From positions 1 to 64,000 of the forward strand of contig NZ_FOQE01000004.1 in assembly GCF_900113675.1 (NCBI RefSeq): 64,000 nucleotides of DNA, read 5' to 3'. Source of the DNA: Pisciglobus halotolerans. GTDB taxonomy: Bacteria > Bacillota > Bacilli > Lactobacillales > Carnobacteriaceae. The position numbers were made by a program, and so were the translations under genes. Of this stretch, positions 1 through 64,000 are shown piece after piece. The notes beneath the pieces were generated by a model. It ran no database searches. It had not been told where the DNA came from and saw nothing but the letters and a program-made list of their open reading frames with translations. Numbering within the stretch: the first letter of the stretch is position 1; each line of letters starts with the position of its first letter.

Positions 1-107
1 CACGTCAGTGAGTAAGACCCCTGAGAGATGATCAGGTAGATAGGTTGGAAGTGGAAGTGCAGTGATGTACGGAGCGGACCAATACTAATCGGTCGAGGAC
101 TTAACCA
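1..107 (+). rRNA. 23S ribosomal RNA, 3' end (partial)
   Basis: The window opens inside the last part of 23S rRNA. The conserved tail with 'ggaccaatactaatcggtcg' followed by 'aggacttaacc' is the 3' end of low-GC Gram-positive 23S genes. The exact 3' end is set by similarity, to within a few bases. The rest of the operon lies upstream of the window. Confidence 0.93.
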
Positions 108-193
108 AGTTTTAAACGGTGCGATCCGGTAACTGAACGAATGTGAAAAGACAGATCCAGTTTTGAGAGTACAACGTGCTTTCAATCAAATAA

Positions 194-310
194 GTGCGGT
201 GACGATGGCAGGAAGGTCACACCTGTTCCCATGCCGAACACAGCAGTTAAGCTTCTTAGCGCCGAAGGTAGTGAAGGGTTTCCCTTTGTGAGACTAGGAC
301 GTTGCCGTGC
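194..310 (+). rRNA. 5S ribosomal RNA
   Basis: This is a 117-nt 5S rRNA with the invariant 'cccatgccgaacacag' segment and 'gtttccctttgtgag'. The ends were set by helix I: bases 194-203 (gtgcggtgac) pair over ten positions, including GU pairs, with 301-310 (gttgccgtgc). It follows the 23S tail after an 86-base spacer with no tRNA. Confidence 0.95.
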
Positions 311-316
311 AAAATG

Positions 317-364
317 AAAAGTGAGTTCATCAGAGTCGATCTCTGTACGAACTCACTTTTTTTG
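317..364 (+). terminator. rRNA operon terminator
   Basis: A 12-bp stem, aaaagtgagttc (317-328) with gaactcactttt (349-360), is topped by a second stem, cagag/ctctg, and followed by a T run. It is an intrinsic terminator immediately after 5S. Confidence 0.9.
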
Positions 365-408
365 TTTCTCGTTTGTCGTTATAATATGCCTATAGGAAGG
401 TGAGAAGC

Positions 409-921
409 ATGGAAAAACTTTATTATACATTTGTTCACTTTGATGGTAATGATTATCCTATGGTTGCCAGTGATAAAGGATTGGTTTATGTAGGAGGAGA
501 ATTGGACGGTTACCAAGGTATTGTTAACTGGGTGCAAAAGCATCGAAAGGGTGCTGAGTTGGAAGAGAATACAGAAAAGCTGAAGCCATTCCAGCAGCAA
601 TTAGAAGAATACTTTACAGGAAAACGAACCGTTTTTGATTTGCCATTAGATGTATCAGGTACACCATTTCAAATAAGTACTTGGGAAGCACTAAAAGAAA
701 TTCCTTTTGGAGAAACAAAAACGTATGGTGAAATCGCAACGGCAATTGGTAATCCCAAAGCTGTCAGAGCAGTCGGAACGGCGATCGGAAGTAACCCTAT
801 TTCAATTATTGTTCCTTGTCATCGAGTTATTGGCAAAGATGGTCGTTTAACTGGCTACGGCAATGGCTTACCTATGAAGAAACGCTTATTGATGTTAGAA
901 GATGTGTTTATTGAGAAATGA
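409..921 (+). CDS. ogt: Methylated-DNA--protein-cysteine methyltransferase
   Basis: This is a 170-aa suicide alkyltransferase that removes alkyl groups from O6-alkylguanine in DNA onto its own cysteine. The active-site motif PCHRVIG is present, with the acceptor Cys at about residue 137. Before it lies the DNA-binding helix-turn-helix region (GETKTYGEIA.., AVRAVGTAIGSNP). I chose ATG 409 over the in-frame GTG at 400 because AGGAAGG (394-400) is then a well-spaced ribosome binding site. A TATAAT at 380-385 is a likely -10, placing the start of transcription just after the rRNA terminator. The stop overlaps the first possible start of the next gene by 4 bp. Confidence 0.93.
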   Translation: MEKLYYTFVHFDGNDYPMVASDKGLVYVGGELDGYQGIVNWVQKHRKGAELEENTEKLKPFQQQLEEYFTGKRTVFDLPLDVSGTPFQISTWEALKEIPFGETKTYGEIATAIGNPKAVRAVGTAIGSNPISIIVPCHRVIGKDGRLTGYGNGLPMKKRLLMLEDVFIEK

Positions 922-953
922 GCAAGAAATGTAAAGTTGGTGAGATTGAATTG

Positions 954-1718
954 ATGGATTTAAAAAAGTTGACGGTTGGTAAGCATTTGACTGAGCTAGA
1001 AACGAGTATATTAGAATACATCATAGAAAATATTGATACGGTTTTAAAAATGGGAGTAAGGGAAATTGCTAAAAATAATTATACCTCTCCAGCGTCAGTC
1101 ATACGTTTATCCAAAAAGTTAGGTTATACAGGTTTTGTAGATATGTATTACCATTTACTGCCGAAAGTAAAAAAAACTGAGCATCAATCATTGAATGTTG
1201 ATGAAGAAATATTTAAATATAGTTTATCTGATATTTTAAAAAAGAATCAAAAGAAGGACATCGATTTTTTCGTTGAAAAAATACTGCATTTAAAGCAAAA
1301 GTATATTTTTATTTATGCTACTGGATTTTCTGCAATAGCAGCAGAATACTTGTATAAAAAGCTGCTAGTTTTAGGAAAAAAGACAATTATTGCAACAGGA
1401 ACCGATTCTATTGGTATTGTAGAAAGTAATTTAGAAGATATAGGGATTTTTATAGTTATTTCAAAATCAGGGGAAACTCAACAAGTGATGGATAAATTGC
1501 TCTCTGCAAATGAACAGAGCATTTTTACTGTTTCTTTTACAAAAGAGGAACCTAACCGCATAGCAAATGTATCTGACTTAAACTTTAAGTTGGTAGATAA
1601 TAATGAATTAGATGATAGAAATATATTACCTAATACTTTCTTTCCAAATCTATTACTATTATTTGAATACTTGTTTAAAGTATTTTTGGATCAAAAGAAA
1701 TTAAAAATAGAGGAATAA
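954..1718 (+). CDS. MurR/RpiR family transcriptional regulator (GlvR-like)
   Basis: The protein is about 255 aa, with an N-terminal HTH of the RpiR type (VREIAKNNYTSPASVIRLSKKLGY) and a C-terminal SIS sugar-phosphate binding domain (YIFIYATGFSA, ..VISKSGETQQV). RpiR members start with a short lead into 'LT..E..I..YI', which fits ATG 954. An in-frame ATG at 918, overlapping the ogt stop, would add 12 residues. It lies directly upstream of an alpha-glucoside PTS and a GH4 phospho-glucosidase. In Bacillus the glv operon carries an RpiR-family activator (GlvR) with the same two partners, so control of the next two genes by a phospho-sugar is the likely role. A terminator separates it from them. 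Confidence 0.85.
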   Translation: MDLKKLTVGKHLTELETSILEYIIENIDTVLKMGVREIAKNNYTSPASVIRLSKKLGYTGFVDMYYHLLPKVKKTEHQSLNVDEEIFKYSLSDILKKNQKKDIDFFVEKILHLKQKYIFIYATGFSAIAAEYLYKKLLVLGKKTIIATGTDSIGIVESNLEDIGIFIVISKSGETQQVMDKLLSANEQSIFTVSFTKEEPNRIANVSDLNFKLVDNNELDDRNILPNTFFPNLLLLFEYLFKVFLDQKKLKIEE

Positions 1719-1723
1719 AAATG

Positions 1724-1757
1724 AAACGTGTTTCAATACGGAGAAACACGTTTTTTA
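1724..1757 (+). terminator. Terminator after RpiR regulator
   Basis: The stem aaacgtgtttc/gaaacacgttt with an 8-base loop is followed by T residues. It separates regulator transcription from the PTS operon. Confidence 0.85.
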
Positions 1758-1846
1758 TGTTGTTTCAAATCTGTACATTAAAGGGCTTTCAATTTAAACT
1801 AATAGTTGTCAACAAGCAATGATAAAAAAGAGATGAGGAGAATAAG

Positions 1847-3448
1847 ATGAGAGAAAAAATAATGGATGGGTTGCAGCGTTTTTCTAAAGCTATGTTTATT
1901 CCTGTTTTGATTTTGCCTATAGCAGGTATTTTAATTGCTTTTGGAAATTTATTTACAAACCAACGATTAATTGAAACCGTTCCCTTTTTAGATAATCCAG
2001 TTACTACTGGTTTTGGAATGATTCTTTCTGGATCATTAGTAGCAATCTTAAATAACTTAGGTGTCATTTTTTGTGTTGGATTGGCAATAGGCTTAGCAAA
2101 GAAAAAGAAAGCAGAAGCAGGATTTACTTCATTATTAGGATACTTGGTCTTTGTTAACGCCATGAATAAATTCATGGATTTAAGAGGACTTTTGATTTCT
2201 GCTGATTCTTTACAAGGAACAGGGCAAGCAGTCGTTCTAGGCGTTCAAATCTTAGACATGGGTGTTTTTCTTGGGATTATTTTAGGAATCGTTACTGCAA
2301 TCATCCACAACAGATATTGTGAAAAAGAACTGAATAATGCTTTTCAAATTTACGGCGGTTCTCGTTTTGTGTTCATCGTATTGATTCCAGTAGTTGTACT
2401 TTTAGCTGTTCTCTTTACTTATATTTGGCCATTTTTCCAAAGTGGTATTAACAGCTTAGGCACTTTGATCAACCAAAGCGGAAACTTTGGTATTTTCCTC
2501 TACGGCATGTTGGAAAGGTTATTGATTCCAACAGGGTTACACCATTTGGTTTATACGCCATTCCTTTATACATCTCTTGGTGGAGTACAAGAAGTTGGTG
2601 GACAGATCTACGAAGGTGCAAGAAATATTTATTTTGCAGAAATAGCAGATTCAAGTGTTTCTATGCTTTCTAAGAGTGTCATTTGGGATGCACGCGGTAT
2701 TTCTAAAATGTTTGGATTGATTGGAGCTTGTTTAGCGATGTACCAAACAGCTAAACCAGAAAATAAACAAAAAGCAAAAGCCATTTTGATTCCAGCAGCT
2801 GTTACCTCTTTTATTGCTGGTGTTACGGAACCAATTGAGTTTTCGTTTATGTTTATCGCGCCTATTTTGTTTGTTGTGCATTCTATTCTTAGCGGTTTAA
2901 GCATGGTCGTGCTAAACATATTGAATGTTAGAGCAATTGGCCCTAATGGATTTATCGACTTTTTATTATATAATATTCCGCTTGGGCAAGCTAAAACCAA
3001 TTGGATCATGTATATTGTCGTTGGTCTAATGTTCTTTGCCATTTATTACGTGGTATTTCGTTTCTTAATTTCGAAATTGAACTTAAAAACAATTGGACGT
3101 GAAGATGAAGGACAAGAAACAAAACTATATTCTAAAAAAGACTATAAAGATAGTAAGAACGGTCAAACAGCACCACAAACAGAGTCAGCTGGAGAATACT
3201 CATTGGCAGGCATTATTGTAGATGCCTTAGGAGGTTCAAGCAACATCGAATCGGTAACGAATTGTTACACACGTTTGAGATTGACATTGAATCAACCAGA
3301 TAAGGTTAATGAAAATATCTTAAAGAATGAAACAGGAGCAAGTGGCATTATTATTAAAGACCATAATGTTCAAGTTGTATATGGATTACAAGTGAATGGC
3401 ATCCGTAAGTCGGTAGATGAGTATTTAGGAATCAGTGAAGAAGAATAA
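1847..3448 (+). CDS. glvC: PTS EIICB component, alpha-glucoside (maltose) type
   Basis: This 533-aa membrane permease has a fused phosphotransfer domain. Residues 1 to about 410 are the hydrophobic EIIC of the glucose/maltose superfamily, including the conserved segment with 'GVTEPIEFSF' near residue 327. The C-terminal 80 residues are EIIB, with the phosphorylated Cys in 'TNCYTRLRLTL'. There is no EIIA domain, so a EIIA from elsewhere (for example EIIA-Glc) must serve. The size matches Bacillus GlvC, and the next gene is a phospho-alpha-glucosidase, so maltose or a related alpha-glucoside is the inferred substrate. GATGAGGAG before the ATG is the ribosome binding site. Confidence 0.88.
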   Translation: MREKIMDGLQRFSKAMFIPVLILPIAGILIAFGNLFTNQRLIETVPFLDNPVTTGFGMILSGSLVAILNNLGVIFCVGLAIGLAKKKKAEAGFTSLLGYLVFVNAMNKFMDLRGLLISADSLQGTGQAVVLGVQILDMGVFLGIILGIVTAIIHNRYCEKELNNAFQIYGGSRFVFIVLIPVVVLLAVLFTYIWPFFQSGINSLGTLINQSGNFGIFLYGMLERLLIPTGLHHLVYTPFLYTSLGGVQEVGGQIYEGARNIYFAEIADSSVSMLSKSVIWDARGISKMFGLIGACLAMYQTAKPENKQKAKAILIPAAVTSFIAGVTEPIEFSFMFIAPILFVVHSILSGLSMVVLNILNVRAIGPNGFIDFLLYNIPLGQAKTNWIMYIVVGLMFFAIYYVVFRFLISKLNLKTIGREDEGQETKLYSKKDYKDSKNGQTAPQTESAGEYSLAGIIVDALGGSSNIESVTNCYTRLRLTLNQPDKVNENILKNETGASGIIIKDHNVQVVYGLQVNGIRKSVDEYLGISEEE

Positions 3449-4795
<1,347 letters not shown>

Positions 4796-4812
4796 ATACT
4801 ATTAAAAATCAT

Positions 4813-4862
4813 TAAAGGCGAGGGAAGAGAGGAAGTAGCTTCTCTTGCCTTTGTTTTTGAAA
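4813..4862 (+). terminator. Probable terminator after glvA
   Basis: AAAGGC ... GCCTTT encloses a second complementary segment (aagagagg with cttctctt), and the hairpin is followed by gttttt. Confidence 0.7.
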
Positions 4863-4926
4863 AAATCAGGATAAACCAAGGCAATAGAAAGTAGCTTAGT
4901 GAAAAGATAAGGAGATGGTTTTTTCT

Positions 4927-5826
4927 ATGGAAATAGGAATCGTTGGGTTAGGGAAAATGGGGCTTCAATTGGCATTAAATATGATAGAACATGGGCACCG
5001 GATCATAGGTTATGATGCAGTGGAAGAAACACGCGAAATCGCGACTGAAGAAGGGTTAGAGGTAGCAAGGAGTTTGGAGGAGTTGGCAGCAAACTTGTCG
5101 AAGCAAAGAGTGATCTGGATGATGGTGCCAGCAGGAGCTCCTTTGGAAAATGTGTTGGTTACTTTGGCCGGCTTATTGAGTGAAGGAGATATTTTAGTAG
5201 ACGGCGGAAATTCGAATTACAAAGATTCTATGCGACATGCTGAAGAAGCGAAGAAAAAAGGGATCTATTTTATGGATCTTGGTACATCTGGAGGAGTGAG
5301 CGGAGCGCGTAATGGGGCTTGTATGATGGTCGGCGGTGAGGCTGCTGCTTTTTCAGTGATCGAGCCTGTTGTTCAAGATATTTGTGTAAAAAACGGCTAT
5401 TTGTATACTGGGGAATCTGGCAGCGGACATTTTTTAAAAATGATTCATAACGGCATTGAATATGGTATGATGCAAGCAATGGGAGAAGGTTTTGAGCTGG
5501 TTGAGAAGAGTCTCTTTCACTTTGATTCAAAAGCGGTAGCCAAAGTTTGGAATAACGGTTCAGTTATTCGCAGCTGGTTAATGGAACTAGCAGAAGAGGC
5601 GTTTGAGAAGGATCATCATTTAGAAGAGATCAAAGGTGTGATGCAAGCTTCGGGCGAAGGACAATGGACAGTTGAAACAGGCTTAGCGTTGCAAGTTCCG
5701 ACCCCAGTGATTGCAATGTCTTTGATGATGCGGTATCGTTCTTTAGAGGAAGATACGTATGCCGGCAAAGTGGTGTCTGCTTTGCGGAACGAATTTGGCG
5801 GGCATGCAGTGATCAAAGATCGATAA
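4927..5826 (+). CDS. gnd: 6-phosphogluconate dehydrogenase, decarboxylating, short NAD-type
   Basis: This 299-aa protein converts 6-phosphogluconate to ribulose 5-phosphate and CO2. The N-terminal Rossmann motif is GLGKMG. The family signatures DGGNSNYKDS, GTSGGVSGARNG and the catalytic KMIHNGIEYG are all present. The length is that of the short, usually NAD-dependent GntZ/YqeC branch rather than the 470-residue NADP enzyme. ATG 4927 gives the canonical MEIGIVGLGKMG start; the ATG at 4915 abuts the AAGGAG with no spacing and is unlikely. It is paired with gluconokinase 18 bp downstream, giving a two-step gluconate route. Confidence 0.9.
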   Translation: MEIGIVGLGKMGLQLALNMIEHGHRIIGYDAVEETREIATEEGLEVARSLEELAANLSKQRVIWMMVPAGAPLENVLVTLAGLLSEGDILVDGGNSNYKDSMRHAEEAKKKGIYFMDLGTSGGVSGARNGACMMVGGEAAAFSVIEPVVQDICVKNGYLYTGESGSGHFLKMIHNGIEYGMMQAMGEGFELVEKSLFHFDSKAVAKVWNNGSVIRSWLMELAEEAFEKDHHLEEIKGVMQASGEGQWTVETGLALQVPTPVIAMSLMMRYRSLEEDTYAGKVVSALRNEFGGHAVIKDR

Positions 5827-5844
5827 AGGAGAGGACCAAGTGAA

Positions 5845-7368
5845 GTGGAGCAATATGTGATTGGTGTTGATATAGGAACAACGAGTACGAAAGCTGTTTT
5901 GTTTCGGCTAAATGGTGAGGTAGTGGAAACAGCGTATGCATACTATCCTTTGATCAAGGGAAGGCCGGAGTTGGCTGAACAAGATTTGGGAGATATTTAC
6001 CAAGCAGTACGTTCGACGATTCGAGAAGTGGTTGTGCAGGCAAAATCCGAGCCGGAACAAGTTTTATGTGTTAGCTTTTCAAGTGCGATGCATAGTTTGA
6101 TTTTGATGGATAAAGAAAACCAACCGCTGACGCGCAGTATTACTTGGGCGGATAATCGTTCTATTGCTTATGCGGAATGGTTAAAAGCATTTGGCGGCGC
6201 TGAGCTTTATCATCGTACAGGGACACCCCTTCATCCGATGTCTCCTCTATGCAAGATTTTGTGGTTCAAGGAAGAGCAGCCAGAGCTGTTTGCTCAAACG
6301 GATAAGTTTATTGGTGTAAAAGAATATGTTTTTTATCAATTATTTGGTCAATATAAGGTGGATTACTCAGTTGCGTCTAGTACAGGTTTGTTCAATATCC
6401 ACAAATTGGCTTGGGATAAGCTGGCAATGGCAAAAGCAGGTATCACAAGCGAACAGCTTTCAAAAGCAGTGAGCCCTACTGATAAAGTAAGTGGCTTGTC
6501 AGAAGAAATGGCAGCTGAACTTGGCTTACGAACAGATACGCCCTTTGTATTAGGCGGTAATGATGGCTGCTTATCTAACCTCGGCGTAGGTGCTGTTGAT
6601 CCGGGTGCAGCAGCTGTTACGATCGGTACAAGCGGTGCAGTAAGAATGGTCACAGACCAACCGTACATCGACTTAGAAGGACGAACATTTTGCTACGTGT
6701 TAGACGAAAAACACTGGGTGGTCGGTGGCGCTGTGAACAATGGTGGAGTCGTGCTCGATTGGGCACGAAAACGATTTGCTGAAAAAGGCGAAGCAGAAAG
6801 TTATGAAGCTGTTATGAAACGGATTGCGACTGTGCCAGCTGGTTCAAATGGGTTATTGTTTCATCCGTACTTAAATGGCGAGCGAGCACCTTTATGGGAT
6901 GCAGATGCGCGCGGTTCGTTTTTTGGTATTCATATGATGCATGAATCTCAGCATTTTCTGCGCGCGGTTCTAGAAGGGATTTGCTATAATGTGTATGATG
7001 TTTTGACTGAAATCTTATCATTAGCTGGAAAGCCGGAAAAGATCTTGGCGACGGGCGGCTTTTCACAGTCAGCTGTTTGGCGGCAAATGTTGACGGACGT
7101 TTTTCAGCAAGACATTACTTTGCCGGAAAGTTATGAAAGTTCTTGTTTGGGTGCAGCTGTGTTGGGATTGAAGAGTATTGGTTTCATTGAAAGCATTGAT
7201 GCCGTTAAAGAGATGGTTGGCTCAAGACGAACGTATCAGCCGAATGCTCGTGATAGTGAGGTTTATCGACAAACTTTTCCCTTATACCAAAAGTTGAGCC
7301 GGCAATTTGCTGAGTACTACCAAGAATTGGTTGAGCTGCAACAGTCGACTGACCGCCATCTTTTATAA
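5845..7368 (+). CDS. gntK: Gluconokinase (FGGY carbohydrate kinase)
   Basis: This 507-aa FGGY-family kinase phosphorylates gluconate to 6-phosphogluconate, the substrate of the preceding gene. It shows the first nucleotide motif VDIGTTSTKAV, the substrate segment around SITWADNRS, GGAVNNGGVVLDW, and the C-terminal ATP motif ATGGFSQSAVWRQM. It starts at GTG 5845, about 10 bases after AAAGGAGAGG. The neighbouring gnd makes gluconate a better call than other FGGY substrates. No gluconate permease lies next to it. Confidence 0.88.
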   Translation: MEQYVIGVDIGTTSTKAVLFRLNGEVVETAYAYYPLIKGRPELAEQDLGDIYQAVRSTIREVVVQAKSEPEQVLCVSFSSAMHSLILMDKENQPLTRSITWADNRSIAYAEWLKAFGGAELYHRTGTPLHPMSPLCKILWFKEEQPELFAQTDKFIGVKEYVFYQLFGQYKVDYSVASSTGLFNIHKLAWDKLAMAKAGITSEQLSKAVSPTDKVSGLSEEMAAELGLRTDTPFVLGGNDGCLSNLGVGAVDPGAAAVTIGTSGAVRMVTDQPYIDLEGRTFCYVLDEKHWVVGGAVNNGGVVLDWARKRFAEKGEAESYEAVMKRIATVPAGSNGLLFHPYLNGERAPLWDADARGSFFGIHMMHESQHFLRAVLEGICYNVYDVLTEILSLAGKPEKILATGGFSQSAVWRQMLTDVFQQDITLPESYESSCLGAAVLGLKSIGFIESIDAVKEMVGSRRTYQPNARDSEVYRQTFPLYQKLSRQFAEYYQELVELQQSTDRHLL

Positions 7369-7389
7369 AGGAAACAAGCGAATAGCACG

Positions 7390-7421
7390 AAGCACTGAAA
7401 AAGAACCTCAGTGCTTTTTTA
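7390..7421 (+). terminator. Terminator after gntK
   Basis: The 9-bp stem aagcactga/tcagtgctt has an 11-base loop and is followed by TTTTTT. Confidence 0.9.
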
Positions 7422-7509
7422 TTGTGCAAGTTTGTGGTATTGTAGCATCAGTTTCACATCCATTAAAATAAAACAATAAAAGCAGCTAAAAATGAAGGGA
7501 ATGAAAATC

Positions 7510-9537
7510 ATGAGGCAAAATCAAAAAAGAACCTTTCCTACTTGGGGAATCATCGCATTAGTAGTCGTTTTGATTGCTGCAGGGGGACTAGGCTATGTCT
7601 TTTGGTCAAAGCAGCACGATGAAAAGTTAGCCCAAAAAGCGGTTGAAGATTACACTCAGGCACTGGAAAAGCAAGATTATTCTGCTATGAGCAAGATGGT
7701 GACAACCGCTTCTCTAGAAAAAATCGGCTATACGAAAGAACAGATGATAGAGCGCTATGAGAACATTTATGGAGGAATCGGTGCTTCTAACATCAAAGTT
7801 TCGGATATAAAAAAAGAAAAAGGGACAGATGCAGGAAACTATCAAGTATCTTATACAGTCGATATGGTCACGTCTTTAGGTCAGTTGAAAAAGCAAACAT
7901 ATAAAACAACTTTGGAAAAAGGCGAAGACAGCTATCAATTAGATTGGAATACTGCCTTGATTTTCCCTGGAATGGCAGCAGATGACAAAGTTGCCGTCTC
8001 AACAACAAAAGGCAACCGCGGTGAGCTGTTGGCGAAAGATGGAAAACCATTAGCTACGGAAGGGAAAGCTTGGCAAGTAGGCTTGTATCCAGTTGCGTTA
8101 GGCGAAGGTGAAGAGCGAAAGAAAAACTTGTCAGCCGCTGCTGAAGCTTTTGGCGTGACGGCTGAGCAGTTGGAAAAAGTACTTTCTGCCGACTGGGTAA
8201 CGGAAGACAGCTTTGTGCCATTTGCGACGATCAGCGAAAGTGAAGATAGACCAGAACTGAAAGGGATAGTGTATCAAGAAACGACAGCACGGACGTATCC
8301 ATTGAACGAAGCCGCAGCTCATCTCACTGGCTATGTTGGTGAAGTTTCTGCAGAAGATATTGAAAAAGACCCGACACTTTCAACAGGAGATGTGATTGGA
8401 AAAGTGGGCTTGGAAAAAGCTTTTGACAAGCAGCTGCGTGGCAAAAAAGGTGGTAAAATCGCCATTAAAGACAGCGAAGGCAATGAAAAAGAAGTACTGC
8501 AAGAAAATCGCATGGAAGATGGAAAAGATATCACTCTCACGATCGATGCAGACTTGCAACAAGCGGCTTTTGATCAATTGAATGGACAAAAAGGTTCAGT
8601 TGTCTTTACGAATCCTTCCGATGGCGACTTATTAGCGTTGGTCAGCTCACCTTCTTATGACGTCAATCAAATGACAGCAGGCATCAGCTCAGAAGACTAC
8701 CAAGCTTATGCTGATGATTCAGACAGCCCATTCTTAACTCGTTATACCGCTAGATATGCACCAGGTTCAACCTTTAAAACCATTACGGGCGCAATTGGCT
8801 TAGATGCCGGCACAACCAAACCGGAAGATACATCAAAAGTGAATGGGTTGAAATGGCAAAAAGATGCCTCTTGGGGCAATTATTTTGTCACTCGTGTAGC
8901 TGATGTGCCAAGTGTCAACTTAGAACAAGCTTATGTCTATTCCGATAATATTTTCTTTGCAAAAGAAGCCTTGAAGATGGGAGAAAAAACATTCCTTGCT
9001 GGCTTGGACAAGTTTATCTTCGGTGAAGATTTGAAGCTACCAATGGCAATGAAACCGGCACAGATCTCTAATGATGGCAAATTAGCCTCAGAAGCCTTAT
9101 TGGCCGATACAGGTTTTGGTCAAGGACAACTGTTGATCTCACCGATCCAACAAGCTGCGATGTATTCTGTATTTGCGAATGATGGTAAGTTGGTTTATCC
9201 GAAATTGACAGATGACCAAGAAACAGCTGAGCCGAAACAAGCAGTAACAGCGGATGCTGTGGCGACCGTGAAAAAGGATCTGATTCAAGTCGTTGAAAAT
9301 GAGCATGGATCAGCGCATAAACTAGCTGATTTGAACTTACCGATGGCAGCTAAGACAGGGACTGCTGAAACAGTTGAAAAAGAAAACGGCGAAAAAGAAA
9401 CGAACGGCTTTTTACTAACGTTTGATGCTGAAAGCAGCCGCTACATGATGGTAGCCATGATGGAAGATACGTCTAGCGGTAAGGTAGTGGATACAATGAA
9501 GCCTTTGCTAGCTAAAATAGACACATTGATCAAATAA
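7510..9537 (+). CDS. Class B penicillin-binding protein, Pbp5/MecA_N type
   Basis: This 675-aa bitopic transpeptidase cross-links peptidoglycan. An N-terminal TM anchor (about residues 12-32) is followed by an NTF2-like MecA_N domain (QKAVEDYTQALEKQDY...), a PBP dimerisation domain and the transpeptidase domain. The active-site motifs are STFK (Ser about 420), SDN (about 478) and KTG (about 615). Long stretches match my recollection of enterococcal low-affinity Pbp5 (PGSTFK.IT.AIGLD, GLKWQKD.SWG, AAKTGTAE), so low beta-lactam affinity is possible but not shown. ATG 7510 was preferred over 7492 and 7501 because GAAGGGA (7494-7500) then has a 9-base spacing. It is monocistronic. Confidence 0.9.
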   Translation: MRQNQKRTFPTWGIIALVVVLIAAGGLGYVFWSKQHDEKLAQKAVEDYTQALEKQDYSAMSKMVTTASLEKIGYTKEQMIERYENIYGGIGASNIKVSDIKKEKGTDAGNYQVSYTVDMVTSLGQLKKQTYKTTLEKGEDSYQLDWNTALIFPGMAADDKVAVSTTKGNRGELLAKDGKPLATEGKAWQVGLYPVALGEGEERKKNLSAAAEAFGVTAEQLEKVLSADWVTEDSFVPFATISESEDRPELKGIVYQETTARTYPLNEAAAHLTGYVGEVSAEDIEKDPTLSTGDVIGKVGLEKAFDKQLRGKKGGKIAIKDSEGNEKEVLQENRMEDGKDITLTIDADLQQAAFDQLNGQKGSVVFTNPSDGDLLALVSSPSYDVNQMTAGISSEDYQAYADDSDSPFLTRYTARYAPGSTFKTITGAIGLDAGTTKPEDTSKVNGLKWQKDASWGNYFVTRVADVPSVNLEQAYVYSDNIFFAKEALKMGEKTFLAGLDKFIFGEDLKLPMAMKPAQISNDGKLASEALLADTGFGQGQLLISPIQQAAMYSVFANDGKLVYPKLTDDQETAEPKQAVTADAVATVKKDLIQVVENEHGSAHKLADLNLPMAAKTGTAETVEKENGEKETNGFLLTFDAESSRYMMVAMMEDTSSGKVVDTMKPLLAKIDTLIK

Positions 9538-9576
9538 TCATATTTTTGCAAGTATTGTAAACAGGGAATAATTCTC

Positions 9577-9624
9577 AAAAAAGACGAAAAGACGCTTCTC
9601 TAAGAAGAACTTTTCGTCTTTTTA
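9577..9624 (+). terminator. Terminator after the PBP gene
   Basis: The 13-bp stem aaaagacgaaaag/cttttcgtctttt has a 17-base loop and a T run. Confidence 0.92.
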
Positions 9625-9900
9625 ATCGTTTGCTGCTATTTCATGTTTAAAGAATAAGCAACGAGCTGACAAGTTCACTTTTTCTAAAAGAAGTTTATTT
9701 TGGTATACCTATTAGAAATGATAGAGCCGATAAAACGAATGTGTTATAATTTGTTCAGCTTGTCATGGCCTTCATAAGAATGATGTAAACATCAATAGAT
9801 GCATTTTTAACGGATTGATCGTCAGCTGTTTGCTTAAGTGAAAAGTTCAACGAAGTGAAGATAAAAGTGTGTTAACTGTAGGCTGGAAAGGGGAATTGTC
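9625..9900 (+). promoter_or_regulatory. Leader of the YczE-like gene with extended -10 promoter
   Basis: An extended -10, TGTTATAAT, lies at 9742-9750, giving a 5' untranslated region of about 140 bases. I see no convincing -35 and no other feature here. Confidence 0.5.
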
Positions 9901-10530
9901 ATGACAAAAAATAAAGGTAAAAGAGTAGGGCTTATGTTAGTGGGGATCGTTTTGATCGGTTTGGCCGTCTCTTTTATGCGCTTGGCAGATTTAGGCGCGG
10001 ATGCTTTTACAACACTAAACATAGGTTTTAGCGAATATTTTGGAGTTTCTTTTGGCTTGATCCAAGCTATTACAAACATTATCCTGTTATTTTTTATATT
10101 TTTTGCGAACAAGAAATATATTAGTATTGGAACAGTAGTCAATATGTTTGGTGTAGGCTTTATTTCAGACTTTTTTGCTCAATTGATCATCCAATATTTA
10201 GGCGAAGATTTTTCTATGCCACAACGTTTGCTATTAATGGGTGTAGCATTGGTTTTAATCAGTGCAGGAGCAGGAATGTATATGTCCGCAGACTTAGGTA
10301 TAGCGCCTTATGATGCGTTAGCGCCTGTCCTTGTGGAACAAACACACAATAAAATTTCTTTCAGAGTTTTGAGGATAACTACTGATGTTTTATGCGTCGT
10401 CCTTGGTTTCTTATTTGGCAGTACAGTAGGAATAGGAACGATCGTCATGGCTTTTCTTGTCGGACCTTTCATTGGCTTCTTTAAAGATATTATTTCTGTT
10501 AAATTTTTAAAGCAGGACGTGCCTGAATAA
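9901..10530 (+). CDS. YczE/YyaS/YitT-family integral membrane protein
   Basis: This 209-aa protein has about five membrane segments. The N-terminal segment with 'LIGLAVSFMRLADLGADAFTTL' and the later repeat-like 'SAGAGMYMSADLGIAPYDAL' give the pattern of this family (two related halves, each with a glycine-rich loop followed by ADLG). The function of the family is not established. AAAGGGG before the ATG is the ribosome binding site. The gene is alone between a terminator and an unrelated gene. Confidence 0.75.
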   Translation: MTKNKGKRVGLMLVGIVLIGLAVSFMRLADLGADAFTTLNIGFSEYFGVSFGLIQAITNIILLFFIFFANKKYISIGTVVNMFGVGFISDFFAQLIIQYLGEDFSMPQRLLLMGVALVLISAGAGMYMSADLGIAPYDALAPVLVEQTHNKISFRVLRITTDVLCVVLGFLFGSTVGIGTIVMAFLVGPFIGFFKDIISVKFLKQDVPE

Positions 10531-10624
10531 AAAATTTTATTCAGATTGAAGCGTTTAGTCAATGTCAAATGCAAGTATTCCTTCTTTTGAGAGATTAGAG
10601 ACAAAGATGCTTAGGAGTAATCAA

Positions 10625-11275
10625 TTGAAATCTACTGATTATGGAGCTTTGGAGAGTTATTTGCCTTTTCGATGAAAAAATTATCAAGCGCCTGAAAAAG
10701 CTGGGGAACAAGCTGAGGAAATGGAACAGTTTAAAGAAAAGGGAAGAAAAGCTCGGACAGCTTTCCAACAAATCGCCAAGCTGGTCGCTGCACATTTTGA
10801 ACAAATGGAGCCGCAAAGGGTGAGCAGTTGGATGAATCAAGCGCAAATGGGCACACCTTTATTTTTTTGCTATTTCTTTTTCCACCATGCTGCTAAACAT
10901 GAACCAACATTTGCTATCCGCTTGTTGGATGAAAAGGGAGAAGCCGGTTTGTCGGTTGAGTTGAGTTTTGTTGAACGTTATGCGACAGACCAATCCCCTC
11001 GACTTCAAAACCAAGTACTAGCTGTTCCACTCGAAGATCCTGTTTATTATGCACTTCGAGGAGCAGACCTAACTCAAAATATCTCTAGTGGTGAAGCAAA
11101 CAAACAGGAGCTGGAAGAAAAGATTAAAAATGGAACTATCCGAAAAGTACTGGTCAAAGTTGATATTCCAAAGATCAAGCGTTTTGACGATCCGAATGAT
11201 TTGGTCAATGAGATTCTGACCGGTTTCGAGTACTTGCAGCCCTATTATCGTGAAACACAAAAAAGATTAAACTGA
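10625..11275 (+). pseudogene. Conserved hypothetical protein, interrupted near its start
   Basis: I do not recognise the family. AGGAG (10613-10617) is well placed for TTG 10625, and that frame reads 16 codons (..DYGALESYLPFR) to a TGA at 10673. The same frame then continues open (KNYQAPEKAGEQAEEMEQFKEKG...) to 11275. The downstream part could still be made from ATG 10721 (184 aa), but GAGGAA directly abuts that ATG and is a poor start. The product is soluble, with a charged C-terminal half and no obvious catalytic motif. This may be a nonsense or paired-indel mutation, a sequencing error in the run of six A, or a shorter native start. Confidence 0.55.
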
Positions 11276-11276
11276 G

Positions 11277-11329
11277 CCTCCCCCCAGAAGTTAGACCAAA
11301 CATATAACTTTTTGGGGGGGCGTTTTTTT
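11277..11329 (+). terminator. Strong GC-rich terminator
   Basis: CCCCCCAGAAGTTA (11280-11293) pairs with TAACTTTTTGGGGGG (from 11305), followed by cg and seven T. The arm sequence also resembles IS3-family terminal repeats, discussed as a finding. Confidence 0.85.
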
Positions 11330-11406
11330 ATGAAGCAACTCATCTACTCGCCGACTCTCTAATACCATCTATGATCGCGCAATATTTATTTGCTTTATTT
11401 CTATAA

Positions 11407-11440
11407 GAAAAGCCCCCTCTCTATAGGAAAGGGGGCTAAA
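11407..11440 (-). terminator. Terminator of msmK
   Basis: On the minus strand, AGCCCCCTTTC pairs with GAGAGGGGGCT, followed by TTTTC, just after the msmK stop. Confidence 0.85.
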
Positions 11441-11459
11441 GTATTATTGTTTGAAAGTA

Positions 11460-12587
11460 TTATTTTGCTGGAACAGCTGTGTCTTGGCGGATTACTTCTT
11501 GCGTTTCTAGATCGAAGAAGTGTCCTTTATTCATGTCAAATGCTAATTCAGCTACATCACCTGGTTTGTGGTAATCACGAGCGTCTACTTTAGCGATAAA
11601 CTCTGTATCGCCAACTTTTGTATACAACATCGTTTCAGCACCCAGCAATTCTGAAACCACAACTTCTGATTTAACAATGCTATTTGGCATAGCATCCAGA
11701 ACAACTTGCTCAGCGTGGATATCTTCTGGACGAATACCAAAGACGATTCTTTTACCGTTGTAGCCGCGGCTTTGTAATAATTTTGCTTTGACTTCTGGGA
11801 TCTTAATGTTTAGACCTTGTCCATTCGTGATCCGATCGCCTTCTAATGTCACTTCAAACAAGTTCATGGCTGGAGAACCGATAAATCCGGCAACGAACAC
11901 ATTGTTTGGCGTATCATAAACTTCTTTTGGTGAACCGATTTGTTGAATGAAACCATCTTTCATGATAACGATCCGATCCGCCATCGTCATTGCTTCTGTT
12001 TGGTCATGAGTAACATAGATCGTAGTTGTGTTCAAGCGACGGTGCAGTTTTGCGATTTCGGCACGCATCGCAACCCGCAACTTAGCATCTAAGTTTGACA
12101 AAGGTTCGTCCATTAGGAACACTTTTGCGTCACGAACGATGGCACGGCCTAAAGCAACCCGTTGACGCTGCCCACCAGAAAGAGCAGCTGGTTTACGGTC
12201 TAAGTATTCAGTTAATCCTAAGATATCAGCAGCTTCTTCAACCCGTTGTTTGATGGCATCTTTTTTATATTTACGCAGTTTCAAACCAAATGCCATATTA
12301 TCAAACACGGTCATATGTGGATATAGTGCGTAGTTTTGGAAAACCATCGCAATGTCGCGATCTTTTGGTGCCACATCGTTCATCATTGTGTCGCCGATCC
12401 ATAATTCGCCTTCTGTGATTTCTTCCAATCCAGCGATCATACGAAGAGTGGTTGATTTCCCGCAACCAGAAGGACCAACAAAAACGATAAATTCGCGGTC
12501 TTTGATGTTTAAATTAAAGTCAGTTACAGAATAGTTTTCAGCATTGTCATAACGTTTATAAATATCTTTTAAAGCCATTTCTACCAT
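11460..12587 (-). CDS. msmK: Sugar ABC transporter ATP-binding protein (MsmK/UgpC/MsiK type)
   Basis: This 375-aa ATPase energises carbohydrate ABC importers. Walker A GPSGCGKST lies at residues 38-46, followed by the Q-loop (MVFQNYALYPH), signature LSGGQRQR and Walker B VFLMDEPLSNLDA. The C-terminal regulatory OB/TOBE domain has 'VFGIRPEDIH'. The ATG at 12587 has GGAGAAG nine bases upstream and gives the usual MVEMALKDIYKRYDN start. The gene is an orphan: no permease is beside it, while a complete binding protein and permease set without an ATPase lies at 35.8-38.9 kb. It is probably a shared ATPase for several importers. Its promoter contains a cre site. Confidence 0.95.
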   Translation of the reverse strand: MVEMALKDIYKRYDNAENYSVTDFNLNIKDREFIVFVGPSGCGKSTTLRMIAGLEEITEGELWIGDTMMNDVAPKDRDIAMVFQNYALYPHMTVFDNMAFGLKLRKYKKDAIKQRVEEAADILGLTEYLDRKPAALSGGQRQRVALGRAIVRDAKVFLMDEPLSNLDAKLRVAMRAEIAKLHRRLNTTTIYVTHDQTEAMTMADRIVIMKDGFIQQIGSPKEVYDTPNNVFVAGFIGSPAMNLFEVTLEGDRITNGQGLNIKIPEVKAKLLQSRGYNGKRIVFGIRPEDIHAEQVVLDAMPNSIVKSEVVVSELLGAETMLYTKVGDTEFIAKVDARDYHKPGDVAELAFDMNKGHFFDLETQEVIRQDTAVPAK

Positions 12588-12633
12588 AAGTATCTTCTCC
12601 TTTATAACTAAGTGATCATTCATCCATAAAACC

Positions 12634-12661
12634 AGTATAATGTAAACGCTCACTTTTTCAA
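12634..12661 (-). promoter_or_regulatory. msmK promoter with overlapping cre (CcpA) site
   Basis: Reading the minus strand, TTGAAA (12661-12656), a 16-bp spacer and TATACT (12639-12634) form a promoter 47 bases before the start codon. The spacer contains the cre-like AGTGAGCGTTTACA; the plus strand is TGTAAACGCTCACT (12641-12654), 13 of 14 to TGWAARCGYTWNCW. Binding there would block RNA polymerase, so carbon catabolite repression by CcpA is the expected control. Confidence 0.8.
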
Positions 12662-12788
12662 ATAGAAGAGTGCATAAAAATCCTGCCTCATTTTTGTGCA
12701 AGTTGCCTAAAAGTCGATCAATAGTTGTCAACGATAAACGGATTCAGCGGTTGGCTATGATAAGAAGTAAGAAAATCAAAGACGCAAA

Positions 12789-12840
12789 ATAAGCAAACCA
12801 TTCTCTTACAGATCCAGCAGAGAACCGGCTTGCTTTTTTT
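12789..12840. terminator. Hairpin between the reductase gene and msmK
   Basis: AAGCAAACC/GGCTTGCTT with the inner arms TTCTCT/AGAGAA forms a long hairpin with seven T on the plus side. Read on the minus strand it follows the reductase stop and is succeeded by TTATTTTG, so it can serve that gene. Confidence 0.65.
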
Positions 12841-12876
12841 GCAAACTAAAAAGAGCGTATTGGATTTATCGGCGGA

Positions 12877-13812
12877 TTACTTGATTTTAATGACGATCTT
12901 GCCTTTGGCATGGTGTGTTTCACTCTGTTTGTGGGCTGTGCGCAAGCCTTCTTGAGTCAATGGATAAGTCTCGCCAACCACTGCTTTCAATAGATCTTTC
13001 TCCATTAAATCAGCTAACTTTTTCAAGCGCTGCCCATTAGGTTCCAAAAAGAAATAACCAGTTTTAACATCTTTTTCTGCTGCTTGCTGTTCATCTATAG
13101 GAGAAACGATGGATACAAGCATGCCGCCTGCCTTCAGGACATTGAAGCTTTTTTCTTGGACTTCGCCTCCTATAGTATCAAAGACGATATCATAGTCTGA
13201 CAGCAATGATTCAAAATCTTGTGAGGTATAGTCAATGAATTGATCGGCCCCTAAAGACTTAAGAAAATCGCGGTTTTTTTCACTGGCAGTAGTAGCAACA
13301 TAAGCACCAAAGCTTTTGGCGATTTGAATGGCTAAGCTTCCTACACCGCCTGAGCCCGCATGAATCAAAACGCGATCGCCTTTTTTGATATTTGCTTTTT
13401 CAACTAATGCAACCCATGCTGTTTCACCGGCAAGAGGAATTGCGGCTGCTTCTTCAAAAGTAGTGTTATTCGGCATTTTTGCTAAAAGGTGTTCATCAAT
13501 TGCTGCAAATTCAGCATAAGTTCCGCGATTATTTGTCGCAGGTCTAGCAAAAACTTTGTCGCCTACTTGAAAATCATGAACGCCTTTTCCTATTTTCCTT
13601 ATAATACCGGCAGCGTCCCAACCGAGAATAGCTGGAAATGTAAATGGCAGCATACTTGCCAAGTATCCTTCGCGTACTTTCCAATCAACTGGATTGATAG
13701 AAGTAGCATGCAATTCTACTAAAACTTGATGATCTTTCAATTCAGGAAGAGGCATGTCTTTTTCTTTCAGTTGATCAGCAGAACCATATTGTTCAATCAC
13801 TATAGCTTTCAT
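12877..13812 (-). CDS. Zinc-independent MDR-family NADP-dependent oxidoreductase
   Basis: This 311-aa medium-chain reductase belongs to the quinone oxidoreductase/enone reductase branch. It has an N-terminal GroES-like domain (INPVDWKVREGY, GWDAAGIIRKIGKGV, FKVGDKVFARP-type loop) and a nucleotide fold with HAGSGGVGSLAIQIAK. The catalytic and structural Zn cysteines of true alcohol dehydrogenases are absent. The substrate is unknown; quinones or reactive aldehydes are usual in this group. GAAGGAA precedes the ATG. It is monocistronic on the minus strand. Confidence 0.85.
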   Translation of the reverse strand: MKAIVIEQYGSADQLKEKDMPLPELKDHQVLVELHATSINPVDWKVREGYLASMLPFTFPAILGWDAAGIIRKIGKGVHDFQVGDKVFARPATNNRGTYAEFAAIDEHLLAKMPNNTTFEEAAAIPLAGETAWVALVEKANIKKGDRVLIHAGSGGVGSLAIQIAKSFGAYVATTASEKNRDFLKSLGADQFIDYTSQDFESLLSDYDIVFDTIGGEVQEKSFNVLKAGGMLVSIVSPIDEQQAAEKDVKTGYFFLEPNGQRLKKLADLMEKDLLKAVVGETYPLTQEGLRTAHKQSETHHAKGKIVIKIK

Positions 13813-13994
13813 TTCTTATTCCTTCTTTCGTTGATCTGATGAAACAATTGTTTGTTGTCTCATACTATGATTAGAATAACAAAATTAAAAACGATTTGAA
13901 AGCAAACCAGCTGGTCAAACTTTACAATCTTCTTTATCGAAGATAGGAAAGAAAAAACAAGTCTGTTTGTTGAATGACTTATTCTATGATAGAA

Positions 13995-14036
13995 CAAAAA
14001 AAACAGGAGATATTTCTCCTGGTTTTGATCGTTTTG
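13995..14036 (-). terminator. Terminator of asnB
   Basis: On the minus strand, CAGGAGA-aata-TCTCCTG is followed by eight T, 25 bases after the asnB stop. Confidence 0.9.
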
Positions 14037-14060
14037 TTTACTGTTAGGAAGGGGAATTGA

Positions 14061-15902
14061 TTAATCAAAAAACTGGTAATACCATACGATTAAAGTATAG
14101 ACAGACCAGATTTTGCGCATGTTGGCTTTTTTGCCTGCGCAGTGATCCTCTAATAGTTGATCTAAATAAGCTTGATCAAAGTAAGTTTTTGCGAAGTCTG
14201 TATGGAAAGCGAATTGGATATCCGCACGAATGTCTTCGCGTTTGATCCATTCTGCTAAAGGAGATGGAAAACCTAGCTTTGGTTTATTGGCGACATGTTC
14301 CGCTAGTTTTTTGTTTGCCGTTTCTCTTAAAGCGACCTTTGTTTTATTTTTCTGGATCAAGTCTTTGGAAGGTAGTGTAGCAGCGACTTTCATCACTTCT
14401 TTGTCCAAGAAAGGAACACGCAGCTCCAAAGAATTCGCCATACTCATCCGATCAGCTTTCAACAAGATGTCATACGGCAGCCAAGTATGAAAATCAAAAT
14501 ACATCATTTCATGGATTTCGTCTTTCATAGGGGCCTTTTCGAAGATTTTCTTTGTTTCTTGATGAAGATCTTTGTTCAACTGTTGGTTTTTAAGCAGTTG
14601 ATTGCGTTCATTAAAGGAAAAGACGTAATCGATTCGGAAGTTTCTTTCTTCGATCGGCAAAGCTCCTCGAACTAAGAAACGTTTCCCTTTCATTGCCGGC
14701 ATTTTTTTAGCTAACTTAGCTAAGCTGACCCGTATACGGCGCGGTGTTTTGTCGTATTTGCTGTAAGGAATGGCGTCTAAGTAACGATTGTACCCGCCAA
14801 ACAACTCATCTGCTCCTTCACCTGATAACACCACTTTTACTTTTTCTGAAGCCGTTTGGGCAACAAAATAGAGTGGAATAGCAGATGGATTAGACAAAGG
14901 TTCATCCATATGATATTGAATGTTTGGAATAGCGTTCATAAAATCATCTGCCGAGATTTTTCTGCTGGTATTTTTTACGGCAATGCTATCAGAAAAGTCT
15001 GTGGAATAAGACAGTTCACTAAATTTTTCTTCTTCATAACCGACAGAAAATGATTGAATGTTTTGTTGTTCTGATGCTGTTTTTAAAATATAACTAGAAT
15101 CAACACCGCTTGATAAGAAACTGCCGACTTCAACGTCTGCAATCAAATGGGCAGAAACAGATTCTTCAACCGCTTGTTCAATTTTTCTGGTTTCTTCCTC
15201 GCGCGTTTGTTTTTGAATAGGGTAAACAGGATCAAAATATCTTGTGGTAGACATTTCTTTGTTTGTTAAGTCATAGCAAAAGTAATGTCCTGGCATCACT
15301 TTATAAATGTCTTTAAAGAAAGTCGTTTGATCTGTTGTATATTCCATGCTGAGATAATCTGCTAGAATCGTTTCGTTAAAGGCCTTCTTCAACTTAGGAT
15401 GCGGCAGCAGTCCTTTGATCTCAGATCCAAAAACGAATTCTCCATCTGCTTGGTAATAATAAAGCGGCTTGATGCCGAAATGGTCACGTGCGCCAAACAG
15501 TTTATTGGCTTTTTTATCCCAAATCACAAAAGCAAACATCCCGCGCAATTGGGTGACGATCTTTTCGCCAAAGTAATCGTAGCCGCGTAGAATAACTTCT
15601 GTGTCTGATTCAGTTTCAAAAACATATCCTTTTTCTTCTAGAAAGGCACGGATCTCTTGATAGTTATAAATTTCGCCATTGAATTGCAGCACTCTTTCTG
15701 TAATCGTATCCGTCATCGGCTGCTTTCCGTGCTCGAGATCAATAATGGCTAACCGTCTAAAACCAAATACCATAGAATCATCTATGTAATAAGATTCATC
15801 ATCAGGTCCGCGGTGCTTGATCGTATCGGCCATTTCTTTGATGATTCTTTGATTGTTACTTTCAGAAAAACCTGTATTGCAATAACCTACAAAACCACAC
15901 AT
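14061..15902 (-). CDS. asnB: Asparagine synthase (glutamine-hydrolysing)
   Basis: This 613-aa enzyme makes asparagine from aspartate, glutamine and ATP. The N-terminal glutaminase domain begins MCGFVGY, so Cys2 is the nucleophile after Met removal; HRGPDDE, LQFNGEIYN and ESDTEVIL follow. The C-terminal synthetase domain has the pyrophosphate loop LSSGVDSSYI near residue 262 (normally SGG; Ser replaces the first Gly) and the later segment ADRMSMANSLELRVPFLD. The length equals that of the Bacillus AsnO/AsnB type. The ribosome binding site is weak (AGAGAAG). It is monocistronic, with its own terminator. Confidence 0.93.
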   Translation of the reverse strand: MCGFVGYCNTGFSESNNQRIIKEMADTIKHRGPDDESYYIDDSMVFGFRRLAIIDLEHGKQPMTDTITERVLQFNGEIYNYQEIRAFLEEKGYVFETESDTEVILRGYDYFGEKIVTQLRGMFAFVIWDKKANKLFGARDHFGIKPLYYYQADGEFVFGSEIKGLLPHPKLKKAFNETILADYLSMEYTTDQTTFFKDIYKVMPGHYFCYDLTNKEMSTTRYFDPVYPIQKQTREEETRKIEQAVEESVSAHLIADVEVGSFLSSGVDSSYILKTASEQQNIQSFSVGYEEEKFSELSYSTDFSDSIAVKNTSRKISADDFMNAIPNIQYHMDEPLSNPSAIPLYFVAQTASEKVKVVLSGEGADELFGGYNRYLDAIPYSKYDKTPRRIRVSLAKLAKKMPAMKGKRFLVRGALPIEERNFRIDYVFSFNERNQLLKNQQLNKDLHQETKKIFEKAPMKDEIHEMMYFDFHTWLPYDILLKADRMSMANSLELRVPFLDKEVMKVAATLPSKDLIQKNKTKVALRETANKKLAEHVANKPKLGFPSPLAEWIKREDIRADIQFAFHTDFAKTYFDQAYLDQLLEDHCAGKKANMRKIWSVYTLIVWYYQFFD

Positions 15903-16318
15903 ATATTTTCACTTCTCTTCTTTCTATATCATAACCTAAAGCGACGTTTTCGATTGACTGTTTGTTTTCATACCTTTTCCGATTATGCGCCCATTTCACT
16001 TTATTTTCAATCATTTCATCCATTCTTATTATTTTGTTCATAAACACATAAAAACCTTGTTTTCAGCTGTTTTTTTGGTGGCTGCATTAGCATAAACAGA
16101 AAAGGAAATTTATGATTAAGAATGGATAATAGGACATAGATACAAAAGAAGTCGTTAACTTTACTGTTTAATTAAAAAAGAACGTATTCAATTTAATAAG
16201 AAAGAAACGGTTACAACGATAATACAAGAGCGATTAAGTGATTCGTATTACTTTTATGAATGGCTTTCTTAAAATATGTTAAAATAATGGGAGATTATTT
16301 GGAAAGGAAACGAAGTAG
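15903..16318. promoter_or_regulatory. Divergent asnB/dut intergenic region
   Basis: This is a 416-base AT-rich spacer. On the minus strand, TTGAAA-17-CATAAT in its left part is a possible asnB promoter. GGAAAGGAAA before ATG 16319 is the dut ribosome binding site. No T-box, operator or repeat stands out. Confidence 0.4.
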
Positions 16319-16858
16319 ATGAGTAGAATAAGAGGTTTTGAAATTGTGTCATCTTATGAAGGGAAAGAAATAAACTTGCCGAAAAGAGCGACAGCCCATG
16401 CAGCAGGATATGATTTTGAAGCGGCGGAGGATACAGTCGTGCCGTCTATCTGGAAAGCGTTGTTTAAGAATAGAACACATAAGGCGAAAGAAGAGATAGC
16501 ATCTTTTTCGCTTCCTGAAGAAAACCAGCGCTTTTTAAAATCCACGTTGGTTCCAACGGGTATCAAAGCTTACATGAAAGACGATGAATACTTGCAGTTG
16601 GCCAATCGCTCAAGCAACCCGATCAAAAATCAATTGACGATGCCGAATGGAGTAGGGATCATTGATGCCGACTATTATGGAAATGAAGATAATGAAGGAC
16701 ACATCTATTTCCAATTTGTAAATTATGGGATACGTGATCATGTGATTAAAAAAGGCGAACGAATCGGACAAGGGATCTTTATGTCCTTTTTAAAAGTTGA
16801 TCATGAAGCAGAAGGATCTGCTAAAAGAACAGGCGGATTTGGTTCTTCAGGCCGGTAA
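16319..16858 (+). CDS. dut: dUTP diphosphatase
   Basis: This 179-aa trimeric dUTPase hydrolyses dUTP to dUMP and keeps uracil out of DNA. All five family motifs are visible: I AAGYDFEA, II NRSSNPIKN, III GVGIIDADYYGN with the catalytic Asp, IV KKGERIGQGIF, and the P-loop-like V KRTGGFGSSGR at the C terminus. The roughly 30-residue insertion after motif I (SIWKALFKNRTHKAKEE..) is typical of lactic acid bacterial homologues. It is the first gene of the radA region, as in related genomes. Confidence 0.95.
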   Translation: MSRIRGFEIVSSYEGKEINLPKRATAHAAGYDFEAAEDTVVPSIWKALFKNRTHKAKEEIASFSLPEENQRFLKSTLVPTGIKAYMKDDEYLQLANRSSNPIKNQLTMPNGVGIIDADYYGNEDNEGHIYFQFVNYGIRDHVIKKGERIGQGIFMSFLKVDHEAEGSAKRTGGFGSSGR

Positions 16859-16894
16859 ACATGACCTGCAGATCAAAGGGACAGAAGAAGCGGA

Positions 16895-16925
16895 AATAAC
16901 TGCATGGTCTACTTCAGCAGTTATT
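16895..16925. other. Inverted repeat after dut
   Basis: AATAACTGC and GCAGTTATT are perfect 9-bp arms separated by 13 bases. With no T run, this is an RNA hairpin or processing site rather than a clear terminator. Confidence 0.45.
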
Positions 16926-16970
16926 CATTTACAGTTTATTGTGTTCGTTGCAGTGTTAAATAGGAAAAAA

Positions 16971-16998
16971 AAGTTGCTCATCATGAGCGGCTTTTTTT
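16971..16998 (+). terminator. Terminator between dut and radA
   Basis: AAGTTGCTCAT/ATGAGCGGCTT folds with GU pairs and is followed by a run of T. It ends dut transcription. Confidence 0.85.
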
Positions 16999-17109
16999 AT
17001 TTCTGCAGACGGAATGAAGTGATTTTGCGTACTTTAGATTCAAGAGCGCAAATTTAACGGTTATTTAAAAGTTTTGTGGTAGAATTAACCCTTAAGATGG
17101 TTGGTTTTA

Positions 17110-17118
17110 TGGTAAAAT
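17110..17118 (+). promoter_or_regulatory. Extended -10 promoter of the radA operon
   Basis: TGGTAAAAT is an extended -10 about 100 bases before the radA start. The -35 is not recognisable at 17-bp spacing. The rest of the 362-base dut-radA gap holds only the two hairpins listed. Confidence 0.5.
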
Positions 17119-17220
17119 AGAAGCAACTTGTTTTTTGTTTTTCAACAAGGGACAAACAAGAAATAAAAAAGTAATCAAATGTTTAATCGATGATATTTAT
17201 GAGAAAGCGAGGCTGAAAGA

Positions 17221-18597
17221 TTGGCCAAAAAGAAATCCACAAAGTTTGTCTGCCAAGCTTGCGGGTATGAGTCTCCGAAGTGGATGGGACGGTGCCCAAA
17301 CTGTGGCAGTTGGAACGAAATGGTCGAAGAAGTAGTGGCGGATAAAAATGATCGCAGAAGTCGCGTCAGCATGACGGGGGTAGCGGCAAAGGCTGAACCG
17401 ATCCAACGCATCACCGTATCCAAAGAACCGCGTATCAAAACAAAACTAGGTGAACTCAATCGTGTTCTCGGCGGAGGCGTTGTTCCTGGTTCGCTCGTTT
17501 TGATCGGCGGGGACCCAGGGATCGGAAAATCGACTCTGCTGCTGCAAGTATCCGCACAGTTAAATGAAACAGGCGGTAAAGTACTGTATGTATCAGGAGA
17601 AGAAAGTGCGACACAGATCAAATTGCGGGCAGAAAGGCTCGGGGTCGATGGCGGCAATTTTTATATCTACCCTGAAACAGATATGAGTGCGATCCGTCAA
17701 ACGGTTGAAGAGTTGAAGCCGGATTATGTCATTATTGACTCTATTCAGACAATGAATCAGCCGGATGTAACGAGTGCAGCCGGGAGTGTTTCACAAGTGA
17801 GAGAAAGTACCGCTGATCTGATGAGGATCGCAAAAACCAACAATATTGCGATCTTTATTGTTGGCCACGTTACAAAAGAAGGAGCCTTGGCTGGTCCGCG
17901 GATGTTGGAACATATGGTGGATACCGTACTTTACTTTGAAGGCGACCGTCATCAGTCTTTTCGCGTGCTGCGTGCTGTTAAAAATCGGTATGGTTCAACC
18001 AATGAGATCGGCATTTTTGAAATGCGGAACGGCGGCTTAGCAGAAGTGCTGAACCCTTCTGAGATGTTTTTGGAAGAACGACTGGCCGGAGAAAATGGGT
18101 CAGCGGTTGTTGCAGCGATGGAAGGAACGCGCCCAATACTGGCTGAGATTCAAGCTTTGATCACGCCGACTGTTTTCGGGAATGCCAGACGAACAGCCAG
18201 CGGAGTAGATTATAATCGGGTTTCAGTGATCATGGCTGTGCTAGAGAAAAGAGCCGGCATGTTGCTGCAAAATCAAGATGCGTATTTAAAAGCAGCTGGC
18301 GGTGTGAAATTAAGTGAACCTGCCATCGACTTGGCGATCGCCATCAGCATCGTTTCCAGCTATCAGGAAAAAGGAACGAACTCAACCGATTGTTTTGTCG
18401 GTGAAATCGGCCTGACTGGAGAAGTACGCCGTGTCGACCGAATCGAGCAACGGGTCAATGAAGCAGCTAAACTAGGCTTCAAGCGCATTTTTATTCCTAA
18501 AAACAACATTGGCGGCTGGGATTTTCCGAAAGGGATCGAAGTCATCGGTGTAGCTACGATCACAGATTGTATTCAAAAAGCGCAATTGCGAAATTAG
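17221..18597 (+). CDS. radA: DNA repair protein RadA
   Basis: This 458-aa RecA-like branch-migration ATPase works in recombinational repair. It has an N-terminal zinc finger with two CxxC pairs (CQACG and CPNCG, residues 10-30), Walker [11 protein letters not shown] near residue 95, the RadA-specific KNRYG motif near residue 254 and a C-terminal Lon-protease-like domain. The start codon is TTG 17221, 8 bases after GAGG, giving the usual [12 protein letters not shown] start. It heads the run yacL-ispD-gltX. Confidence 0.96.
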
Positions 18598-18697
18598 CAC
18601 ATCTAGTTGTAAGGTTTGCAGCAGGACCCATCAAAGAACTGGGAGTCAATCATTCAGAGGCTCCCAAGTTACATTTAATTAAAAAGGAGGAAGTGTT

Positions 18698-19813
18698 TTG
18701 AAGAAAAAGATTATTACAGCTATCTTTGTTCTTGCTGGCATCAGTATCGGCGTACCGGTTCTGCCGCTGCTTTGGAAAGCTATTGGATTAACCTATCCAA
18801 TTCTAGACAACGTAATCACAAATGCTCTTTTAGGCGCTATTATTTTCTATCTTATTTCTATTCCTACTGTGCATTACGTTGAACAAGCCATGACCAAAGT
18901 TGAGACAGCCCTCAGCAAGTTGAGTTTAGGTTATTTATTATTTGGGAGTGTGGGGATCATTATCGGCCTGTTGCTGGCTTGGCTGATCAATTTATCTTTG
19001 ATCAGTTTGGATTGGCCTTTTGTCAGTGACGTATTGCCGATCATCGTGACGGTCGTCTTTGCCTATTTAGGGTTTCGTGTGGGAACTACTAGAAGACAAG
19101 AAATTCGTTCAATGTTCCAGTCTAGAGACAAGCAAACAGAAGACGAAACAACCAAGGGAGAAGTTCTGGAGCGTTACGCAGACGACAATTTTCATAAGTA
19201 CAAGATCTTGGACACGAGCGTAATCATTGATGGACGTATTTATGATATCGTCCAGACAGGTTTTCTAGAAGGAACCTTGTTGATCCCTAATTTTGTGCTC
19301 CAAGAATTACAATACATTGCGGATTCTTCTGATAGCTTGAAACGCGTACGCGGACGCAGAGGGTTAGACATTTTGAACGCGTTGCAAAAAGAAGAAGGTT
19401 TGCAAGTCGAAATGTATGACGGAGATTTCAAAGATATTGAAGAAGTGGACAGCAAATTGGTCAAATTGGCGAAATTACTAGATGGTGTGGTCGTCACTAA
19501 CGATTATAACCTTAATAAAGTCAGTGAGTTCCAAAATGTACCGGTACTGAATATCAACGAACTAGCAAATGCCGTCAAACCGGTCGTGATTCCAGGTGAA
19601 ACAATGACAGTCGTAATCGTCAAGTCTGGTACAGAACGGACGCAAGGGGTCGCCTACTTGGATGATGGCACAATGGTCGTTGTCGAAGAAGGACAGCACT
19701 ATATGAATCAAAAACTCAATGTCGTGGTGACGAGTTCTCTGCAAACGGCTGCTGGTCGCATGATTTTTGCCAAACCCGAAAATGCACAGAAAAAAATCAA
19801 AGATAAACATTAA
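18698..19813 (+). CDS. PIN/TRAM domain membrane protein (YacL)
   Basis: In this 371-aa protein, about four N-terminal membrane segments (residues 1-130) anchor a cytosolic PIN nuclease-like domain beginning KILDTSVIIDGRIYDI, with conserved acidic residues (D of LDTS, D of VVTNDYN). A C-terminal TRAM RNA-binding domain (PGETMTVVIVKSG...) follows. It starts at TTG 18698, 7 bases after AAAGGAGG. It always follows radA in this neighbourhood. The precise substrate is not established. Confidence 0.92.
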   Translation: MKKKIITAIFVLAGISIGVPVLPLLWKAIGLTYPILDNVITNALLGAIIFYLISIPTVHYVEQAMTKVETALSKLSLGYLLFGSVGIIIGLLLAWLINLSLISLDWPFVSDVLPIIVTVVFAYLGFRVGTTRRQEIRSMFQSRDKQTEDETTKGEVLERYADDNFHKYKILDTSVIIDGRIYDIVQTGFLEGTLLIPNFVLQELQYIADSSDSLKRVRGRRGLDILNALQKEEGLQVEMYDGDFKDIEEVDSKLVKLAKLLDGVVVTNDYNLNKVSEFQNVPVLNINELANAVKPVVIPGETMTVVIVKSGTERTQGVAYLDDGTMVVVEEGQHYMNQKLNVVVTSSLQTAAGRMIFAKPENAQKKIKDKH

Positions 19814-19825
19814 GGCGGCGTCTAG

Positions 19826-20545
19826 ATGAAAACAGATTATGAATTGATTCTGCTGGCAGCGGGTCAAGGAAATCGAATGCACGCGGTTAAAAACAAAGTG
19901 CTGCTGCCGCTTCTAGATAAACCGATGATTGTGCATACTTTGCGCCCGTTTTTTGCAGACTCTTACTGCAAACATATCATTATAACCGTCAATGCTGATG
20001 AACAGCTGATCATCAAAGAGCTGATCGACAAGGAATTTTCAGCAAATGATACACCGGTTTCAATCGTTATTGGCGGCAGCGAGCGTCAATACAGTTCTTA
20101 TAACGGTCTGCAATATTTGAAACAGCCAAAAGACGGTTATGTGATGATCCACGATGCTGCCCGTCCCTTTATCAAGCAAAGAGAGATCGATCGTCTGAAT
20201 GAACAGATGCAACGAACAGGCGGAGCGATTTTAGCTGTCCCGCCTAAAGATACGATCAAACTTAGTACAAATGGTAAGGTAAAGCAGACGATCCCGCGCC
20301 AAACGGTCTGGCATGCCCAAACGCCGCAAGCGTTCAGCAGCAGCTTGGCTATTGCGGCACATGAACGGGCATTGCAACAGGACTTTTTTGGCACAGATGA
20401 TGCGGCAGTTGTTGAGCAGATCTTTGAAGATATTTTGATCGTAGAAGGCAGCTATGACAACTTGAAAATGACAACAGCCGAAGATTTGATCATCGGTGAA
20501 ATGCTGCTTAGTTCTTGGCGAGAAAGCGAAGAGCAAAACCGGTAG
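19826..20545 (+). CDS. ispD: 2-C-methyl-D-erythritol 4-phosphate cytidylyltransferase-type enzyme
   Basis: This 239-aa nucleotidyltransferase shows the IspD marks: AAGQGNRM near the N terminus, GGSERQYSSYNGL, HDAARPF, TPQAF, GTDDAAVVE and NLKMTTAEDL. In the MEP isoprenoid pathway it joins CTP and MEP. ribitol-5-phosphate cytidylyltransferases (TarI) share this fold and some motifs, so that activity cannot be excluded. Many lactic acid bacteria use the mevalonate pathway only, and no ispF follows here. Position between yacL and gltX is the Bacillus/Listeria arrangement. Confidence 0.82.
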   Translation: MKTDYELILLAAGQGNRMHAVKNKVLLPLLDKPMIVHTLRPFFADSYCKHIIITVNADEQLIIKELIDKEFSANDTPVSIVIGGSERQYSSYNGLQYLKQPKDGYVMIHDAARPFIKQREIDRLNEQMQRTGGAILAVPPKDTIKLSTNGKVKQTIPRQTVWHAQTPQAFSSSLAIAAHERALQQDFFGTDDAAVVEQIFEDILIVEGSYDNLKMTTAEDLIIGEMLLSSWRESEEQNR

Positions 20546-20549
20546 AGAA

Positions 20550-20660
20550 ACAGCAAAAAAATGACGCAAATGATTGTCAAAATGGTCTTTGCGTGTTACC
20601 GTTAAATGGATAAGAGAACAGCTGACTTAACATCGGCTGTTCTGCTAAAAAAACTAACAT
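20550..20660 (+). other. Two RNA hairpins in the ispD-gltX spacer
   Basis: ACGCAAA ... TTTGCGT and GAACAGC ... GCTGTTC are complementary arms in the 149-base gap. Neither has a clean T run. They may be a leaky terminator or processing site ahead of gltX. Confidence 0.4.
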
Positions 20661-20694
20661 TTTTAACTAACATCTTAGAAAAGAGGAGAAAGAA

Positions 20695-22173
20695 ATGACG
20701 AAAAAAATTCGCGTTCGTTATGCTCCAAGCCCAACAGGACACTTGCATATCGGAAATGCACGGACTGCTTTATTCAATTATTTGTATGCACGCCATCATG
20801 ATGGAGACTTTATTATCCGGATTGAAGACACGGACCAAAAACGGAATATTGCAGGCGGAGAAGAAAGTCAGTTGGAAAACTTGAAATGGCTAGGAATGGA
20901 TTGGGATGAAAGTCCAGACAAACCTGGCGAATATGGCCCTTACCGCCAATCAGAACGGAAAGATATCTATGATCCGTTAGTTGATCAATTGCTGATGAGC
21001 AATCGGGCGTATAAGTGCTATTGTACAGAAGAAGAATTGGAAGAAGAACGCGAAGCGCAACGCGCACGTGGCGAAATGCCTCATTATGGCGGGAAATGTG
21101 CTCATTTGACTGCCGCAGAGCAACAAGAAAAAGAAGATGCTGGTCTAGAACCAGTGATTCGTTTCCGCGTGCCGAAAGAAAACGCGTATGAATTCGAAGA
21201 CTTAGTGAAAGGGCACATCTCTTTTGAAGCAGCAAGTGTCGGCGGTGATTTCGTCATCAAAAAACGTGATGGTTTCCCAACTTACAACTTTGCTGTAGCG
21301 GTTGATGACCACTACATGAAAATCAGCCACGTTTTGCGTGGAGACGACCATATCGCCAATACACCAAAACAGCTGATGATTTATGAAGCATTTGACTGGG
21401 AAGCACCAAAATTCGGTCATATGACATTGATCATCAACTCTGAAACGGGTAAAAAGCTCAGCAAGCGTGATGAAAGCATTTTGCAGTTTATTGAACAATA
21501 CCGTGAATTGGGTTACTTACCTGAAGCGATGTTCAACTTTATTACATTGCTTGGCTGGTCACCAACTGGAGAAGATGAAATTTTTGACCGGGAAGCTTTG
21601 ATTCAAATGTTTGATGCTGACCGTTTAAGCAAATCTCCAGCTGCATTTGATGCGAAGAAATTGGAATGGATCAACAACCAATATATGAAACAGGCTGATT
21701 TGGACAGGGTAGTAACTTTGGCTGAACCACAACTGATCAAAGCCGGCTATGTGGAAGAAAATCCATCTCCTGAAAAAGAAGCATGGGTAAGAAAATTGGT
21801 CAGCTTGTACCATGAACAAATGAGTTATGGGGCAGAAATCGTTGACTTAGCTGAAATGTTCTTTACAGAAGTGCCAACTTTAGGCAATGAAGCAAGAGAA
21901 GTCTTGGCAGGCGAAACGGTTGTCGAAGTCTTGACTGCATTTGACAAAGTGATCGATGAAATCGAACCTTTCGAAGCAGCAGAAATCCAAAAAGGCATCA
22001 AATCTGTTCAAAAAGAAACTGGCATCAAAGGGAAAAATCTGTTTATGCCGATTCGTGTAGCCGTTTCTGGAGAAGTACATGGTCCATCATTGAATGATAC
22101 CATCGAACTACTAGGACGTGAAAAAACAAAACGCCATTTAGAAGAAGCTCTATCTTCTTTGACAAATGAATAA
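20695..22173 (+). CDS. gltX: Glutamate--tRNA ligase
   Basis: This 492-aa class I synthetase has the HIGH motif as HIGN ([18 protein letters not shown]) and the KMSKS motif as KLSKR (near residue 253). C-terminal anticodon-binding helices are present, and the length is standard. It probably charges both tRNA-Glu and, by misacylation, tRNA-Gln in organisms with GatCAB; that is family knowledge and not seen here. GAGGAG lies before the ATG. The Cys T-box that follows separates it from cysE. Confidence 0.97.
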
Positions 22174-22348
22174 AACAAAAAGCGAAGATAAGAGAAAGTA
22201 ACTGAAAGGAGACGTCCACAGAGAGTCTGCAAAGGTGGAAGCAGATGACGGAACTTCAGCGAAGTGCCTCTTTGAGCTGCAGCGTCGAACACCAAACCAG
22301 TAGACCCTGCCGGCTTGTCACCGATAAAAAACAACAAGGCTATGAACT

Positions 22349-22418
22349 AGGATGCGGAGAAACACGGTTAGAAAGCGAAGACTATCGTCATCCTGACGCA
22401 AGCAACCCAGCGAAGCGG
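22349..22418 (+). repeat. Interspersed element, copy 1 (inside the T-box leader)
   Basis: AGGATGCGGAGAAACACGG and what follows match 58095-58163 at about 58 of 70 positions by eye, most differences being transitions. The other copy forms the 3' end of rsmC. Confidence 0.8.
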
Positions 22419-22459
22419 TTGTGCGGACAGGATAAGATAGACAAAGCTTTCTGTGTTTC

Positions 22460-22548
22460 GCAGCTCAACTACCAGGATGCGGAACGAGACTCTACCTCGT
22501 GCAGCTCAACTACCAGGAAGCGGAACGAGGTCGAAAGAGTCGATAGGG
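22460..22548 (+). repeat. Palindromic GGAWGCGGA/GCAGCTCAAC element in the T-box leader
   Basis: Two GCAGCTCAAC-taccagga(t/a)GCGGAACGAG units stand in direct repeat (22460 and 22501). Between them GACTCTACCTCGT pairs with ACGAGGT-cgaa-AGAGTC to form a long hairpin. The same modules recur between rpoB and rpoC at 62.6-63.0 kb. Confidence 0.8.
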
Positions 22549-22690
22549 CATTCTGAAAAGTATTCTGAGATCATAGCGAAAAAAAGTGGAACCACGCTAA
22601 CAGCGTCTTTTATTGTGCTCGTCACATAAAAGGCGCTGTTTTGTTATGATTAGCTAGTATTTAACACTACGTTGAAAGCTGTTGTGCTGC

Positions 22691-22975
22691 AACTCGTTCA
22701 CAGACTAGGTTTCTGTGATCAAGTTCAGAGCATAAAATCTTCAACTTGTTCACAGGATAGGCTTCTGTTACCAAGTTCAGAGCGTAGGACCTTCAACTCG
22801 TTCACAGACCAAGCTTCTGTGATCAAGTTCAGAGCATAAAATCTTCAACTTGTTCACAGGATAGGCTTCTGTTACCAAGTTCAGAGCGTAGGACCTTCAA
22901 CTCGTTCACAGACCAAGCTTCTGTGATCAAGTTCAGAGTGTGGACCTTCAACTCGTTCACAGGATCGGCTACCAG
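22691..22975 (+). repeat. 52-bp repeat array 1
   Basis: Six units begin at 22691, 22743, 22795, 22847, 22899 and 22950, so the period is 52 bp (the last step is 51). Two unit types alternate, and the pair 22743-22846 is repeated almost exactly at 22847-22950. Each unit is an imperfect palindrome: aactcgttcacag, a short loop, then ctgtgatcaagtt. The array lies between the T-box terminator and cysE, so it would be transcribed in the cysE mRNA leader. Inverted copies form array 2 at 30.7 kb. Confidence 0.9.
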
Positions 22976-23307
22976 GTGATTTTGCAACAAATCGTTCCTG
23001 ACGTAGTAAGAGAAAGCTGAAAATTCTTTAATGGTGCAAAGTCTCGCTTCGCTCGCTTTGTACTATTTCACACTAAGATTGATGATATCAATCAAACTCA
23101 AGCTCAAGGAGCCTGCAAATCCTTAAGTTTGTCTGGTGCCTTTCACGTATAGGGACAGAAGAAGTGGAAACAATTGCATGAATGATTCATTCGGTAGGCA
23201 CTAATAGAGCATTTACAAAGTTCATTGTATAGTGTGAAGCAAGGTCGTTCCTTATTTGACCCATTGTTTGTTACAACTCAGTTACCTATCAGTAAAGGAG
23301 TCGCAGA
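22976..23307 (+). other. cysE leader flank shared with array 2, with hairpins
   Basis: Bases 22976-23045 (with tttgcaacaaat and ctttaatggtgcaaagt) match, inverted, the flank at 30605-30690. Downstream are the palindrome GATTGAT-gat-ATCAATC (from about 23079), a hairpin with arms CAAGGA/TCCTTA, and distant complementary arms TTCACACTA (23067) and TAGTGTGAA (23230). I see no ORF. Confidence 0.6.
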
Positions 23308-23850
23308 ATGAAGATGATCAGAGAAACGATTCAAGTCATTAAGAAAAATGATCCCTCTGTCAGAAGTACGTTGGAAGTGCTCCTGACCTATCCAGGATTT
23401 TATGCTGTATTGTTTCACCGACCGGCTCATGTTCTGTATCGGCATCAGTGGTATTTATTTGCGAAAGTACTGGCTACCTTTTCTCGCTGGCTTACTGGGA
23501 TTGAAATCCACCCCGGAGCAAGAATCGGCCAACGCCTGTTCATTGACCATGGAATGGGAGTTGTCATCGGTGAAACGGCAGAGATCGGTGATGACGTGAC
23601 GATGTATCATGGCGTCACATTAGGCGGGACGGGCAAGGAAAGAGGAAAACGACATCCAACGATTGGAAATGGCGTACTGATTTCGGCGCATGTACAAATT
23701 TTAGGTCCTGTGACGATTGGGGATCATGCTAAAATCGGTGCAGGAGCAGTGGTACTCGACTCTATTCCAGCAGACACAACAGCAGTCGGGATACCGGCAA
23801 AAGTAGTCAGAAGAGCAGGAAAATCAACGAGTATCAAAAAGAACGATTAA
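23308..23850 (+). CDS. cysE: Serine O-acetyltransferase
   Basis: This 180-aa enzyme makes O-acetylserine from serine and acetyl-CoA, the first step of cysteine synthesis. The C-terminal left-handed beta-helix hexapeptide repeats are visible (GARIGQRLFIDHGMGVVIGE, catalytic His in DHG, YHGVTLGGTGK, IGAGAVV). It is shorter than the E. coli enzyme at the N terminus, like other Gram-positive CysE. AAAGGAG is 7 bases from ATG 23308. It is first in cysE-cysS-mrnC-rlmB behind the Cys T-box, which fits control by tRNA-Cys charging. Confidence 0.95.
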   Translation: MKMIRETIQVIKKNDPSVRSTLEVLLTYPGFYAVLFHRPAHVLYRHQWYLFAKVLATFSRWLTGIEIHPGARIGQRLFIDHGMGVVIGETAEIGDDVTMYHGVTLGGTGKERGKRHPTIGNGVLISAHVQILGPVTIGDHAKIGAGAVVLDSIPADTTAVGIPAKVVRRAGKSTSIKKND

Positions 23851-23891
23851 TCAATAGAAAAATGAACTGAAGCAGAAAAGAGGAGAAAAGC

Positions 23892-25298
23892 ATGCTGAAA
23901 ATCTACAACACCTTAACCCGTCAAAAAGAAACTTTTACGCCGCTTGAACCCGGTAAAGTTAAAATGTATGTTTGCGGTCCAACGGTTTACAATTATATTC
24001 ACATTGGGAATGCGCGCAGTGCTGTTGCATTTGATACAGTCCGCCGTTATTTAGAGTTTCGCGGCTATCAAGTCGATTACGTTTCTAACTTTACAGATGT
24101 AGACGATAAGATCATTAAAGCTGCTAAAGAACTGCAATTGTCTGCTCCAGAAGTGGCTGATCGTTTTATCGCTGCTTACCGCGAAGATACAACAGCTCTA
24201 GGCATTGAAGCAGCAACGCATCACCCGCGCGTAATGGAAAATATGCCGGATATCATTACATTTATCCAAGCTTTGATCGATAAGGACTATGCATATGCAG
24301 CTGACGGAGATGTCTATTATCGTACCCGTAAATTCAAAGACTATGGCAAATTGAGCGGCATATCGATAGACGAGCTGGAAGTAGGCGCAAGTAATCGATT
24401 GAATGCTGATGAAAACAAAAAGAAAGAAGATCCAATTGATTTTGCTTTATGGAAAGCGGCTAAACCGGAAGAAATCAGCTGGGATTCACCATGGGGCAAA
24501 GGTCGACCAGGTTGGCACATTGAATGCTCTGTGATGGCAACCAAATATTTAGGGGATACGACCGACATTCACGCAGGAGGCCAAGATTTAGAATTCCCGC
24601 ATCACGAAAATGAAATTGCGCAAAGTGAAGCCAAAACTGGACATCCTTTTGCACGGTATTGGATGCACAATGGATTCGTGACATTGGACAATGAAAAAAT
24701 GAGCAAGTCACTCGGCAACTTTGTTCTGGTGCATGACATTATCAAAGAAGTTGACCCGCAGATTTTGCGGTTCTTTATGGCTACCACACAATACCGACGT
24801 CCGATCAGTTACAGCATGGACACGATCGAAGAAGCACAGACGAATTTGAACAGAATCAAAACGGCTCATCAAAATATCGTTTATCGCTTAAAAGACGCGG
24901 TCGATCAGCTGCCAGATGATGAAACTCATTTGCGGGCATTAGCAACATTTGAAGAAACTTTCATCAAAGAAATGGACGATGACATCAATACGGCTAATGG
25001 GATCACAGTGATTTATGAAATGATCAAGCAGATGAATATTTACAGCGAACAAAAGACCGTTTCTAAAGTCGTTCTTGAAAAAATGCAGCAGCAGCTAAGC
25101 GACTGGATGGCTATTTTCGGGATTACATTTGCAGAAGAGGAACTGCTGGATGAACGAATCGAACAATTGATCGATGAACGAAACCAAGCGCGTGCTGAAA
25201 AGAACTTTCAACGCAGCGACGAGATTCGCGATTTGCTGAAAGAATATGGCATCATGCTGGAAGATACACCGCAAGGAACAAGATGGAGAAGAGGATAA
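23892..25298 (+). CDS. cysS: Cysteine--tRNA ligase
   Basis: This 468-aa class I synthetase has zinc-site VCGPTVYN (Cys about 28), HIGN, ECSVM with a second zinc Cys, the HHENE metal ligands, and KMSKSLGN near residue 269. The size is standard. GAGGAGAA precedes the ATG, 41 bp after cysE. Its product depletes the uncharged tRNA sensed by the leader T-box. Confidence 0.97.
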
Positions 25299-25299
25299 G

Positions 25300-25713
25300 A
25301 TGACTGAAAAGAATTGGGCGTTACTCAATGGCCTGGCTTTGGCTTATGTAGGGGATGCCGCTTATGAAATTTATATTCGTGATCATTTAGTGAAGAAAGG
25401 GCAAACGCGTCCGAATCAGTTGCACCGCATGGCGACACATTTTGTTTCAGCGAAAGCTCAAGCTTTTCTGCTGCATGCAATGATGGATGAAGGTCTTTTG
25501 ACGGAAGAAGAGGAGTCGATGTATAAGCGCGGGCGAAATGCCAAAAGCTATACGTCTGCTAAAAATGCTGACATTACCACTTATCGTACCTCGACCGGCT
25601 TTGAGGCACTGATGGGGTATCTGCATTTGTCTGGGCAAAAGGAGCGCATGGAAGAACTGATCTACTGGTGTATAGAAAAAGTGGAGGAAAAAGAAAATGC
25701 CAAGAAATCGTAA
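25300..25713 (+). CDS. mrnC: Mini-ribonuclease 3
   Basis: This 137-aa RNase III-like domain without a dsRNA-binding domain matures 23S rRNA ends in Firmicutes. LAYVGDAAYEIYIRDHL contains the conserved catalytic Asp, and RPNQLHR and RGRN are family marks. I used ATG 25300, which begins 2 bases after the cysS stop, rather than an upstream in-frame start inside cysS. The 3' end overlaps rlmB by 17 bases, so translation is probably coupled. Confidence 0.93.
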   Translation: MTEKNWALLNGLALAYVGDAAYEIYIRDHLVKKGQTRPNQLHRMATHFVSAKAQAFLLHAMMDEGLLTEEEESMYKRGRNAKSYTSAKNADITTYRTSTGFEALMGYLHLSGQKERMEELIYWCIEKVEEKENAKKS

Positions 25714-26524
25714 AGAACAGCAACGGAATAGACCGGCAGGCAAACGACCGGCAAAGAAAAGAGACCTGCAACATGAGCAGCCGGCACAACAAGAAGAACG
25801 TGATCTGGTCATGGGGCGCATGCCGGCTATTGAAGTATTAAAGTCAGAACGTGACATCAATAAAGTTTTTTTGCAAGAAGGGCTCAGCGGATCTAAGATG
25901 AATGAGATCCACAAGCTGGCTAAAGAACGCCAAGTGCAGATCTCTTATGTGCCAAAATCTAAGCTCGATCAATTAGTGGATGGCGCGAATCATCAAGGCG
26001 TTGTGATCGGTACAGCTGCTTATCAATATGCCACTATCGATGATTTATTTGCCGCTGCTGCAGAAAAAGAAGAAGATCCTTTCTTTCTGATTTTAGATGG
26101 AGTAGAAGATCCTCATAACTTAGGTTCTATTATGCGGACAGCTGATGCCAGTGGCGTGCACGGCATCATTATTCCAAAGCGGCGTGCAGTCGGCTTGACG
26201 GCCACTGTTGCCAAAGCATCCACCGGCGCGATCGAGCACGTTCCAGTCGTTCGCGTGACCAACCTCGTTCAAACGATCAAAGAACTGAAAAATCACGGCT
26301 TATGGTTCTATGGTACGGATATGAAAGGCCAAGATTACCGCAAATGGGATACAAAACTGCCGATCGGTTTAGTGATCGGTAATGAAGGTCAAGGAATCTC
26401 TCGACTCGTCAAGGAGCAAATGGATGGGATGCTGACGATTCCAATGACTGGACATGTGCAAAGCTTGAACGCATCTGTTGCTGCCAGCTTACTGATGTAC
26501 GAAGTCTACCGTGGGCGTGAGTAA
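25697..26524 (+). CDS. rlmB: 23S rRNA (guanosine-2'-O)-methyltransferase RlmB
   Basis: This 275-aa SpoU-family knotted methyltransferase acts on G2251 of 23S rRNA. The N-terminal tail is a lysine/arginine-rich extension (residues 1-30). A substrate-binding domain follows (VMGRMPAIEVLKSE). The SAM knot motifs are LDGVEDPHNLGSIMRTADA, IGNEGQGIS and IPMTGHVQSLNASVAA. GTGGAGG precedes the ATG inside mrnC. Confidence 0.95.
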   Translation: MPRNRKEQQRNRPAGKRPAKKRDLQHEQPAQQEERDLVMGRMPAIEVLKSERDINKVFLQEGLSGSKMNEIHKLAKERQVQISYVPKSKLDQLVDGANHQGVVIGTAAYQYATIDDLFAAAAEKEEDPFFLILDGVEDPHNLGSIMRTADASGVHGIIIPKRRAVGLTATVAKASTGAIEHVPVVRVTNLVQTIKELKNHGLWFYGTDMKGQDYRKWDTKLPIGLVIGNEGQGISRLVKEQMDGMLTIPMTGHVQSLNASVAASLLMYEVYRGRE

Positions 26525-26527
26525 AAT

Positions 26528-26795
26528 GGAAAGATAACAGCAGTCTCGAGAGTGCAAATGCGTTTGAGTATGCAATAAAGGAAAGATAACAACAGTCTCG
26601 GGAGTGCAAATACGTTTGAGTATGCAATAAAGGAAAGATAACAGCAGTCTCGGGAGTGCAAATGTGTTTGAGTATGCAATAAAGGAAAGATAACAGCAGT
26701 CTCGGGAGTGCGAATGCGTTTGAGTGTGCAATAAAGGAAAGATAACAACAGTCTCGAGAGCACAAGTGTATTTGAGTTGGTAAATATTCAATAAA
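26528..26795 (+). repeat. 52-bp tandem repeat array 3 (rlmB-rae1 gap)
   Basis: Five units start at 26528, 26580, 26632, 26684 and 26736, exactly 52 bp apart. The consensus runs ggaaagataacagcagtctc, then gggagtgcaaatgcgtttga, then gtatgcaataaa. TCTCGRGAG at the centre of each unit is near-palindromic. The fifth unit is degenerate at its end. All reading frames across it are by-products of the repeat. Confidence 0.95.
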
Positions 26796-26863
26796 AAAAG
26801 CAGAAAAAAAGTATTTTACCTAAGCAACGTATATCTTATGGGGAATAAAGGAGGTCGGATACA

Positions 26864-27388
26864 ATGAAAAAAGATTTATTGATCGTGGACGGCTATAATA
26901 TGATCGGTGCTTGGCCAGAGCTAGTCGCTTTAAAAAACAAAGATAAAATGGAAGATGCACGGGATCGTCTGCTGCACGAGTTATCTGATTATTCAAAGTA
27001 TGAATGCATTGAAGTGCGCGTTGTATTCGATGCTCAATTTGTTCCGGGTATCCAAAAGAGCTACAAGAAGTATCATTTAGATGTTATTTTTACAAAAGAA
27101 GGCGAAACGGCAGATAGTTACATTGAGCGTGTGGTAGGGGAAGAAAATTTCTTGATCACGCAGGTTACTGTAGCGACCAGTGATTTGGCTGAGCAGTGGA
27201 TGGTTTTTCAAAAAGGTGCGTTGCGGAAATCGGCAAATGAGTTGTTTAAAGACGTGCAGCGATCTAAAAAGAAAATCGCAGCTGAAGCCAGAACACTACA
27301 TAGCAAGGATTACAGACGCAACTCGCCTTGGACCCATTTGCAAATCGAAGAACTGGAAAAATTGAGAGAAAGATTGAGTGACAACTGA
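26864..27388 (+). CDS. rae1: NYN-domain ribosome-associated endoribonuclease (YacP/Rae1)
   Basis: In this 174-aa protein, the PIN-like NYN fold starts LLIVDGYNMIGAW with the metal-binding Asp, and later has TKEGETADSYIERVV and VATSDLAEQ. In Bacillus the orthologue cleaves mRNA in the ribosomal A site. AAGGAGG is correctly spaced. Its usual neighbours rlmB and sigH are kept, but nrdDG is interposed before sigH. Confidence 0.92.
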   Translation: MKKDLLIVDGYNMIGAWPELVALKNKDKMEDARDRLLHELSDYSKYECIEVRVVFDAQFVPGIQKSYKKYHLDVIFTKEGETADSYIERVVGEENFLITQVTVATSDLAEQWMVFQKGALRKSANELFKDVQRSKKKIAAEARTLHSKDYRRNSPWTHLQIEELEKLRERLSDN

Positions 27389-27856
27389 GCAGAAAACGAG
27401 TATCATGAAGAGTAGATAGAGGTCACTTTATTTGCCTGATAAAATCTTAAAACCTTCTTAACTGCCAAGAAAACTATGGCTTGGCAGTTAGGCTTTTTAG
27501 CGTACACTGCTGCTGGAAAAGTGGGAGAAATAAGAGAAGAAACTTATGTGAATAAGTGATCGAATGCAGAAGATTTGGTGTCCAAATAGTTGACTTCCTC
27601 TTCCTATCTTGTTATGAATAGTAGAGGAAAATGTCATTCGGTTTGATGCAAAATTTTTTTAAAAAGCGGAAAAATACATAAATAACGCACAAACGTTACT
27701 TTTCTAGCTGTCCTGTCAGCTTTGATCAAAAAAAGAACAGGTTTGTCGCAGAAAAATCCCTGAAAAAAGTGAAGTCGTTCGTTATCAGTCATGTGCAAAG
27801 GATCTCATTTTTATTTTTAAGCTGTATTGTGATTTTTTTTAATAAAGGAGATTATA
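27389..27856 (+). promoter_or_regulatory. rae1-nrdD intergenic region: terminator and promoter
   Basis: A terminator lies at 27453-27498 (TAACTGCCAAG/CTTGGCAGTTA then ggcttttta). A possible sigma-A promoter TTGACT (27590-27595) -17- TATGAA (27613-27618) follows. TTTGATCAAA near 27722 is a small palindrome that could be part of an FNR/CRP-type site. No clear pair of NrdR boxes was found. The remainder is A/T-rich leader. Confidence 0.5.
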
Positions 27857-30004
27857 ATGAATATTTTAAAAGTGAACATCAATAAGAGAGACGGACGAGT
27901 AGTTGCATTTGACGTCCAAAGAATTTATAACGCGATAGCAAAGGCTTATGATGAAACGGAACAGCCAATGCCACAAAAAGGTATCAGCAAATCATCAGCA
28001 ATTCAAGATGTGGTTGAAGATGTAGAGCGCGTAATTCAAGAAACAGATCAGGCAGCTTATGGCGTTGAAGAAATTCAAGAGATCGTCAAATTGGCTCTGA
28101 TCAATAAAATGCCGCTAGTAGCGAAATCTTACATCGAATATGCGACGATGCGCAAAACGTTGCGTGAGTCAGAAATGGATTTAAACAAGCGCATCAATAA
28201 TTTAGTCAATGGAGATAAGTCCGTTGTAAACGAAAATGCGAATAAAGATTCCAGAACGTTTTCAACGAAGCGAGACTTGATGGCTGGACAAGTCGCGAAA
28301 GCAGAAGGGCTAAAAATGCTGCCGAAAAAGGTCAGAGAGGCACATTTGCGAGGAGACTTGCACTTTCACGACCTAGATTACAGCCCTTACTTGCCGTACA
28401 CGAATTGCTGCTTGATCGACTTGAAACACATGTTTGAAACAGGCTTCAATATGGGGAATGCCATGATCGGTGAGCCAAAGTCGATTCAAACAGCGGTAGC
28501 TCAAACGAGTCAGATCATTGCAAATGTAGCCAGTCACCAATATGGCGGCACTTCGATCAATCGAATCGATGAAATACTGGAACCTTATGCATACAAAAAT
28601 TACAACAAACATCTAGCAGAAGCTGAAAAATACCAGATTCCAGATCGTGAGACTTATGCGACTGAGCGAACAAAAAAAGACATTTACGATTCGATGCAAA
28701 GTCTTGAATATGAAATCAATACCCTTTACACGGCTAACGGGCAAACCCCTTTTACAACGATCGGCTTTGGTTTAGCCGAGAGCTTCTTTGGCAAAGAAAT
28801 TCAAAAGGCTATTTTAAATGTCCGTTTGAACGGTTTAGGTGAAGACAAGAAAACAGCTATTTTCCCTAAACTGTTGTTTACGATCAAAGACGGGGTGAAT
28901 TTAAAACCAGGTGATCCTCATTATGACGTGAAGCAATTGGCGCTCAAATGTGCCGCTAACAGAATGTATCCCGATATTTTAAATTATGACACGATCATTC
29001 GTTTGACGGGCAGTTTTAAATGTTCAATGGGCTGCCGTTCGTTCCTCCAAGGATGGAAAGATGAACAAGGCCAAGAAGTAAATGACGGCAGAATGAATTT
29101 AGGCGTGGTTACGCTGAATTTGCCTAGAATCGCGATCCAATCCAATGGCAACAGAGATGACTTTTGGGAAATCTTTGAGCAGCGGATGGACGTGCTGCAT
29201 GAAGCCTTGCAATTTAGAAAGAAACGCGTTTTTGAAGCTTTGCCAGAAAACGCACCGATTTTATATAAAGATGGAGCTTTTGGAAAGAACTTAACAGATG
29301 AAGCCGACTTGGCAAAAGAAATGTTCTTGGATCAAAGAGCGACCATATCAGTTGGATATATTGGCTTGTATGAAGTGGGGAAAGTCTTTTACGGTGCGGA
29401 TTGGGAAGATCAAGAAGAAGCTAGAAGTTTTACTTTATCCATCTTAAAACGCATGAAGGATCTCAGCACGCAATGGTCGGATGAAGAAGGTGTGTGGTAT
29501 TCCGTCTATGGTACGCCGTCTGAAAGTTTGACCGACCGTTTCTGCAAACTAGACAAAGCTAAATTCGGCAGCATCGAAGACATTACAGACAAAGACTACT
29601 ATACGAACAGTTTCCATTATGACATCCGCAAAAATCCGACGCCATTTGAGAAGATCGACTTTGAAAAAGATTACCCGGTTTACGCAAGCGGCGGATTTAT
29701 TCACTATATTGAATATCCAAATGTCAAACATAACATCAAAGCACTAGAAACTGTTTGGGATTATGCCTATGACAAAGTCGGCTACTTAGGGACGAATACG
29801 CCAATCGACAAATGCTATGTGTGCGGTTCGGAAGCGGAATTTAAAACGACTGCCAAAGGTTTTGAATGCCCGCATTGCGGCAACAATGATCCAGACAAGT
29901 GTGACGTGGTCAGAAGAACATGCGGTTATTTAGGCAATCCGATGCAGCGGCCGATGGTTCATGGCAGACAAGTCGAAATCGCCAATAGAAAGAAGCATAT
30001 TTAA
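27857..30004 (+). CDS. nrdD: Anaerobic ribonucleoside-triphosphate reductase
   Basis: This 715-aa class III oxygen-sensitive reductase makes dNTPs with a glycyl radical. An N-terminal ATP-cone (residues 1-95, INKRDGRVVAFD) precedes the ten-strand barrel, and the catalytic Cys region is 'GSFKCSMGCRSFL'. The C-terminal zinc motif has CYVCG and CPHCG. The glycyl radical loop RRTCGYLGN places the radical Gly at about 690. AAAGGAG lies before the ATG. It is transcribed with its activase nrdG. Confidence 0.96.
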   Translation: MNILKVNINKRDGRVVAFDVQRIYNAIAKAYDETEQPMPQKGISKSSAIQDVVEDVERVIQETDQAAYGVEEIQEIVKLALINKMPLVAKSYIEYATMRKTLRESEMDLNKRINNLVNGDKSVVNENANKDSRTFSTKRDLMAGQVAKAEGLKMLPKKVREAHLRGDLHFHDLDYSPYLPYTNCCLIDLKHMFETGFNMGNAMIGEPKSIQTAVAQTSQIIANVASHQYGGTSINRIDEILEPYAYKNYNKHLAEAEKYQIPDRETYATERTKKDIYDSMQSLEYEINTLYTANGQTPFTTIGFGLAESFFGKEIQKAILNVRLNGLGEDKKTAIFPKLLFTIKDGVNLKPGDPHYDVKQLALKCAANRMYPDILNYDTIIRLTGSFKCSMGCRSFLQGWKDEQGQEVNDGRMNLGVVTLNLPRIAIQSNGNRDDFWEIFEQRMDVLHEALQFRKKRVFEALPENAPILYKDGAFGKNLTDEADLAKEMFLDQRATISVGYIGLYEVGKVFYGADWEDQEEARSFTLSILKRMKDLSTQWSDEEGVWYSVYGTPSESLTDRFCKLDKAKFGSIEDITDKDYYTNSFHYDIRKNPTPFEKIDFEKDYPVYASGGFIHYIEYPNVKHNIKALETVWDYAYDKVGYLGTNTPIDKCYVCGSEAEFKTTAKGFECPHCGNNDPDKCDVVRRTCGYLGNPMQRPMVHGRQVEIANRKKHI

Positions 30005-30005
30005 C

Positions 30006-30584
30006 ATGAGTCAAATCGATATTAAAAAGCTGGCACAAGTCGACCGTTCAAAAGGGCTTGTGTCAGACTATAAGCCCTTTACGATGGTAGACGGAGAAGG
30101 TTTTCGCTGCGCCTTGTTCGTCAGCGGCTGCATCTTCAACTGCAAAGGCTGCTACAACAAAGTCATCCAAGACTTTGGCGTAGGCGTGCCGTATACAAAA
30201 GAATTAGAAGATCAGATCATCAAAGACATCGCGCAACCTTATGTCCAAGGATTGACGCTGCTGGGAGGCGAACCCTTCCTGAACACAAACGTCTGCCTAT
30301 CGTTGATCAATCGGTTGAGAGCAGAATTTGGTCATACAAAAGACATTTGGTCATGGACAGGCTATACGTATGAAGAGCTGCTGGAATCCATCGCCTGCGA
30401 CACGCTCAACTCCAAAAAACAAAAGGACATGTTAGACAAAGTCGATATCTTAGTAGACGGAAGATTCATCGAAGAACAACTCGACACGACCGGCAAACTC
30501 AAATTCCGCGGCAGCTGGAACCAAAGAATCATCGACATGAACCGCACAAGACAAAACGGCTCTGTAACACTCTGGGAAGATTAA
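30006..30584 (+). CDS. nrdG: Anaerobic NTP reductase activating protein
   Basis: This 192-aa radical-SAM activase installs the glycyl radical in NrdD. The 4Fe-4S motif CxxxCxxC is C42-IFN-C46-KG-C49. TLLGGEPF and SWTGYTYEEL are family segments. ATG 30006 lies one base after the nrdD stop, though its ribosome binding site is weak, which suggests coupled translation. An upstream in-frame start inside nrdD (29961) is less likely. Confidence 0.94.
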   Translation: MSQIDIKKLAQVDRSKGLVSDYKPFTMVDGEGFRCALFVSGCIFNCKGCYNKVIQDFGVGVPYTKELEDQIIKDIAQPYVQGLTLLGGEPFLNTNVCLSLINRLRAEFGHTKDIWSWTGYTYEELLESIACDTLNSKKQKDMLDKVDILVDGRFIEEQLDTTGKLKFRGSWNQRIIDMNRTRQNGSVTLWED

Positions 30585-30604
30585 GTTCTTCCCTTTTTTA
30601 TTTG

Positions 30605-31025
30605 CACTGAGACTTTGCACCATTAAAGGCTTTTTCGCTTTTTCCTATCGCACCAGGACCAATTTGTTGCAAAACTGCATAATAATCGGTCCTGTGAACG
30701 AGTTTGCGGTTTTTCGTTCTGAACTTGATCACAGAGACCTGGGCTATGAACGAGTTGAAGATTCTACTCTCTGAACTTGATCACAGCAACCTGGTCTATG
30801 AACAAGTTGAAGATTTTTCTCTTTGAACTTGATCACAGCAACCTGGTCTATGAACAAGTTGAAGATTTTTCGTTCTGAACTTGATCACAGCAACCTGGTC
30901 TGTAAACAAGTTGCAAGTTTTACTCCCTGAACTTGATCACAGAAGTCTGGTCTGTGAACGAGTTGCAAGTTTTACGCTCTGAACTTGATCACAGCAACCT
31001 GATCTGTAAACGAGTTGTGGCACAA
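30605..31025 (-). repeat. 52-bp repeat array 2 with shared flank (inverted copy of array 1)
   Basis: Units with GAACTTGATCACAG start at 30721, 30773, 30825, 30877, 30929 and 30981, a strict 52-bp period. The reverse complement of an array 1 unit matches these at about 42 of 52 positions by eye. The flank 30605-30690 is the reverse complement of 22976-23045 (actttgcaccattaaag, atttgttgcaaaa). Arrays 1 and 2 are therefore inverted copies of one cassette flanking cysE-nrdG. Confidence 0.9.
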
Positions 31026-31636
31026 TAGCATTCAATTTGAGCTGCTAAATATAGTCTGCTAGAATCTTTCTAAAATCCATTAGCCTATATACCGAACCCA
31101 AAAAGAGAAGACTGCTTTCTAAAGAGCGTTCATGGTAGTGTTAAATAGTAAGAAATAAAAGAGAAGCAAAGATTCATAAAGCTCACTTTGCATAAAAGGC
31201 CTACTTGTCAGCCATACCTCTGTTTGTGGCCCAATGAGTGAGAAACGAGCTGTTATTTGTACGTCATATGTTTGTTCATCACTAAATGAAAAGCCAAACT
31301 CCACCCTAAATGATTAAAACGAGTCAAAAGTAGTTTTTTTGACAAGAAAAGGAAGGATTTCAGAAGTGCAAAAATAGGAATAGTGACTTAATCCAGTCTT
31401 TTCAAGAAAAAAAGAACGAGTGAACTAAAACTTATCTCATAATCGAAATAATGATTGCAGTTATAGAAATGATGCTACATAATAACATCACAGATGTAAT
31501 ATTCCCCAGATTCATCTGCAAATCGAAGACTGGAAAAAGGTGGAGAAAAGGAATGAATAATAATCAAAGACTTTAGCAAGATAAAAAACAAGCTTCTAAT
31601 AAAAGAACAAAAAAATTTGGAAATGGGTGTGAAGAG
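31026..31636. other. Unassigned spacer before sigH
   Basis: 611 bases with no supported gene. A 61-codon minus-strand frame (31304-31119) has a GTG start and weak ribosome binding site and matches nothing I know. The sequence just before sigH is A-rich with no clear promoter. Confidence 0.4.
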
Positions 31637-32236
31637 TTGATAGAGGAAAAAGATGGCTTTTTTAACAACTATACAGATGAAGAATTGATCCTAATGATAC
31701 GAAGCGGTGATGACAGTTCCTTTGATTCTCTATTTTTGCGTTACCGACCACTGGTTAAGAAGTTGATTCATAGCTATTATTTGTATGGATATGAGAACGA
31801 TGATTTTTTTCAAGAAGCTCGGGTTGTTTTTAATTCTGCGATTCAAAAGTATGATAAAGATAGAGGATTAAGCTTCGGCAACTATTACAAGTTAATGTTG
31901 AAACATCATCTATTTAGTCTGATTCGAAAGGATACAGCCAAAAAGAGAAGGGCAGCAAAGTTTTCTGAGTCATTGGAAGCTTTGATAGAAACAGGTAAAT
32001 TTCCTCTAACAAGTTTTTCTGGAAAAGACTTTTCTTTCCAAGAAACATTAGAAGTAAAGGAAACCATTCCTGAATATTTCAGTTCTCTATCTGAGTTGGA
32101 ACACCAAGTCTTTACGCTTTACTTAAGCAGTAAGGGAACAGATTTAATTGCTGAAGAACTATGTTGCGAAGAGTTACAAGTAGTTCATGCTTTAGATCGT
32201 TGTAAAAGAAAAATGAAGCAATATTTTAATTCTTAA
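31637..32236 (+). CDS. sigH: SigH-like RNA polymerase sigma factor
   Basis: In this 199-aa protein, region 2 is recognisable (FLRYRPLVKKLIHSYYLYG, DDFFQEARVVFNSAIQKYDKDRGLSFGNYY), followed by R..RRAAKF and a region 4 HTH (ELEHQVFTLYLSSKGTDLIAEEL). It occupies the sigH position downstream of rae1 in Firmicutes; relatives in lactic acid bacteria include competence factor ComX. The start is TTG 31637 with only a weak ribosome binding site, so it may begin slightly elsewhere. Its target promoters are unknown. Confidence 0.78.
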   Translation: MIEEKDGFFNNYTDEELILMIRSGDDSSFDSLFLRYRPLVKKLIHSYYLYGYENDDFFQEARVVFNSAIQKYDKDRGLSFGNYYKLMLKHHLFSLIRKDTAKKRRAAKFSESLEALIETGKFPLTSFSGKDFSFQETLEVKETIPEYFSSLSELEHQVFTLYLSSKGTDLIAEELCCEELQVVHALDRCKRKMKQYFNS

Positions 32237-32278
32237 TTTGTAAGCGTTTTATAAAATATCTCCTCATAAAAGCTAAGT

Positions 32279-32309
32279 AGGCACTCGCAATCTGAGTGTC
32301 TATTTTTTT
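32279..32309 (+). terminator. Terminator after sigH
   Basis: AGGCACTC/GAGTGTCT with a 7-base loop is followed by a T-rich tail. Confidence 0.85.
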
Positions 32310-32388
32310 ACTTTCCAGTAGTTAATAGTAGATTTTATAGCGTTTTATTTAGTTTTATTCTTAAAATAAAAAAATTTATAAAATTTTT

Positions 32389-32448
32389 TTGCAACTATAA
32401 AGAAAAAGTTATATAATGATAATGTGACGTTGCAAGCGCATACATAAT
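32389..32448 (+). promoter_or_regulatory. lctO promoter and downstream cre site
   Basis: TTGCAA (32389-32394), a 17-bp spacer and TATAAT (32412-32417) form the promoter. GTTGCAAGCGCATACATA (from 32429) fits WWTGNAARCGNWWWCAWW at 17 of 18 positions, just downstream of the expected transcription start. CcpA there would act as a roadblock. Confidence 0.85.
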
Positions 32449-32474
32449 GCGTTGGTTTTAAGGAGGAAATGTTT

Positions 32475-33587
32475 ATGGATGAAGTACAAAAAATGATGTA
32501 TCAAGCACCGGATGCGGAAGGTAAAGTGAATTTCGTCAATCTGTATGACTTGGAAGATATGGCGAAGAAAGTGATTCCTGAAGGCGGATATGGTTACATT
32601 TCCAGCGGAGCAGGGGATCTATGGACGATTGAGCAAAATATTAAATCTTTCAATCATAAAGTGATCGTACCAAGAGTATTGGCGGATATTGAACACCCAG
32701 ATATGTCGACGGAAATTTTTGGGGATAAACTGTCGTTGCCGGTTATCATGGCTCCCGTAGCTTCTCACGGATTGGCACATGTGAAAGGCGAAGTAGCTAC
32801 AGCGAAAGGGATTGCTGAAAGTGACACGATCTTTACGATCAGTTCCTATGCCAATAAACCTTTCAAAGACATTTCGTCAGCCGGCAAAGGGGCTCCGCAA
32901 TGGTTCCAATTTTATATGAGTAAAGATGACGGCATCAACCGCGATATCTTAGATGAAGCAAAAGCAAACGGCATGAAAGCTATTGTGCTGACGGCGGATG
33001 CAACAGTAGGCGGAAACCGCGAGATGGATAAACGGACAGGTTTTGTCTTCCCATTAGGCATGCCGATCGTATCGGCTTACCAATCAGGCGTAGGTCAAAA
33101 CATGGATGCCGTTTACGGTTCTTCTAAACAAAAATTAAGTCCGCGTGATGTTGAATTTATTGCTGAATATTCTGGATTACCCGTATTCGTTAAAGGGGTA
33201 CAATGTGCGGAAGATGCCCATGTGGCAATGGAATCTGGTGCCGGCGGTGTTTGGGTGACCAACCACGGCGGACGCCAAGTAGATGGCGGACGTCCAGCCT
33301 TTGACTCATTGAGTGAAGTGGCTGAAGCGGTCAACAAACAGGTACCGGTTGTATTTGACAGCGGTGTACGCCGTGGAACGCATGTCTTCAAAGCGATTGC
33401 GCAAGGAGCAGACTTAGTAGCTATCGGACGTCCTGTCTTATATTCATTGGCTTTAGGCGGATCAGAAGGGGTTAAACAAGTCTTTGACTTCTTTAAAGAA
33501 GAATTGGCTAAGACCATGCAACTGGCTGGTACGCATAATGTAGAAGAAATCAAAAAAGCGACATTGAGCAATTATCCTTGGGCTTAA
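32475..33587 (+). CDS. lctO: L-lactate oxidase
   Basis: This 370-aa FMN-dependent alpha-hydroxyacid oxidase most likely converts L-lactate and O2 to pyruvate and H2O2. It aligns along its length with my memory of Aerococcus lactate oxidase: GYISSGAGD..W (first active-site Tyr), PVIMAPVASHGLAH, WFQFYMSKDD, LTADATVGGNRE.D, and the catalytic NHGGRQ with His and Arg. The second Tyr of VYPFGMP is Phe here (FVFPLGMP). ATG 32475 was chosen over 32469 because AAGGAGG then has 8-base spacing. Lactate permease follows. Another hydroxyacid oxidase or quinone-linked activity is possible. Confidence 0.88.
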   Translation: MDEVQKMMYQAPDAEGKVNFVNLYDLEDMAKKVIPEGGYGYISSGAGDLWTIEQNIKSFNHKVIVPRVLADIEHPDMSTEIFGDKLSLPVIMAPVASHGLAHVKGEVATAKGIAESDTIFTISSYANKPFKDISSAGKGAPQWFQFYMSKDDGINRDILDEAKANGMKAIVLTADATVGGNREMDKRTGFVFPLGMPIVSAYQSGVGQNMDAVYGSSKQKLSPRDVEFIAEYSGLPVFVKGVQCAEDAHVAMESGAGGVWVTNHGGRQVDGGRPAFDSLSEVAEAVNKQVPVVFDSGVRRGTHVFKAIAQGADLVAIGRPVLYSLALGGSEGVKQVFDFFKEELAKTMQLAGTHNVEEIKKATLSNYPWA

Positions 33588-33621
33588 TCAACCAAAAGCG
33601 TTAACGAATAAGACGAGCTAT

Positions 33622-33662
33622 CCTCTTCGTCATCATAACAGACGAAGAGGCGGCTTTTTTTT
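33622..33662 (+). terminator. Terminator after lctO
   Basis: CCTCTTCGTC/GACGAAGAGG is a perfect 10-bp stem followed by cggc and a T run. lctP therefore needs its own promoter. Confidence 0.93.
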
Positions 33663-33739
33663 AGCAACTTTTTTAGAACATACCTGTTGAATAAAAGAAG
33701 AATAGGGTGAGGACAGTATAGATTATTTTTTTAGAAAAT

Positions 33740-33800
33740 ACTGCAAGCGCATTCGTTAAATAGGCATAGTTTATTCATTTGTTTTAAACGGAAACAAATG
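33740..33800 (+). promoter_or_regulatory. lctP control region: cre site and palindromic operator
   Basis: ACTGCAAGCGCATTCGTT (33740-33757) matches the cre consensus at 16 of 18. CATTTGTTT (33776-33784) and AAACAAATG (33792-33800) are perfect 9-bp arms around a 7-base centre, suggesting a dimeric repressor site. I could not fix the promoter hexamers. Confidence 0.65.
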
Positions 33801-33862
33801 CATGATTTATGATTCATTAGGCAGGATGTATTTATTCAATTTATTAGGAGGATTTTACGCAT

Positions 33863-35479
33863 ATGGGTTTACAAACATTACTTGCTATTATACCGATCGC
33901 TTGGTTGATTTTTGCGTTGGGCGTCATGAAAATGCCGGGGACAAAGGCTTGTCTGATCGGTCTAGTCGGAACTTTTGCCATCAGTATATTAGGCTTTGAC
34001 TTGCCGTTGACAGATGCATTGACGGGCACTCTGGAAGGCATCATCAATGGTCTATGGCCAATTGTTTATATTATTATTGCTGCACTTTTTACTTACAACT
34101 TAGCGACGTACTCAGGCAGTATGAAGATCATCAATCGCATGCTGACGAGTGTTTCTAAAGATATGCGGGTCTTAGTGCTGTTGATTGCTTGGGGCTTTGG
34201 CGGCTTTTTGGAAGCCATCGCTGGTTTTGGAACGGCCGTAGCGATCCCGGCTGGTATACTAGCGGCGCTAGGGATGAATCCGATCATGGCTGCAGTGATC
34301 TGTTTGATCGCCAATACAACACCAACAGCATTTGGTGCGATCGGTCTGCCGGTCACTTCTTTGGCGCAAGCAGGAGGATTAGATGTGATGCAGACAGCCT
34401 ATATGGTTTCTTTGCAGCTGCTTCCGTTGATTTTGATCGTACCGTTCATTTTAGTGATCTTGTCTGGTAACGGTTTTAAAGCGTTGAAAGGCGCAACACT
34501 CGTTACCCTGCTTTCAGGGATCGCCTTTGGATTGCCACAAATTTTTGTTGCCCGTTATATCGGGCCTGAATTGCCAGCCGTTATTGGTTCGTTGGTTTGT
34601 ATCGTTGTGATGATCTGGGCTGCACGTTTAGTCAAAACACCTGCCGACTCCCCTTATTTAGTCAAAAGCGGGGCAGATGTTCAGTTAGCTGGAAAAACAG
34701 GATTGGATGAAACAGAAAAAATACAAGCGGCTTCAACTTCAGCAGCCGAACAAGAAGCGCCGATTACCTTTGCAGTAGCGTTTAAAGCTTGTCTGCCGTA
34801 TATTCTGGTTTTTCTCTTCATTATTTTATCTTCTTCCTTATTCCCGCCAATCAGCCAAACGTTAGGCAGTGTGCAATCTTCCTTTACGATCTATTCAGGA
34901 GAAGGCGCACAGCCTTACACGATCAAATGGCTGACCACACCGGGCACGCTCATTATTCTAGCGACTTACTTAGGTGGGTTGATGCAAGGGGTATCATTTG
35001 GAAAGATCACACACATCCTTTGGGATACGGTCAAGCAGTTGAAAAATACAGCTATCACGGTAAGTGCGATCGTTGCTTTGTCTAAGTTGATGGGCTACAG
35101 CGGCATGATCAGCGTCCTTTCAGCTTCCCTCGTAACCTTTACAGGCGCTCTATTCCCATTGATCTCACCGCTGATCGGTGCCGTGGGAACCTTTATTACT
35201 GGTAGCGATACGAATGCGAACATTTTATTTGGCGAGTTGCAAGTACAAGCTGCTCAAACGTTAGGCGCCAATGACTTTTGGCTAGCTTCAGCAAATGCAG
35301 CTGGTGCTACAGCCGGCAAGATGATTTCGCCGCAAAGCATCGCCGTGGCTACAGCAGCGACCGGATTGATCGGCCAAGAAGGTGCGATCACGAAAAAAGT
35401 CTTTAAGTATTTTGCGATTTATCTTGTGATCATTTGTGTGATCGTCTTTGGGCTGGGCAAAATGCTGGGAATGATTTAA
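33863..35479 (+). CDS. lctP: L-lactate permease
   Basis: This 538-aa LctP/LldP-family transporter has about 12-14 membrane segments. AGFGTAVAIPAGILAALGMNP, NTTPTAFGAIGLPV and TGSDTNANILFGELQ are family signatures. A soluble loop (about residues 265-300) splits the two halves. AGGAGG is 12 bases from ATG 33863. With lctO it forms a lactate-utilisation pair, each with its own cre site. Confidence 0.93.
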   Translation: MGLQTLLAIIPIAWLIFALGVMKMPGTKACLIGLVGTFAISILGFDLPLTDALTGTLEGIINGLWPIVYIIIAALFTYNLATYSGSMKIINRMLTSVSKDMRVLVLLIAWGFGGFLEAIAGFGTAVAIPAGILAALGMNPIMAAVICLIANTTPTAFGAIGLPVTSLAQAGGLDVMQTAYMVSLQLLPLILIVPFILVILSGNGFKALKGATLVTLLSGIAFGLPQIFVARYIGPELPAVIGSLVCIVVMIWAARLVKTPADSPYLVKSGADVQLAGKTGLDETEKIQAASTSAAEQEAPITFAVAFKACLPYILVFLFIILSSSLFPPISQTLGSVQSSFTIYSGEGAQPYTIKWLTTPGTLIILATYLGGLMQGVSFGKITHILWDTVKQLKNTAITVSAIVALSKLMGYSGMISVLSASLVTFTGALFPLISPLIGAVGTFITGSDTNANILFGELQVQAAQTLGANDFWLASANAAGATAGKMISPQSIAVATAATGLIGQEGAITKKVFKYFAIYLVIICVIVFGLGKMLGMI

Positions 35480-35576
35480 CTTAGGCTTATCAAAGAAGTC
35501 GCAATTCTTGTGATATTTGATAAAAGTTGCTTTGTACGACCATTCAACAAAAGTACAAATTTAAGAGTATCAGGAA

Positions 35577-35636
35577 AAGCTGCTGCTAGGAATCAAGACA
35601 ACCTCTTGCATTCTTAGCAGCAGCTTGATTGTCTTG
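35577..35636 (+). other. Long hairpin after lctP
   Basis: AAGCTGCTGCTAGGAAT (35577-35593) pairs with 35610-35626 (one GU), and the loop can extend with CAAGA/TCTTG. The following TTGTCTTG (35629-35636) is also complementary to the loop CAAGACAA. The T run is weak, so this is a transcript end or stability element. Confidence 0.55.
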
Positions 35637-35664
35637 TCATGATTTCTTCATCAAAGTGAAATCT

Positions 35665-35715
35665 TTGACACAAAAAAATCCTTCCCTTAAAATGAGAATA
35701 GAAAGCGGTTTCTAA
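35665..35715 (+). promoter_or_regulatory. Promoter and cre site of the sugar ABC operon
   Basis: TTGACA (35665-35670) -17- TAAAAT (35688-35693) is a good sigma-A promoter. ATAGAAAGCGGTTTCTAA (35698-35715), 16 of 18 to the cre consensus, covers the expected transcription start. Confidence 0.8.
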
Positions 35716-35801
35716 AACAAGGGTTAAATAAGGAAAGGAGGCGTTCTTGCACTGTTTTGATTGTCCTGCAGAGCCAATTCACTTAAAGGAGAGAAAAGAA
35801 G

Positions 35802-37109
35802 ATGAGGAAAGGAATCAAGAGAAGTTTAGCTTCTGTTTTGTTTATGTCGAGTTTGTTTTTAGCAGCCTGTTCATCATCCAGTTCACAGCAAGGTCAAGGC
35901 GGAGACCAGGGTTCAGGAGATCCGGTCACGATTCAGATCATGCAAGGAAAAATCGAATTCAATACCCAGTTTGAAGAATTAGCGAAAAAATATATGGACG
36001 AAAACCCCAATGTAAAAATTGAAATCACATCTGTCGGTGGAGGAACGGATTACTTATCGCAGCTGAAAACCAAATTTGCCTCAGGTGATGAGCCGGAGAT
36101 TTTCAGTGTGGCCGGTCCAAGTGAACTCGAGCAGTTCAAAGATGACATGGCAGATCTATCTGATATGGATTCTGTTGATGCAGCTTTAGAAGGAACGCTG
36201 GACGCAGTGACGGTCGAAGATGATCAAATCCTCGGTATTCCGTATAATCTGGAAGGTTATGGATTGATCTATAATAAAGATATCTTTAAAAAAGCGGGAG
36301 TGGACGCAGAAATTATTCATACTTATGAAGACTTGAAAGCCGCCGCTGAAAAAATCGATAGTCAAAAAGAGGAGTTGGGGATCGAAGCAGTCTTTGCCTT
36401 GCCAGGAAAAGAAACTTGGGTCATGACCAACCACTTGGGGAATACATTCCTAGCTTCTGAATTTGACAATAATGCATTAAAAGCTTATGAATCGCCAACA
36501 GTCGCATTTGATAAGAGTGAAGAATATCAAAAAATGCTGGATCTTCAAAATGATTTCTCTGTCCAGCCAGTCTTAAGTTTGGATTATTCTCAGCAAGTAG
36601 AAGAGTATTTCTCTTTGGGTCAAGTTGCGATCATCCAACAAGGGAACTGGGTCTATCCTACACTCCAACAAATGGATGAAGATTTTGCGGAAAATGATGT
36701 AGGCATGATGCCGATCCCGGTTGAAGGGGAAGAAGACAAATTGCCGGTTGGCGTGCCAAACTACTGGGCTATCAATAAAAACAGCGACGATGCAACCATT
36801 AAGGAAGCTGAAAAGTTCCTAGATTGGATGAACTTATCAGATGAAGGAAAAGATTTTGTGCTGACAGAATTTAAGTTCGTACCTGCCTATGAAAACTATG
36901 ATGGCAGCAAGATCACCGATCCGCTATCAAAAGCAGTCTATGACTATTCTCAGTCTGGAGAAACGATTGGTTGGGTCTTCAATGGTTATCCAGCTGGATG
37001 GGAACAAGATTCATTTGGACCAAACATCCAAAAATATTTAGATGGTACGATGACTTGGGAAGAAACCATCGATCAATCAAAAGAAGCATGGGCATCGATT
37101 CGTAAATAA
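35802..37109 (+). CDS. Sugar ABC transporter substrate-binding lipoprotein
   Basis: This 435-aa protein has signal peptide residues 1-22 ending LAAC, with lipidated Cys23, a Ser/Gln/Gly-rich linker, then a family 1 solute-binding fold (VTIQIMQGKIEFNTQFEELAKKYMDENPNVKIEI). The W/Y-rich C-terminal half is typical of oligosaccharide binders. The substrate cannot be told from sequence, and no glycoside hydrolase is adjacent. Two permease genes follow; the ATPase is most likely MsmK encoded at 11.5-12.6 kb. A terminator sits between this gene and the permeases. Confidence 0.9.
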   Translation: MRKGIKRSLASVLFMSSLFLAACSSSSSQQGQGGDQGSGDPVTIQIMQGKIEFNTQFEELAKKYMDENPNVKIEITSVGGGTDYLSQLKTKFASGDEPEIFSVAGPSELEQFKDDMADLSDMDSVDAALEGTLDAVTVEDDQILGIPYNLEGYGLIYNKDIFKKAGVDAEIIHTYEDLKAAAEKIDSQKEELGIEAVFALPGKETWVMTNHLGNTFLASEFDNNALKAYESPTVAFDKSEEYQKMLDLQNDFSVQPVLSLDYSQQVEEYFSLGQVAIIQQGNWVYPTLQQMDEDFAENDVGMMPIPVEGEEDKLPVGVPNYWAINKNSDDATIKEAEKFLDWMNLSDEGKDFVLTEFKFVPAYENYDGSKITDPLSKAVYDYSQSGETIGWVFNGYPAGWEQDSFGPNIQKYLDGTMTWEETIDQSKEAWASIRK

Positions 37110-37119
37110 ACCAGGTAAT

Positions 37120-37156
37120 GAGGTTATCATCTTTTTGTTGATAGCCTCTTTTTTTC
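37120..37156 (+). terminator. Intra-operon terminator after the binding-protein gene
   Basis: GAGGTTATCA/TGATAGCCTC with an 8-base loop is followed by seven T. Partial termination here would give an excess of binding protein over permeases. Confidence 0.88.
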
Positions 37157-37188
37157 AGATAAAAGTTTAAAAGAAAGGATGAAAAAGA

Positions 37189-38049
37189 ATGAAAAATAAG
37201 GAATTCTCCTTCTGGTTATTTATCACACCAGTTTTGCTCAGCTTATTGATCGTTGTGATTTTACCGTTGCTGTTGGGGACGTATTATTCGTTTACAAACT
37301 GGAATGGATTGACTTTTACAAACTTTGTCGGCTTTGAAAACTACCAACGTCTGCTGGGCGATCAGCAGTTTAAAAGCGCACTTTGGTTTACGATAAAGTT
37401 TGCCGTGGCCTCGATCATCTTGCTGAACGTGATTGGCTTAGGGCTGGCATTGCTCGTCACTTCTAAACTTAAAACAAGCAACATTTTAAGAACGGTCTTT
37501 TTTATGCCGAACTTGATCGGTGGTCTTATTTTAGGGTTTATTTGGCAGTTTATTTTTGTTCGTGTTTTCTCCGGTGTTGGAAAGTTGATTGGGATCGAAG
37601 CCCTACAAGGCTGGCTGTCCGATACGCAAACCGGTTTTTGGGGCTTAGTGATCCTGACGGTATGGCAAATGTCTGGTTATATCATGATCATCTATATTGC
37701 CTACTTGCAAAATGTACCAAACGAACTGCTAGAAGCTGCTGATATCGACGGCGCTTCAAGATGGCAAAAGTTTAAAAATATTATTTTTCCATTGATCGCT
37801 CCAGGTTTTACCGTCAGTATGTTTTTGACCCTTTCGAATTCGTTTAAAATCTACGACCAAAACTTGTCTTTGACAAATGGCGGACCGTATAACTCAACGC
37901 AAATGATGGCAATGAATATTGTGGATACTGCATTTGGCTCAAACGAAATGGCGTATGGGCAGTCAAAAGCTGTGATCTTTTTCATTATTGTAGCCATTAT
38001 TTCTTTAACACAAGTCTACTTCAATAAGAAAAGAGAGGTCGATCTATAG
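37189..38049 (+). CDS. Sugar ABC transporter permease (MalF type)
   Basis: This 286-aa protein has six membrane segments. The cytoplasmic EAA loop is ELLEAADIDGASRWQKFKNIIFPLI, which docks the ATPase. AAAGGATG precedes ATG 37189. The stop overlaps the GTG start of the second permease by one base, so the pair is translationally coupled and should form the heterodimeric pore. Confidence 0.93.
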   Translation: MKNKEFSFWLFITPVLLSLLIVVILPLLLGTYYSFTNWNGLTFTNFVGFENYQRLLGDQQFKSALWFTIKFAVASIILLNVIGLGLALLVTSKLKTSNILRTVFFMPNLIGGLILGFIWQFIFVRVFSGVGKLIGIEALQGWLSDTQTGFWGLVILTVWQMSGYIMIIYIAYLQNVPNELLEAADIDGASRWQKFKNIIFPLIAPGFTVSMFLTLSNSFKIYDQNLSLTNGGPYNSTQMMAMNIVDTAFGSNEMAYGQSKAVIFFIIVAIISLTQVYFNKKREVDL

Positions 38050-38867
38050 TGAAAAAGAAAAAAAGAGCCAATATTATTTTGGAGATCATCGGTATCTTGA
38101 TTGGATTGATTTGGATCTCGCCCTTTTACTTGATGCTGGTCAATAGTTTCAAAACGCCAAAAGGGATTTTCACAGATGTATTGGCACCCCCAGCTGAGAT
38201 GACTTATGATAACTACCAGAAAGCTTTTGTAGAACTCGACTTTGTGAAGTCGCTGTTCAATTCGTTGGTGATCACTGTTGTCAGTGTTTTGGTCATTGTA
38301 CTGTTTTCTTCTTTAGCAGGTTATGCGCTAGCGCGAAACAAAAGTCGGTTGAGTGCTACGATTCTGCTCATTTTTGTAGCAGCAATGCTGATTCCCTTCC
38401 AGTCTGTGATGATTCCGCTGGTTTCTATTTTTGGTATGGCTGATATGCTCAATAAAGTGGGCTTGATTTTTATGTACTTGGGCTTCGGCTGCAGCTTATC
38501 TATTTTTCTATACCATGGCGCGATGACCGGAATCTCTAGTACACTGGACGAAGCAGCGATTATCGATGGTGCTTCAAAACTTCAAATTTTTTGGAAAATC
38601 ATTTTTCCGTTGCTCAAACCAATTTCTGTAACAGTAGCGATTTTAAATACGATTTGGATCTGGAATGACTATCTATTGCCATCGCTTGTTTTGGACAGCA
38701 ACAGCGAAACGATTCCGATCAAGATGTTCTACTTCTTTGGACAATATACGAAGCAGTGGCACTTGGCGTTGGCAGGGTTAACGATCGCCATTATCCCAGT
38801 GATTATTTTTTACTTTTCTGCCCAAAAGCAGATCGTAGCAGGGGTCACTGAAGGAGCGGTTAAATAA
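38049..38867 (+). CDS. Sugar ABC transporter permease (MalG type)
   Basis: This 272-aa protein starts GTG 38049, overlapping the previous stop. It has six membrane segments and an EAA loop STLDEAAIIDGASKLQIFWKIIFPLL. The N-terminal MKKKKRANIILEIIG and the C-terminal QKQIVAGVTEGAVK are usual for this family. Confidence 0.93.
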   Translation: MKKKKRANIILEIIGILIGLIWISPFYLMLVNSFKTPKGIFTDVLAPPAEMTYDNYQKAFVELDFVKSLFNSLVITVVSVLVIVLFSSLAGYALARNKSRLSATILLIFVAAMLIPFQSVMIPLVSIFGMADMLNKVGLIFMYLGFGCSLSIFLYHGAMTGISSTLDEAAIIDGASKLQIFWKIIFPLLKPISVTVAILNTIWIWNDYLLPSLVLDSNSETIPIKMFYFFGQYTKQWHLALAGLTIAIIPVIIFYFSAQKQIVAGVTEGAVK

Positions 38868-38901
38868 GCTGGATCAAGATGAGATATAATGAGGTGTTGG
38901 A

Positions 38902-39582
38902 TTGAAAGGAAAAGAAACACGCTATGCAAAGCTTTATATGGTTTCAGATGTTCTCGTCAGCCTATTTTTAGTAAATATCTATTGGACGATTTGTAACGTG
39001 CCGATCATCTTTCTCGTACTCAGCTTCTTTTTTGCAAAAGAACCGAATCCAGTCATTCTGTTTCCGCTTTTTATCTTCTTTCTCCCCATACTGTTTTTTC
39101 CGAGTTTTCAGGCTTTGGTTTGCAGCATGAGAGACATTGTTTTAAACCGTCCTTCAACAGGTTCCGTTAAACGTTTTTTCTTCTATGTTAAAGAGAATTA
39201 CTTGGAGAGTGTTGGTATGGGGATTTTTATTACGGTGGCAGGAAGCTTTTTGATTCGTTTGCTGATGATGACAGGCCTTAAAAACGTCTTACTTTCTACG
39301 ATATTGTTCATTATTTTGCTGTATGTCGTGATGTTTGCACTGCAATTTTTCCCTTTAGCTGCCCATTTTTCTATGTCTTTTGTTTGGAAGTTGAAACAAA
39401 CTTGGCGGCTGACATTTGCTAAACCTATCTATGCGATATCCAGTCTTTTGTTGACGGTTTTGCTTGTCTGGGTTAGCTGGAAAGTTTTTCCGCCCTTACT
39501 CGTGTTGCTGACGGCATCAGCTGCAGCTTACTTGCTATTCTTTTTGTTTTACTTCGAATACAATCAGTTGAAAAATAAGTGA
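38902..39582 (+). CDS. YesL-family (DUF624) membrane protein
   Basis: This 226-aa protein has five or six membrane segments. VSLFLVNIYWTICNVPI near the N terminus is the family signature. It starts at TTG 38902 after GAGGTG. YesL proteins commonly sit in operons with oligosaccharide ABC importers of this type. Their role is unknown, so assignment as an accessory of this importer rests on context. Confidence 0.8.
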   Translation: MKGKETRYAKLYMVSDVLVSLFLVNIYWTICNVPIIFLVLSFFFAKEPNPVILFPLFIFFLPILFFPSFQALVCSMRDIVLNRPSTGSVKRFFFYVKENYLESVGMGIFITVAGSFLIRLLMMTGLKNVLLSTILFIILLYVVMFALQFFPLAAHFSMSFVWKLKQTWRLTFAKPIYAISSLLLTVLLVWVSWKVFPPLLVLLTASAAAYLLFFLFYFEYNQLKNK

Positions 39583-39585
39583 AGA

Positions 39586-39612
39586 GGGGTGAGTCAGCGG
39601 ACTCATCCTTTT
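39586..39612 (+). terminator. Terminator of the sugar ABC operon
   Basis: GGGTGAGTC/GGACTCATCC with a tight loop is followed by TTTTT. Confidence 0.85.
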
Positions 39613-39866
39613 TGGCTGCTTCTGATCAGCATGATAGATGATTTTCAACTCCTAATGGATCTAAAGAACCAGCTTTCTTTTTGCAATCAGGTATTTTTGA
39701 CAATAAGCCAATAAACTTCTATATTAGTAGTTATTGACACATACTTGTGGCTTGCTTTTGTTGCATAGCCAATAAGGTGTGCGACTTCAGTGTGAGGGGT
39801 GAAAAGCGGTAAGTTTTTTGCTTTAATCATCAGAAGCAAGGAAATGAAAAAGAAAGGGAAGAAGTT

Positions 39867-41621
39867 ATGTTCAGAACATTTAAAAAATTAGACTGGTTCT
39901 TCAAATTACGCTGGAAAAGTTATACGTTCGGTGTAGTAGCACTGATTATTTGTGCGATCTTGCAAGTCTTGAATCCAAAGATCGTCGGCACGATTATCGA
40001 TCAGTTTGTAGCGGGAACATTGAATTGGCGAACGCTGATCTTTTGGGTATCATTGATTTTGATTTTTGCTTTGGTGATGTATGGTTTGCGGTATGGATGG
40101 AGAATGGCGTTGTTTGGAAATTCTACACTCATCGAATCGATTTTGCGCAACCGTTTGTTCAGTCATTTCACACGAATGGATGCGGCCTTTTTTCAACGTT
40201 ACCGTACGGGAGATTTAATGGCGCATGCCACTAACGATTTAGCGGCTATTCGTTTTGTGGCTGCGGACGGTGTGTTGACGTTGACAGACGCATTCTCATT
40301 AGGCGGTGTCACGCTTTTTTCAATGTTCTTTTTCATTGATTGGAAGCTGACCTTATTTTCTATTTTACCGTTCCCTATATTGATCGCGATCTCGACTTAT
40401 TTAGGAAAACTGATCCATGCTCGTTACCGCGGCGCCTTAAAGGCTTTTTCTTCGATGAACAACCACGTACAGGAGAGTGTATCAGGAATAAAGGTCTTAA
40501 AGGCTTTAGGGGAAGAGAAAGAAGATTTTTATGCATTTGAAAAAGAAACCGAAAAAGTTGTGGAAGAAAACCGTGGTGTGTACAAGTTAAAGGCTGGTGT
40601 TAATCCTAGTATTGAAATCGTCATGGGATTGACTTATGTGATCGCGTTGCTGATCGGCGGCAATTACGTGCAAACGGGACGGATTTCGATTGGAGATTTA
40701 GTGGCCTTTATCAGCTACATTGGGATGATGCAATGGCCGCTGCTAGCTGTCGGAAGCTTGATCAACACACTGGAACGAGGAAATGCTGCTTATGACCGGG
40801 TCGAACTTCTTCTGTCAAACGAAACATCGATCGTGGAAGCTGAAAAACCTGTCAAAAAGCCGTTAGATGGAGACATTGATTTTGACATCCAATCTTTTTC
40901 CTATCCAAATGAGCACAAACCCGCTTTGAGCCATGTTTCGTTTCATTTGAAAAAGGGGAACACATTAGGAATCGTCGGTCGAACGGGTTCTGGAAAAAGT
41001 ACCATTTATAAACTGCTGCTTCGTGATTATGACCTTTATAAAGGCGCGATTCTTTATGGCGGTATCAACATTAAAGATTACGCGTTGCAGTCTTTAAAAG
41101 AAGGCATTGCAATCGTGCCGCAAGATAACTTCTTATTTTCAACGACGATCCGCGACAATATTCGTTTCGGGAACCCTGCTTTAAGTCAGGAAGAAATTGA
41201 AGAAGCAGCCAAAACAGCGCATATTCACGAAGACATTTTGCAATTTCCAAAAGGATACGATACGACAGTCGGCGAGCGCGGTGTTTCCTTATCAGGCGGA
41301 CAAAAACAGCGGATCGCGATTGCTCGGGCGCTAGCTGTCGAGCCAGAGTGTCTGATTTTAGATGATTCGTTATCAGCGGTGGATGCCAATACTGAAGAAG
41401 CTATCTTAGCTTCTTTGAAACAAAAGCGCAGCCAAAAAACAACGATCATCTCAGCTCACCGTATCAGTTCAATTATGCAAGCAGATGAAATCATCGTGAT
41501 GGATGAAGGACAAATCTCTGAAAAAGGAACGCATGATCAGCTTATCGACTATCAAGGCTGGTATGCAGAAATGTACCAAAAACAACAATTGGAAAGAAAA
41601 TTAGATGGGGAAGGGGCGTAA
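39867..41621 (+). CDS. Heterodimeric ABC exporter, subunit A (degenerate ATPase site)
   Basis: In this 584-aa half transporter, six membrane helices (residues 1-320) precede an ATPase domain with Walker A GRTGSGKST near residue 370, Q-loop VPQDNFLF and canonical signature LSGGQKQR. After Walker B (CLILDD, near 496) the catalytic Glu is Asp, marking the non-catalytic site typical of EfrAB/LmrCD/TM287-288-like heterodimers. The next gene is its partner and overlaps nominally. Likely a multidrug or lipid exporter; the substrate is unknown. Confidence 0.9.
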   Translation: MFRTFKKLDWFFKLRWKSYTFGVVALIICAILQVLNPKIVGTIIDQFVAGTLNWRTLIFWVSLILIFALVMYGLRYGWRMALFGNSTLIESILRNRLFSHFTRMDAAFFQRYRTGDLMAHATNDLAAIRFVAADGVLTLTDAFSLGGVTLFSMFFFIDWKLTLFSILPFPILIAISTYLGKLIHARYRGALKAFSSMNNHVQESVSGIKVLKALGEEKEDFYAFEKETEKVVEENRGVYKLKAGVNPSIEIVMGLTYVIALLIGGNYVQTGRISIGDLVAFISYIGMMQWPLLAVGSLINTLERGNAAYDRVELLLSNETSIVEAEKPVKKPLDGDIDFDIQSFSYPNEHKPALSHVSFHLKKGNTLGIVGRTGSGKSTIYKLLLRDYDLYKGAILYGGINIKDYALQSLKEGIAIVPQDNFLFSTTIRDNIRFGNPALSQEEIEEAAKTAHIHEDILQFPKGYDTTVGERGVSLSGGQKQRIAIARALAVEPECLILDDSLSAVDANTEEAILASLKQKRSQKTTIISAHRISSIMQADEIIVMDEGQISEKGTHDQLIDYQGWYAEMYQKQQLERKLDGEGA

Positions 41622-41625
41622 GAGA

Positions 41626-43398
41626 TTGGAAAAACAGAAGACAAGCGTTTCAATGAAAGACACTTGGAACATCTTACGGCATCTTTTTCGCTATGCAAAG
41701 CCTTATAAAGTGACCTTCCTAGTCTCTTTCATCTTTCTAGCTTTCATTTCAGCGATCACTGCTTATTTGCCGATCGTTATTCAACACTATATTGACAATT
41801 ATTTAGCAACCAAGTCAGCAACACTGGCAATCACGATTCGAGTGGTCGTGTTCTATGGTGTGTTGACCCTTTTGAAAGCTGCTTTTACGTATGCCAAAGA
41901 TTATCTCTTTAATACGGCAGCTGAAAAAACGGTCGCCAATATCCGGAATCAATTGTATGGCAAAGTCGTCGATCTGGGTATGCGGTACTTTGACCAGACA
42001 CCTGTTGGAACAGTGGTATCTCGAGTGACAAACGATACAGAAACCATTAAAGACTTTTGGACAGTTTTTATTAATCTTACTACAGGATTGTTTAACGTGA
42101 TTTCTATTTCTATCGCAATGTTTGCACTGAGATGGCAAATGGCACTAGTATTCATTGCTTTCTTGCCGATCATGATGATATTGGTGGTCGTCTACCAGCG
42201 AAAAAGTGTCTTGATCTATGGACGAATGCGAGAAGCACTCAGCCGCTTGAATGCAAAGCTGAATGAGTCGATCAGCGGAATGGGCATCATTCAAAAGTAT
42301 CATCAAGAAAAACGGCTGGCTGAAGAATTTGACGTTACCAATCAAACGTATGTCCAAGCACGGCGAGCTATGTATAGTATGAATGCCTTGCTATTGATGC
42401 CGGCGATCAACTTGATCGAGTCCTTTGCATTGGTGGCGGTCCTCCTTATTTTTGGTTATCAAGACTTTGTTACTCATACAGTTGATGTTGGAATCATTTA
42501 TGCTTTTACTTCTTATTCACGTTCCTTCTTCCAACCGATCGGACAAATGATGAACGGTTTGAGCACGCTGCAAGATGGGATTGTAGCTGGAAAGAGGATC
42601 CAAGAATTGGTAAATGAACAAGAACTGGCTCCTCGCTCTAATGAAAAGGCAGGAAGTCAGATCACAGAAGGACATATCGAAGTCAAAAACTTGAACTTTT
42701 CCTATGACGGTGAGCATCAAGTGCTGCGCGACATCAACTTTGAAGCTAAGCCCGGGCAGACCATTGCTTTAGTAGGCCAGACAGGATCTGGGAAAAGCTC
42801 GATCATTAATGTTTTGATGCGTTTTTATGATTACCAAAAGGGCGAGATTTTGATCGACGGGCATTCATTAAAAGATATACCTGTTGAAGAGATTCGGAAA
42901 AAAATGGGACTTGTTTTACAAGACAGCTTTCTCTTTTACGGCAATATCGCCGATAATATTCGCATGTATAACCACGAATATTCTGATGCGGACATCAGGG
43001 CAGCCGGTGAATTTGTTTATGCTGATACCTTCATTTCCCAATTAGATAAAGGGTATCAAGCAAAAGTGATCGAACGAGGAGATAGCTTTTCAGCTGGTGA
43101 AAGACAACTCATCAGCTTTGCAAGAACGATCTTGCGTTCGCCAAGCATCCTGATCCTAGATGAAGCCACTGCCAACATTGATACAGAAACGGAAGAAAAG
43201 ATTCAAAACGGATTAGTAAACATGCGGAAAAATCGGACGTCTTTAATTATTGCGCATCGTTTATCGACGATCAAAGATGCCGACTTGATTTTAGTTTTGC
43301 GAAATGGTGAGATCATTGAACAAGGCACCCATGAGGACCTTATTGCTGAACAAGGCACATACTTTGATATGTACCAACTACAAACCTATCAAAAATAG
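41626..43398 (+). CDS. Heterodimeric ABC exporter, subunit B (catalytic)
   Basis: This half transporter of about 590 aa has six helices and then an ATPase domain. Walker A is GQTGSGKSS near residue 384, and Walker B LILDEA carries the catalytic Glu, but the signature is altered to FSAGERQ. The altered signature pairs with subunit A's degenerate Walker site, so only one of the two composite sites is expected to hydrolyse ATP fully. TTG 41626, with AGGGG upstream, is preferred to ATG 41605, which lies inside the previous gene. Confidence 0.9.
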   Translation: MEKQKTSVSMKDTWNILRHLFRYAKPYKVTFLVSFIFLAFISAITAYLPIVIQHYIDNYLATKSATLAITIRVVVFYGVLTLLKAAFTYAKDYLFNTAAEKTVANIRNQLYGKVVDLGMRYFDQTPVGTVVSRVTNDTETIKDFWTVFINLTTGLFNVISISIAMFALRWQMALVFIAFLPIMMILVVVYQRKSVLIYGRMREALSRLNAKLNESISGMGIIQKYHQEKRLAEEFDVTNQTYVQARRAMYSMNALLLMPAINLIESFALVAVLLIFGYQDFVTHTVDVGIIYAFTSYSRSFFQPIGQMMNGLSTLQDGIVAGKRIQELVNEQELAPRSNEKAGSQITEGHIEVKNLNFSYDGEHQVLRDINFEAKPGQTIALVGQTGSGKSSIINVLMRFYDYQKGEILIDGHSLKDIPVEEIRKKMGLVLQDSFLFYGNIADNIRMYNHEYSDADIRAAGEFVYADTFISQLDKGYQAKVIERGDSFSAGERQLISFARTILRSPSILILDEATANIDTETEEKIQNGLVNMRKNRTSLIIAHRLSTIKDADLILVLRNGEIIEQGTHEDLIAEQGTYFDMYQLQTYQK

Positions 43399-43408
43399 GT
43401 TCTAACAG

Positions 43409-43442
43409 AAAAAAGCTGCGATCATACGTCGCAGCTTTTTTT
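43409..43442. terminator. Bidirectional terminator between convergent genes
   Basis: AAAAAAGCTGCGA/TCGCAGCTTTTTT is symmetrical, serving the exporter operon on the plus strand and the dmkB-linked gene on the minus strand. Confidence 0.93.
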
Positions 43443-43454
43443 GTCTTTTTTGTA

Positions 43455-44015
43455 TTACTCCGCTTTTTGGCATAAGGTTTCTTTTTCATGCGTTTGGCGA
43501 AAAAGTTTTAAGGTGTTGATATGGGCCATCATGTAGTTGGCTAGAATCCCATTGGCAATACCAGCTAGGATACCCATAAAAGAGAGGACAGGCAAGTACA
43601 AGAGAACGGTCCATGAACGCGCAATGACACTGGCCACAAGCAATTGTCCTACGTTGTGCAAAATCCCGCCAGCTGCGCTAATGCCAATGATGCTGACACG
43701 TTTTGGTCCCAACAGTTTTACCAGCAGCATGCCTAGATAGCTGAGAAAAGCACCGACACAGCTGTAAAGGAAGGTAGAAAAAGTCCCGCCCAGCAAAGTG
43801 GTCACCAAGAGCCGCATCCAAACAACCGTAAAGCTGTCTTTCAACGGCAGTGTAAAGATAGCGATGATCGTGATCAGATTGCCGATCCCAAGCTTTGCAC
43901 CAGGAGCAAAAGCAAATGGAAAAGGAATCATCCTTTCGATTAGACTCAAGACAACAGCCTGAGCAGCGAGTAAAGAAATATAAATCATTTTCTGGCTTTT
44001 TGTCATGATCAACAC
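43455..44015 (-). CDS. Gx transporter / heptaprenyl diphosphate synthase component I family protein
   Basis: This 186-aa integral membrane protein has about five segments: ..MIYISLLAAQAVVLSLIERMIPFPFAFAPGAKLGIGN is the recognisable start of the family, with GGILHNVGQLLVA further on. Proteins of this family accompany polyprenyl synthase and Ndh2 in flavin-based electron transfer loci, where one is called EetB; I base that equivalence on context and family. It lies 46 bp after dmkB, in the same direction. The molecular role is unproven. Confidence 0.75.
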   Translation of the reverse strand: MLIMTKSQKMIYISLLAAQAVVLSLIERMIPFPFAFAPGAKLGIGNLITIIAIFTLPLKDSFTVVWMRLLVTTLLGGTFSTFLYSCVGAFLSYLGMLLVKLLGPKRVSIIGISAAGGILHNVGQLLVASVIARSWTVLLYLPVLSFMGILAGIANGILANYMMAHINTLKLFRQTHEKETLCQKAE

Positions 44016-44061
44016 CCTTATCTATTTGGATCCTTTAGTCTATATTAGTTTGACGAGTCTA

Positions 44062-45042
44062 TTAAAGATTTCGATTAAGTAGCTGAAGCGTCAATTTTCG
44101 AAGGGTTTCTTTTTCTGACTTATCAGGCAAACGATTGATGCGTCTCATTGCTTTTTCCGTATACTTTTCAGCTAAATGTTGCGCTTTTTCCACTCCGCCT
44201 AACGCAACGACCAGCTGTTGTACTTTGCGCGTGTCTTCATCGGTCATCTGTTCCCGCTTCGATAGTAGTGTGATAAATGAGTCAGCGTCCTTTTGCATCG
44301 CAAAAAGAAGCGGAGCCGTATAAACGCCTTGTTTAACATCTTCTAAGACAGGTTTTCCAAGTCCATCCGCAGTTTGCGTATAGTCGAGGATATCGTCCAA
44401 TATTTGGAAAGCCATCCCGATGTGGCTGCCGATATAATAAGCATTGCGTGCTTTTTTCTCAGGTGATCCGCCTTCTAACATGCCTGCATAGCAAGCCAGT
44501 GCGAATAACTGAGCCGTTTTGCCCGAAATTTGGGTTAAATATTGGCGAATCGTCATATCTTGTTTATACCGCAGATTCATTTGATCCAGTTCACCCATTA
44601 AGATGCGCTCCATGCCGCGCGTGTTGATCTCAAATTGATCCGTAGAGCGAGCATAACGTGCAACGAGTCGAAAAGAAACGGTAAACAAATAATCACCGGC
44701 ATAAACTGCAGCATCTTTTCCGTAACGTGCTTGTACAGTCGTTTTGCCTCTTCTTTGAGGAGAATCATCAATGATGTCGTCATGGATCAGAGTCGCAGTA
44801 TGCAGCAGTTCAACTGATGCTGCTAGTGCTTGAGCACGTTCAGGCTCATGATCGGGACCAAATGTTGAAAATAAAAGAGTGTAAGCTGGACGAACCATTT
44901 TTCCGCCTGAATGGAGCATATCCTTTAAGACCGCTTCGATTTCTTTATTGCGCAGACGGATCGAACGATCAATCAGCAGTCCGACTTGCTCTAATTCAGC
45001 TGCTATCTGAGGATAAGCTTTCCAGATTGGATGAAGTTTCAT
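44062..45042 (-). CDS. dmkB: Polyprenyl diphosphate synthase (DmkB-like)
   Basis: This 326-aa trans-prenyltransferase has the two aspartate-rich motifs DDIIDDSPQRRG (first DDxxD) and ILDDILDY (second), plus GGKMVRPA near the N terminus. It should supply the long isoprenoid tail of demethylmenaquinone for the UbiA enzyme encoded at 49.1 kb. AAAGGAG is 7 bases from the ATG. It lies within the electron transfer cluster between ndh2 and the Gx protein. Confidence 0.88.
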   Translation of the reverse strand: MKLHPIWKAYPQIAAELEQVGLLIDRSIRLRNKEIEAVLKDMLHSGGKMVRPAYTLLFSTFGPDHEPERAQALAASVELLHTATLIHDDIIDDSPQRRGKTTVQARYGKDAAVYAGDYLFTVSFRLVARYARSTDQFEINTRGMERILMGELDQMNLRYKQDMTIRQYLTQISGKTAQLFALACYAGMLEGGSPEKKARNAYYIGSHIGMAFQILDDILDYTQTADGLGKPVLEDVKQGVYTAPLLFAMQKDADSFITLLSKREQMTDEDTRKVQQLVVALGGVEKAQHLAEKYTEKAMRRINRLPDKSEKETLRKLTLQLLNRNL

Positions 45043-45135
45043 AATTTTCTCCTTTCAGAATCGTAAAAATCAAAAAAAGTGAAAGCAAGTCCGTCCTCCC
45101 GCCTCCACTCAATGTTTTTTAATCAAATGTTACTT

Positions 45136-46983
45136 TTAATAAATGGATTTTTCTTTACCGTACCACCAATGGCCGACCTTTTTTTGCAACCATGGGATGA
45201 CATAGTAATCTAATCCGAATGCTCGACCAGCACCGTTCATTAAAGCAATGGCTACGAAGATAAACCAGATGTTTACCCAGTAGAACATGCCAGATAATGC
45301 AAACGAGATCGTCAATGCAATCGTTGCTGCGCTAAGCAACCAAGTGAACAAGCCGACGATCAAAGCTAAACCGATCGCAATCTCAACACAAGTCATGAAT
45401 TTTTGGAAGAACAAAGCAACATCTGTGTTTGGCAACATGACTTTCATGATGCTTTCGAACCATTTTGGTGCAGCTTTGAAGACCATCATTGGTTCTTCGC
45501 CGTATGCATAACTTAATCCGAAAATTGGTTTTGCAGCTTCTGCTGTTTGTTCAACGGCTTCAGAGGCACCCGATACAGGCGTTTGCAGCCAAGAGAAAGG
45601 AAGAGCGACCGTATCGCCGAACCAGCTTTGTGTTCCGAACAATCCGAAAGCTTTCTTCAGACCTTCAAAGAGCCACATGCTACCATAGAATACGCGCAGC
45701 GGTACGCTCCATAATACATTCCCGTATCGTGACAGATGGCCACGGAAGATGTTTCGTCTATGTTTGATATGGAAGAACTCATGGAAAATATATTGTACCA
45801 TATAATAACCTGAACGAATATCAAAGAAATATTTTAAATTGACGATGTGTTTCATTAAAAGTGCAAAGAAACCACTTAAATGAATCTTATCAAACAAGTA
45901 AGCCACACCATATTTAGAACCAACAGACACTAACGTACCTTGGTAGTTGGATTCATGCGCATGTTTTTCGCCGCCTTCAATCGCTGCGACAATGTTTTTT
46001 GCTGCTGTATGTCCGGTTTGTTCAGCTGCTTGTACGATTTGCGGAGTAGGTTTGCCGTTTTCTTCATAGTAAACTAAGTCTCCGATAACATAAACATTCT
46101 CTAATCCTTTTGCTTCCATAAACTCGTTGGCTACGAGACGACCAGCACGAGCTTTTTCTGCTCCAAAGTCAGCTGCATCTGTATTGGCTTTAACACCAGC
46201 TGTCCAAATCAATGTATGAGTTTGTAGGTTTTCTCCGGTTTTCAATTGAACAATAGTAGGAGAGACGTCCACTACAGGTGAGTCAGTAAGAATACGTACA
46301 CCTTTTTTCAGCAAATGCTTTTCAACTTTATCGGAATCGACACGCGGAATCGTCGTTAGAATGTCGCTGACTGCTTCCACCAACACAAGTTCGATCTCAT
46401 CAGCATCTATTTTATATTTATCAGCTAAGATTGGTTTCCAGTCAACCAATTCGCCCATCATTTCAATACCTGTCAAGCCGGCTCCGCATACAACAAAGCG
46501 CAACATGGCTTTTCGCTTGTCTAAGTCGCGTTCTTTCGCCGCAGCTGCCACTGTATCTTCAATATGGTGGCGAATGCGTAAAGCATCTTCCCAAGACCAT
46601 AAAGTAAAGCCGTTTTCTTTAACACCTGGTGTACCGAAGTCATTAGCTTCTGCGCCCATACCCAGAACCAAGTAATCATAAGGGAAACGACCTTGCTCAG
46701 TGAGGATCACCTTGTTTTCATGATCCAATTCAGTCACGTTGTCCGTTACCAGATGAACATTTTTTCTTCGTGCAAATAACCGTTGCAGGTCATATTGGAT
46801 AGCATCTGGTTCTACACGCCCGCCAGCTACTTCATGTAATTCTGTCATATAAGTATGATAAGGATGCCGATCGATCAATGTAATGACAATATCGGTATTC
46901 TTTTTTAATTTTTTGGAAAGTAATTTTGCTGCAGAAACACCAGAAAACCCTCCACCAACAACAACAATATTTGTTTGTGCCAT
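45136..46983 (-). CDS. ndh2: Type II NADH dehydrogenase with C-terminal membrane domain
   Basis: This 615-aa protein has the FAD-binding GGGFSGVSAAKLL at the N terminus, the NADH motif CGAGLTGIEMMGEL near residue 165, and IGDLVYYEENGKPTPQIVQAAEQTG as the second FAD segment. After residue 480 comes a DoxX-like domain with several membrane helices. This fusion of Ndh-2 to a membrane domain is the form found in flavin-based extracellular electron transfer, where the enzyme passes electrons from NADH to a dedicated quinone pool. ATG 46983 has AAGGAG at 8 bases; an in-frame GTG at 46992 overlaps the ribosome binding site. Confidence 0.92.
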   Translation of the reverse strand: MAQTNIVVVGGGFSGVSAAKLLSKKLKKNTDIVITLIDRHPYHTYMTELHEVAGGRVEPDAIQYDLQRLFARRKNVHLVTDNVTELDHENKVILTEQGRFPYDYLVLGMGAEANDFGTPGVKENGFTLWSWEDALRIRHHIEDTVAAAAKERDLDKRKAMLRFVVCGAGLTGIEMMGELVDWKPILADKYKIDADEIELVLVEAVSDILTTIPRVDSDKVEKHLLKKGVRILTDSPVVDVSPTIVQLKTGENLQTHTLIWTAGVKANTDAADFGAEKARAGRLVANEFMEAKGLENVYVIGDLVYYEENGKPTPQIVQAAEQTGHTAAKNIVAAIEGGEKHAHESNYQGTLVSVGSKYGVAYLFDKIHLSGFFALLMKHIVNLKYFFDIRSGYYMVQYIFHEFFHIKHRRNIFRGHLSRYGNVLWSVPLRVFYGSMWLFEGLKKAFGLFGTQSWFGDTVALPFSWLQTPVSGASEAVEQTAEAAKPIFGLSYAYGEEPMMVFKAAPKWFESIMKVMLPNTDVALFFQKFMTCVEIAIGLALIVGLFTWLLSAATIALTISFALSGMFYWVNIWFIFVAIALMNGAGRAFGLDYYVIPWLQKKVGHWWYGKEKSIY

Positions 46984-47038
46984 GTTGTACACTCCTTTTA
47001 TAATTGCTAACCTAATAAAAAAACTAAATAAACGTAAC

Positions 47039-47122
47039 TTGTGAAAACAATATTTAAATACTTGATAATCTTTTCACAATTAACTGTGGTTTTATTATAC
47101 ATAAACCATTATTACTTGTCTA
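47039..47122 (-). promoter_or_regulatory. ndh2 promoter with Rex-like half sites
   Basis: On the minus strand, TAGACA (47122-47117) -17- TATAAT (47099-47094) is a good promoter. Downstream in the leader stand TTGTGAAAA (47039-47047) and TTTTCACAA (47071-47079), perfect inverted 9-mers with centres 32 bp (three helical turns) apart, resembling separated Rex half sites. Confidence 0.65.
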
Positions 47123-47256
47123 GTCTATCAAGAATTTTTATAAATGAAAAAACAATGAGAGATTGAAACAGCCTCGTTTCTTCCTATATTAATGTATCCA
47201 TCTTTGGATCTTAAAAAGTCATAAAAAGTATAAAAAGATATTTTTTTAAAAAATAT

Positions 47257-47296
47257 TTGTGAATATATAGACAATCGCATTTTAAAAAGGTATACT
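47257..47296 (+). promoter_or_regulatory. pplA promoter overlapped by a Rex-like site
   Basis: TAGACA (47268-47273) -17- TATACT (47291-47296) uses the same -35 as the divergent ndh2 promoter. TTGTGAATATATAGACAA (47257-47274) resembles the Rex consensus TTGTGAAnnnnTTCACAA family, with a weaker right half, and covers the -35. Confidence 0.65.
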
Positions 47297-47375
47297 GAAC
47301 TTGTAAAAAATATCGCAGACGAATGTTATCAGTACGTTGGCGGTAAAAATAAAATCTTTTGGAGGTATTATTAAG

Positions 47376-47924
47376 ATGGAAATCAAAAAAGGGGTCAAAT
47401 TTGCAACGACTTTATTCGCTTCAGCTTTTGTTTTAGCTGCCTGTGGAAACTCAGACGAACCAGCAACAGAACAATCTAGTGCTGCATCAAGCGCAGTAAC
47501 TTCTGAAGCATCAAGCGCAGCATCATCTGAAGCATCAAGCGATCAAGCAGCTGCTGGAGATTTGCAAGACGGCTCATATAAATTAGAAGAAAAGAACTTA
47601 GACGAAAATGGCTGGCGCGTTGTGTATGAAATGACAGTAAGCGATGGCAAAATCACTGAGTCTAACTATGACTATGTAAATGAAAATGGCGATCTAAAAT
47701 CTGAAGATGAAGATTACCAAAAAGCAATGTCTGAAAAAGTTGGTACAGGCCCAGCTGACTACATTCCAGAATTGAACGCTCAATTAGAAGAAACACAAGA
47801 TCCTTCTCAAGTGGACGTTGTTTCAGGTGCAACACATTCTTCTGAATCTTTCATTAAATACGCACAACAATTGATCGACGCAGCTAAAGAAGGCAAAACA
47901 GAAACAATTGAAATCGACAACTAA
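47376..47924 (+). CDS. pplA: FMN-binding lipoprotein, PplA-like, single domain
   Basis: In this 182-aa protein, the signal peptide ends LAAC with lipidated Cys23, followed by an Ala/Ser/Glu low-complexity linker (residues 28-57). One FMN_bind domain ends in the flavinylation consensus Dxx(S/T)GAT as D147-VVSGAT153. Thr153 is the expected covalent FMN acceptor, attached by the ApbE encoded next. It should carry electrons from the quinone pool to outside acceptors such as ferric iron. Listeria PplA, as I recall, has two such domains; this has one. ATG 47376 has GGAGG at 10 bases. Confidence 0.9.
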   Translation: MEIKKGVKFATTLFASAFVLAACGNSDEPATEQSSAASSAVTSEASSAASSEASSDQAAAGDLQDGSYKLEEKNLDENGWRVVYEMTVSDGKITESNYDYVNENGDLKSEDEDYQKAMSEKVGTGPADYIPELNAQLEETQDPSQVDVVSGATHSSESFIKYAQQLIDAAKEGKTETIEIDN

Positions 47925-47987
47925 AAAAACTGACGAATGAAAGCTTTCTTCTAGCAATTCTTTCAGTTATACTAACGTATAGAATCA

Positions 47988-48022
47988 ACAGGTCTTAGAA
48001 TCCTTTCTAAGACCTGTTTTCA
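47988..48022 (+). terminator. Terminator after pplA
   Basis: AACAGGTCTTAGAA pairs with TTTCTAAGACCTGTT and is followed by TT. Readthrough would lower apbE-dmkA expression relative to the abundant lipoprotein. Confidence 0.88.
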
Positions 48023-48059
48023 ATCTTGTGTATCCAGCACTTATATAAGGAGTTTTTTT

Positions 48060-49133
48060 ATGAAAAAAGTACGTTTAGCTGCATTTATTTGTTGTTTATC
48101 TGCTGCTGTCTTTTTCTTGAGCGGTTGTCAATCAAAAAGCGGAGAAGAAAAACGAACGCTGGCAGATGATCCTTATGAAGAAACAGAATTTTTGATGGGA
48201 ACGGTTGTAAGGGTGACGGTTTATAATCAAGATAAAGAAGCGGCGGTCGATGCCGCATTTGATCGCATCCGAGAGTTGGCGGATTTTATTACTGTCGATG
48301 AAGAGCAAGAGAGTTCTGAAATCAGAACGATCAATGATGCTGCTGGTAAAGAACCGGTAGCAGTGAGGGAAGATCTATATGATTTGATCAAGTCAGCTGT
48401 TGCGTATAGTGAAAAAACGGATGGCAGTTTCGACTTAACGATCGGACCGCTCACTAGATTATGGCATATTGGCTTTCCAGATGCTCGTAAACCTGAACAG
48501 TCCGAGATCGACCAAGCTTTGGCGCTCGTCGACTATCGTAAAGTTCAATTAAATGATGAGGAAAAAACAGTCTACTTACCTGAAAAAGGCATGGAATTGG
48601 ACTTAGGCGCGATCGCTAAAGGTTTTATCACAGATGAAACAGTACAGGTGTTGAAGGATCACGATGTAGATACAGCAATCGTTGACTTAGGCGGCAATAT
48701 TTTTGTGATGGGCGACAGTCCGCGGGGAACGAGCGAAAAGTGGCATGTGGGGATTCAAGACCCATTTGAAGAACGCGGGACAATCATAGGATCGCTGCCT
48801 GTCACAAATAAATCAATCGTAACCTCTGGTATTTATGAACGTTTCTTAGAAGTAGATGGTGTCAACTATCATCACTTGATGGATCCTAAAACAGGTTATC
48901 CTTTTGATAATGAATTGGCAGGAGTGAGTGTCGTAACGAATACTTCGATCGATGGCGATGGTTTGTCTACCTCGTTATTTGCAAAAGGCTTGAAAGATGG
49001 ATTGGTCTATGTCAACCAGTTGGATGGAGTGGATGCCATCTTTGTAACAAAAGACAAGGAAGTCTATCTTTCAGACGGCTTGAAGGATTTCAAGCTAACC
49101 AATGACGATTTCATTTTAATGAACGAGGAATGA
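48060..49133 (+). CDS. apbE: FAD:protein FMN transferase (ApbE/FmnB), lipoprotein
   Basis: This 357-aa extracytoplasmic enzyme moves FMN from FAD onto Thr of proteins such as PplA. The signal peptide ends LSGC with lipid Cys23. Family marks: FLMGTVVRVTVY, DLTIGPLTRLWHIGF, LDLGAIAKGFITDE (with the conserved K), VDLGGNI and DGDGLSTSLFAKG (metal-binding Asp). Its position between the lipoprotein and dmkA matches fmnB of the Listeria system. It overlaps dmkA by 4 bases (ATGA). Confidence 0.94.
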   Translation: MKKVRLAAFICCLSAAVFFLSGCQSKSGEEKRTLADDPYEETEFLMGTVVRVTVYNQDKEAAVDAAFDRIRELADFITVDEEQESSEIRTINDAAGKEPVAVREDLYDLIKSAVAYSEKTDGSFDLTIGPLTRLWHIGFPDARKPEQSEIDQALALVDYRKVQLNDEEKTVYLPEKGMELDLGAIAKGFITDETVQVLKDHDVDTAIVDLGGNIFVMGDSPRGTSEKWHVGIQDPFEERGTIIGSLPVTNKSIVTSGIYERFLEVDGVNYHHLMDPKTGYPFDNELAGVSVVTNTSIDGDGLSTSLFAKGLKDGLVYVNQLDGVDAIFVTKDKEVYLSDGLKDFKLTNDDFILMNEE

Positions 49134-50080
49134 GTATGTCAGTAAAAACATTTTTAAAACTTGTTGAAATTCAGACTAAACTGGCCAGTTTATTTCCATT
49201 TTTGCTGGGGACGTTGTTTGCCTGTTACTATTTTGACACCTTTGACCTAGTTAATACCTTGATTTTTTTTGCGGCTATGTTGACATTTGATATGACGACG
49301 ACGGCTATCAATAACTTGATGGATTATCAAAAAGCAAAAGCGGAGGGATATAAGAAAGAAGTCAATATCATTGGTCAAACACAGCTTGCTGAAAGAACCG
49401 TGATCCGTTTGATTCTCGGCATGCTAACGCTGGCTTCTTTATTAGGGATCGTACTGGTGATTCGAACAAGCTTGCTATTGTTGTTCATGGGTGGACTGTG
49501 TTTTTTGATCGGCATTTTTTATACCTTTGGGCCTGTTCCTATTTCGCGGATGCCTTTAGGAGAAGCTGTTTCTGGCATAACAATGGGCTTCGGGATCTTT
49601 TTCATTGCTGTATTTATCAATGGTGGAGAAGGTATGCTGCTAGATCTGGCTTTTCATGGAATGCAGTTTACCTTAACCGGTGACTTAGCGGCCTTGCTGG
49701 TGATTTTGTTTGTTTCTTTGCCAACCGTTTTTCTGATCGCCAATATCATGTTGGCGAACAATACTTGTGACTTAGAGCAGGATATTGCCAATCACCGTTA
49801 TACGCTGCCTTATTACATTGGGAAGGAAAGAGCTGTCCAATTGTTTAACGGGTTGGTGTATGGCTGTTATGCGATCATTATGTTAGCTGTTTTGTTCCGT
49901 TGGCTGCATCCTGTCATGCTGCTGATCTTGCTGACGATCATTCCGATTCGAAAAAACTTGACTCTGTTTAATCGAGAACAAATAAAAGAAAAGACCTTTG
50001 TGATCGCTATTAAAAATATTGTGACTTTCAGTAGTGCAGAAGTTGTTCTGCTTGCCACTAGTTTGTTGTTTAAGGCATAA
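49130..50080 (+). CDS. dmkA: UbiA-family prenyltransferase, DmkA/MenA-like
   Basis: This 316-aa protein with about eight membrane helices carries the first Asp-rich motif NNLMDYQKAK in the loop after helix 2 and NNTCDLEQD as the second. It should prenylate 1,4-dihydroxy-2-naphthoate with the product of DmkB to give demethylmenaquinone. No men genes for naphthoate synthesis are in the window, so the naphthoate is made elsewhere or taken up. The start overlaps the apbE stop; an alternative ATG lies at 49136. Confidence 0.88.
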   Translation: MSMSVKTFLKLVEIQTKLASLFPFLLGTLFACYYFDTFDLVNTLIFFAAMLTFDMTTTAINNLMDYQKAKAEGYKKEVNIIGQTQLAERTVIRLILGMLTLASLLGIVLVIRTSLLLLFMGGLCFLIGIFYTFGPVPISRMPLGEAVSGITMGFGIFFIAVFINGGEGMLLDLAFHGMQFTLTGDLAALLVILFVSLPTVFLIANIMLANNTCDLEQDIANHRYTLPYYIGKERAVQLFNGLVYGCYAIIMLAVLFRWLHPVMLLILLTIIPIRKNLTLFNREQIKEKTFVIAIKNIVTFSSAEVVLLATSLLFKA

Positions 50081-50088
50081 TCAAAAAA

Positions 50089-50155
50089 TAAAAACCGTGG
50101 TTGATCTTTCTCGTAACATTTGTTAAGAGAGAGTGCGGCTGCGGTTTTTTTTGGT
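50089..50155 (+). terminator. Terminator after dmkA
   Basis: AAAACCG ... CGGTTTT with further internal pairing and eight T ends the electron transfer operon. Confidence 0.7.
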
Positions 50156-50484
50156 ATTGTCCTCTTTGATATTGGGCTTTGAAAAAAATCAATCAGGAAG
50201 ACAGGTTTGTCTGATAATAGCCAAGGAGCTGTATGGGGGTCCAGTCTCCAGATTTTCAAGCTTCAAATGAGGCCTACCCATTTTCCAAGTGAAAGGACAT
50301 TTGAAGTCGTCGCTAATAATGATGACGGTTTCTATTTTTTGGCTTTCTTCTATAGAACCAAATGATTCAGAAGGCAATTGTTTTTTGTAACGGAAACAGA
50401 TGACGTATACTAGTAGTAGGGAGCAATCAAGCAAAATCTGCAGCTAGGAAGATGGCTAGCAGTTAAATAAAAGAGGTGGCGCAA
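50156..50484 (+). other. Spacer before the phosphoesterase gene
   Basis: No supported gene. TTTTGT -17- TATACT (-10 at 50406-50411) is a possible promoter. A minus-strand frame at 50434-50189 looks like neither a known family nor a well-started gene. Confidence 0.4.
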
Positions 50485-51387
50485 ATGTTTACGGACAGAC
50501 GATTAACAAATGTTTATGAAAACGCTAGAACAGAATACTTTGACAATACATCAAAATATGTCTTCTTTAGCGATGTCCATCGAGGGAATGGCAACATGTC
50601 TGATGAGTTTGCACGAAATCGGAATATCTATCTGCATGCCTTGAAATATTACTATCAACATGATTTTGTCTATATTGAAGCAGGCGACGGGGACGAACTG
50701 CTGGAGTACGCTGATTTCAAATATACTAAAAATGCCCACCCTGAAGTCTTTGATGTCATAAAGAAGTTTTTTGACAAGGGCAGATTGATCCGATTATTTG
50801 GCAATCACGACATTTACTTAAAAAATCAGAAGTATGTGGAAGAAAACTACTATACGAACTATGACGAATATAGCGAGGTCTTTTTTGATTTTCTCAAAGG
50901 GCTTCAACCCATCGAAGGATTAGTGCTGAAGCACAAAGAAACAGGCCAAGAAATTTTAACGGTGCATGGACATCAAGGAGATGCGCCTAATGACCAGTTT
51001 TGGTTCTTTACGATGCTGTCTTTGAAATATTTCTGGCGTTTCCTACATGGATTTGGTATTCGGAATCCCTCTAGTCCTGTAAAAAATGTGACAAAGCGAC
51101 ATAAAATCGAAAAAAACTTCAGCAAATGGATCAAAAAGAATAAGATGATGCTGATTTGTGGGCACACCCATCGCTTTAAATTTCCAAAAGAAAAAGATCT
51201 GCCTTATTTTAATACGGGTTGTTGTGTCTATCCAACGATCATCACAGCTATCGAAATCCAAAATGGTGAGATTCGTCTTGTTCGTTGGAAAATCAAAGTA
51301 GATGAACTTGGCGGCTTAAATGTAAAAAGAGATACGATGAGAGGACCAGCACCGATCGAGTCCTTTGATATTCGAGAAAAACAATAG
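50485..51387 (+). CDS. Metallophosphoesterase
   Basis: This 300-aa calcineurin-like phosphoesterase shows all five metal-binding blocks: FSDVHRG (D.H), GDGDE, GNHDIY, HGHQGD and GHTHR. There is no signal peptide or membrane segment. The substrate is unknown; UDP-diacylglucosamine-like hydrolases and serine/threonine phosphatases share these blocks. ATG 50485 follows AAGAGG by 8 bases; the GTG at 50476 overlaps the ribosome binding site. Confidence 0.85.
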   Translation: MFTDRRLTNVYENARTEYFDNTSKYVFFSDVHRGNGNMSDEFARNRNIYLHALKYYYQHDFVYIEAGDGDELLEYADFKYTKNAHPEVFDVIKKFFDKGRLIRLFGNHDIYLKNQKYVEENYYTNYDEYSEVFFDFLKGLQPIEGLVLKHKETGQEILTVHGHQGDAPNDQFWFFTMLSLKYFWRFLHGFGIRNPSSPVKNVTKRHKIEKNFSKWIKKNKMMLICGHTHRFKFPKEKDLPYFNTGCCVYPTIITAIEIQNGEIRLVRWKIKVDELGGLNVKRDTMRGPAPIESFDIREKQ

Positions 51388-51501
51388 ATGAAGTTGATAG
51401 CTGTTTCTACAATCAGAAAAGGAACTTAAATAAATGACTACTAAATAATAGACCATGCAGTTATTTCCGCTTTTTCTGTCCCTTTGCGTGAAGAGCATCA
51501 G

Positions 51502-51800
51502 TTTAAGGAGGGCTTTCCTTTTCTGAAAGAAGTAGACAGTCTGGCTTGGCAAACGCCTAACAGAAATTGAACAAAGACTATAAGAATTTTTTCAAGAACA
51601 AGTCTAACGGCTCCTGAAAGTTCAAAGTGAAGAACAAGTCAGGAAATTATGTCGTTTTTTATCTTCTGATTTTATCAGAAGATAAAAAACGAAAGCTGTC
51701 GAAAGAAAAAATGGTATTGACTTAGGTATTTCTGATTTCGCCATCACAGTCAATGATTTAGGTGAGATAAAGAAACACAAGACAGTTTCGTTCGATATTT
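51502..51800 (+). pseudogene. Decayed TnpB (IS200/IS605 OrfB) fossil
   Basis: Three fragments in three frames match TnpB in order. From 51502 the frame gives FKEGFPFLKEVDSLAWQ. From 51567 it gives LNKDYKNFFKNKSNGS-stop-KFK. From 51713 it gives GIDLGISDFAITVNDLGE, the first RuvC block with its catalytic Asp. The middle and the C-terminal half, including zinc finger and later RuvC blocks, are gone. The rest of 51388-51919 shows only the palindrome at 51653 and the rpmG promoter. Confidence 0.85.
51653..51691. repeat. Perfect 18-bp palindrome in the TnpB fossil
   Basis: CGTTTTTTATCTTCTGAT (51653-51670), TTT, then its exact complement (51674-51691). It lies between two TnpB fragments and could be a terminator or a foldback scar. 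Confidence 0.85.
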
Positions 51801-51846
51801 TTTCTTTTTTGTTCATAAATGAAGGTGAACAAAATGTTTTGAGTAG

Positions 51847-51875
51847 TTGACACGAATGGGCGACAATGGTAAATT
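51847..51875 (+). promoter_or_regulatory. Promoter of rpmG-secE
   Basis: TTGACA (51847-51852), a 17-bp spacer and TAAATT (51870-51875), about 45 bases before the rpmG ATG. Confidence 0.8.
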
Positions 51876-51919
51876 AGGTAAGACATGCTAGTTTTGAAGA
51901 AAGTGCGGGTGAAGAAAAA

Positions 51920-52072
51920 ATGAGCACGAAAAAAACTGCTTTAGCTTGTTCAGTATGCGGATCAAGAAATTACCAAGCACGAACAAGTGAAGGAAACCGT
52001 TCAGAACGTTTAGAAGTCAAAAAATTCTGTAAATATTGCAACCAACATACGCTGCATCGTGAAACGAAATAG
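51920..52072 (+). CDS. rpmG: 50S ribosomal protein L33
   Basis: In this 50-aa protein, [16 protein letters not shown] and [17 protein letters not shown] show the L33 fold with both CxxC pairs, so it is the zinc-binding (C+) form. The ATG 51920 is set by the family N terminus; the ribosome binding site (gcgggtgaag) is weak. It sits in the usual rpmG-secE-nusG order. Confidence 0.93.
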
Positions 52073-52105
52073 ATACCATGACTGATCAGAAAAAGGAGCA
52101 AGAAG

Positions 52106-52285
52106 ATGGGGAAAATGAAAAACTTTTTTAGTGATGTGATCCATGAAATGAAAGTTGTTACTTGGCCAACGAAAAAGGAAATGAGCAAACACATTCCAAC
52201 TGTCTTCTCGGTTGTAGCCTTTTTTGCTGTCTTCTTTTTCGCTGTGGATTATGTCTTAACAACGCTGTTGGATCTGTTGATTTAA
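52106..52285 (+). CDS. secE: Preprotein translocase subunit SecE
   Basis: This 59-aa single-spanning subunit of the SecYEG channel has the amphipathic helix VIHEMKVVTWPTKKEM, with the conserved W-P, then one membrane helix (about residues 33-55). AAAGGAG precedes ATG 52106, 33 bp after rpmG. Confidence 0.94.
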   Translation: MGKMKNFFSDVIHEMKVVTWPTKKEMSKHIPTVFSVVAFFAVFFFAVDYVLTTLLDLLI

Positions 52286-52323
52286 GATAATACTGATTAA
52301 AACTAGCGCAATGATTTGACAAG

Positions 52324-52385
52324 TGCTATAATAGAACCAATAGATGTGTACGAAACCTTTCTTAGATGATAAGAGGGTTTTTTAT
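52324..52385 (+). promoter_or_regulatory. Extended -10 promoter and attenuator-like hairpin before nusG
   Basis: TGCTATAAT (52324-52332) is an extended -10. It is followed by AAACC-TTTCTTA/TAAGAGGGTTT and a T run (52353-52385), an intrinsic terminator inside the secE-nusG gap. nusG expression may be attenuated. Confidence 0.65.
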
Positions 52386-52434
52386 TATGCTGAAAAGTGC
52401 TTTAATCGAAGCCGATTTTTAAGGAGAGTGTACA

Positions 52435-52986
52435 ATGGAACAAGTTGAAAGTCCAAAACAATGGTATGTGTTGCATACGTATTCTGGATATGAAAATAAA
52501 GTCAAACAAAACATTGAATCGCGTGCAAGCAGCATGGGAATGGAAGAAAATATTTTTCGAGTAGTGGTTCCTGAAGAAGAGGAACATGAAACGACAAAAA
52601 CTGGAAAAGAAAAAGTAATCATGAAAAAAATCTTTCCTGGTTATGTACTCGTGGAAATGATCATGTCAGATCAAGCTTGGTATATCGTAAGAAACACACC
52701 AGGCGTGACAGGTTTTGTTGGTTCTCATGGAGCAGGGAGCAAACCATCTCCGCTTTTGCCGGAAGAAGTCAAGACGATTCTCCGCAGCTTAGGAATGAGC
52801 GCTCGTCATCAAGATATTGCATTTGAAGCAGGGGAAACAGTGATGATCGTTGAAGGCGCCTTTAATGGAATGTCCGGTAAGGTCACTGAGATTGACAATG
52901 AGAAAGGCAAAATCAAAGTCAATGTGGAAATGTTTGGTCGTGAAACCAGCACAGAGCTTGAATTTGATCAAGTAGACAAACTGTAA
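52435..52986 (+). CDS. nusG: Transcription termination/antitermination protein NusG
   Basis: This 183-aa protein has an NGN domain (QWYVLHTYSGYENKVKQNIE, KKIFPGYVLVEM, WYIVRNTPGVTGFVG) and a C-terminal KOW domain (GETVMIVEGAFNGMSGKV). The length is typical. AAGGAG precedes the ATG. Confidence 0.97.
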   Translation: MEQVESPKQWYVLHTYSGYENKVKQNIESRASSMGMEENIFRVVVPEEEEHETTKTGKEKVIMKKIFPGYVLVEMIMSDQAWYIVRNTPGVTGFVGSHGAGSKPSPLLPEEVKTILRSLGMSARHQDIAFEAGETVMIVEGAFNGMSGKVTEIDNEKGKIKVNVEMFGRETSTELEFDQVDKL

Positions 52987-53015
52987 TATTTTTAAATGAA
53001 TCAGAAGAAGTAGCG

Positions 53016-53045
53016 AAAAAAGAGCTGAAATCAGCTCTTTTTTTA
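53016..53045. terminator. Bidirectional terminator after nusG
   Basis: AAAAAAGAGCTGA/TCAGCTCTTTTTT with a 2-base gap ends nusG and the convergent NRDE gene. Confidence 0.9.
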
Positions 53046-53054
53046 TGCCCTTAT

Positions 53055-53849
53055 TCAGAGTATCTCTGTTGTATCGGTTAAGCGAAAAGTATAGGTGTTT
53101 TCTTCTATTTCGCCATCTTGGTCGAATCGTTTTTCTTTAAAAAGCACATTCCACTGCTGATCGATCAGGATCACAGATGAACTGACTGTGCCATATTTTT
53201 GAGAACGAACGAATATAGAGGACGCTTCTCGTTCAAGTTCGATTGGAAGATCTGTTTTAGGTAACTGCTCATCAGCGGCTTTTTCGTTGTTTTGCAGCAG
53301 TTGAAATAAGTACTCAGCATCTTGCTGAGGATCGGTCTTATTTAAATTTGCGATTCCAGCCTTTATTTTTTCAAGTTTTGGCCAAGGGGTATCCAAAGAA
53401 GCATTGCTGATACCGTGGACATGATGCGACACCGATGTTAAGTTGTCTTCTAGATTATTGTAATGAAACAACTTGTCTCTTTGAATATCTCCAAACAGAA
53501 AGTTGTATCCAGCATATTGCTGGCGCGTTTCTTTTAGCTTTTTGCCAAAGTCTTCAGCTGAAACCGTTTCAGTCAAGAAGCTTTTGACTAAATTTCCTCT
53601 TGAAGTTTGCCTTTGAAAGCCTTGTTTTTTTTGTTGTGCATGAATATTCGTGACGACAGCGAAACGACCGCTTCTAGTCAATCCGAGCCACGTTCCTTTA
53701 TGAAGAAGATCTTGACCGGCGATCAATTGACGTTTGTTTGGCCAAAAGTGGATAGCTTTTGTCGGACGATCATAAGCTTCGTCGCGATTGCCCGCAAATA
53801 CAAAACGATAGGTTGCGGCGGGATGTAATTGGAATCCTAAAGTGCACAT
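53055..53849 (-). CDS. NRDE-family (TANGO2-like) protein
   Basis: This 264-aa protein has the N-terminal MCTLGFQLHP and FAGNRDEAYDRPT that carry the conserved Cys2 and the NRDE motif; GTWLGLTRSGRFAVVTN and HHVHGISNASLDTPWPKLEK follow. This is an Ntn-hydrolase-like fold with no settled bacterial function. It is encoded opposite to nusG and is monocistronic. Confidence 0.85.
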   Translation of the reverse strand: MCTLGFQLHPAATYRFVFAGNRDEAYDRPTKAIHFWPNKRQLIAGQDLLHKGTWLGLTRSGRFAVVTNIHAQQKKQGFQRQTSRGNLVKSFLTETVSAEDFGKKLKETRQQYAGYNFLFGDIQRDKLFHYNNLEDNLTSVSHHVHGISNASLDTPWPKLEKIKAGIANLNKTDPQQDAEYLFQLLQNNEKAADEQLPKTDLPIELEREASSIFVRSQKYGTVSSSVILIDQQWNVLFKEKRFDQDGEIEENTYTFRLTDTTEIL

Positions 53850-54012
53850 CAGCTGCTGCTCCTTTCAATGGATGGCTAATTGTCTTGATTGTCTCATCTC
53901 TTATTATAGAAGGACAGTTGTTGCATTGATAGTTTGCTGTTTTGTTCGCTAGTAAATGAAAGGGAAATTCATTATAATAAGCGCAATAGAAATAGAAAGC
54001 GAGTGAAAAAGA

Positions 54013-54549
54013 ATGAGAGAAATGATTTCACTATTGTCGGAAGCAATGAATCGTATTCATGATGCTATGCAATCTTGGGTTGGCGTTGCGATGTCTGACA
54101 AAGAACTGCATTTCTTTGTTGTGGGTATGATTGGTATGCTGACTTTTTTTGCTTTATTTGTATTGGTCAAGATCATTCAACAATTGAAATTCAGTACGAC
54201 GATCATTGCTTTTATTTTTGCCTTTATCTTAATGGTTGTATTTGTATTTGCAATTGAGATCCAGCAAGCTGTCACACAGAGCGGCAATATGGAGTTTGCT
54301 GATGCTGTCGCAGGATTATGGGGCTTTATCGTTTTCTTCATTGTTTATGCTGTCATAGCGGGTGCTTTTTATGGTTTATTCAAGTTCTTAAGATGGGGCA
54401 AAAGATCAACGTCAAATCGAAAACCGAAAAAAGCGAGGAAAAAGAAAAGCCGTCCTGTTCAATCTGCAGTCTATGAAGAACCAAAGGATGAAGAGCTAAA
54501 GGTAGAAGAACAAGAGCCAATCAAATACCGCTCTGATTTGAGAAAATGA
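54013..54549 (+). CDS. Three-helix membrane protein of unknown function
   Basis: I do not recognise this 178-aa family. Three membrane segments (about residues 35-55, 63-85 and 97-120) are followed by a strongly basic stretch (KRSTSNRKPKKARKKKSR) and an acidic tail ending YRSDLRK. The ribosome binding site before ATG 54013 is weak (GAGTGAAAAAG). Confidence 0.65.
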   Translation: MREMISLLSEAMNRIHDAMQSWVGVAMSDKELHFFVVGMIGMLTFFALFVLVKIIQQLKFSTTIIAFIFAFILMVVFVFAIEIQQAVTQSGNMEFADAVAGLWGFIVFFIVYAVIAGAFYGLFKFLRWGKRSTSNRKPKKARKKKSRPVQSAVYEEPKDEELKVEEQEPIKYRSDLRK

Positions 54550-54693
54550 ATCAAAGACAGTCCCGCTAAGCAGAAATGAAACCAATATGGATGAATACTG
54601 CCGAGTGAAGGGCAGAAGAAGTGAAAATAACTGGAGTTTTCACTTTCAGTGGACGGCAGCTAAAAACAAAAAAGCGAAAACTGATTTTAGTTG

Positions 54694-54722
54694 TTGCACT
54701 TTGAAGCCAATGATGATAAGAT
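54694..54722 (+). promoter_or_regulatory. Promoter of rplK-rplA
   Basis: TTGCAC (54694-54699) -17- TAAGAT (54717-54722) lies about 100 bases before rplK. Upstream, GTGAAAA/TTTTCAC (54621-54643) is a small hairpin. Confidence 0.6.
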
Positions 54723-54826
54723 ATTTTAGTGTGTTTAGGCAAACTCGTCTGGACACAACATAAGTGGAAGGGGAAATCTTAACCCCATTAAACCACATCA
54801 CGGACTAAATCAAGGAGGTATGTCTC

Positions 54827-55252
54827 GTGGCAAAAAAAGTTGTTAATGTCGTAAAATTGCAAATCCCTGCAGGTAAAGCAAGTCCTGCTCCACCAGTAGG
54901 TCCAGCATTAGGTCAGGCACAAGTAAACATCATGGGGTTCTGTAAAGAATTCAATGCACGTACAGCCGACCAAGCAGGAATGATTATTCCAGTTGTTATT
55001 TCTGTATACGAAGATCGCTCATTTACATTCGTAACAAAAACACCACCAGCTGCAATTTTGTTGAAAAAAGCTGCAGGCGTTGAAACAGGTTCTGGCGAAC
55101 CAAACACGAAAAAAGTGGCTACTGTTACTCGTGACCAAGTTAGAGAAATCGCAGAAACAAAACAACAAGACCTTAACGCTGCAGATGTAGAAGCTGCAAT
55201 GAGAATGGTCGAAGGTACTGCTCGAAGCATGGGATTTGTTGTAGAAGACTAA
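54827..55252 (+). CDS. rplK: 50S ribosomal protein L11
   Basis: This 141-aa protein has the proline-rich [22 protein letters not shown] terminus and [17 protein letters not shown] 54827 follows AAGGAGG. It forms an operon with rplA, 100 bp downstream. Confidence 0.98.
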
Positions 55253-55352
55253 TCTGCTTTCAAAGCTTCTCAGTATCTCCTCGCATGTATCTCATGCGGG
55301 AAGTAAGTGGGAGGTTAAACCGTTACAACCACATTCAAGGAGGAAATAAATC

Positions 55353-56042
55353 ATGGCTAAAAAAAGCAAAAAGTATTTAGCTGCTTTAGAAAAAGTAGAT
55401 AGCTCAAAAGCTTATTCAGTAGAAGAAGCTGTAGCTTTGATCAAAGAAATCAGTTATGCAAACTTTGATGCAACTGTTGAAGTTGCTTATCGTTTAGGCG
55501 TTGACCCTAAAAAAGCTGACCAACAAATTCGTGGTGCAGTTGTTCTTCCAAACGGAACAGGGAAAACACAAAAAGTTTTAGTTTTTGCTAGAGGTCCTAA
55601 AGCGACTGAAGCAGAAGAAGCAGGCGCAGATTACGTTGGTGATTCTGACTTGGTTCAAAAAATCAATGGTGGATGGATGGACTTCGACGTTGTCGTTGCA
55701 ACTCCAGACATGATGGGTGAAGTTGGTCGTCTTGGACGTGTCCTTGGACCTAAAGGTTTAATGCCAAACCCTAAAACAGGTACAGTTACAATGGATGTAA
55801 CAAAAGCTGTTAACGAAATCAAAGCTGGTAAAGTAACTTACCGTGTGGACAAACAAAGTAATTTGCATGCTCCAATCGGAAAAGTTTCTTTTGACGCAGA
55901 AAAATTAGTTGAAAACTTCAAAACAATGCAAGACACTGTAATGAAGGCTAAACCTTCAACTTCTAAAGGTATCTACATCAAAAACTTGTCCATCACTTCA
56001 ACATTTGGACCTGGCGTGAAAGTAGATCCATCTAGTTTCTAA
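55353..56042 (+). CDS. rplA: 50S ribosomal protein L1
   Basis: This 229-aa protein has the signatures [39 protein letters not shown] and [25 protein letters not shown] lies before ATG 55353. In many bacteria L1 represses its own rplKA message; no specific site was identified here. Confidence 0.98.
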
Positions 56043-56059
56043 TTTAACATAAAAAAATG

Positions 56060-56104
56060 CTTGACCTGGAAGAGGATAACTGATACACTCTTCTAGGTTA
56101 AGTC
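56060..56104 (+). promoter_or_regulatory. rplJL promoter overlapping a hairpin
   Basis: TTGACC (56061-56066) -17- TACACT (56084-56089) reads as a promoter. The same bases form a long hairpin (CTTGACCTGGAAGA with TCTTCTAGGTTAAG, GU pairs) that would appear in rplA readthrough RNA. Confidence 0.6.
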
Positions 56105-56111
56105 AATAGAA

Positions 56112-56219
56112 TTAACTTATTACCGAAGACAGCAGGTGGCGCAGCCTTAATGTCCTGCCGAGGATGATATGTTCGCATACACACTCTCTCTATGTCTAAG
56201 GTGACATGGGGTTTTTTTA
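56112..56219 (+). ncRNA. Ribosomal protein L10 leader
   Basis: The region between rplA and rplJ carries the L10 leader pattern: 'gcaggtggcgcagccttaatg' with 'cctgccgaggatgatatgt', then a terminator (ATGTC/GACAT followed by ggggttttttt). L10(L12)4 binding to this leader would terminate rplJL transcription. Confidence 0.85.
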
Positions 56220-56273
56220 TTTTTTAAAAGAAAATAGGAAATTCCAGCCAAATGATCAGGAGGTGAAACGTCA

Positions 56274-56774
56274 ATGAGTGAAGCAGCAATTGCTAAGAAA
56301 CAAGTACTAGTTGAAAAAGCAGCAGATAGCTTTAAAGAAGCAGTATCCGTTGTTGTGGTTGACTACCGTGGATTAACGGTTGAAGAAGTAACTGAATTAC
56401 GTAAACAATTACGTGATGCAGGAATTTCAATGAAAGTCATCAAAAACACGATCCTGTCTCGTGCAGCTAAAGCAGCTGGTATCGAAGGTATGGACGATGT
56501 ATTCAAAGGACCTACAGCCGTAGCGTTCAGTAAAGAAGATGTCGTTGCACCAGCTAAGATTATTGCAGACTTTGCAAAAAATGCAGAAGCTTTAGAAATC
56601 AAAGGCGGCGTTATTGAAGGTAAAGTATCTTCAGTCGATGAAATCCAAGCTATCGCAAAACTACCAAACCGCGAAGGATTGCTTTCTATGCTGTTATCAG
56701 TACTTCAAGCTCCTGTCCGCAACACTGCACTTGCAGTCAAAGCTGTGGCAGACCAAAAAGAAGAAGTTGCTTAA
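56274..56774 (+). CDS. rplJ: 50S ribosomal protein L10
   Basis: This 166-aa protein has [21 protein letters not shown] and [11 protein letters not shown], with a C-terminal helix for L7/L12 dimers. AGGAGGTG lies before ATG 56274. Autoregulation through the preceding leader is expected. Confidence 0.97.
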
Positions 56775-56851
56775 TTAAAGCGAACTTCTATCAAGCACCA
56801 AAAGCAAGTTAAAATAAAAAAAAGAATAGAACATAATGGAGGAAACAAACA

Positions 56852-57220
56852 ATGGCATTAAACATTGAACAAATCGTTGCTGATTTAAAAGAATCAACAG
56901 TATTAGAATTAAACGACTTAGTAAAAGCAATTGAAGAAGAATTTGGCGTAACTGCAGCTGCTCCTGTAGCTGTAGCAGGTGGCGCTGGTGAAGCTGCTGC
57001 TGAAGAACAAACAGAATTCACAGTAGAATTGACTTCTGCTGGTTCAGCTAAAATCAAAGTTATCAAAGTTGTTCGTGAAGCTACTGGCTTAGGCTTGAAA
57101 GAAGCTAAAGCATTAGTTGACGAAGCTCCAAAACCAATCAAAGAAAATGTTTCTAAAGAAGAAGCAGAAGAATTGAAAGCTAAAATCGAAGAAGTTGGCG
57201 GAGCTGTAGAAGTTAAATAA
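56852..57220 (+). CDS. rplL: 50S ribosomal protein L7/L12
   Basis: This 122-aa protein has an N-terminal dimerisation segment ([28 protein letters not shown]), an Ala/Gly/Val hinge (residues 38-55) and the factor-binding C-terminal domain ([32 protein letters not shown]). GGAGG lies before the ATG. Confidence 0.98.
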
Positions 57221-57242
57221 TTTCTCAAGGACGTTTAACGAT

Positions 57243-57283
57243 AAAGGGGTATGGGTCAGCAATGGCACATATCCCTTTTTTTC
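57243..57283 (+). terminator. Terminator after rplL
   Basis: AAAGGGGTATG pairs with CATATCCCTTT, followed by TTTT. Confidence 0.88.
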
Positions 57284-57489
57284 AGTTCTTATGTTATGAT
57301 TTTTGGTGAAGGTTCCAAAAGAAAGTTCATAGCAGCTTTTTAAAATATTCTATCAACATTAAATATAGAATGCTTCAATTCTTGGTTGATGAGTGACCAG
57401 CTGGAAGGAGACGAAGCACTTCTTGCAGAAATAAATTGCCAACCGATGAAAGCTGCGTTCAAAGAGACCAAAAAGAAAGGAAGGAACTT

Positions 57490-58131
57490 ATGGCAGATCA
57501 TTATTATACAAATAAGCCTCATGCAGAGAGCGACGAGTCAACATGGACATATACCTTATTGGGGCAGACTTTTCGTTTTACGAGTGATACAGGTGTATTT
57601 TCTAAGCGTACGATTGACTTTGGTTCACGGCTGCTGATCGAGACGATGGATTTCTCATCTTTGCCGTCTGGAAATTTGCTGGATGTAGGTTGTGGCTATG
57701 GACCAATCGGGTTAGCTTTTGCAAAAACTGAACCAGCTAGAGAAGTGGAGATGGTTGATGTTAACGAACGGGCAGTTGCATTGGCTCGGAAAAATGCTGC
57801 CCAAAATGAGATCAACAATGTGAACATCCATGTTTCCAATATATATGAAGCCGTTGAAGGGAAAAAACTAGCAGCTGTTGTCAGCAACCCGCCTATTCGT
57901 GCTGGAAAAAAAGTAGTACATGAGATCTTGACGGGATCTTATCCGCTCCTAGCAGAAAGCGGTGTGTTAGTTATTGTGATCCAAAAGAAACAAGGCGCAC
58001 CAAGCGCACAAAAAAAGATGGCAGAAACCTTTGGAAATGTCGAGATTGTTGAAAAAGATAAAGGCTACTGGATCCTAAAAAGCGTGAAAATTACAGGATG
58101 TGAAGAAACGCGGTTAGAAAACGAAGACTGA
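57490..58131 (+). CDS. rsmC: 16S rRNA guanine methyltransferase RsmC-like (YbxB)
   Basis: This 213-aa class I methyltransferase has SAM motif LLDVGCGYGPIGLAFAK and the catalytic SNPPIRAGKK; YTLLGQTFRFTSDTGVFSK is typical of the short Gram-positive form. ATG 57490 follows GAAAGGAAGG; an in-frame upstream start at 57436 lacks support. The last roughly 12 residues (GCEETRLENED) and the stop codon are encoded by the interspersed element at 58095-58163, so the native C terminus has been replaced or extended. Confidence 0.9.
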   Translation: MADHYYTNKPHAESDESTWTYTLLGQTFRFTSDTGVFSKRTIDFGSRLLIETMDFSSLPSGNLLDVGCGYGPIGLAFAKTEPAREVEMVDVNERAVALARKNAAQNEINNVNIHVSNIYEAVEGKKLAAVVSNPPIRAGKKVVHEILTGSYPLLAESGVLVIVIQKKQGAPSAQKKMAETFGNVEIVEKDKGYWILKSVKITGCEETRLENED

Positions 58132-58163
58132 CGTAATCCTGACGCAAACAGCCCAGCAAAGAA
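58095..58163 (+). repeat. Interspersed element, copy 2 (rsmC 3' end)
   Basis: Matches 22349-22418 (T-box leader) at about 58 of 70 positions. It begins within the rsmC coding sequence and supplies its stop. Confidence 0.8.
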
Positions 58164-58214
58164 GAAACACATACTCGTCAGCAGTATGGGTACCAAATAA
58201 AACATAAAAGCCTC

Positions 58215-58370
58215 TTTATGCCACACTCAGAAGCAGAAACGAGTTCGAGTACGAGATAAGAGACCGTTTATGCCACACTCAGAAGCAACATTAGGCTGGA
58301 GTATGTGATAAGAGATGTTTTTGGCACTTATAAGAATAACGCAAGCAACTCAGTGCAGCGGGTGTGCGGC
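58215..58370 (+). repeat. 52-bp repeat array 4
   Basis: Units begin at 58215 and 58267 (tttatgccacactcagaagc), 52 bp apart, with a decayed third from about 58319. The units share AAACGAGTTCGAG- and GAGTATGTGATAA-like stretches with arrays 2 and 3. Confidence 0.75.
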
Positions 58371-58750
58371 TGTTACAAGTTCTCGGGAACAGCTCAACGC
58401 TAAAGGAAGCGGAGAAAGCTTGCGAAACCAAAGCTATTGTTCGGTTCGGCAGAAAAATGCCATTGTTCTTTACGTTGGGTGAATGTTTTATGACACTCGC
58501 TAAAGTAGTATGTCTAAATAAGCAGGTGTATGTTTCCCAAACGCTTGCAGAAACAGCGGGTCAAGTGAACTTCTGCAGAACAAAGTGCAATACCGTTCGA
58601 AGAGGTTCATACCTCACCGGTGAAAAGCAATTTGTTTGTCCTGCAAATAGGACCGTTTGTTAAAAGAAGATGAAAATAAAAAAGATAGTCGGCATCAATG
58701 CAAAGTTTTTTTGCTAACGACTCATTGACACGATTTAGGTGAATTTTAGG
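58371..58750 (+). other. Unassigned spacer upstream of the rpoB promoter
   Basis: Contains an ACAGCTCAAC-gctaaaGGAAGCGGAG module (58389) like those at 22.5 and 62.7 kb. A 99-codon frame here lacks a ribosome binding site, is Cys-rich and runs across repeat sequence, so I do not call it a gene. Confidence 0.45.
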
Positions 58751-58752
58751 TG

Positions 58753-58781
58753 TTGACTTTCTTCTTTAATTCGTTTAAAAT
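58753..58781 (+). promoter_or_regulatory. rpoB promoter
   Basis: TTGACT (58753-58758), a 17-bp spacer and TAAAAT (58776-58781) leave a leader of about 240 bases before rpoB. Confidence 0.7.
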
Positions 58782-59029
58782 AATTTAATGCAATAGTATC
58801 GATAGTTACGGCATTTTTGAGTTGAAATATTGTCCAATTCTTAATGCTAAAAGGAAAAACAAAAGAAACAGTGATTTTTTTCGAAAAAGTTCACAGTCTT
58901 TTGGTTTTTTTTTGGTCTAAAATTCAGTTTATCTGTTATTTGTTACTGCATTTTCGTAATTGTAACAGAAATGTAATGTTTTTTAGACGGGCTAAAAAGA
59001 TACTAAAAATCATTTGAGGGGTGAACAGG

Positions 59030-62000
59030 TTGGCAGGCCATTTAGTAAATTACGGAAAACACCGTACGCGTAGAAGTTATGCACGAATCAATGAAGTATT
59101 AGAGCTGCCTAATTTGATTGAGATTCAAACAGATTCTTATCAATGGTTTTTAGATGAAGGATTGCGCGAAATGTTCAAAGACATTTCCCCAATCGAAGAT
59201 TTTGCCGGAAACTTGTCTTTGGAATTTTTAGATTACACACTACAAGAACCTAAATATACATTAGAAGAAGCACGTGCACATGATGCAAACTATTCTGCAC
59301 CAATGTATGTGAAATTGCGCTTGATCAATAAAGAAACAGGAGAAGTCAAAGACCAAGAAGTCTTCTTTGGCGACTTTCCATTAATGACTGAAATGGGTAC
59401 ATTTGTCATCAATGGTGCTGAACGTGTTATCGTTTCTCAATTGGTCCGTTCACCTGGTGTTTATTTCCACCAAAAAGTAGATAAAAATGGCCGTGAAGGT
59501 TTTGGTTCAACGTTGATCCCGAACCGCGGAGCATGGTTGGAATTTGAAACAGATGCTAAAAATGTTTCATATGTCCGTATTGACCGTACACGTAAAATCC
59601 CATTGAGTGTCTTGGTTCGGGCAATCGGTTTTGGCTCAGATGACCAAATTTTGGAAATCTTGGGAGAAAATGAATCTTTACGTTTAACATTAGAGAAAGA
59701 CTTGCACAAAAACGCAAGCGACTCACGCGTAGAAGAAGCCCTAAAAGATGTATACGAACGATTGCGTCCTGGCGAACCTAAAACAGCTGACAGCTCAAGA
59801 AGCTTGCTAACTGCTCGTTTCTTCGATCCAAAACGTTATGATTTGGCTGCTGTAGGACGTTACAAAGTCAACAAAAAATTAAGCTTGAAAACACGTTTGT
59901 TCAACCAAACGATCGCTGAAACTTTAGTAGATCCTGAAACAGGGGAGATCATTGTTGAAGCTGGCACATTGTTGGATCGTAAACAAATGGATAAATTGGA
60001 CCCTTACTTGGATAACGGCATCAATAATGTCACGTACTACCCAAGTGAAGATGGTGTTACACCAGAACCAATCACTTTACAATCTGTTAAGGTATTTTCA
60101 AAAGTAGACGCAGAACGTGTGATCAATATGATCGGCAATGGAAACGTCTCTGAAGATTACAAACACATCACACCTGCAGATATCTTAGCTGCAATGAGCT
60201 ACTTCTTTAACTTGCAAGAAGGGATCGGCAATGTTGATGATATCGACCACTTAGGTAACCGTCGTATCCGCTCTGTTGGTGAATTGCTGCAAAACCAATT
60301 CCGAATCGGTTTGTCTCGGATGGAACGTGTGGTTCGTGAACGGATGTCTATCCAAGATATGGCGACAATGACGCCGCAACAACTGATCAATATTCGTCCA
60401 GTTGTAGCTGCAATCAAAGAATTCTTTGGTTCTTCTCAATTGTCTCAATTTATGGACCAAACGAATCCGCTAGGCGAATTGACGCACAAACGTCGGTTAT
60501 CTGCTTTAGGACCCGGTGGTTTGACAAGAGACCGTGCCGGTTATGAAGTACGGGACGTTCACTATTCTCACTATGGCCGTATGTGTCCGATCGAAACACC
60601 TGAAGGACCGAATATCGGGCTGATCAACAGCTTATCTAGTTATGCAAAAGTAAATAAATTTGGTTTTATTGAAACACCTTATCGTCGTGTTGACCGCGAA
60701 TCACACAAAGTTACAGATGTCATCGACTACCTAACTGCTGATGAAGAAGACAACTATGTGATCGCACAAGCGAATGCGCCATTAAATGAGGACAGTACCT
60801 TTGCAAATGACACCGTATTGGCTCGTTATGTCGATGAAAACTTAGAAGTAGCGATCGACCGCATTGACTACATGGACGTTTCTCCTAAACAAGTAGTTGC
60901 TGTCGCAACAGCATGTATTCCTTTCTTAGAAAATGACGACTCCAACCGTGCGTTGATGGGTGCGAACATGCAACGTCAAGCTGTACCGTTGATCAATCCT
61001 GATGCACCTTATGTTGGAACAGGTATGGAACACGTAACAGCAAAAGACTCTGGAGCTGCTTTGACTTGTAAGAATAGCGGTGTCGTCGAGTTTGTAGATG
61101 CCAAAGAAATTCGCGTCCGTCAAGACAACGGTGCGTTAGACAAATATTCTGTTATCAAATTCCAACGTTCAAATGCTGGTATGTGCTACAACCAACGTCC
61201 GATCGTTGCTGCAGGAGACCGCGTTGACAAAGGCGAAATCTTAGCAGATGGACCTTCTATGGACCAAGGCGAGTTGGCTTTAGGCCAAAACCCAGTAGTT
61301 GCGTTTATGACATGGGAAGGGTACAACTTTGAAGATGCGGTCATCATGAGTGAACGCTTAGTCAAAGATGATGTTTATACTTCTATTCACATTGAAGAAT
61401 TTGAATCTGAAGCACGTGATACAAAACTTGGACCTGAAGAAATCACGCGTGAAATTCCAAACGTCGGTGAAGATGCCTTGAAGAACCTTGATGAGAGAGG
61501 CATTATCCACATTGGAGCTGAAGTTAAAGACGGCGATTTGCTTGTTGGTAAAGTCACTCCTAAAGGTGTTACAGAATTATCTGCTGAAGAACGTCTGTTA
61601 CATGCTATCTTTGGAGAAAAAGCTCGTGAAGTTCGTGATACTTCTCTTCGTGTGCCACATGGCGGCGGCGGAACAGTACACGATGTAAAAATCTTTACAC
61701 GCGAAGCTGGCGATGAATTATCTCCAGGCGTAAATATGTTGGTTCGTGTTTATATTGCTCAAAAACGTAAAATCAACGTTGGGGATAAAATGGCTGGACG
61801 TCACGGAAACAAAGGGGTCGTTTCTTTGATCCTTCCAGAAGAAGACATGCCATTCTTACCTGATGGTACACCAATCGATATCATGTTGAACCCATTAGGG
61901 GTACCATCTCGGATGAATATCGGACAAGTTATTGAAACACACATGGGTATGGCTGCTCGTAACCTTGGCATCCGCATTGCTACGCCAGTATTTGACGGAG

Positions 62001-62593
62001 CACGCGAAGAAGATGTTTGGGATACGGTAAAAGAAGCAGGAATGGCTGCAGATGCGAAAACAGTCATTTATGACGGACGTACTGGTGAACCATTTGACAA
62101 CCGTGTAACAGTTGGGGTCATGTACATGATCAAACTGGCTCACATGGTCGATGACAAATTGCATGCTCGTTCAATTGGACCTTACTCATTGGTTACACAA
62201 CAACCACTTGGAGGTAAAGCTCAATTTGGTGGACAACGTTTTGGAGAAATGGAAGTTTGGGCACTGGAAGCTTACGGTGCTGCATATACCTTGCAAGAAA
62301 TTTTAACGTACAAATCAGATGACGTGGTTGGCCGTGTGAAAACTTATGAAGCAATCGTCAAAGGCGAACCAATCCCAACACCAGGTGTACCTGAATCCTT
62401 CCGAGTATTAGTGAAAGAATTGCAATCACTTGGACTGGATATGAAAGTATTGGATGCAAACGACGAAGAAATCGAATTGCGTGACATGGATGACGACGAA
62501 GAAGCACCAGTAGACGCACTGAAAAAATTCGCTGAAGCACAAGCGGCAAAAGAAGAAGCAGAAGCACAAGCAGCAGAAACCACAGAAGAATAG
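59030..62593 (+). CDS. rpoB: DNA-directed RNA polymerase subunit beta
   Basis: In this 1187-aa protein, TTG 59030 follows GAGGGG by 8 bases and gives [17 protein letters not shown], as in relatives; the GTG at 59021 overlaps the ribosome binding site. Visible blocks include [12 protein letters not shown], the rifampicin region [29 protein letters not shown] with wild-type residues, [29 protein letters not shown] and [24 protein letters not shown]. The acidic/Ala-rich tail (residues from about 1150) is variable in the family. The TAG stop lies at the edge of a 125-bp repeat. Confidence 0.98.
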
Positions 62594-62843
62594 GATGCGG
62601 AGCGAGGTCGATAGAGGCGACAGGAAAATGAAAAAGCGCGGCGCAGAGCACCCCGCGCATGCGAGCGACTTTTGAATTTTACCCGAGACTCTACCTCGCG
62701 CAGCTCAACTAAGAATAGGATGCGGAGCGAGGTCGATAGGGGCGACAGGAAAATGAAAAAGCGAGGCGCAGAGCATCCCGCGCATGCGAGCGACTTTTGA
62801 ATTTTACCCGAGCCACTACCTCGCGCAGCTTACCTACAATTCA
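62594..62843 (+). repeat. Tandem pair of 125-bp palindromic elements between rpoB and rpoC
   Basis: Copies begin GATGCGGAGCGAGG at 62594 and 62719, so the period is 125 bp; they are nearly identical. Each is a nested palindrome: outer GCGAGGT/ACCTCGC, middle AAAATGAAAAAG/CTTTTGAATTTT, inner GCGCGG/CCGCGC. Each ends in GCAGCTCAAC (second copy decayed). Both copies are preceded by AAGAATAG, which in the first is the rpoB stop. Confidence 0.92.
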
Positions 62844-63053
62844 GAGTGAAAAAGTAAAACCGTTATCGGAATCACTGTTGCCATTTCGGCAAAGTGTATT
62901 CTGTCTCTAAGCAATCGAAATCGTAAGAGTCATGATAACGCGGAGCGCCACAAGTTTGTTGTGGTGCTGTCCGTTTGATAAAAAATGAAAAAGAAGCAAG
63001 AACCAACATGAGCAGTTAGGGCAGCTCAACAATAATAAAGGGAGGTACGCCCC
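62844..63053 (+). other. Rest of the rpoB-rpoC spacer
   Basis: Hairpins TTGCC/GGCAA (about 62879) and GCGCCACAA/TTGTGGTGC (about 62946), then a third GCAGCTCAAC module (63021-63030) just before the rpoC ribosome binding site. The whole 460-base gap is far longer than the usual rpoB-rpoC spacing. Confidence 0.6.
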
Positions 63054-64000
63054 TTGATAGATGTTAACAATTTTGAAAGTATGCAAATAGGTCTGGCTTC
63101 TCCGGACAAGATTCGCAGTTGGTCATATGGCGAAGTAAAAAAACCTGAAACGATCAACTACCGTACATTAAAACCAGAACGCGACGGCCTATTCTGTGAA
63201 CGTATCTTTGGGCCAACAAAAGATTGGGAATGTGCCTGCGGAAAGTATAAACGGATCCGTTACAAAGGAATCGTCTGCGACCGTTGTGGCGTAGAAGTAA
63301 CACGTTCAAAAGTTCGTCGGGAACGTATGGGACACATTGAATTGGCAGCTCCTGTTACACACATTTGGTACTTCAAAGGTATTCCTAGCCGAATGGGATT
63401 GATTTTGGACATGAGCCCTCGTGCATTAGAAGAAGTTATTTACTTTGCTTCTTATGTTGTCATCGAACCAGGCAACACGCCTCTTGAAAAGAAACAATTA
63501 CTTTCTGAAAGAGAATACCGTGAAAAACGTGCTCAATACGGCAACGAGTTTAAAGCTGAAATGGGTGCAGAAGCCATTAAACAGTTATTAAACGACGTAA
63601 AATTAGATAAAGAAATCGATGTTTTGAAAGAAGAATTGGCAACGGCAACTGGTCAAAAACGGACCCGTGCTGTTCGTCGTTTGGACATTCTAGAAGCTTT
63701 CAAATCTTCAGGCAATGAACCTTCATGGATGGTCATGGATGTCGTTCCTGTTATCCCTCCTGAAATCCGTCCAATGGTTCAATTAGAAGGCGGACGTTTC
63801 GCAACGAGTGACTTGAATGATCTGTATCGTCGAGTGATCAACCGGAATAACCGTTTGAAACGCTTGTTAGACCTAAATGCACCTCATATTATTGTGCAAA
63901 ATGAAAAACGGATGCTGCAAGAAGCTGTTGATGCGTTGATCGACAATGGCCGTCGCGGTCGCCCCGTTACTGGACCAGGTAACCGTCCTTTGAAATCCTT
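63054..64000 (+). CDS. rpoC: DNA-directed RNA polymerase subunit beta' (partial, 5' part)
   Basis: About 315 N-terminal residues are present and the gene runs off the window. TTG 63054 follows GGGAGG by 8 bases. The start [37 protein letters not shown] is typical. The zinc-binding CACGKY and CDRCGVEVT and [16 protein letters not shown] follow. It is separated from rpoB by the duplicated palindromic element. Confidence 0.97.

Follow-up and report, generated by a model that had tools for sequence, protein, structure and literature searches.

Positions 43455-50080 of the window, the 64,000-nucleotide stretch of DNA analysed here, are by homology a locus for flavin-based extracellular electron transfer (FLEET) in a lactic acid bacterium of the Carnobacteriaceae type. 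The system itself is known. Many fermenting Gram-positive bacteria carry this gene set and use it to unload excess electrons on iron or another extracellular acceptor. What seems new is a strongly conserved sign of Rex, a switch that senses NADH, in the control region of the locus and of its close relatives; it predicts repression of each of the two divergent promoters by Rex. As a whole, the findings are very probably best explained by a FLEET locus that works with a quinone made from scavenged DHNA, with PplA as a carrier, with a flavin supply via EetB and an ECF module and with promoters repressed by Rex. A displaced eetA, the lack of a dedicated FmnA and two mismatches in each Rex site count against this explanation.

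The locus consists of six genes in two divergent units:

43455-44015, minus strand: eetB, an ECF S-type membrane protein (PF07456, 159.7 bits), called 'Gx' in the first-pass annotation; predicted FAD export for FmnB
44062-45042, minus strand: dmkB, polyprenyl diphosphate synthase (PF00348, 220.5 bits)
45136-46992, minus strand: ndh2, type II NADH dehydrogenase with a membrane C-terminus (PF07992 and a DoxX/DoxD-like C-terminus)
47376-47924, plus strand: pplA, lipoprotein with a single FMN-binding domain (PF04205, 34.5 bits) and the flavinylation motif DVVSGATHSS
48060-49133, plus strand: apbE/fmnB, FAD:protein FMN transferase (PF02424, 290.1 bits)
49130-50080, plus strand: dmkA (menA type), 1,4-dihydroxy-2-naphthoate polyprenyltransferase (PF01040, 72.2 bits)

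Every reading frame is open and full length, and no frameshift is seen in any of the six. The first-pass annotation had named this very set and had placed it around one shared control region; the intact frames and the matches in Pfam, NCBIfam and PDB bear this out, and the control region measures 383 bp. Its identification of FLEET, with NADH-driven reduction of extracellular acceptors, is right as far as homology can tell. The FLEET core, which it saw together at one place, is indeed assembled here with six genes, yet eetA lies elsewhere in the genome. DmkA exceeds the cut-off of the DHNA prenyltransferase model NF009926 (379 versus 316 bits). The closest NCBIfam model of DmkB is heptaprenyl diphosphate synthase component II, with a score below the model's cut-off. 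Residues 8-394 of Ndh2 match solved NDH-2 structures, and the closest solved structure to ApbE is that of the FMN transferase FmnB (PDB 7ESA, 441 bits). For pplA, the ATG at 47376, which has a good ribosome site ahead, is a likelier start than the TTG at 47337.

From these assignments we infer the following biochemistry. Ndh2 would transfer electrons from NADH to demethylmenaquinone, which DmkB and DmkA would build from DHNA taken up from outside. The electrons would then reach the cell surface, where FMN-loaded PplA may be one carrier, and would reduce ferric iron or soluble acceptors. ApbE/FmnB would put the FMN on PplA, using FAD exported via EetB and an ECF module. This module is probably shared with vitamin uptake, because a single EcfT was found. 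Repression of both divergent promoters by Rex would be lifted as NADH builds up, and the system would be switched on. The joint presence of ndh2 and pplA goes with iron reduction in Enterococcus and others (PMC8837199).

Listeria PplA is a two-site form. The PplA of the window is a short one, with one FMN domain and one DVVSGATHSS motif, thus one FMN site and not two as in Enterococcus. It covers the NCBIfam PplA model NF041941 at positions 2-176 of 302 only and scores below its cut-off. The single site was considered as an oddity and rejected as such, since it also occurs in Carnobacterium, Marinilactibacillus, Trichococcus, Streptococcus and some Vagococcus. No FMN_bind protein other than PplA was found in the genome; with its motif intact, PplA is the sole candidate partner of ApbE. 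In E. faecalis, iron reduction proceeds without PplA (PMC9864754), which counts against a fixed role of PplA in the last electron step. In Listeria, EetB binds FAD as the S-subunit of an ECF exporter from which FmnB is supplied (PMC9973259); 'Gx' alias EetB is therefore to be seen as part of cofactor loading, not of the electron path.

A further suggestion of the first-pass annotation, to look for ribU/ecf and men genes, yielded a mixed picture. RibU is present. Neither menD nor menB was found in the genome; there was no menB match at all, and both menD-like matches turned out to be AlsS and pyruvate oxidase. With an assembly of 88 contigs and a completeness rating of 99.99%, such absences are fairly safe, not certain. 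Missing menD and menB in the presence of DmkA and DmkB is the pattern of a DHNA scavenger, to which DHNA or the quinone has to come from outside. The search for CbiQ/EcfT revealed one such T-subunit in the genome and no separate, dedicated FmnA. In Listeria, EcfT does not substitute for FmnA in export (PMC9973259). Several relatives that bear FLEET likewise have only one EcfT. The gene eetA is located on contig C63 beside an ldh gene; in Carnobacterium relatives it also lies far away from the cluster, at about 190 kb in G002 and G008, and other members of the family likewise have it at a different place.

Of course, a species that makes no naphthoquinone, keeps no eetA in the cluster and has no dedicated FmnA might leave the locus idle. 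The absence of menD and menB, the position of eetA on a different contig and the single EcfT would all agree with that. We consider it highly improbable, however, for the frames are all intact and similar to those of relatives throughout. Moreover, L. plantarum performs extracellular electron transfer (EET) with exogenous DHNA (PMC9888254), a Listeria eetA deletion retained EET (PMC9973259), and few EcfT are also found in many relatives with the locus. As a working FLEET system, the locus would place one more lactic acid bacterium among those from which EET with a scavenged quinone is expected.

The genome also encodes cytochrome bd (cydA), so oxygen may share the quinol pool. Might oxygen respiration even be the main purpose of the locus, with Ndh2 and scavenged demethylmenaquinone feeding cytochrome bd whenever heme is available, and electron transfer to the outside being minor? 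Ndh2, DmkA and DmkB would be enough by themselves for this, and Alkalibacterium and Lacticigenium have precisely dmkA, ndh2 and dmkB without pplA or apbE nearby. Yet intact pplA, apbE and eetB beside ndh2 have no role in oxygen respiration, and E. faecalis ndh3, which has the same context, is devoted to EET (PMC9864754). Oxygen as the main acceptor is thus an unlikely reading, and we prefer extracellular acceptors.

The layout was compared over about 110 loci, 80 from named records and 30 from whole-genome relatives, which partly overlap. The gene ndh2 lies next to pplA and diverges from it in nearly all Enterococcus, Vagococcus, Tetragenococcus, Carnobacterium and Marinilactibacillus. The two divergent units, which the first-pass annotation had emphasised, are therefore ordinary in Enterococcus, Vagococcus, Carnobacterium and Marinilactibacillus. 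Desemzia, Trichococcus and Jeotgalibaca have a single co-directional row with eetA between ndh2 and dmkB, and in Streptococcus it is eetB that diverges from ndh2. In Lacticigenium and Alkalibacterium (L079, L080, L082 and L083) no eetB was found near the three genes either; these loci represent a quinone-reducing core without the flavinylation part. In another locus (L053, genome G011) apbE is broken into two frames and pplA is a short match with internal stops, while ndh2, dmkB, eetB and dmkA look intact: either the flavinylation half is in decay or the sequence has an error.

The known systems resemble the locus to different degrees. Listeria monocytogenes shares Ndh2, DmkA, DmkB, PplA, FmnB (the 441-bit match) and EetB, but has eetA and fmnA within its locus (PMC9973259). 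Enterococcus and Vagococcus have the same genes, with ndh2 divergent from pplA-apbE-dmkA. In Enterococcus, however, unlike in the window, eetA stands with eetB inside the cluster, the order is ndh2-eetA-eetB-dmkB, PplA has two sites, and the Rex-like pair is not distinctive. Carnobacterium and Marinilactibacillus share the single-site PplA, the divergent layout, the operator pair and the hairpin between pplA and apbE. M. psychrotolerans comes with an 84% match in Ndh2 and the same order ndh2-dmkB-eetB, but retains eetA beside dmkA, whereas the order in Carnobacterium is ndh2-eetB-dmkB. L. plantarum, by published description, also uses DHNA that it does not make and has a shared ndh2-pplA promoter region (PMC8837199, PMC9888254).

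The shared control region holds a promoter and a palindrome for each unit:

47062-47079, no strand: Rex-operator-like palindrome 1, just downstream of the ndh2 -10 box; two mismatches to TTGTGAA-N4-TTCACAA; conserved
47094-47122, minus strand: predicted ndh2 promoter, TAGACA, 17 nt, TATAAT; 11 of 12 consensus positions, the best of the scan
47257-47274, no strand: Rex-operator-like palindrome 2, over the pplA -35 box; two mismatches; position shared with Carnobacterium and Marinilactibacillus
47268-47296, plus strand: predicted pplA promoter, TAGACA, 17 nt, TATACT; 10 of 12 consensus positions

The palindrome on the pplA side is the weaker one, its right half being partly the -35 box. TTGTGAA was first noticed by eye in the 383-bp region, and the Rex operator, published as TTGTGAAN4TTCACAA (PMC8376106), was then tested. 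Since the motif had been chosen after looking, three tests were run: a permutation, a comparison with intergenic controls and a motif-free enumeration. With permuted half-sites, a mean of 0.28 regions matched, as compared to 27 of 75 with the true one, and none of 209 permutations reached as many. Sites were present in all 15 control regions and absent from all 86 intergenic regions taken elsewhere in the same loci, a contrast whose Fisher value overstates the significance because the regions are related; in the permutation and enumeration tests this relatedness is carried in the null. Among 180,224 palindromes (16,384 half-sites with 11 spacings), TTGTGAA-N4-TTCACAA was the best, occurring within two mismatches in 15/15 related control regions versus 0/105 other intergenic regions. 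The half-site TTGTTAA ranked second.

Both half-sites, TTGTGAA with N4 spacing and TTGTTAA, are typical of Rex, and adhE is a standard Rex target. In this genome the two best clustered Rex-like sites belong to a gene that reads as adhE; genome-wide, the Rex-like pattern overall is without enrichment over its reversed control. For Carnobacteriaceae and Marinilactibacillus we lean towards the view that EET is an overflow valve for NADH, that Rex controls it jointly with adhE, and that each of the two divergent promoters has one operator. If true, this would explain when such bacteria switch EET on; a further implication is that ethanol formation and EET vie for NADH, with a single sensor over both.

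CRP/FNR-type proteins bind the similar sequence TGTGA-N6-TCACA, which is contained in the same 18-bp pattern. The conserved palindromes could accordingly bind such a regulator instead of Rex, and the cue would be oxygen or another one, not NADH. We regard this as rather doubtful: the full TTGTGAA half-site with N4 spacing scores top and TTGTTAA second, two sites lie ahead of adhE, and a survey of Lactobacillales met with Rex in all of them (PMC3616900).

The proposed control by Rex has its limits. In Enterococcus, the Rex-like site is not distinctive (2 of 38 regions within two mismatches, rank 189 within its spacing), and the claim is not extended to this genus. A Rex-like site before the displaced eetA (C63:21290) was set aside, as it is not conserved in relatives. 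A search of open-licence papers yielded no demonstration of Rex control of FLEET, though it may miss reports in subscription journals; pplA, lmo2637 and lmo2638 go unmentioned in the main text of the paper on Listeria Rex.

A last feature of the plus-strand unit is a hairpin:

47987-48018, plus strand: terminator-like hairpin between pplA and apbE; perfect stem of 14 bp, short U-tract

The fold z-score of its region is -6.28. Nearly the same sequence is found in Carnobacterium and Marinilactibacillus, and other hairpins occupy the same place in Enterococcus and Vagococcus. A simple terminator scan does not list it; as a conserved hairpin at this place it suggests a terminator. The simple reading would be a leaky one that makes pplA abundant over apbE-dmkA.

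The history of the cluster probably differs from that of its host. RpoB puts the genome closest to Desemzia (91%), with Marinilactibacillus (80%) more distant, while a tree of Ndh2, DmkB and DmkA places the window as sister to Marinilactibacillus. AU tests on the cluster tree rejected both the window with Desemzia and Marinilactibacillus with Alkalibacterium and Lacticigenium, and on the RpoB tree they rejected the window with Marinilactibacillus; these tests used quick trees, a simple model and groups named after seeing the trees. In view of this conflict, FLEET clusters have probably been exchanged between lineages. The window, like Carnobacterium and several other genomes, has the cluster about 9-10 kb from rpoB, as against ~240 kb in Marinilactibacillus, which would fit a window-like donor. 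The Desemzia type (L047, L052 and L103), nearest by RpoB, carries another kind of FLEET cluster, with all genes in one direction, which groups with those of Trichococcus and Jeotgalibaca and is likely a replacement.

Elsewhere in the window, an identical 18-bp sequence occurs twice, 156 bp apart (30717-30734 and 30873-30890). Both copies lie within one long gap between genes, downstream of those for the anaerobic ribonucleotide reductase. A T-box leader (22176-22613; 93.5 bits, just over the family cut-off) is situated between gltX and the genes for a cysE-type acetyltransferase and cysS.
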